A DNA stretch of 33,276 nucleotides. Origin: Bacillota bacterium (GTDB lineage: Bacteria; Bacillota; Clostridia; Peptostreptococcales; Anaerovoracaceae). Location: positions 1 to 33,276 of the forward strand of contig JAQXSU010000052.1 in assembly GCA_029219125.1 (NCBI GenBank), read 5' to 3'. The notes under the pieces are model-generated. The model was not told the origin of the DNA. It ran no database searches and worked only from the letters and a program-made list of their open reading frames with translations. Shown here in pieces: positions 1 through 33,276 of the stretch. How positions within the stretch are numbered: position 1 is the first letter of the stretch; every line of letters begins with the position of its first letter. Both the position numbers and the translations under genes were made by a program.

Positions 1-593
<593 letters not shown>

Positions 594-630
594 CTATTTT
601 CCTTCCTTCGATATTGGCCGGCTACCCGGT

Positions 631-1362
631 CTATCGATTCATTTCTTTCTTAAACCGCTCCACAATGGCTTTTTCCGCACGGGAGACGGTCATCTGGGAA
701 ACGCCCAGAGCCTGTGCGATTTCTGACTGTGATTTGTTAAACAGAAACCGTTCTCTGAATACATAACGGTATGTGTCACTCAGCTTTTCCAGAACGGTTG
801 TGATGATCTCGTTAATCTCAATACGCTCATAACCGATTTCCTCGAACCCCACATACTTTTCCAGAAGATTTTCTTCGCCGTCATCCCCCAGGCTGTTTCC
901 GGCACTGTCCAGAGAAAAAGTTCCATAAGCTTTGGCACTTTCCATGGCCTGCATAATCTGCTCATGCGAAAATCCGGTGTGTTCTGAAATTTCTTCCAGC
1001 GTAGGGGCGCGGCCCAGGCTGGTCGTCAGCTGATCCCTGACTTCCTGAACTTTCGAAGAGATTTCCTTCATACGCCTAGGTACTTTCAGGCTCCACTGTT
1101 TGTCTCTGAAATACTTTTTGATTTCTCCGAGAATGGTAGGCGTGGCAAAGCTTTTAAACTCGAATCCTTTCTCAGGGTCGAACCGTTCCACTGCAGAAAC
1201 CAGTGCAAGGGCCCCTACCTGATACAGATCATCGTAATCCACGCCTTTTCCCAGATACTTTCGAATCAGTATGTCCACCATATACAGATTTTCTTCCACC
1301 AGCTGATTTCTTAGCTCAATGGTTGGGTTCTTTGCATATTCTTTAAAAAGATCGGATGTCAT
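631..1362 (-). CDS. SigB/SigF-type RNA polymerase sigma factor
   Basis: Region 2 (YDDLYQVGALALVSAVERFDPEKGFEFKSFATPTILGEIKKYFRD) and region 4 (ALGVSQMTVSRAEKAI) typical of the SigB/F/G group. Start overlaps the stop of the RsbW-like gene (ATGA). Confidence 0.93.
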   Translation of the reverse strand: MTSDLFKEYAKNPTIELRNQLVEENLYMVDILIRKYLGKGVDYDDLYQVGALALVSAVERFDPEKGFEFKSFATPTILGEIKKYFRDKQWSLKVPRRMKEISSKVQEVRDQLTTSLGRAPTLEEISEHTGFSHEQIMQAMESAKAYGTFSLDSAGNSLGDDGEENLLEKYVGFEEIGYERIEINEIITTVLEKLSDTYRYVFRERFLFNKSQSEIAQALGVSQMTVSRAEKAIVERFKKEMNR

Positions 1363-1760
1363 TTATATTTCACCATTCTGATTGTTTTTTTACCCTGGGC
1401 ACTGTCAATCAGTTCTATCTCATTCATCAGTGACTGAATTACAAACACACCCAGATTTCCTTCATTCGGGCAATCCAGACATGGTTTCGCCACTTTTTCC
1501 AATACATGACCATCGCTGTTGTCTGTCACATAGATTTCCATTCTGCCTTCCTCTGCCACACATTCCACCGTGTATTCTTCGGCGAAACCGGAAAGACCAT
1601 GACAGGATATATTCTTGCATGCTTCGCTCACAGCGGTTTTTATATCCTCAATTTCTTCGATATCAAATCCCGACATATCGGCGATGGAACCGATTGCCAG
1701 CCTTACCATGGTAAGATAAGCGGGCTTTCCCGGAATCATGAATTTAATTCTGTCTGCCAT
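1359..1760 (-). CDS. RsbW/SpoIIAB-type anti-sigma factor (HATPase serine kinase)
   Basis: 133 aa. N-box-like KTAVSEACKN, DNSDGH in the G1 position, GNLGVFVIQSLMNEIEL in the G2 position. Translationally coupled to the sigma gene. Confidence 0.88.
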   Translation of the reverse strand: MADRIKFMIPGKPAYLTMVRLAIGSIADMSGFDIEEIEDIKTAVSEACKNISCHGLSGFAEEYTVECVAEEGRMEIYVTDNSDGHVLEKVAKPCLDCPNEGNLGVFVIQSLMNEIELIDSAQGKKTIRMVKYK

Positions 1761-1790
1761 CCTGACACTTCCTTTCGTTGTATACGGAAT

Positions 1791-4295
1791 TTACAGCTTC
1801 ATCTGTTCCTGACCGTCGTCACTGGTCGTCTGGTTTTCCTGACTTTCTTCCTTCTCTTCGATGGAATCGTCTCTGGCAACCTTCGCCAGTGCGATGATAT
1901 TGGCGTCTTCATTGACGCTCATAATCTTCACGCCCTGGGTGGCCCGGCCCAGTCTGGATACTTCGCTGGCCTTCATACGGATGATAATGCCGTCGGAATT
2001 GATCAGCATGATATCGTCATCTTCGCTGACTACCATCGCACCGACCAGTTCGCCGGTCTTCTTGAACTTGGCCTTATCATAGGTCAGAAGTCCCTTGCCG
2101 CCGCGAACCTGGATCTTGTAATCTTCCACTCTGGTCCGCTTTCCGTAACCGTTTCTGGTCACAACCAGCAGTTCCTGACCCGGTTCCACTAGCTGCATGG
2201 ATACCACTTCATCATCCTTTTCCAGATTGATGGCCCGGACGCCGCCGGCAATTCTGCCCATCGGACGTACATCATCTTCGGAGAAGCAGATGCACTTGCC
2301 GTGTTTGGTCACGATAATCACATTGTTTCTGCCGGTGGTCTGCTGGATGCCGATGAGTTCATCTCCATCCTTCAGATTCATGGCAATCAGGCCGGTCTTC
2401 CGGTTGGTATCAAAGTTGGACAAGGATGTCTTTTTAATAATACCCTGTTTGGTGACACCGATGAGATACTGGTCTTCGGAGAATTCCCGGATTGGAATTA
2501 CCGCAGTGACTCTTTCTCTGGACATCAGGTTAAGGAAGTTGACAATTGGAATACCCTTGGCCGTTCTGGCAGCCTCAGGAATTTCGTATGCCTTGATCTT
2601 GTGTGCTTTGCCGGTGTTGGTAAAGAACATCAGATAGTCATGAGTGGAGGTCATAATCAGATCCTTCACGAAGTCGTTTTCCTTGGTGGTAAGTCCCGTG
2701 ATTCCTTTGCCGCCCCGCTTCTGCGCCCGGTAGGTATCCACAGGCACTCTCTTCACATAACCCAGATGGGTCAGGGTAATGCAGACGTTTTCTTCCTGAA
2801 TCAGATCCTCTTCATCGATTTCCTGCGCATCTGCCTTGATCTTGGTGCGGCGCTTGTCGCCCCATTTATCCTTGATTTCCAGCAGCTCATCTTTGATCAC
2901 GCCCATCAGCTTATGAACATCAGACAGCAGTTCATTATAGTACGCGATTTTTTTCAGCAGCTCCTGATATTCATTTTCGATCTTCTCTTTTTCCAAACCC
3001 TGCAGACGTCTCAGCTGCATATCCAGAATGGCCTGAGCCTGGATCTCGGAAAGTGAGAACCGTTCCATGAGCCGTTCCTTGGCATCATTGTAGCTGGTAC
3101 GGATGATCTTTATGATTTCATCGATGTTATCCAGAGCAATTCGTAAACCTTCTAAGATGTGTGCTCTGGCTTCTGCTTTCTTTTTATCGTAAATGGTTCT
3201 TCTGGTGACAACTTCTTTCTGGTGTTTCAGGTATTCCACCAGCATATCCTTCAGATTGCAGATCTTCGGCTTGCCGTCCACCAGAGCCAGCATAATCATG
3301 GAAACGCTGTCCTGCAGCTGGGTATGCTTATAAAGCCGGTTGAGAATGATGTTGGCATTGGCATCTTTTTTCAATTCGATGACGATACGCATGCCTTTCC
3401 GGTTGGATTCGTCCCGGATGGCAGAAATGCCGTCTACCTTCTTATCCTTCACCAGTTCTGCGATTTTCTCGATCAGTCTGGCCTTATTGACCTGATACGG
3501 GATTTCCGTCACCACAATCTGCTGTTTTCCATGGGACAGTTCTTCAATCTCAGAAACAGAACGGACCAGAACCTTTCCCTGTCCTGTCCGGTATGCCTCT
3601 TTCATCGGCGTTTTCCCCATGATCATGGCGCCGGTCGGAAAATCCGGGCCTTTTACATGCTTCATCAGATCATCCACTGTAGCATCCGGGTTATCGATCA
3701 GTTCCACGGATGCATCGATCACTTCTCCCAGGTTATGCGGAGGGATGGATGTCGCCATACCTACAGCAATACCGTTGGAACCATTTACCAGCAGATTCGG
3801 GAATCTGGCCGGCAAAACTCTCGGTTCTTTTTCTTCTCCGTCAAAGTTCGGATCGAAATCCACTGTTTCTTTTTCAATATCCCGCAGCATCTGCAGTGCC
3901 AGCGGCGTCATTCTGGCTTCCGTATAGCGCATGGCGGCAGCGCCGTCTCCGTCCACAGAACCGAAGTTACCGTGACCGTCTACCAGCGGATAGCGGATAT
4001 TGAACGGCTGTGCCAGACGAACCATGGCATCGTAGATAGAGGAGTCACCGTGCGGGTGATATTTACCCATAACTTCACCGACGATACGGGCCGATTTTTT
4101 ATGTGGCTTGTCCGGCGTGACGCCCAGCTCGCTCATGCCATAGAGAATTCTTCTGTGTACCGGTTTCAGACCGTCTCTCACGTCCGGAAGGGCACGTCCT
4201 ACAATGACGCTCATGGCATAGTCGATGTAGGAATTTTTCATTTCGTCATGAATCTCATGCTGTTTCATGCGCTGATCTTCTAAAAATGTATCCAT
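1791..4295 (-). CDS. gyrA: DNA gyrase subunit A
   Basis: 834 aa; [30 protein letters not shown], catalytic-Tyr region [11 protein letters not shown], GyrA-box-like QKRGGKG in the C-terminal domain. Confidence 0.99.
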
Positions 4296-4313
4296 GTATT
4301 ATGCCCTCCTTTC

Positions 4314-6248
<1,935 letters not shown>

Positions 6249-6277
6249 TCATTCAAAATATAATATGACATAAGAAA

Positions 6278-6292
6278 GCCCCTTTGTGGGGC
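6278..6292 (-). other. Hairpin in the gyrB leader (GCCCC-ACAAA-GGGGC)
   Basis: Perfect 5-bp GC-rich stem followed on the minus strand by TTTCTT, between the predicted gyrB promoter and ATG. Confidence 0.4.
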
Positions 6293-6311
6293 ATATTTTG
6301 ACTATAATTAA

Positions 6312-6348
6312 TCGCAGATATTATATCACTTTTTTTGCTAAAATTCAA
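6312..6348 (-). promoter_or_regulatory. Predicted sigma-A promoter of gyrB
   Basis: Minus strand: TTGAAT (6348-6343), 17-nt spacer, TATAAT (6325-6320), in the long intergenic region upstream of gyrB. Confidence 0.7.
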
Positions 6349-6376
6349 CCTTTATTAAACTTTTTATCAAAATCGT

Positions 6377-6404
6377 AAAAAAAATCGCCCACAGGGGCGA
6401 TTTT
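6377..6404 (-). terminator. Rho-independent terminator downstream of purine nucleoside phosphorylase gene
   Basis: Minus strand: AAAATCGCCC-CTGT-GGGCGATTTT followed by an extended T tract. Confidence 0.85.
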
Positions 6405-6495
6405 CGTTTTATTTACTATATAAAAAGTATCAGGGTTATATCATTCTTGTACTAAAAGTAATAATTCGACAAAATCTGCACTTCATCTGTTTCTT

Positions 6496-7341
6496 TTACT
6501 GCAGAATTTCCTTGATTTCTTTTACCGATGCAGTGACCAGCTGACGGAATTTCGGTGCTGCCTGATTGGCTGCTTCCTGTACCTCCTCGTGGGTCAGAGG
6601 TGTCTGGCTGATACCTGCTGCCGGATTGCTGACGAAAGAAATACCACAGATTTTCATTCCCATATGATTTGCTGCGATGGCTTCCACCACGGTAGACATG
6701 CCCACTGCATCCGCACCCAGGGTATGAAGCATTTTGATTTCTGCCGGAGATTCAAAGGATGGGCCGGTAGCCTGCGCATAAACACCTTTCTGCAGCTTGA
6801 TGTTATTTTTTTCTGCTGCTTTTTTGATACACTTCTGCAGCGCCGGATCATAAACATGACTCATATCCGGGAAACGAACTCCAATTTCATCGATATTGGC
6901 GCCGATCAGAGGGTTCGGCGCAAACATGGATATCTGATCTGTAATCATCATAAAGTCGCCGGCTTCAAAGGATGGATTGATACCGCCGGAAGCATTGGTC
7001 AGAAACAGGACCTTCGCACCCATCAGCTTCATCAGGCGAATCGGGAGAACTACATCGGTAATGGGATATCCTTCGTAATAGTGGATACGTCCCTTCATGC
7101 ATACTACCGGTGTATCTTCCACATAACCAAAGATAAATTTTCCTGCATGTCCCGGAACTGTGGATACAGGAAACTCTTCTATATCGTGGTAATCCACTTC
7201 ACCCACTACCTGAATATCCTGTGCATAGTCTCCAAGCCCGGATCCCAGAACAATGGCAACTTCAGGACGGAATTTGCTGAAATCAAATTTCTTCTGAATG
7301 CTTTCATAACATCTTAATAATTTTTCATAAACTGGATTCAT
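6496..7341 (-). CDS. punA: Purine nucleoside phosphorylase (trimeric PNP / PunA family)
   Basis: 281 aa; VAIVLGSGLGDYA, VPGHAGKFIFG, GRIHYYEGY, LTNASGGINPSFEAGD, ATGPSFESPAEI, DAVGMSTVVEAI, SNPAAGIS. Confidence 0.93.
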   Translation of the reverse strand: MNPVYEKLLRCYESIQKKFDFSKFRPEVAIVLGSGLGDYAQDIQVVGEVDYHDIEEFPVSTVPGHAGKFIFGYVEDTPVVCMKGRIHYYEGYPITDVVLPIRLMKLMGAKVLFLTNASGGINPSFEAGDFMMITDQISMFAPNPLIGANIDEIGVRFPDMSHVYDPALQKCIKKAAEKNNIKLQKGVYAQATGPSFESPAEIKMLHTLGADAVGMSTVVEAIAANHMGMKICGISFVSNPAAGISQTPLTHEEVQEAANQAAPKFRQLVTASVKEIKEILQ

Positions 7342-8446
7342 TTTTATTCTCCTTTTCTGTTACATTTCCTTCTTTTACGTAGAAGGTCTTTCCCAATGGA
7401 AGGGTTTCCAGCAGCTTATCCTGTAATTCTGTCGTGGTGATAAACATCTGAATCTCTGAAAGCGATTTTATCAGAAATTCCTGCCGCTGCAGATCCAGCT
7501 CACTCATCACATCATCCAGAAGCAGGATAGCATCTTCTCCCGTTTCTTCTTTGATCAGAGAAAGCTCTGCCAGCTTCACCGAAAGGGCAGAGGTTCTCTG
7601 CTGTCCCTGGGAACCAAAACTCCGCACGCTGATGTCATCGATATAAAATTCCACATCATCTTTATGGGGCCCTCTGGTTGTGGTTCGTTGTCTGATGTCA
7701 TTTTCAAAGCTGCTTCTGATCACCTTATAAAACGTTTCTTCTGTTTCTTCTGTCGTGGAAGAGACAGATACATTTGGTACATAAATCAGATTCAGATTTT
7801 CCTTTCCGTTTGTTATGGATTGATGAATCACCTGACTGATATCCCGCAGTTTTTCCACGAATTCCTTTCGCATCACCATAATCTGCGCACCATATCGTGC
7901 CAGCTGCATATCCCACAGATCCAATATGGAAGGATCCACTGTATCTTCCTTCAGATAGGCATTTCTCTGAAGCAGAACTTTTTTATAGCTGCTGAATGCT
8001 TCATAATACTTTGGCCTGAGCTGACAAAGTTCTCTGTCTATGAATCTTCTTCTTTTCTCCGGTTCTTCTTTTACGATTTTCAGATCTTCCGGTGAAAAAA
8101 TGACCATATACAGATTCTCCAGCAGTTCGGAAGCTTTTCGAATCCGATTCCCGTCCAGCCTGGCTGATTTTCCTTCGTTCCGGCTGTAAATCAGTTCAAC
8201 AGAAGTATTATAGTATTCTTTCTTTGCCTCTGCTTTTACTCTGGCAAATTCCGAACCAAACCGAATCAGATCGCTGTCTCTGCTGGTACGGAAAGATTTT
8301 CCCATGGAACACAAATAGATGGATTCCAGCAGATTTGTCTTTCCCTGGGCATTATTTCCCAGAATCAGATTCACATTTTTATGAAATTCTAAATGGAGTT
8401 CTTCATAATTTCGGAAATTGTGAAGTTCTATTTCTTTGATATACAT
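7325..8446 (-). CDS. recF: DNA replication/repair protein RecF
   Basis: 373 aa; ELHNFRNYEELHLEFHKNVNLILGNNAQGKTNLLESIYL (Walker A), SFGSQGQQRTSALSVKLAEL (signature), ILLLDDVMSELD (Walker B). Confidence 0.98.
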   Translation of the reverse strand: MYIKEIELHNFRNYEELHLEFHKNVNLILGNNAQGKTNLLESIYLCSMGKSFRTSRDSDLIRFGSEFARVKAEAKKEYYNTSVELIYSRNEGKSARLDGNRIRKASELLENLYMVIFSPEDLKIVKEEPEKRRRFIDRELCQLRPKYYEAFSSYKKVLLQRNAYLKEDTVDPSILDLWDMQLARYGAQIMVMRKEFVEKLRDISQVIHQSITNGKENLNLIYVPNVSVSSTTEETEETFYKVIRSSFENDIRQRTTTRGPHKDDVEFYIDDISVRSFGSQGQQRTSALSVKLAELSLIKEETGEDAILLLDDVMSELDLQRQEFLIKSLSEIQMFITTTELQDKLLETLPLGKTFYVKEGNVTEKENKNESSL

Positions 8447-8448
8447 AC

Positions 8449-9567
8449 TTAATTATTCGTAATTCTTACAGGAAGAATCAGATATTCAAACCGGTTTCCT
8501 GACAGAGGTCTCACCAGGCATGGGCTGATGCTGCTGTTAAACAACATGACGATTTCTTCATCATCAATGACCTTCAGCACATCCATCAGATATTTTGAGT
8601 TAAAGCCGATGACCAAATCATTTCCTTCTTTAGAAATGATAACATCTTCCTTTACATTTCCTTCTTCTGATTTGGATGTGATTTCCATACTATTTTCTTT
8701 CATGTCCAGTTTGATCAGGTTATTTTTTCCTACCTTGGCCAGCAGGGATGCACGCTCGATGCTGTTCAGAAAATCACTTCTGTTTAAAACAATTCTCGTC
8801 TTGCTTTCCTTTGGAAGAATATCTCTGTACTTCACGAATTCTCCCTCCAGAAGGCGAAGCACCACGCGGATATCTTCCATCAGAAAGATAGCTCTTTTAT
8901 CGTTGATGTACAGGCGAACCTGATCGTTTTCTTCCGTTTCTGTTTCACTGATGATCTTACTTATTTCTCCAAAAATTTTGGCCGGGATCACAATGCTTTC
9001 CCGCTCTTTATTTTTCATATTTTCTCTGGTGATAGCCATACGGAATCCATCCAGAGCTACCATATTCATGCTGTCTTCTTCCATTTCCACCAGCACGCCT
9101 GTAATTACGCCGCGGGACTCGTCTATACTGGCAGCAAATGCAGTTTTCTGAATCATTTCCTTCAGCACTTCTTTACTGAAAAGAATCTGATCAGCTGCTT
9201 CTTCCGGCATGTTCAGGCTCGGAAATTCATCTGCCGGCATGCCGATTATATTAAACTCGGAGCTGGCACATCGAATTGTTACTTTTCCATCCTCATATTC
9301 GATGGTAATCATATCGTTTGGAAGCTTTCTGATAATATCTCCGAACAGTTTGGCAAATACCACGGTTTCTCCTGGAATGAAGCTCTCAACATCCAGTGTT
9401 TTTTCAATGCTCAGATCCAGGTCGGATGCAGACATGGTCAGTTTACCGTTTTCGTCCACCCGAAGAAGAATTCCTTTCAGAATTGGAATAGTGGTTCTGG
9501 ATGTAACTGCTTTGGAAACGATATTTAAGGCTTTCGATAGAGCTTGCTGATGACATGAAAATTTCAT
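8449..9567 (-). CDS. dnaN: DNA polymerase III beta sliding clamp
   Basis: 372 aa; MKFSCHQQALSKALNIVSKAVTSRTTIPILKGILL..., EYLILPVRI C-terminus; position next to dnaA. Confidence 0.98.
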   Translation of the reverse strand: MKFSCHQQALSKALNIVSKAVTSRTTIPILKGILLRVDENGKLTMSASDLDLSIEKTLDVESFIPGETVVFAKLFGDIIRKLPNDMITIEYEDGKVTIRCASSEFNIIGMPADEFPSLNMPEEAADQILFSKEVLKEMIQKTAFAASIDESRGVITGVLVEMEEDSMNMVALDGFRMAITRENMKNKERESIVIPAKIFGEISKIISETETEENDQVRLYINDKRAIFLMEDIRVVLRLLEGEFVKYRDILPKESKTRIVLNRSDFLNSIERASLLAKVGKNNLIKLDMKENSMEITSKSEEGNVKEDVIISKEGNDLVIGFNSKYLMDVLKVIDDEEIVMLFNSSISPCLVRPLSGNRFEYLILPVRITNN

Positions 9568-9608
9568 TTTTTTCCTCCGGTCTGTTATTCTTTATTTATA
9601 TTCTTTTA

Positions 9609-9648
9609 TAGTAGTAATAGTAGTAGGGACTGTGGAATATGTGGATAA
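9609..9648 (-). promoter_or_regulatory. oriC basal unwinding module: DnaA boxes, GC spacer and DnaA-trio array
   Basis: Minus strand reads TTATCCACA-TATTCCACA-GTCCC-TACTACTATTACTACTAT. Read 3'->5' on the plus strand, 9626->9609 is GAT GAT GAT AAT GAT GAT (six trios), next to a perfect and a degenerate (7/9) DnaA box. Confidence 0.85.
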
Positions 9649-9693
9649 CTTCCAGACGCCCTGAAATTCCTGAAAAATTTATTGTTTCAGAAT

Positions 9694-9702
9694 AGTGGAT
9701 AA
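9694..9702 (-). promoter_or_regulatory. DnaA-box-like site (TTATCCACT, 8/9)
   Basis: AGTGGATAA on the plus strand, same orientation as the boxes at 9631-9648. Confidence 0.6.
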
Positions 9703-9721
9703 TAGATTAAATTTTACTATT

Positions 9722-11113
9722 TCAATCCATAATATCATCTTTCATCTGTTCGATCAGCTGTGCGAAAGAAGGATCAGATTTCATTTCACCTTCAATTTTA
9801 TCACAGGCATACATGACGGTGGTATAGTGTTTTCCTCCAAACATCTGCCCAATCTTCGGAAGAGAATAATCGGTCATCTCACGAATCAGATACATGGCCA
9901 CCTGTCTTGGATATGCGATGCTGTTCTGTTTCTTGGAAGATTCCAGGTCTGACATTTTAATGGAGTAGTGCTTACATATGTATTTCTTTATTTTTTCAGG
10001 CGTGACTTTTATGTCACCATCTGTAAGAATATCTTTCAGTGTTCTTCTGGCAAAGTTTTTATCTGCTTTCTCTCCGAGAAGCTGGGAGAAGGATACGATT
10101 CGTGTGAAAGCTCCTTCCAGTTCCCGGATATTATCTTTAATTTTTTCTGCAATCAGGCAGATCACATCGTAGAGATCGTCATCTACTTCGATATTCATAT
10201 TTTCTGCTTTTTTCGTCAGAATTGCAACCCTTGTTTCATAATCAGGCGGCTGTATATCAGCAATCAGATTCCACTGGAAACGGCTTCTCAGCCGATCTTC
10301 CAGATTTACCAGTTTATTTGGTGCTCGGTCGCTGGAAATGATAATCTGCTTATTGGAATCATAAAGGGTGTTGAACGTGTGGAAAAATTCTTCCTGCGTA
10401 CTGTCTTTTCCCTCCATAAACTGGATATCGTCGATGAGCATTACATCTACTTTTCTGTACTTATTTTTAAATTCACTGATTTTGTTTTCACGCAGCGCAC
10501 GAATCAGCTCATTGGTAAACATTTCTGAAGAAACATAGAGAACATTCAGACCCGGATTATGCTCCAGCAGATAGATTCCTATGGCATGCATCAGATGGGT
10601 TTTTCCAAGACCGGATCCTCCGTAGATAAACAGAGGATTATAAGCTTCTGACGGAGATTCCGCCACAGCCAGTGCTGCCGCATGTGCATACTTATTGCTG
10701 TTTCCCACCACGAAATTATCGAAATTATACCGCGGATTAAATATTTTTTCCATTCCTATTTTACTTACAGGAGTAACTGGCATATCTGGAACCGGCTCCG
10801 GAGCAGGTTTCTCTTCGTCTTCCGGAGTTTCTTTCATAAATTCATCCATGACCTTGATCACAGCCCGGTATCGGTCATGAAGTACAGTTTCCAGACAGTC
10901 TTCAATAACCTGAATATATCTGGTCCTGATAATATTCAGGATGAAATCCACATCGATGCCGCCGGAACTCTTTACACCAAGATATGCTATTTTTAATTCG
11001 CTGTCAATCTGAAAGACTTCCAGAGGCTGCAGCCAGGTATTGAAGCTGACAGCAGTCGTTAATTTCTGAAGTTCTTCTTTCAGTGCTTTTGTCGTTTTTT
11101 CATTTCTGTTCAT
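9722..11113 (-). CDS. dnaA: Chromosomal replication initiator protein DnaA
   Basis: FNPRYNFDNFVVGNSNKYAHAAALAVAESPSEAYNPLFIYGGSGLGKTHLMHAIG, LIDDIQFMEGKDSTQEEFFHTFN, GGKHYTTVMYACDKI. The ORF-track start (11128) is a TTG; ATG at 11113 (MNRNEK) follows a GAAGG ribosome-binding site and is preferred. Confidence 0.98.
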   Translation of the reverse strand: MNRNEKTTKALKEELQKLTTAVSFNTWLQPLEVFQIDSELKIAYLGVKSSGGIDVDFILNIIRTRYIQVIEDCLETVLHDRYRAVIKVMDEFMKETPEDEEKPAPEPVPDMPVTPVSKIGMEKIFNPRYNFDNFVVGNSNKYAHAAALAVAESPSEAYNPLFIYGGSGLGKTHLMHAIGIYLLEHNPGLNVLYVSSEMFTNELIRALRENKISEFKNKYRKVDVMLIDDIQFMEGKDSTQEEFFHTFNTLYDSNKQIIISSDRAPNKLVNLEDRLRSRFQWNLIADIQPPDYETRVAILTKKAENMNIEVDDDLYDVICLIAEKIKDNIRELEGAFTRIVSFSQLLGEKADKNFARRTLKDILTDGDIKVTPEKIKKYICKHYSIKMSDLESSKKQNSIAYPRQVAMYLIREMTDYSLPKIGQMFGGKHYTTVMYACDKIEGEMKSDPSFAQLIEQMKDDIMD

Positions 11114-11158
11114 GTATGAAACCTTCAATTCTTTTTTAAATTACATTTTCCTATTCTT

Positions 11159-11187
11159 ATTGTACAAAAATAGTTATCCACAAGCAA
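11159..11187 (-). promoter_or_regulatory. Predicted sigma-A promoter of dnaA
   Basis: Minus strand: TTGCTT (11187-11182), 17-nt spacer, TACAAT (11164-11159). A perfect DnaA box lies in the spacer. Confidence 0.65.
11174..11182 (+). promoter_or_regulatory. DnaA box TTATCCACA
   Basis: Perfect 9-mer upstream of dnaA. Confidence 0.85.
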
Positions 11188-11224
11188 GTATGAATTACAT
11201 GGAAAACAAAATATATTTTTTTAT

Positions 11225-11261
11225 AATTTTATCCACAGGTTGAGGATAAAATTGTGCATAA
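11225..11261. promoter_or_regulatory. oriC DnaA-box cluster in the dnaA-rpmH intergenic region
   Basis: TTATCCACA at 11229-11237 (+), TTATCCTCA (8/9) at 11241-11249 (-), TTATGCACA at 11253-11261 (-). A weaker 7/9 site lies at 11334-11342 (-). Region is very AT-rich and lies at the divergent switch of gene orientation. Confidence 0.85.
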
Positions 11262-11404
11262 GTGAATAATGTGTTTGCTTTTGTATTTTTAGCCATTTGA
11301 AACTTTATTTGCTGATTCGGCTGAATCATAAAATGTGGATTTTTTTCTATGTTTTAAACATACATGGAAAATAGTAATGTGAATAATGAGAATTCATAAT
11401 TTCA

Positions 11405-11433
11405 TTGACAGAACGGAACTTTTGAAGTATACT
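11405..11433 (+). promoter_or_regulatory. Predicted sigma-A promoter of rpmH operon
   Basis: TTGACA (11405-11410), 17-nt spacer, TATACT (11428-11433). Confidence 0.8.
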
Positions 11434-11505
11434 ACTTAGGTATCTGTGTGCCATTGGAATTTAGATGCACACGAGCTTATTATTTTAGAAGGGAGAACAA
11501 CCAAT

Positions 11506-11640
11506 ATGAAAATGACTTTACAGCCTAAGAAACGGCAGAGAATGAAGGAACACGGCTTCAGAAAGAGAATGTCCACCAAGAACGGCAGAAACGTCCTGAA
11601 GAGAAGAAGAGCAAGAGGCAGAAAGAAATTAACTGCTTAA
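11506..11640 (+). CDS. rpmH: 50S ribosomal protein L34
   Basis: [44 protein letters not shown]. Start at 11506 after GAAGGGAG; the track start at 11446 is an upstream GTG. Confidence 0.97.
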
Positions 11641-11686
11641 TTTCCTTATGTTTTGAGAGAGCAGAACACGCTCGAAAAGAGGAAAC

Positions 11687-12031
11687 ATGCTGAAAAGAAA
11701 TGTTTTGCGAAAAAAAGCAGATTTTCAGTCGATTTACAATCGTGGAAAATCTGTGGGCGACAGGTTCGTGGTGCTGTTTTACCGGCCCAACGGGCTTGTT
11801 TACAATAGGACAGGTTTTTTAGCAAGTAAAAAAGTCGGAAACAGTGTGAAAAGAAACAGGGCGAGACGGCTCATGAAGGAAAGCTACCGTCATCTGGCGG
11901 AAAGGCTTCCGCAGCATGTGCATTACGATTTTATCATCATCGCCAGAAACACCATTTCCGGAAAGAAGTGTGCAGAAGTGGAGAAGTCTCTTCTTTCTGC
12001 GATGAAACGAGCCGGAGTAATAAAGAAATAA
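11687..12031 (+). CDS. rnpA: Ribonuclease P protein component
   Basis: 114 aa; [25 protein letters not shown] (RNR motif). Confidence 0.96.
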
Positions 12032-12261
12032 TGAAATACGTGAGTTCTTTTTTTAAAAAGATCCTGATAGGTCTGGTGAGATTTTATCAGATTTGTATTT
12101 CTCCTTTATTTCCACCTACCTGCCGGTTTACGCCCACCTGCTCGGTATATTTCATACAGGCTGTAGAAAAGTACGGAGCAATCAAGGGCACTTACTTAGG
12201 AATCAAACGGATTCTGAAGTGTCACCCCTGGCATGAGGGGGGCTACGACCCTTTGGAATAA
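12031..12261 (+). CDS. yidD: Membrane protein insertion efficiency factor YidD
   Basis: [53 protein letters not shown]...[19 protein letters not shown] overlaps the rnpA TAA; track start (11968) is too far upstream. Confidence 0.95.
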
Positions 12262-12273
12262 TGGAGGAATTGA

Positions 12274-13008
12274 ATGAGAATATTAGCGCAACCAATGGGT
12301 TATCTGCTTATGTGGTTATATGAGCTGATCGGTAACTACGGAATTTCCCTGATTATTGTTACCCTGGTCGTAAAGCTCTGTTTATATCCGCTTTATGCGA
12401 AGCAGATCATGTCAACTGCGAAAATGTCCAAACTCAATCCGAAGATTAAGGAAATTCAGCAGAAGTATGCGAAAGACCAGATGCTGATGAACGAAAAGAT
12501 TCAGGAACTGTACAAGCAGGAAGGAGTCAGCATGTCTGCCGGCTGCCTGCCGATGGTGATTCAGATGTTCATCATTATGGCTCTGTTCGCACTTCTTAGA
12601 AATCCGATGGTTTATTTCAGCAACATGGATAATGCAGACATGATGCTGTTTGCGATTCACGAACCTTTCCTTTGGATTAAGGACCTGGCGCAGCCTGATA
12701 AGTGGATTCTGCCTGTTGCGGCAGGTATTGCCACATATATTTCCTTCACCATGAATCAGAAGAATAATCTGAACGGCGGAAACAATCCTTCCATGCAGCA
12801 GATGAATGTAATGAACAAGATGATGCAGTACATCTTCCCGGTTACCATTCTGCTGATGGCCAGAAGCTATCCGGCCGGTCTGGCAATTTACTGGTTCTTC
12901 AGCCAGGTGATTCAGATATTCTATAATATCCGCTTTAACCAGCTGAGAAAGAAGCTGAATGAAGAGGAAGCACCGAAGGGAAAGAAAAAAAGCAAGGCAA
13001 GAGCATAA
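12274..13008 (+). CDS. yidC: Membrane protein insertase YidC/Oxa1/SpoIIIJ family
   Basis: 244 aa; MWLYELIGNYGISLIIVTLVVKLCLYPLYAKQ, SYPAGLAIYWFFSQVIQI; between yidD and jag. Confidence 0.95.
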   Translation: MRILAQPMGYLLMWLYELIGNYGISLIIVTLVVKLCLYPLYAKQIMSTAKMSKLNPKIKEIQQKYAKDQMLMNEKIQELYKQEGVSMSAGCLPMVIQMFIIMALFALLRNPMVYFSNMDNADMMLFAIHEPFLWIKDLAQPDKWILPVAAGIATYISFTMNQKNNLNGGNNPSMQQMNVMNKMMQYIFPVTILLMARSYPAGLAIYWFFSQVIQIFYNIRFNQLRKKLNEEEAPKGKKKSKARA

Positions 13009-13032
13009 GTGCATTGGAGGAACAGAATTAAT

Positions 13033-13959
13033 ATGGATTATTCTGAAAAATGGGGCACAGACGTCGATACTGCCGTGAAACTGGCACTGGACGATCTGGG
13101 GCTTACAATAGACGAAGTCGATGTGAAAGTTCTGGAAGAGCCTTCGAGAGGTTTTTTCGGTATCGGTTCCAAACTTGCAAAAGTCAGAGTTGAAAAGAAA
13201 CAGCCTGTGAAGGTGGAAGAGAAGAAGCAGGAAGTTCCTGTTCAGAAGGAAGCACCGAAAGCGGCTATTTCTGAAAAGTCTGAAAAGACAGACAGAACCG
13301 AGAAGCCTGTACGGACTGAAAGACAGCAGAAGGCGCAGACTTCCAGAGAATCTGAGAACAGAACAGCATCACCGAAGCGTAATAATAATAACAGAAGAGA
13401 CAGAAATAACCGGAACAACAAGCCTAGAAGAGATCGCAGGGACAGAGAAGTGAAAGAGTTCCAGGAACCGATCGAACCGGTTATCGCAAGAGTACCTGAC
13501 GAAGAACTGACAGTATGTGAGAATCATATCGCACTGGATTTTCTTGCCGAGGTTACCGAACAGATGGGTCTGTCTCTGGATGTTACTGCGAAAGAAGGCG
13601 GCGATGCTCTGTATATCGATATTCAGGGAAAAGATTCCGGTACAATTATCGGTAAGCGCGGTCAGACGCTGGATGCAATTCAGTACCTGACCAGCCTGGT
13701 CGTAAATAAGGATCAGGAAAAATACACCAGAGTTGTTGTTGACGCGGAAAATTACCGTGCCAAGAGAGAAAAGACGCTGGAAATGCTGGCGATCCGCCTG
13801 GCCAACAAGGTTGTGAAAACCAGAAGAAGTGTGAAACTGGAACCTATGAATCCGTACGAGCGGAAGGTAATTCACGCCACACTGCAGAACCACCCTTATG
13901 TCACTACGAAGAGTGAGGGTCAGGACCCATACAGACGGGTTATCATCGAATTAAAATAA
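13033..13959 (+). CDS. jag: Jag/KhpB RNA-binding protein (Jag-N, KH, R3H)
   Basis: MDYSEKWGTDVDTAVKLALDDLGL...EEPSRGFFGIGSKLAKVRV, KH loop IIGKRGQTLDAIQYLTSLVVNK, R3H-like C-terminus. Start at 13033 preferred over GTG at 13009. Confidence 0.93.
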   Translation: MDYSEKWGTDVDTAVKLALDDLGLTIDEVDVKVLEEPSRGFFGIGSKLAKVRVEKKQPVKVEEKKQEVPVQKEAPKAAISEKSEKTDRTEKPVRTERQQKAQTSRESENRTASPKRNNNNRRDRNNRNNKPRRDRRDREVKEFQEPIEPVIARVPDEELTVCENHIALDFLAEVTEQMGLSLDVTAKEGGDALYIDIQGKDSGTIIGKRGQTLDAIQYLTSLVVNKDQEKYTRVVVDAENYRAKREKTLEMLAIRLANKVVKTRRSVKLEPMNPYERKVIHATLQNHPYVTTKSEGQDPYRRVIIELK

Positions 13960-13966
13960 TTGGAAT

Positions 13967-13997
13967 ACAGCCCGCTTGCCTTAGAGCGGGCTGTTTT
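13967..13997 (+). terminator. Rho-independent terminator after jag
   Basis: ACAGCCCGCT-TGCCTTAG-AGCGGGCTGT followed by TTTATT. Confidence 0.9.
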
Positions 13998-14026
13998 ATT
14001 CAGATAATACTGAACAGGAGTCAGAA

Positions 14027-15388
14027 ATGGAAGATACTATTGCTGCCATTGCCACGGCGCCGGGAGAAGGAGGCATCGGCATCATCAGAATCAGCGGAGA
14101 GGAGGCTCTGCCGATTCTCCAAAAGATATTCAGAGGACGAAAAACAGAGAATAAAGTTCTCACATACGGGCACATCTATGACAACTTCTCGGGAGACTGC
14201 ATCGATGAGGTCATGGCTGTCTATATGAAAGGACCGCATTCTTATACTGCTGAGGATGTGGTGGAAATCCAGTGCCACGGAAGCATTGTATCCCTTCGCA
14301 AAATCCTTTCGCTGACTCTTCGAAACGGCGCACGTCTTGCGGAACCCGGGGAGTTTACCAAACGGGCATTTCTCAACGGCAGACTGGATCTTTCCCAGGC
14401 AGAAGCAGTGATTGATCTGATTCGTGCCAGGTCAGATGCTTCTTTCGATGTTGCATTGGGTCAGCTGGAAGGAAAGCTTGGAAGTGTCGTCCGTGAAATA
14501 CGTGCAGATATTCTCGATCTTCTTGTGAATATCACAGTGAACATTGATTATCCTGACGAGGACATTGAGGAACTGACTTACGAAAATCTCCTGTCAGGCT
14601 TAACGCAGGTAAAAGAAAAAATTTCTGCCCTGCTTTCTACAGCAGATACAGGAAGAATGCTTCGCGAGGGTCTTTCCGTTTCTATTATAGGAAAACCAAA
14701 TGTGGGTAAATCCTCTCTGATGAATGCGCTGCTCAGAGAGACCCGCGCCATCGTTACGGAAATCCCAGGTACCACCAGAGACACCATCGAAGAAATGTTG
14801 TCTATACGGAACATTCCTGTGAAACTGACGGATACAGCCGGAATCCGTCAGACGGAAGATATCATTGAAAAAATCGGAATTGAAAAGAGTAAAGCATCAT
14901 TTAATCAGTCTGATCTTGTTCTTTTCATGGTGGATGGCAGCAGAGATCTGGATTCTGAAGATGAAGAAATCCTTTCTCATCTGGGAGACCGTCATGCTGT
15001 TGTGATACTTAATAAACTGGATCTTCCGCAGAAGATCACTTCTGATCAGCTTCGGCAAAGGATTCCGTCGGCTGCCATTATCGAAACTTCCCTGAAAGAG
15101 GAAAAGGGAATTGCTGAGATCGAAGATGCCATCGCAGACATGGTTTACGGCGGTCATGTGAAACAGAAAAGCAGTGTGCTGGTCACCAGCGTACGCCATA
15201 AAAATCTGCTGGATCAGGCGGTTGGTTCAGTCACTGATGCTATTTCCATGGCTGAGATTCGTCAGCCGCTGGAATTTATTGAAATTGATGTAAACCGGGC
15301 TTACGAACTGCTGGGAGAGATTATCGGCGAAACGGTGTCCGGTGATGTAATCAACGAAGTGTTTGCAAGATTCTGTCTGGGAAAATAA
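14027..15388 (+). CDS. mnmE: tRNA modification GTPase MnmE
   Basis: 453 aa; DTIAAIATAPGEGGIGIIRISG, GKPNVGKSSLMNALL, TEIPGTTRDTIEE, C-terminal FCLGK. Confidence 0.98.
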   Translation: MEDTIAAIATAPGEGGIGIIRISGEEALPILQKIFRGRKTENKVLTYGHIYDNFSGDCIDEVMAVYMKGPHSYTAEDVVEIQCHGSIVSLRKILSLTLRNGARLAEPGEFTKRAFLNGRLDLSQAEAVIDLIRARSDASFDVALGQLEGKLGSVVREIRADILDLLVNITVNIDYPDEDIEELTYENLLSGLTQVKEKISALLSTADTGRMLREGLSVSIIGKPNVGKSSLMNALLRETRAIVTEIPGTTRDTIEEMLSIRNIPVKLTDTAGIRQTEDIIEKIGIEKSKASFNQSDLVLFMVDGSRDLDSEDEEILSHLGDRHAVVILNKLDLPQKITSDQLRQRIPSAAIIETSLKEEKGIAEIEDAIADMVYGGHVKQKSSVLVTSVRHKNLLDQAVGSVTDAISMAEIRQPLEFIEIDVNRAYELLGEIIGETVSGDVINEVFARFCLGK

Positions 15389-15427
15389 TCCCGGAAGATC
15401 AAATAGATGATTTAGAAGGAGCGAAAT

Positions 15428-17314
15428 ATGGAACATATTTTTATGGGGGAATACGATGTCATTGTCGTCGGTGCCGGACATGCCGGCTGTGAAGCGGCAC
15501 TGGCATGTGCCAGAATGGGAAAGGAAACCCTGCTCTGCTCCATGAATCTGGAGGCAGTGGCCATGATGCCATGCAATCCATCCATCGGAGGAACCGGAAA
15601 GGGACATCTGGTTCGGGAGATTGATGCCCTGGGCGGAGAGATGGGAAAGAATATAGATAAGACTTTTATCCAGAGCAAAATGCTCAATACAGCCAAGGGA
15701 CCGGCAGTGCATTCACTCCGGGCACAGGCTGACAAGAACCGATACCATCTGGAAATGAAAAAGACCATCGAGCATACAGAGCATCTTACCATGCGGCAGA
15801 TGGAAGTAACAGATCTGATCGTGGAAGAAGGAAAAGTATGCGGCATAGAAACAAGAACCCATACCTGGTATAAAGCGAAGGCTGTCATTCTTGCTACAGG
15901 GACCTTCCTTCGCGGAAAAATATTTATCGGTGACAGTGCATTCGAAAGCGGTCCAAACGGACTGGCTCCATCCAATGACCTGGCGGACAATCTGAAGAAA
16001 CATGGAATGAAGCTTCGCCGGTTTAAGACCGGGACACCTGCCAGATGTCTGGGCCAGAGTCTGGACTATTCCAAGATGCAGGAGCAGAAAGGTGATGAGA
16101 AGATCGTTCCGTTTTCTTTCATGAATGATGAAATCGGAGATAATCAGGTTTCCTGCTGGCTGACTTATACCAACGAAGAAACACATAAAGTGATTCGTGC
16201 CAACTTTCACCGGTCTGCACTCTTTGGAGGACAGATTGAAGGAATCGGTCCACGTTACTGTCCATCCATTGAGGATAAGGTGAACCGGTTTGCGGATAAG
16301 GAGCGGCATCAGCTGTTTATTGAACCGGAGGGACTGGATACGGATGAAATGTACATACAGGGCATGAGTTCCAGCCTGCCGGAAGATGTACAGGCGGCGT
16401 TTTACAGAACCATACCGGGTCTTGAAAATCTTCGTATCGTTCGTCCGGCCTATGCCATTGAATACGACTGCATCGATCCGCAGGATCTGCAGCTGAATCT
16501 GGAATACCGTCATATTGAAAATCTGTTTTGTGCCGGGCAGTTCAACGGAAGTTCCGGGTACGAAGAGGCCGCCGCACAGGGGCTTATGGCCGGAATCAAC
16601 GCAGCACTGAAGATTTCCGGAAAAAATCCTCTGATCCTCGGAAGAGACGAGGCTTATATCGGCGTTCTCATCGACGATCTTGTGACAAAAGGTACCAATG
16701 AGCCTTATAGAATTATGACCAGCAGAGCCGAATACAGGCTGGTTCTGCGGCAAGATAATGCAGATCAGCGCCTTACGGAAAAAAGTTACAGTATCGGACT
16801 GGCAAGTGTGGAAAGATATGATCGTTATCTGGCGAAGAAAAATGCAGTAGCCAAAGAAGCAGCACGCCTGGAGAAAAAGCTGGTGGGTCCGAAGGAAGCA
16901 AACGATTTTCTGACTGCCCGGGGAACTTCTCCGCTTCAGAATCGTGTTTCCATGGCGGAACTTCTCCGTCGTCCGCAGATTTCTTATGCAGATCTGTCTG
17001 AAATCGATGATGAAACCAGACCGCAGCTTTCCTACCATGAAGTGACACAGCTGGAAGTACAGGTGAAATATGAAGGATATATTCAGAAACAGATGGCACA
17101 GATCGAGCGGTATAAGAAGCTGGAGAATCGTAAGCTTTGGCAGCATTTCGATTACAGTCAGATAGAAGGTCTGCGAATTGAAGCCGTGCAGAAGCTGAAC
17201 CAGATTCAGCCGGAATCTGTCGGGCAGGCATCCCGCATCAGCGGCGTGTCTCCTGCTGATATCAATGTCCTTCTGGTATATCTGGAAAAACAGAGAAGAA
17301 AGGGTCAGTCATGA
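15428..17314 (+). CDS. mnmG: tRNA uridine 5-carboxymethylaminomethyl modification protein MnmG
   Basis: 628 aa; [70 protein letters not shown]. Confidence 0.98.
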
Positions 17315-18021
17315 TGCAGATAAAAGATGCGTTTGACGCAGTCAGTGTATCCTGTACAACCGATATGGCGCAGCAGCTGGAACGCTACATGGAGGGCGTT
17401 TTATCCTGGAATGAAAAGGTGAACCTGACTGCAATCACAGACCGGGATGAATTCATTATCAAACACTTCCTGGATTCTGTACTTTGCTGCGGATTCCCTG
17501 AATATGAGTCTGCGAAAAAAATCATCGATGTGGGCACAGGAGCCGGCTTTCCCGGGATACCCCTTGCCGTGGTTTCCCCTGAGAAGCAGTTTATTCTGAT
17601 GGATTCTCTGAAAAAACGTCTGAACATCATTGACGAGCTGACGGATTCCATTGGGATTCAGAATGTTTCCACGGTACATGCCCGTGCAGAGGAACTGGCC
17701 AGAAACAAAGAACATCGTGAGCAGTATGATCTCTGCGTTTCAAGGGCAGTTGCAAATCTTGCAACCCTGTCTGAATACTGTCTTCCTTTCATACGGCATG
17801 GAGGTTACCTTCTGGCCTATAAGGGACCGGACGCCGATGATGAGATCGCACAGGCAAAAAAAGCTGTTTTCCTTCTGGGCGGACAGCTTGAACGTGTCGA
17901 ATCTGCTCCGCTGAATCAGTACGGCCTCGATCATCGGATTTTGTTCATAAAAAAAGTAAGAAATACGCCGGCGAAATATCCGAGAAAAGCCGGAACCCCG
18001 TCGAAAGACCCCCTGAAATAG
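17311..18021 (+). CDS. rsmG: 16S rRNA (guanine527-N7)-methyltransferase RsmG
   Basis: [56 protein letters not shown] overlap with mnmG. Confidence 0.97.
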
Positions 18022-18043
18022 CGAAAACAGGGGGTTTTCCTTT
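18008..18043 (+). terminator. Predicted terminator overlapping the rsmG stop codon
   Basis: ACCCCCTG...CAGGGGGTTTTCCTTTT; the rsmG stop (18019-18021) lies in the loop. Confidence 0.65.
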
Positions 18044-18153
18044 TAATCTTTGCAGAAAAAAAGCAACACAACCTTTTCGGGAAATGTTATGATTTCCCTG
18101 AGAAGTGTGTACAGGCTTTTATTTATAAGGGCCGGAGATAAGGAGGAAGTGTT

Positions 18154-19050
18154 ATGTTAGAGATGTTGGGAAAGAAAACAGGAAGGTTTTCCGGAGCACT
18201 ACGGAATGTTCCGCCGTCCATTCCCAGGCCGCAGGAAAGGGAAGAGGATCTGACTTCTTTGAAACAGGAGGTCATTGAGATTCCGCTGCAGATGATTTTT
18301 CTCAATCCGGAGCAGCCTCGAAAGATTTTTCGTGAGGAAGAACTTACACAGCTGGCATCTTCCATTCGTGACTATGGCGTTTTGCAGCCCATTCTGGTGA
18401 AGCCGACTGCGGAAGGCAGCTTTATGGTCATTGCCGGAGAACGCCGCTACCGGGCCGCCTGTCAGGCAGGTCTTTTTACCATTCCCGCCATTGTTCGAAG
18501 TATGGAGGAAGAAGAGGCGGCACTGGTTGCTCTGGTGGAAAATGTGCAGAGAGAAAATCTTGGATATCTGGAAGAGGCACGTGCTTATAAGAAGCTGATG
18601 GATGATTTCGGTCTTACCCAGAGTGAGATTGCGCAGAAAGTCGGCAAGCAGCAATCCACCATATCCAACAAAATCCGCATTCTCTCTCTTCCTGATGATA
18701 TTCAGGAGGTACTGACAGAGCACAGGCTTACGGAACGCCATGCCAGGGCTCTTCTCCGCGTACAGGGCGAAAATGACAGACGCAAGGTGATTGCCCGGGT
18801 CATAAAAAACAATCTGAATGTGAAACAGACGGAAAAGCTGGTGGATGACCTGCTGTCGGGCCAGGAGGAACTGCGTCGGAAGAAAAACAAGGTGAACTAC
18901 ATCAGCTATAAAATTTATGTCAATACGATCCGCAAAGCGTTTTCACAGATCAAAGAGATGGAAGAAAATGCCATATTTACACAGGAAGACAAAGGTGACG
19001 TGCTTGAACTTAAAATAACAATTCCTAAGAAAGACCGATGTTTCACGTGA
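18154..19050 (+). CDS. noc: Nucleoid occlusion protein Noc (ParB family)
   Basis: ParB-type N domain (NPEQPRKIF, AGERRYRAACQAG, LVENVQRENLGYLEEARAYKKLM) and HTH GKQQSTISNKIRILSLPDDIQEVLTEHRLTERHARAL. The Q, K and R at reported Noc specificity positions (173/179/201, C. crescentus ParB numbering) are Noc-like; S replaces K at 184. Located between rsmG and parA. Confidence 0.87.
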   Translation: MLEMLGKKTGRFSGALRNVPPSIPRPQEREEDLTSLKQEVIEIPLQMIFLNPEQPRKIFREEELTQLASSIRDYGVLQPILVKPTAEGSFMVIAGERRYRAACQAGLFTIPAIVRSMEEEEAALVALVENVQRENLGYLEEARAYKKLMDDFGLTQSEIAQKVGKQQSTISNKIRILSLPDDIQEVLTEHRLTERHARALLRVQGENDRRKVIARVIKNNLNVKQTEKLVDDLLSGQEELRRKKNKVNYISYKIYVNTIRKAFSQIKEMEENAIFTQEDKGDVLELKITIPKKDRCFT

Positions 19051-19069
19051 AACATCGGTCTTTTTTTCT
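19030..19069 (+). terminator. Predicted Rho-independent terminator of noc, built from a perfect 34-bp palindrome containing parS
   Basis: AAAGACCGATGTTTCACGTGAAACATCGGTCTTT (19030-19063), then further T residues. Confidence 0.75.
19039..19054. promoter_or_regulatory. parS: parS centromere site (perfect consensus)
   Basis: TGTTTCACGTGAAACA, 16/16 match to the Firmicute parS consensus. Confidence 0.97.
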
Positions 19070-19143
19070 AAAACCAGTAGAAATGAATCCGAAAATAATA
19101 TATAATAGTATCTGTCAATGCAAAGAGAAATAATACAGGAGGG

Positions 19144-19923
19144 ATGACTACTTTGGGAAAAGCAATCGCAATATTTAATCAAAAGGGTGGAGTAGGAAAA
19201 ACGACAACAAATATCAACCTGGCAGCTTGCCTTGCAATCAAGGGAAAGAAAGTGCTGATACTGGACATCGACCCGCAGGGAAACACCACCAGCGGAATCG
19301 GTGTATCTAAAAAGAATTTAGATAAGACAGTATATAATATTTTAGTGGATGAGAGCTTTGACCCACAGGAAGCAATTATACAGACAACTGTAGAAAATCT
19401 GGATCTGATTCCGGCGAGTGTAGATCTGGCAGGAGCAGAAGTTGAACTGGTACAGATGAAGGGAAGAGAAATTTCACTGAAGAAGGGGCTGGATAAGATA
19501 CGTCATATGTACGATTATATATTTATCGATTGTCCGCCGTCACTGGGACTGTTGACGATCAATTCTCTTACAGCCGTAGACAGCGTACTGATTCCGATCC
19601 AGTGTGAATTTTATGCACTGGAGGGAGTGAGCCAGCTGGTGAGCACCATTGAACTGGTAAAGAAAAGCCTGAATCCGAAGCTGACAGTGCAGGGTGTAAT
19701 TCTCAGTATGTTTGACGGAAGAACGAATCTGTCTCTGCAGGTGGTGCAGGAAGTGAAAAAATATTTCGGAGGAAAAGTGTATTCCACAGTTATTCCCAGA
19801 AATGTACGTTTGGCTGAGGCACCGAGTTATGGTATGCCGATCACCGAATACGATCCGAAATCCAAAGGAGCGGAAGCGTATATGGATTTTGCGGAAGAGT
19901 TCTTAGAACTGGAGGAAGAGTAG
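19144..19923 (+). CDS. parA: Chromosome partitioning ATPase ParA/Soj
   Basis: 259 aa; KAIAIFNQKGGVGKTTTNINLAACLA (deviant Walker A), LILDIDPQGNTTSGIG, FIDCPPSLGLLT. Confidence 0.97.
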   Translation: MTTLGKAIAIFNQKGGVGKTTTNINLAACLAIKGKKVLILDIDPQGNTTSGIGVSKKNLDKTVYNILVDESFDPQEAIIQTTVENLDLIPASVDLAGAEVELVQMKGREISLKKGLDKIRHMYDYIFIDCPPSLGLLTINSLTAVDSVLIPIQCEFYALEGVSQLVSTIELVKKSLNPKLTVQGVILSMFDGRTNLSLQVVQEVKKYFGGKVYSTVIPRNVRLAEAPSYGMPITEYDPKSKGAEAYMDFAEEFLELEEE

Positions 19924-19924
19924 G

Positions 19925-20827
19925 ATGGCAGCAGCGAAAAAAGGAGGACTGGGCAGAGGCCTGGACGCACTGTTTGCAGATGTACCGGTTTCTGCGCCGG
20001 AAGAAGAGACAAAGGAAGAAGGAAAAAGTGAAGAAGTGGCGGCTGAAGACAGAGTGAATTATATCGATATTCACGAAATCATGCCCAATGTAAATCAGCC
20101 AAGAAAGACATTTCCTGAAGAAAAAATTGAAGAACTGGCGGATTCAATCCGTGAACACGGAATCATACAGCCTATAGTAGTGAGAAAAAAACAGAAGGGA
20201 TATGAAATCGTTGCCGGAGAAAGAAGATGGCGTGCTGCCATGAAAGCCGGATTGTCTGAAGTGCCATGTCTTCTTCGCGAACTGAGTGACGAACAGAATA
20301 TGCTCATCGCCATCATTGAAAATATGCAGCGTGAGGATCTGAATCCGATTGAAGAAGCAGAAGGGCTGCACCAGATGATCAGTACCTTCGGACTGACACA
20401 GGAACAGGTATCGAAAAGTGTGGGAAAGAGTCGGCCATATATTACAAATTCCCTTCGTCTTTTGAAACTCCCCGAATATATTCGTGTAAAGGTTTCTGAA
20501 GGAGAGCTGACCGCAGGTCACGGAAGGACTCTCATAACTGTGGAAGATGTAAATCTGCAGCGACAGCTTTGTGATAAGATCGTAGAAGAAGGACTTTCTG
20601 TTCGACAGACAGAGAAACTGGTTGCAGAACTGGGAAAAGGACCGAAAAAAAAACCGGCACAGAAACAGAAAAATCCAGACACACTGCGCGTGGAAGAAGA
20701 ATTGAAAACCATTCTGGGAACGAGAGTCAACATAGTGGAAAAAGGAAAAAAAGGAAAGATAGAGATTGAATGCTTTAGCCGCGATGAAATGAATCGTCTC
20801 ATAGAACTATTGAAAAAACTGGGTTAG
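19925..20827 (+). CDS. parB: Chromosome partitioning protein ParB/Spo0J
   Basis: GLGRGLDALFADV, NVNQPRKTF, VAGERRWRAAMKAGL, HTH GKSRPYITNSLRLLKLPEYI...ELTAGHGRTL with R and G at positions 173 and 201 typical of parS-binding ParB. Confidence 0.97.
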   Translation: MAAAKKGGLGRGLDALFADVPVSAPEEETKEEGKSEEVAAEDRVNYIDIHEIMPNVNQPRKTFPEEKIEELADSIREHGIIQPIVVRKKQKGYEIVAGERRWRAAMKAGLSEVPCLLRELSDEQNMLIAIIENMQREDLNPIEEAEGLHQMISTFGLTQEQVSKSVGKSRPYITNSLRLLKLPEYIRVKVSEGELTAGHGRTLITVEDVNLQRQLCDKIVEEGLSVRQTEKLVAELGKGPKKKPAQKQKNPDTLRVEEELKTILGTRVNIVEKGKKGKIEIECFSRDEMNRLIELLKKLG

Positions 20828-20833
20828 AGGGAG

Positions 20834-21124
20834 ATGTTTCACATGAAACCTTTACTGTGGATAGCTGCTCTGTGGCTGATATGGAATCTGTTCACATTTC
20901 TTCAGATGGGAATGGACAAAAGAAAAGCAGTAAAAGAAAAACAGAGAATCAGTGAAAAAACTTTACTTTTATCGGCGTTTTGCATGGGAGCTGTGGGAAG
21001 CGGCGCAGGGATGCTGGTCTTTCACCATAAGACGAAAAAATGGAAGTTTCGGATTCTGGTTCCGCTGGCATTGGCAGTCAATCTGGCGGTGATTTGCATC
21101 GGAATATATCTGATACAGAATTAA
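20834..21124 (+). CDS. DUF1294-family small membrane protein
   Basis: 96 aa; WNLFTFLQMGMDKRKAVKEKQRISEKTLLLSAFCMGAVGSGAGMLVFHHKTKKWKFRILVPL. Confidence 0.85.
   Translation: MFHMKPLLWIAALWLIWNLFTFLQMGMDKRKAVKEKQRISEKTLLLSAFCMGAVGSGAGMLVFHHKTKKWKFRILVPLALAVNLAVICIGIYLIQN
20835..20850. promoter_or_regulatory. parS: Degenerate second parS site
   Basis: TGTTTCACATGAAACC, 14/16 match to TGTTTCACGTGAAACA, at the 5' end of the gene following parB. Confidence 0.65.
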
Positions 21125-21131
21125 TAGGAAG

Positions 21132-21163
21132 AAAAGAGGGTCTCAGGAAAGAGACCCTCTTTT
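21132..21163 (+). terminator. Rho-independent terminator after DUF1294 gene
   Basis: AAAAGAGGGTCTC-AGGAAA-GAGACCCTCTTTT, perfect 13-bp stem. Confidence 0.9.
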
Positions 21164-21188
21164 AGACCATTCAGGATGAGGAATATTC

Positions 21189-21737
21189 ATGAATATAACA
21201 GACATACAGAATAACGAAAGAGACAAAAGGCAGGAACGGGGAGAAGGTCTGCTGGAGAAATGCAGAGAAATATTGCAGAAAGAAAAAATTCCGGCAAGCG
21301 AAAAAATCAAAGCTCTGAAAATAAATGACGGGATCCGAAGCCGGTTCGGCAGCTGCAGAAAAGTACAATCAGAGCAGAAAGAGAAAGAGGAATATATCAT
21401 AGAAATCAGCGGAAGGCTCATGGAAAGTGAAGATAAAGTAATTGAAACCGTTCTCCTTCATGAACTGCTGCATACCTGTTATGGATGCATGAATCACGGG
21501 AAGCGATGGAAAAGGTATGCAATGCAGCTGAATCAGAAATACGGATATGAAATTAAACCAACAGCACGATATGAAGCCTTCGGTCTGGAGGATCCCGGCA
21601 GCAGAGAACAGATCCGATACAGAATCGTATGCAGGGAATGCGGCATGGAGATTATAAGAAGACGACGCTGCAAGTTGGTGGAAAATACTGACAGATACCG
21701 ATGCGGCAAATGTGGAGGAAAGCTTGAAATTCGATGA
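21189..21737 (+). CDS. SprT-like zinc metalloprotease-family protein
   Basis: 182 aa; HELLHTCYGCMNHGKRWKRYAMQLN (HExxH plus third H) and C-terminal zinc ribbon CRECG...CGKCGG. Confidence 0.85.
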   Translation: MNITDIQNNERDKRQERGEGLLEKCREILQKEKIPASEKIKALKINDGIRSRFGSCRKVQSEQKEKEEYIIEISGRLMESEDKVIETVLLHELLHTCYGCMNHGKRWKRYAMQLNQKYGYEIKPTARYEAFGLEDPGSREQIRYRIVCRECGMEIIRRRRCKLVENTDRYRCGKCGGKLEIR

Positions 21738-21904
21738 ATTCTACTACATCTTGTAGATGAAAAACAGAAAGAAATGTGGTAAAATATATAGAAGTGCCTT
21801 TCAAAACAGATGAAATCGTCTGCATCGGTTTTGTGGCGGGATTATCACAGAATCAACACCGAGGCGGAAGGCCGGGTATGATATAATGGATGGAGGAGGA
21901 GGCC

Positions 21905-23686
21905 ATGTCTGAGCGAAGACTTGAAAAAATCATTTCTTCATATATACCGATGCCTGTCTGCATTATCAACAGACTGGGCAAGGTGGTGGAAGCCAACAGC
22001 AGAATCGGCGAGGTATTCCTCTATGACGGAATTGGGGGCGGCGATATTTTCGCGCTGACCGGAATTCGTGCTGCAGATTTATATGAAGCGGCTGAAAAAG
22101 ACCAGCATCCTCTGCTGAAGCGAAACGATAAGATTTTTCGTCTCATGCTCCAGAAGGGATCTGACCTGAAGAGCGAGGAAGATGGCGATCTGACCATTGT
22201 CTTCAATGATGTCACAGGGCTTGAGGATCTGAAAGACCGATATAATAATGAAAAAGCATGTATGGCAAAGATCCAGGTGGACAATTACGATGAATTGACC
22301 TCCAGTACAAGCACAGAAAAGAGGCTGATTCTTTCCGGTGAAATTGACAGGCTGATCAGGCGCTGGTGCGGAAGAGTCAATGCATCTGTCAACCGGGTAA
22401 GGAATAATGCATATGTGGCGTGGTTTGAACAGCAGTATCTGGATCGTCTCATCACCAATAAATTTGATATTCTTGACGAGATCCGTAATGTGGAGACCGG
22501 TGCGGATTTTCCTGCCAGCCTGAGCATTGGCGTAGGTGTGGGAGGAAAAAACCCGGCACAGACAGAGGAGTATGCCGACGCTGCTCTTGATCTGGCTCTG
22601 GGACGGGGCGGAGATCAGGCTGTGGTGAAGCGCAATCTGAAGATCGAATACTACGGCGGCAAACTGCAGACAGTAGAAAAGAGCAATAAAGGGAAATCAA
22701 AAATTGTCGGTCATGCACTGAAGCAGCTTGTGGTGCAGGCAGGAAAGGTCTTTATCATGGGTCATCAGAATCCGGATATGGACTGTTTCGGGGCTGCTCT
22801 GGGTATTTCACGGTTCTGCGAACTTTTCGAGAAAAAGGCAAATATCGTCATTGACGAATATAATGATGCGCTGCAGAGCATCTATCTGCAGGCGAGACAG
22901 AGTGAGAATTATCAGCTGATCAGCAGTGAAAAAGCGATTAGCCTGGTGGATGGAGAAAGTCTGGTTATTGTACTGGATACCCATCGGCCGAGTATGACTC
23001 AGTGCCCGAAGCTGCTGGAGATGACTGACAGAATCGTTGTTATCGACCACCATCGCAAGATGGAAGAATTCATTGAGAATCCGACGCTGGCTTATATGGA
23101 GTCATATGCATCGTCGACATGCGAACTGGTGGCGGAAATTCTGCAATATATGGCGAGCAAAAAAAGCCTGATAAAGCTGGAAGCAGAAGCACTTCTGGCA
23201 GGGATTACGGTAGATACCAACGGGTTTGCCCTGAAAACCGGAGTACGAACTTTTGAAGCAGCTGCGTGGCTCAGAAGGCAGGGTGCAGATACCACGGAAG
23301 TAAAGCGCTTCTTCCAGAAAGACCCGCTCAGCTTTCAGATTAATGCGGAGGCCCTGGCATCGGCAAGATTTTTTGAAAACGGTGTGGCAGTGTCAATTTG
23401 CCGTCAGCCCCATGCAGATGAGCAGGTCATCTGTGCCCAGGTGGCAGACCAGTTGCTGACTGTGAAAGGAGTGAAAGCATCCTTTGTTATCGGGGTTAAC
23501 GGAGAAGGAAGAACTGTAATCAGCGCCAGGTCTATGGGTGCGGTCAATGTGCAGGTAATTATGGAAAAATTCGGAGGCGGCGGGCATCTGACCACGGCAG
23601 CCGCACAGGTAGATATGCCGAAAGAAGAAGCGGCAAAAAAAATAATAAAGATTATGGAGGAAATGTTAAATGGTAGTAATTCTTAA
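21905..23686 (+). CDS. gdpP: GdpP-like c-di-AMP phosphodiesterase (PAS, degenerate GGDEF, DHH/DHHA1), no transmembrane N-terminus
   Basis: MPVCIINRLGKVVEAN (PAS), LSIGVGVGGKNPAQTEEYADAALDLALGRGGDQAVVK (GGDEF-like), GHQNPDMDCFGAALG, VVIDHHRK (DHH), FGGGGHLTTAAAQ (DHHA1). ATG at 21905 follows GGAGGAGG. Confidence 0.93.
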   Translation: MSERRLEKIISSYIPMPVCIINRLGKVVEANSRIGEVFLYDGIGGGDIFALTGIRAADLYEAAEKDQHPLLKRNDKIFRLMLQKGSDLKSEEDGDLTIVFNDVTGLEDLKDRYNNEKACMAKIQVDNYDELTSSTSTEKRLILSGEIDRLIRRWCGRVNASVNRVRNNAYVAWFEQQYLDRLITNKFDILDEIRNVETGADFPASLSIGVGVGGKNPAQTEEYADAALDLALGRGGDQAVVKRNLKIEYYGGKLQTVEKSNKGKSKIVGHALKQLVVQAGKVFIMGHQNPDMDCFGAALGISRFCELFEKKANIVIDEYNDALQSIYLQARQSENYQLISSEKAISLVDGESLVIVLDTHRPSMTQCPKLLEMTDRIVVIDHHRKMEEFIENPTLAYMESYASSTCELVAEILQYMASKKSLIKLEAEALLAGITVDTNGFALKTGVRTFEAAAWLRRQGADTTEVKRFFQKDPLSFQINAEALASARFFENGVAVSICRQPHADEQVICAQVADQLLTVKGVKASFVIGVNGEGRTVISARSMGAVNVQVIMEKFGGGGHLTTAAAQVDMPKEEAAKKIIKIMEEMLNGSNS

Positions 23687-24116
23687 CAGAGACATAAAGG
23701 GAACAGGAAAAGCCGGCGACGTGGTAAAAGTCAGCGACGGATACGCAAGAAATATGCTGATTCCGAGAGGATGGGCAACGGAAGCCACAGAAGGAAATGT
23801 GCGCAGCCTGGAAAAGCAGAAAGCCATCGCAGCTGAAAAAAAAGCTGAAGAAAAAGCGGCTGCACAGGCACAGGCAGAAAAAATCAAGGCACTGTCTGTT
23901 ACGATAAAAACGAAAGCAGGCGACGGCGGAAGAATTTTCGGGTCAATTACTTCAAAAGATATCGCAGATGCTCTGAAGGCACAGCACAAGCTGACAGTAG
24001 ATAAGAAAAAAATCCAGCTGGACAGCCCTATCAAGCAGACCGGCGAAACGGAAGTTGCCATAAAACTGTATCCGGAGGTTGCAACGACACTGAAGGTGGT
24101 CGTTACTGCAGAATAG
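23670..24116 (+). CDS. rplI: 50S ribosomal protein L9
   Basis: 148 aa; MVVILNRDIKGTGKAGDVVKVSDGYARNMLIPRGWA. Start overlaps gdpP by 17 bp. Confidence 0.98.
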   Translation: MVVILNRDIKGTGKAGDVVKVSDGYARNMLIPRGWATEATEGNVRSLEKQKAIAAEKKAEEKAAAQAQAEKIKALSVTIKTKAGDGGRIFGSITSKDIADALKAQHKLTVDKKKIQLDSPIKQTGETEVAIKLYPEVATTLKVVVTAE

Positions 24117-24161
24117 AAATACAGAAGAAACCGGAAACAGCAAACAGAATGGAGTATATCA

Positions 24162-25481
24162 ATGGTAGAAAGGATTCCGCCGCATAATGAGGAAGCAGAG
24201 CGGTGCGCACTGGGTGCGTCCATGCTCAGCAAGGATGCACTGTATGATGTAATCGAAGAAGTGACCGCAGACGATTTCTACAATGAAAATCACCGGGAGA
24301 TATTCAAGGCCATCATGGATCTGTACAGGGAAAACGCACCGGTGGATATGCTGACAGTGTGTGAGACCCTGAAAAAAAAGAAGGCACTGGATATTGTGGG
24401 AGGAAGAGCATATATCGCCACTCTCACGACGGAGGTGCCATCCACAGTCAACGCTGGAGAATATGCGAAAATTGTCTCGGAAAAAGCAGCCCTCAGACAG
24501 CTGATTAATACAGCAGAAGAAATTATGAATAAGGGCTACGAAGGAAAGGATGATGCAAAGGAGGTCCTTAACTTCGCAGAGGCCGGTATATTTCAGATTG
24601 GACAGAAGCGCCAGAAAAGCGATTACACCCAGATTCAGGACATTCTGCTGAAAAATGTGGAGATTATTGATGCGGCATCGAAGAATCAGGGAAAAGTCGT
24701 GGGAATTCCCACCGGCTTTAAGGATCTGGATGAACTGACATCAGGACTTCACCGTTCTGATCTGATCATCCTGGCAGCACGGCCGGCCATGGGAAAAACC
24801 GCGTTTGCACTGAACATTGCACAGCAGACGGCTGTTAAGGCAGGCTCTTCTGTGCTGATCTTCAGTCTGGAAATGTCCAAGGAGCAGCTGGGACAGCGGC
24901 TTCTTGCCATTCAGGCCAGAGTAGAGATGCAGAAGCTGAAGACAGGCACCCTGGACCGCAAGGATTGGGATCGGCTGAATATGGCTCTGGACGAGCTGCA
25001 CAATTCAAAAATATTTATTGATGATACGCCGGGCATTTCCATCATGGAAATGCGTAATAAATGCCGCCGGCTGAAGGCGGAGCATGGACTGGACCTGGTG
25101 GTGATCGACTATCTGCAGCTGATGCAGTTTGACGGCAGGGCAGACAGCCGCCAGCAGGAAATATCTGCAATTTCCAGACATCTGAAACTGCTGGCCAGAG
25201 AAATGGACTGTCCGGTCATCGTACTGTCCCAGCTGTCCCGTGCGCCGGAACTCCGGCAGGATCACCGGCCGATTTTATCAGATCTGAGAGAATCCGGTTC
25301 CATTGAACAGGATGCAGACATTGTAATTTTCCTGTACCGGGATGACTACTATAATCCGGATAACAGTGAGAAACACGGTATCTGCGAAGTCAATGTGGCC
25401 AAGCACAGAAGCGGTCCTACGGATAAAGTAGAACTGACATGGGTGGAACGATACACCAAATTCAGCGATAAAGCATTGTAA
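24162..25481 (+). CDS. dnaB: Replicative DNA helicase DnaB
   Basis: 439 aa; PPHNEEAERCALGASMLS, LIILAARPAMGKTAFALNIA, VVIDYLQLM, LSQLSRAPELRQDHRPILSDLRESGSIEQDADIV. Confidence 0.98.
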   Translation: MVERIPPHNEEAERCALGASMLSKDALYDVIEEVTADDFYNENHREIFKAIMDLYRENAPVDMLTVCETLKKKKALDIVGGRAYIATLTTEVPSTVNAGEYAKIVSEKAALRQLINTAEEIMNKGYEGKDDAKEVLNFAEAGIFQIGQKRQKSDYTQIQDILLKNVEIIDAASKNQGKVVGIPTGFKDLDELTSGLHRSDLIILAARPAMGKTAFALNIAQQTAVKAGSSVLIFSLEMSKEQLGQRLLAIQARVEMQKLKTGTLDRKDWDRLNMALDELHNSKIFIDDTPGISIMEMRNKCRRLKAEHGLDLVVIDYLQLMQFDGRADSRQQEISAISRHLKLLAREMDCPVIVLSQLSRAPELRQDHRPILSDLRESGSIEQDADIVIFLYRDDYYNPDNSEKHGICEVNVAKHRSGPTDKVELTWVERYTKFSDKAL

Positions 25482-25511
25482 ATCGGAAAGCGTAAGCGGA
25501 AAGGAGCAGCG

Positions 25512-25703
25512 ATGATCACGAAAGACATGACCGTTATTGAAGTTCTGAATATGGGGCAGCAGTATGGCCGGGTGTTCGATAAATTCCTGCTGACTTGCGC
25601 AGGCTGTCCGGGGGCTGAAAGCGAAACACTGGAAGAGGCAGCAAAAGGACACGGCGTCAGGCTGGAATGCCTTCTGGCAGAGCTGAATCAGGTGGCAGAA
25701 TAA
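25512..25703 (+). CDS. DUF1858-type small protein with CxxC motif
   Basis: 63 aa; MITKDMTVIEVLNMGQQYGRVFDKFLLTCAGCPGAESETLEEAAKGHGV. Confidence 0.78.
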   Translation: MITKDMTVIEVLNMGQQYGRVFDKFLLTCAGCPGAESETLEEAAKGHGVRLECLLAELNQVAE

Positions 25704-25721
25704 TGCTGACGGAGGCCTTAC

Positions 25722-27005
25722 ATGAATTATATCAAAGGAAAGATAAAAGATTTTTATCTTCTGACAAGTGAAATAGAAAATATCTTTTTAAATGAATATA
25801 TGCCGGGTGCGCCGGGAGATCATGTGAAGGTCTACCTGTTTGGATACATGTATGCACAGCAGGGAGAAGAAATGAGCCATGAGACGATGGCGCGCCAGCT
25901 TCGTCTGTCATTGGATCAGGTGAATCAGGCATGGACCTACTGGGCGGATATGGGCGTTGTAAAAAAACATCCGAGGAAGGATGCGGACAGCGGAAGCAGT
26001 CAGCTGAATTACGATGTGGAATTTCTCCATCTGCGGGAGCAGATGTACAGAAGTCCCCTGACTGCAGCGCAGGAGGAAACAGAATCCTATGGAGAGGAAC
26101 CCGACGGTCTGCTGCAGAATGAGAATGTGAAGACACTCCTTGGAGATATTCAGCGGATTACAGGGCGAACTCTGAGCACAGGGGAAGTTCAGGAAATTCA
26201 CAGCTGGCTCACTGATCTTGGAGCAAAGCCGGAAGTCGTCGAGCAGGCTTACAGTTACTGTGTGAACCGTGGAAAAAGCAATGTAAAATACATATCCAGA
26301 GTGGTGATGCAGTGGACGGAGCAGGGATTTCAGACAAAAGAAGAGGTACAGAAGTATCTGGATGAACTGGATCAGCGATTTGGAATGCAGAAGAGAATTC
26401 TCCAGTCGCTGGGCATGAATCGAAGCGCAACAGAAGCAGAGAAGGAATTGATAAACCGCTGGTTCGACGAAATGCATTTCAGCCTGGAACGCATACTGGA
26501 AGCCTGCGGACGGACCGTATCCATTTCCAATCCAAATCTTCGCTATGTAAATAAAATACTGGAAAACTGGTATCAGGAAGCGAAGAAGGATGGAAGAGAC
26601 GTAAATAAGAAAGTAACAGTCACTCAGACTGTACTCAATAGATACTATGAATTCCTTCGGAAGAAGGAAGAAAAGGAAGCGCAGGAACGGAAGGAACAGA
26701 TTTATGAAAAGCTGCCTCGCATTGAGCAGATTGACAGGATGCTTTCTGAACTGGGCAGCAACATTTCCCGCAGTCTTCTTTCCGGAGGTAAACGAAGCGA
26801 TATCGAAGAAATACGGTGTCAGATGAAAGAACTGGAAAGTGAACGGGCTGTTCTTCTTACAGAAAACAATTTCCCGATTGACTATACAGACTTGAAGTAT
26901 TCTTGCGAAATCTGCAGGGATACCGGTATGACAGAAGACGGACGCCGGTGCGCCTGCACGGGAAAGAGAACAGAAGAGGCAGAATTATGGCAAAAATCAA
27001 ACTGA
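25722..27005 (+). CDS. DnaD-domain replication/primosome protein with tandem DnaD-like repeats and C-terminal zinc motif
   Basis: 427 aa. Winged-helix-like N-terminus; two DnaD_2-like segments (ITGRTLSTGEVQEIHSWL...YISRVVMQWTEQGF and ATEAEKELINRWFDEM...RYVNKILENWYQEA); C-terminal CEICRDTGMTEDGRRCACTG. Confidence 0.85.
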   Translation: MNYIKGKIKDFYLLTSEIENIFLNEYMPGAPGDHVKVYLFGYMYAQQGEEMSHETMARQLRLSLDQVNQAWTYWADMGVVKKHPRKDADSGSSQLNYDVEFLHLREQMYRSPLTAAQEETESYGEEPDGLLQNENVKTLLGDIQRITGRTLSTGEVQEIHSWLTDLGAKPEVVEQAYSYCVNRGKSNVKYISRVVMQWTEQGFQTKEEVQKYLDELDQRFGMQKRILQSLGMNRSATEAEKELINRWFDEMHFSLERILEACGRTVSISNPNLRYVNKILENWYQEAKKDGRDVNKKVTVTQTVLNRYYEFLRKKEEKEAQERKEQIYEKLPRIEQIDRMLSELGSNISRSLLSGGKRSDIEEIRCQMKELESERAVLLTENNFPIDYTDLKYSCEICRDTGMTEDGRRCACTGKRTEEAELWQKSN

Positions 27006-28582
27006 AAAAACCACAGAGGAAGCACCAGGACCTGATTGTGGATCTGGGTGCAGGACTGATCAATGTAGCGGATGAGATCCTCGATGAAGTCGGCGAAATT
27101 GCCAGGGACGGCGGAGAACTGATCATCGATGTGGCAGCGGGTGCGGTGAAACTGTTTGATAAAACAGCCGATATCATCGACTGGATTGCAGGTAAGACTT
27201 TCATTCTTGCTGCCAGAAAGGTACACGACGGAAGAATGAAGCTTCACTCCTATCGTCGTGAACTGATCAAGCTGTTCATGGTAGCTCTGATAGGAGGAAC
27301 TGCCATCATCGCTCTGATTTCACTGGTAACCGATTACGAATACGCATATAACGGAAGAACGCTGGGTCTGGTAAGAGACCAGCAGGATGTATTGGAAATT
27401 CTGGACCTGGTCAGCGAGGAACTGACACAGGAATACGGTTCCAGCATCACCATTGATCCGGAAACAGATATTACTTTTACACCGGTTTTTTCCTATGGAC
27501 AGGAAATTGACGATGCGGACACCGTGCTGAAGCGTTTCACATACATGGGTGATATTCAGGCGCAGGCATATGCCATCTATGCGGATGGCGAGCTTCTGGC
27601 CGTAGTGGAAAGTGAAAAGACAGCAGAGGAAGTCCTGGACAAAGTACTGGACAACTACCTGAAGAATGACAATAACGTTGAGTATGAATACGTGGGTTTC
27701 GCAGAGGAAATTGAAATTGAACCGTACAACACCTCTCTGGCCAACGTAACAAGTAAAAACGCAGCCTATAATAAGATCAAGAGCGGCGGACAGCAGGAGG
27801 TCACTTATGAGGTGGTGGCCGGGGATACGCTGTCCGGCATCTGCGAAAAACTGGACGTGAGTCTGAAAGAACTGCAGTCCATGAATGAGGGGCTGGGTGA
27901 AAACGATACCCTTCACGTGGGAGATAAGTTTGTCATATCACAGGAAGTTCCGCTGCTGACCGTAGAAACCGTGGAGGTATCCACCTATGCGGAGACAATT
28001 AAATACGAAACAGAATACAAAGAATCCAGCAATTATTATGAAGGTGAGGAGGTAGTGACCCGTGCAGGCAAAAACGGGAAAGCCAGAATCACTGCCAGAA
28101 TCACACGGCATAACGGAAAGCTCGTGGAGAAAGATGTCCTGAAGGAAAAAGTCATTACAGAACCGGTAAGCAAGATTGTAGTCAAGGGTACGAAGAAGGT
28201 TCCGCCGAAAAAAGGAACCGGAACATTTATCCGCCCGGTTAATGTGGCAGTATACTCCGGATATGGTTATCGCTGGGGCCGCATGCATTACGGTATCGAC
28301 CTGTCCTGCAGCATCGGGACGCCGATCCATGCAGCCGATGGCGGTACAGTCACCTATGCAGGCTGGTATTACAGCTACGGCTATACCGTGATCATCGACC
28401 ACGGCGGTGGATTCACCACCCTGTATGCGCACTGCAGCCAGCTCAATGTGGGAGCAGGCCAGAAAGTATTCCAGGGTGAAACCATTGCACTGGTAGGAAA
28501 CACCGGCAGAAGCACAGGACCGCACTGTCATTTTGAAATCATGAAGAACGGCGTCCATGTGAACCCGTCCAACTACGTATAG
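26987..28582 (+). CDS. Membrane-anchored LysM/G5/M23-family peptidase (SpoIIQ/DipM-like architecture)
   Basis: One TM segment (LFMVALIGGTAIIALISLV), LysM (YEVVAGDTLSGICEKLDVSLKELQSMN), G5-like segment, M23 motifs (HYGIDLSCSIGTPIHAADGG; TLYAHCSQL; GNTGRSTGPHCHFEI). ATG at 26987 (MAKIKLKK) preferred over the track start. Confidence 0.9.
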   Translation: MAKIKLKKPQRKHQDLIVDLGAGLINVADEILDEVGEIARDGGELIIDVAAGAVKLFDKTADIIDWIAGKTFILAARKVHDGRMKLHSYRRELIKLFMVALIGGTAIIALISLVTDYEYAYNGRTLGLVRDQQDVLEILDLVSEELTQEYGSSITIDPETDITFTPVFSYGQEIDDADTVLKRFTYMGDIQAQAYAIYADGELLAVVESEKTAEEVLDKVLDNYLKNDNNVEYEYVGFAEEIEIEPYNTSLANVTSKNAAYNKIKSGGQQEVTYEVVAGDTLSGICEKLDVSLKELQSMNEGLGENDTLHVGDKFVISQEVPLLTVETVEVSTYAETIKYETEYKESSNYYEGEEVVTRAGKNGKARITARITRHNGKLVEKDVLKEKVITEPVSKIVVKGTKKVPPKKGTGTFIRPVNVAVYSGYGYRWGRMHYGIDLSCSIGTPIHAADGGTVTYAGWYYSYGYTVIIDHGGGFTTLYAHCSQLNVGAGQKVFQGETIALVGNTGRSTGPHCHFEIMKNGVHVNPSNYV

Positions 28583-28590
28583 TACCTGAT

Positions 28591-28619
28591 GCAGGTCAGT
28601 TCTGAACTGGCCTGCTTTT
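28591..28619 (+). terminator. Rho-independent terminator after M23 peptidase gene
   Basis: GCAGGTCAGTTC-T-GAACTGGCCTGC (one T-G wobble) followed by TTTT. Confidence 0.8.
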
Positions 28620-28689
28620 CCATATACTCATACCAGAGCTTCTGCATGTTTTCACACAGGAAGCAGAGGAGCAGAACAGGAGGACGTAT

Positions 28690-28953
28690 ATGGATAATCA
28701 TCACATCACCATCGATAACAGGCAGCGGATGACCATTACAATGGTGTCAGACGTGGACGCCTTCGACGAAGAGACTCTATGGGCAAACCTGAAGGAAGGC
28801 GGTCTGGAAATCACCGGCCAGAAACTGAATATTGAAAAACTTGACCTGGAACAGGGACTGCTGGTGATTACCGGCGAGATCTGTTCCCTCTGTTACACCG
28901 ATCGAAAAATAAAAGAGAAGAAGAAGCTGTTCGGAAGGTCTGCCCAGAAATGA
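28690..28953 (+). CDS. yabP: Sporulation protein YabP
   Basis: 87 aa; ITIDNRQRMTITMVSDVDAFDEETLWANLKEGGLEITGQKLNIEKLDLEQGLLVITGEI; next to yabQ and divIC. Confidence 0.92.
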   Translation: MDNHHITIDNRQRMTITMVSDVDAFDEETLWANLKEGGLEITGQKLNIEKLDLEQGLLVITGEICSLCYTDRKIKEKKKLFGRSAQK

Positions 28954-29417
28954 CGCAGCTGATTCGGGAGCAGCTGGGCGCCATAGGGCTCATGGCCTGC
29001 GGAGGCATGGCTGCGGGTCTGATATACGAATGCATTTCCGTAATTGCAGATATTCTTCGCAAAACAGACTCTCCCGACATTTCGGAAAAGAGCCGGGTGC
29101 GGGGTCTTCTCGCCGGGGTGGTTGAGGCGGCAGGATTGCTGCTGATCGGCTGGTGCAGCAGTGTATTTCTATATTACAGCAGCGGAGGGAAACTGACGAT
29201 ACAGGGTATTTTGAGTTTTTTTGCAGGACTCTGGATCTGGAAAAAACAAGTGTATACAAAAGAGGGGGAGAAAGAACATGGCAAAGAAAGGAAGCCGGCT
29301 GCGGGAATTCGAGAAGAATCATCGGGTGCTGGATATCACCAGCGCACAGAAAGAGAGGCAGAAGAAAAAAAGCAGCCGAAAGCCGCAGGAAGAAAAAAAA
29401 GAAGATATCGCAAATAA
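28950..29417 (+). CDS. yabQ: Spore cortex biosynthesis protein YabQ
   Basis: 155 aa with hydrophobic segments (AIGLMACGGMAAGLIYE; VVEAAGLLLIGWCSSVFLYY) and a charged tail; ATGA overlap with yabP. Confidence 0.82.
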   Translation: MTQLIREQLGAIGLMACGGMAAGLIYECISVIADILRKTDSPDISEKSRVRGLLAGVVEAAGLLLIGWCSSVFLYYSSGGKLTIQGILSFFAGLWIWKKQVYTKEGEKEHGKERKPAAGIREESSGAGYHQRTEREAEEKKQPKAAGRKKRRYRK

Positions 29418-29727
29418 AAAAAAGCGCCGGGTAAGCTGGGTCAGAGTCATCGGTCTGGCAGTCTGCGCTGTCTTTCTGCTGGTTGTAGGGATCTCCGTGA
29501 AGAATATTTATGATCTGAAAGAACGGGAAGCGGATTTGCAGAAAGAAAATCAGAAGCTGGAACAGATCAAGGAAGAACTGACTGTGGAACTGGAAAATGT
29601 AAATACGGATGAATACATCGAAGAAAAGGCCAGGCGCGAGCTGAAGCTGATCCGGCCCAATGAGCTGGTTTTTTATTTCCCGGATGATTTCCGGCTTCAA
29701 CAGGATGAAGAAGAGAGCGAAGAATAA
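29278..29727 (+). CDS. divIC: Septum formation initiator DivIC/FtsB family
   Basis: MAKKGSRLREFEKNHRVLDITSAQKER...single TM...coiled coil LKEREADLQKENQKLEQIKEELTVELENVNTDEYIEEKARRELKLIRPNELVFYF. Confidence 0.88.
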   Translation: MAKKGSRLREFEKNHRVLDITSAQKERQKKKSSRKPQEEKKEDIANKKKRRVSWVRVIGLAVCAVFLLVVGISVKNIYDLKEREADLQKENQKLEQIKEELTVELENVNTDEYIEEKARRELKLIRPNELVFYFPDDFRLQQDEEESEE

Positions 29728-29729
29728 GT

Positions 29730-30284
29730 ATGGAAAAACTGAAAGTACAGGAGGTCATCGTCGTAGAAGGCAGGGACGACACCAATGCAGTACTGCGTGC
29801 AATTGACGGGATGACCATTGAGACCCATGGCTTCGGTATCCGGAAGGAAACCTGGGAGCTTCTGGAAAAAGCATATAGGGAGAAAGGACTGATTATATTC
29901 ACCGATCCGGATCACAGCGGGGAAGAAATACGGCGAAAGCTGACAGAGCGGTTTCCGGGCAGCCGGCAGGCCTTCCTCGCCAGAAAGGCTGCAGAAAAAA
30001 AAGGGGACATCGGTATCGAAAATGCTGCCCCGGAAGACATTGCTGCAGCCATTTCCATGGCACATTATACAGACCGGCAGGAACGTGATGAATTTACAGA
30101 AGAAGATCTGTATGCAGCAGGTCTCCTTGGCCGCAGCGATTCCAGAGAGCGGCGGCAGTCCCTGGGCGCAGCCCTGGGCATCGGCTACGGAAACGGCAGG
30201 ACGTTCCTGAAAAAGCTGAACCAGTTTCACATCAGCCGGGAGGATTTTGAGAACAAACGAAAAGAGACAGAGGCAGGGAAATAG
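29730..30284 (+). CDS. rnmV: Ribonuclease M5 (5S rRNA maturase, Toprim)
   Basis: VQEVIVVEGRDDTNAVLRAI, IIFTDPDHSGEEIRRKL, GIENAAPEDIAAAI; upstream of rsmA. Confidence 0.96.
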   Translation: MEKLKVQEVIVVEGRDDTNAVLRAIDGMTIETHGFGIRKETWELLEKAYREKGLIIFTDPDHSGEEIRRKLTERFPGSRQAFLARKAAEKKGDIGIENAAPEDIAAAISMAHYTDRQERDEFTEEDLYAAGLLGRSDSRERRQSLGAALGIGYGNGRTFLKKLNQFHISREDFENKRKETEAGK

Positions 30285-30285
30285 A

Positions 30286-31152
30286 ATGAAATTATACGCA
30301 CCATCTACAGTGAACGACATCAGAAAGCGTTACGGCTTTCATACGACCAAAAGCCTGGGGCAGAATTTCCTGACCGATAAGGCCATCATCGATCAGATCA
30401 TTGAGGGGGCAGATATCGGTCCGGAGGATCTGGTGATTGAAATCGGACCGGGTCTGGGGGTCATTACATGGGAAGCAGCACAGAAGGCGAAAAAAGTAAT
30501 CGCAGTGGAGATCGATAAGAAGCTGCTGCCGATTCTGGAAGAAACGCTGGCGGATTGCCCAAATGTGGAGATTCTCAATCAGGATATTCTGAAAACAGAC
30601 GTGAACAAACTGATTGCGGATGAAAGAAAGAAGGGAATCGGGCAGGTGAAAATTCTGGGGAATCTGCCGTATTATATCACGACACCGATCATCATGAAAC
30701 TGCTGGAGGATGGGGTAGAAGCCGAAAGCATTACAGTAATGATGCAGAAAGAGGTCGCCGACCGGATCCAGTCTTTGCCGGGGAAAAAGACATATGGAGC
30801 CATTTCTGCTGCAGTGCAGTACTACTGCCAGCCGGAAATCGTGGCGAAAGTGCCGAGGGATGTGTTTATTCCGCAGCCTAATGTGGATTCAGCGGTGCTG
30901 AAGCTGACAGTCAGGAAAGAAAAGCCGGTGGACGTCACCGATCATGATCTGTTCATGGCATGCATCAAGGCAGGATTCGGACAGAGAAGAAAAACGCTGG
31001 CAAATTCTCTGACGGGGATTGACGGTGTGGGGAAAGAACTGGCTGCAGAAGTTCTCGCAGCCTGCGGCATTGACAGCAGCAGGCGCGCTGAAACGCTGGA
31101 TTTAAATGAGTTTGCGGCATTGTCCAATGAACTGAAAAAAAGAATGGGATGA
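30286..31152 (+). CDS. rsmA: 16S rRNA dimethyladenosine transferase RsmA/KsgA
   Basis: TTKSLGQNFLTDKAIIDQI, VIEIGPGLGVITWEAA, ILGNLPYYITTPIIMKLL. ATG at 30286 preferred over the track start. Confidence 0.97.
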   Translation: MKLYAPSTVNDIRKRYGFHTTKSLGQNFLTDKAIIDQIIEGADIGPEDLVIEIGPGLGVITWEAAQKAKKVIAVEIDKKLLPILEETLADCPNVEILNQDILKTDVNKLIADERKKGIGQVKILGNLPYYITTPIIMKLLEDGVEAESITVMMQKEVADRIQSLPGKKTYGAISAAVQYYCQPEIVAKVPRDVFIPQPNVDSAVLKLTVRKEKPVDVTDHDLFMACIKAGFGQRRKTLANSLTGIDGVGKELAAEVLAACGIDSSRRAETLDLNEFAALSNELKKRMG

Positions 31153-31191
31153 GATTAGAGCGTACAAAAGCAAAAAAACAGGGGGAAAAGT

Positions 31192-33249
31192 ATGGAAAAA
31201 TTCGACAAGTTTGAGAAGCTGGACCGGCAGATTGAGCAGACCATCCATGAGGTGGGATCCATGAACCGTCATGCTTTTTTCGAGAAATTTATACACAACA
31301 GCTTTGCCTTCGCGGTGGTATGGGCATTGTTTCTGAATCTGGTCATTGAAACACTGGGCAGGTATCCAACTACTTCCATATGGGGCGGAATACAGTTTAT
31401 GGCGGGACATCCGATGGTTTTCTGCTATAACGCACTGCTGATTTTCAGCACACTGCTGGTAGCGTCTGTTTTTCGGCGGCGGACATTTGTCTTTACGATT
31501 ATCACGATTTTCTGGCTGGCCATCGGAATCACCAATGGTGTGATCCTGACACAGCGCATGACACCGTTTACCGTGAAGGACCTGAGTAATCTGGAGGATG
31601 GGGCAACCATTGTTACCACATATCTGTCCAGGACAGAGATCATTCTGATCGGAGCTGGTATCCTGCTGGCGCTGGCAGGACTGGTACTGCTGTTTCTCAA
31701 AGGTCCGAAAAAGAAAGGGCTGGTTAAGTGGAAGCGGAATCTGGTCGTGGTAATTCTGATGATTGCCATGTGCTTCGGTGCTACTTCGTTCATGGTGAAA
31801 ATCGGAAAGGTGGAAACCTTCTTCGGAAACCTTGCATATGCATACCGGGATTACGGTGTGGTATACTGCTTCATCAACACCTGGCTCAATACAGGGATCA
31901 GTAAACCGTCCGGCTATAATGAGAAAAATATCAAAGGGATATTCAATGATGATGAACTGGGAGAAGACGGCGTCATGCTTCTGGAGAACAAGGATGTGGA
32001 TGAAGAATATCCGAACATTCTGTTCCTGCAGCTGGAGTCTTTCATCGACCCGTCCACGGTAGAATATCTAAAACTGTCCGGTGATACCTGCCCGAACTTC
32101 CGGGCTTTGGCAGAACAGTATTCCAGCGGAGAACTGACTGTACCGGCCTGCGGTGCTGGAACAGCCAATGTGGAATTCGAGGTGCTGACCGGACTGTCGG
32201 TGAAATTTTTCGGACCGGGAGAATACCCGTATAAGGCGGTACTGAAGGACAAGCCTGCCGAAAGCCTGGCCTTCGATCTGAAGAGTCTGGGCTACAGCAC
32301 CCATGCCATTCACAACCACCGTGCAGTGTTCTACAACCGGAACACGGTGTTTGCCAATATCGGGTTCGATACCTTTACCAGTATTGAATATATGAACAAC
32401 GTGGTGAAGACACCGAAGAACTGGGCCAAGGACCGGGTGCTGACAGAATGCATCACGGACGCCCTCAAGTCCACGAAAAGCCGGGATATGATCTATACGA
32501 TTTCTGTCCAGGGACACGGCAAGTATCCGACGGAGCAGGTCCTTCAGAACCCGGCGATTGAAGTGCTGGAGGCGCCGACGGAGGAACTGAAGTGGAAATG
32601 GGAATACTATGTAAACCAGGTCTATGAAATGGATCAGTTTATCAAAGAACTGACGGATACTCTGGCAGAGTATGATGAACCGGTGATCCTGGTCATGTAT
32701 GGAGACCACATTCCGGCCATCGAAGTGGAAGAACAGGATCTGAAAAATCACAACCTTTATGGCACGGAATATATTATCTGGTCCAACTACGATCTGCCGA
32801 AGGATGACGAGGATTTGCATGCGTACCAGCTGGCGGCCCATGTGATGGATCGGATCGGTATGGAAGTGGGTACCACTTTCACCTATCAGCTGAACCACAG
32901 AAACAGCGAAACCTATCTGCAGGATCTGAAAGCGCTGGGATATGATATGCTGTACGGGAAGAATTATATTTACGGCGGAACCAGCCCGTTTGAGGCATCG
33001 GATCTGAAGATGGGTGTCAACACCATAAAGATTACTGATGTGGTAAAAATCGGTGAAAAATACTATATCAAGGGCGAAAACTTTAACCAGTACAGCAAGG
33101 TGACGCTGGACGGAAAGGAACTCTCCACCATTTATCTTGGGAAAAACGTGCTTGGACTTCTGGAAGATGTGGATCCGGAGGATGCACCGAATATGAAGGT
33201 AAGCCAGATAGAAACCAAGAGCAATGAAATATTAAGTACAACGGAATAG
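31192..33249 (+). CDS. LTA synthase (LtaS)-family membrane sulfatase-fold protein with C-terminal extension
   Basis: 685 aa; N-terminal TM helices, NILFLQLESFIDPSTVEYLKLSGDTCPNFRALAEQYSSGELTVPACGAGTANVEFEVLTGLS, VQGHGKYP, VILVMYGDHIPAIE; C-terminal beta-rich module after about residue 600. Confidence 0.9.
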   Translation: MEKFDKFEKLDRQIEQTIHEVGSMNRHAFFEKFIHNSFAFAVVWALFLNLVIETLGRYPTTSIWGGIQFMAGHPMVFCYNALLIFSTLLVASVFRRRTFVFTIITIFWLAIGITNGVILTQRMTPFTVKDLSNLEDGATIVTTYLSRTEIILIGAGILLALAGLVLLFLKGPKKKGLVKWKRNLVVVILMIAMCFGATSFMVKIGKVETFFGNLAYAYRDYGVVYCFINTWLNTGISKPSGYNEKNIKGIFNDDELGEDGVMLLENKDVDEEYPNILFLQLESFIDPSTVEYLKLSGDTCPNFRALAEQYSSGELTVPACGAGTANVEFEVLTGLSVKFFGPGEYPYKAVLKDKPAESLAFDLKSLGYSTHAIHNHRAVFYNRNTVFANIGFDTFTSIEYMNNVVKTPKNWAKDRVLTECITDALKSTKSRDMIYTISVQGHGKYPTEQVLQNPAIEVLEAPTEELKWKWEYYVNQVYEMDQFIKELTDTLAEYDEPVILVMYGDHIPAIEVEEQDLKNHNLYGTEYIIWSNYDLPKDDEDLHAYQLAAHVMDRIGMEVGTTFTYQLNHRNSETYLQDLKALGYDMLYGKNYIYGGTSPFEASDLKMGVNTIKITDVVKIGEKYYIKGENFNQYSKVTLDGKELSTIYLGKNVLGLLEDVDPEDAPNMKVSQIETKSNEILSTTE

Positions 33250-33276
33250 GCGCTGTACGAAATAAAAAACAGGAAA

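Follow-up and report, generated by a model that had tools for sequence, protein, structure and literature searches.

Can the site at which a segregation protein loads onto the chromosome also be the place where a gene stops being transcribed? ParB loads at parS, a centromere generally regarded as acting as DNA only, and a stem followed by a T tract terminates transcription. The two functions probably meet in the window (the whole stretch of 33,276 nucleotides analysed here, from a Bacillota bacterium of the family Anaerovoracaceae), where rsmG, noc, parA and parB follow one another in their usual order and noc ends within a perfect 34-bp inverted repeat, AAAGACCGATGTTTCACGTGAAACATCGGTCTTT. The preliminary description had read this repeat as parS, noc C-terminus, noc stop codon and intrinsic terminator compressed into one element. 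Sequence comparison with relatives makes it very probable that a single element is both ParB loading site and noc terminator, with a conserved parA promoter a short way downstream. The features involved are given in Table 1.

Table 1. Features at the noc-parA junction and its surroundings (window coordinates)
Feature	Position	Strand	Support
noc, Noc-type ParB paralogue, 298 aa; last three codons and stop (CFT, stop) inside parS	18154..19050	+	TIGR04285, 293 bits; PDB Noc 7nfu
Perfect palindrome and predicted terminator stem, 15 bp with ACGU loop; three further pairs extend it to 19027-19066	19030..19063	+	folding; arm covariation
parS, perfect 16-bp TGTTTCACGTGAAACA, predicted ParB loading site	19039..19054		0 mismatches; parB with parS-type residues 0.9 kb downstream
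T tract of predicted intrinsic terminator	19061..19067	+	T bias on downstream side at 24/26 relatives' sites, opposite at 0
Predicted parA (soj) promoter, TAGAAA-17-TATAAT; TATAAT begins 47 nt downstream of parS	19078..19106	+	promoter scan; TATAAT kept in relatives
parA (soj)	19144..19923	+	ParA-superfamily matches, those listed all below curated cut-offs; noc-parA-parB order
parB (spo0J), parS-type specificity residues R/S/K/G	19925..20827	+	residues defined in PMC7383237

The repeat consists of a 16-bp core, identical to the chromosomal parS sequence TGTTNCACGTGAAACA, and of perfect 9-bp arms flanking it. It is as perfect as first described, although it stops at 19063 rather than running on to 19069, and a run of seven T lies at its downstream end, on the noc coding strand. 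When parS cores were given shuffled flanks, arms of at least 5 bp arose in none of 452. In the noc sense, the RNA folds into an 18-pair hairpin, made of 15 perfect pairs and three A-U or G-U pairs that reach into the T run. The folding energy is -24.9 kcal/mol (z = -7.8), a value matched by no shuffled sequence, so that the strong hairpin expected from the preliminary description is indeed predicted; the reverse strand gives a weaker version whose T tract is interrupted. A fixed-rule terminator scan of the window made no call at the palindrome, probably because no tail remains once the stem has extended into the T tract. The stretch separating noc from parA holds no other apparent terminator. 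The core is also the sole perfect parS in the assembly (a 2.14-Mb draft, 86% complete).

Both the core and its setting, next to the par operon, are those of a chromosomal ParABS (Spo0J/ParB) system, and the likely ligand can be read from the two ParB-type proteins encoded nearby. The noc product scores under the curated cut-off of its profile (293 bits for 315), and its best solved-structure match is Noc 7nfu (E = 1.6e-53). Noc-type specificity residues are Q173, K179 and/or K184, and R201, and those of parS-type ParB include R173 and G201 in Caulobacter numbering (PMC7383237). Aligned with 7nfu, the noc product (P0001) carries Q, K, S and R in GKQQSTISNKIRILS...LTERHAR, the Noc type, and should therefore prefer a Noc site. 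The ParB (P0003) carries R, S, K and G in GKSRPYITNSLRLLK...LTAGHGR, the residues of a cognate parS-binding protein. Together these residues suggest that the natural ligand of the palindrome should be ParB rather than Noc. The element itself does not have the Noc binding site (NBS, ATTTCCCGGGAAAT), its core being parS, and no NBS-like site with up to one mismatch occurs on this contig (C52). Elsewhere in the draft genome there are four NBS matches with one mismatch (C29, C89, C109 and C261) and no perfect one.

We gathered noc 3' junctions from a Noc protein search of genomes and from three named records, without selecting for parS. A parS variant was counted with up to 2 mismatches and no further than 130 bp from the noc stop, and a terminator was defined simply as a hairpin of -9 kcal/mol or lower with at least 5 T in 8. 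By these definitions, 35 of 42 junctions of the same bacterial family have parS or a close variant near the noc stop. At 34 of these 35 related sites, which do not represent 34 independent events, parS is wholly contained in a noc-strand hairpin with T tract; the same cores with shuffled flanks gave 19 of 700. The lone exception, L137, has parS with a separate terminator. Relatives in families f3, f4 and f11 (L140, L145 and L147 among them) carry a noc whose end lacks parS, so that neither function requires the fusion.

The hairpin takes two forms in this family. In most members it is centred on parS, as in the window. In eight others (L109, L110, L112, L117, L118, L119, L129 and L133) it is offset: the right half of parS pairs with a degenerate half-parS lying upstream, and a T tract follows. 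The parS of the offset form is a one-base variant, except in L117 where it is perfect, and such hairpins are in effect two overlapping inverted copies of parS. On the noc tree the parS-centred and offset forms are interspersed, and the nearby parS has been lost several times.

If the flanking arms serve as an RNA stem, they should change in a compensatory manner around a constant core, a pattern that the preliminary description had proposed to look for. Core columns hardly vary across 23 distinct parS-centred sites, while the arms do. Cells changed on both sides number 54, against 16.6 (sd 4.4) in shuffles; the covariation score is 0.409, compared with 0.165 (sd 0.019); and 92% of cells are paired, a share that falls to 44-55% with slid partners. 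As relatedness inflates tests of this kind, we also reduced the set to a single site per genus and exchanged right arms among genera: in 14 genera, 39 of 42 cells at arm positions 3-5 are paired, against 15.1 (sd 3.0) after swapping. Even within parS there is a paired change, two sites reading TGTTCCACGTGGAACA. The arms thus covary while parS stays nearly fixed.

Strand information comes mainly from the T tract. At 24 of 26 sites, T is more abundant downstream of noc than A is on the mirrored upstream side, and the reverse is seen at none. Together with the covariation of the arms, this bias supports the dual DNA/RNA role suggested at the outset. Non-Watson-Crick pairs at arm positions 1-7, read in the noc sense, include 12 G-U and one A-C, for a null ratio of about 33 to 21. 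The shortage of A-C (1 against about 21 expected) lends mild support to the noc strand, to which the T asymmetry points as well. An excess of G-U was also considered as strand evidence and rejected as weak, the fraction among non-Watson-Crick pairs being 0.375 against 0.353 in the null.

The overlap with the coding sequence is a different matter. The noc frame crosses the left half of the palindrome and ends in KITIPKKDRCFT and a TGA (19048-19050) within parS, so that the protein tail KDRCFT is encoded there, exactly as first noticed. We rejected the idea that this tail or the stop overlap is conserved for its own sake. In L102, from the same genus, the noc stop lies 43 nt before parS and a parS-terminator with 13-bp arms is kept; the state in which CFT and the stop fall within parS has changed at least three times on the noc tree; and the tail lies past the last conserved motif, IPK. 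The single element first proposed therefore holds as a fusion of parS and terminator, which relatives retain, and not as regards the noc C-terminus and stop codon, which L102 dispenses with. Since L102 keeps the parS-terminator without stop overlap, the overlap of codons is incidental.

Two other gene boundaries in the window have related arrangements. The rsmG stop codon is also within its own terminator-like hairpin (18006-18038, -17.0 kcal/mol), so that stop-terminator overlap is not special to noc here. Just past the parB stop, a second parS-like site, TGTTTCACATGAAACC (20835-20850, 2 mismatches), contains an ATG (20843-20845) that is a plausible start codon for a DUF1294 gene, which makes it another parS-like motif overlapping a gene boundary. 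Relatives keep a site after parB, often TGTTTCACATGAAACA (L032-L039 and L097-L099).

Downstream of the element, 33 of the 35 family sites have a TATAAT no more than 150 nt from parS, compared with 20% of shuffled sequences. Its spacing from parS is 43-49 nt in many relatives (19101-19106 in the window), and the -35-like element upstream of it is loosely conserved. The order is thus predicted terminator, T tract and predicted parA promoter, and the conserved spacing might let ParB act on parA transcription.

We propose the following mechanism. ParB would load at the 16-bp core, marking and segregating the origin region. Once transcribed, the same DNA would, with its covarying arms and T tract, end noc transcripts by intrinsic termination. 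On its way out of noc, RNA polymerase would cross parS, a hairpin with the parS sequence as its upper half would form, and the enzyme would halt at the downstream edge of parS, just before the parA promoter. The base of the stem is rich in A-U pairs, so termination could be partial.

Fused parS and terminators are found beyond this family, at lower frequency. Terminator calls on either strand were obtained at 10 of 42 exact parS in the class (3 of 168 shuffled) and at 5 of 39 in a set drawn mostly from other classes of the phylum (3 of 156 shuffled). Arms of at least 5 bp occur at 11 of 42 and 6 of 39 sites in these two sets and at none of the shuffles. In a wider sample, calls were more frequent where a gene 3' end lay no more than 70 nt away on the strand (20 of 72 strands, against 9 of 152; p = 2e-5). 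Most of the Bacillota parS sites sampled outside the family have arms of 0-3 bp and no terminator call. Parallel cases therefore recur in Bacillota, and it is in the Anaerovoracaceae that they are nearly fixed at the noc end. Long-armed, strong parS-terminators are present at other sites in distant Clostridia (L199, L200, L174, L177, L178, L179, L185, L081 and L083), some of them at what looks like an rsmG-parA junction. A Bifidobacterium record (L088) has an unusually dense group of six exact parS in 3 kb.

The alternative that survives best is a weaker version of the dual role itself, in which terminator and parS are fused without any functional link between segregation and transcription. 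We give it an even chance. Gene ends are expected to carry a terminator, and parS by itself already provides a 6-bp stem with a 4-nt loop. The repeated origin of parS-terminators elsewhere in Bacillota fits such a passive coincidence, as do the rsmG hairpin, which indicates that compact stop-terminator overlaps are ordinary in this window, and the DNA uptake sequences of Neisseria, which became terminators (PMC2397512). That nearly every parS-bearing noc end has retained the fusion, even as the architecture changed, points to more than drift, although it may only reflect both functions being kept. In any case this alternative opposes regulatory coupling only and is compatible with a parS that doubles as terminator.

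A coupling device proper, in which a ParB clamp at parS blocks polymerase or alters the hairpin, appears unlikely. The preliminary description had raised the idea that ParB loading might affect noc transcription, or the reverse. ParB bound at parS would stand in the path of polymerase. Were the coupling true, noc transcript ends and read-through into parA-parB would depend on centromere occupancy, ParB clamps on the parA side would be spared sweeping by noc transcripts stopped at the edge of parS, and a single palindrome would tie origin segregation to nucleoid occlusion in cis.

Far less probable is that the arms are no RNA device at all, but an extended DNA palindrome recognised by ParB or another dimeric protein, or a cruciform, next to an incidental T tract. 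Some observations would suit a DNA role: the base pair adjoining the core is A/T at all parS-centred family sites and could be an extended ParB contact; the parS of L248 has 16-bp arms; and among 16 strand-sites that combine arms of 5 bp or more with a gene 3' end, 5 lack a terminator call on the strand leaving the gene. Yet it is the complementarity of the arms that is conserved and not their sequence, T tracts lie on the noc-downstream side, and the offset hairpin of other genera ends in a T tract too. Moreover, the short arms of most parS elsewhere indicate that ParB does not need them. Weakest of all, the notion of a plain parS, with a hairpin formed by chance and noc ending elsewhere or reading through into parA-parB, is consistent with the many parS sites lacking a predicted terminator but hardly credible in view of 9-bp arms with T7 that shuffled flanks never produce, the strong arm covariation and the absence of another apparent terminator before parA.

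A parS that doubles as terminator differs from the known systems closest to it. Ordinary parS sites have no covarying arms or T tract. Rho-independent terminators share with the element a stem-loop followed by a T tract at a gene 3' end, here with the stop codon inside the hairpin, and stem covariation, but they usually conserve structure only, whereas the apical stem and loop are nearly invariant here because they form a predicted protein-binding site. The nearest precedent for a protein-recognition DNA motif doubling as a rho-independent terminator stem is the Neisseria DNA uptake sequence (DUS), inverted pairs of which act as terminators (PMC2397512 and references in it). A DUS terminator is assembled from a short, abundant repeat that is not itself palindromic and is present in two inverted copies, whereas the stem core here is one centromere site, palindromic on its own and limited to one or a few loci. 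The offset form of relatives, combining parS with a degenerate half-site, comes closer to DUS pairs. In Pseudomonas aeruginosa, ParB at the intergenic parS3/parS4 represses adjacent genes (PMC7022226; see also PMC5521831). These sites are likewise intergenic and placed to affect neighbouring transcription, but lie upstream of the genes they repress, while the present parS is at a gene end and part of a predicted terminator. Our search of openly licensed papers found no report of a parS inside a terminator.

The most likely reason for the fusion is economy, a ready-made palindrome being available beside a gene end, and this would most likely be reinforced by keeping noc transcription away from the parA promoter. 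The same base pairs are apparently under two selections, protein recognition for the core and RNA structure for the whole stem. The arms offer a handle on the effect of parS on transcription, as they can be mutated with the ParB core left intact. For annotation, the warning is that a terminator call and a parS call can be one sequence. The element would also be a clear example of a centromere site that several lineages have recruited as a terminator.
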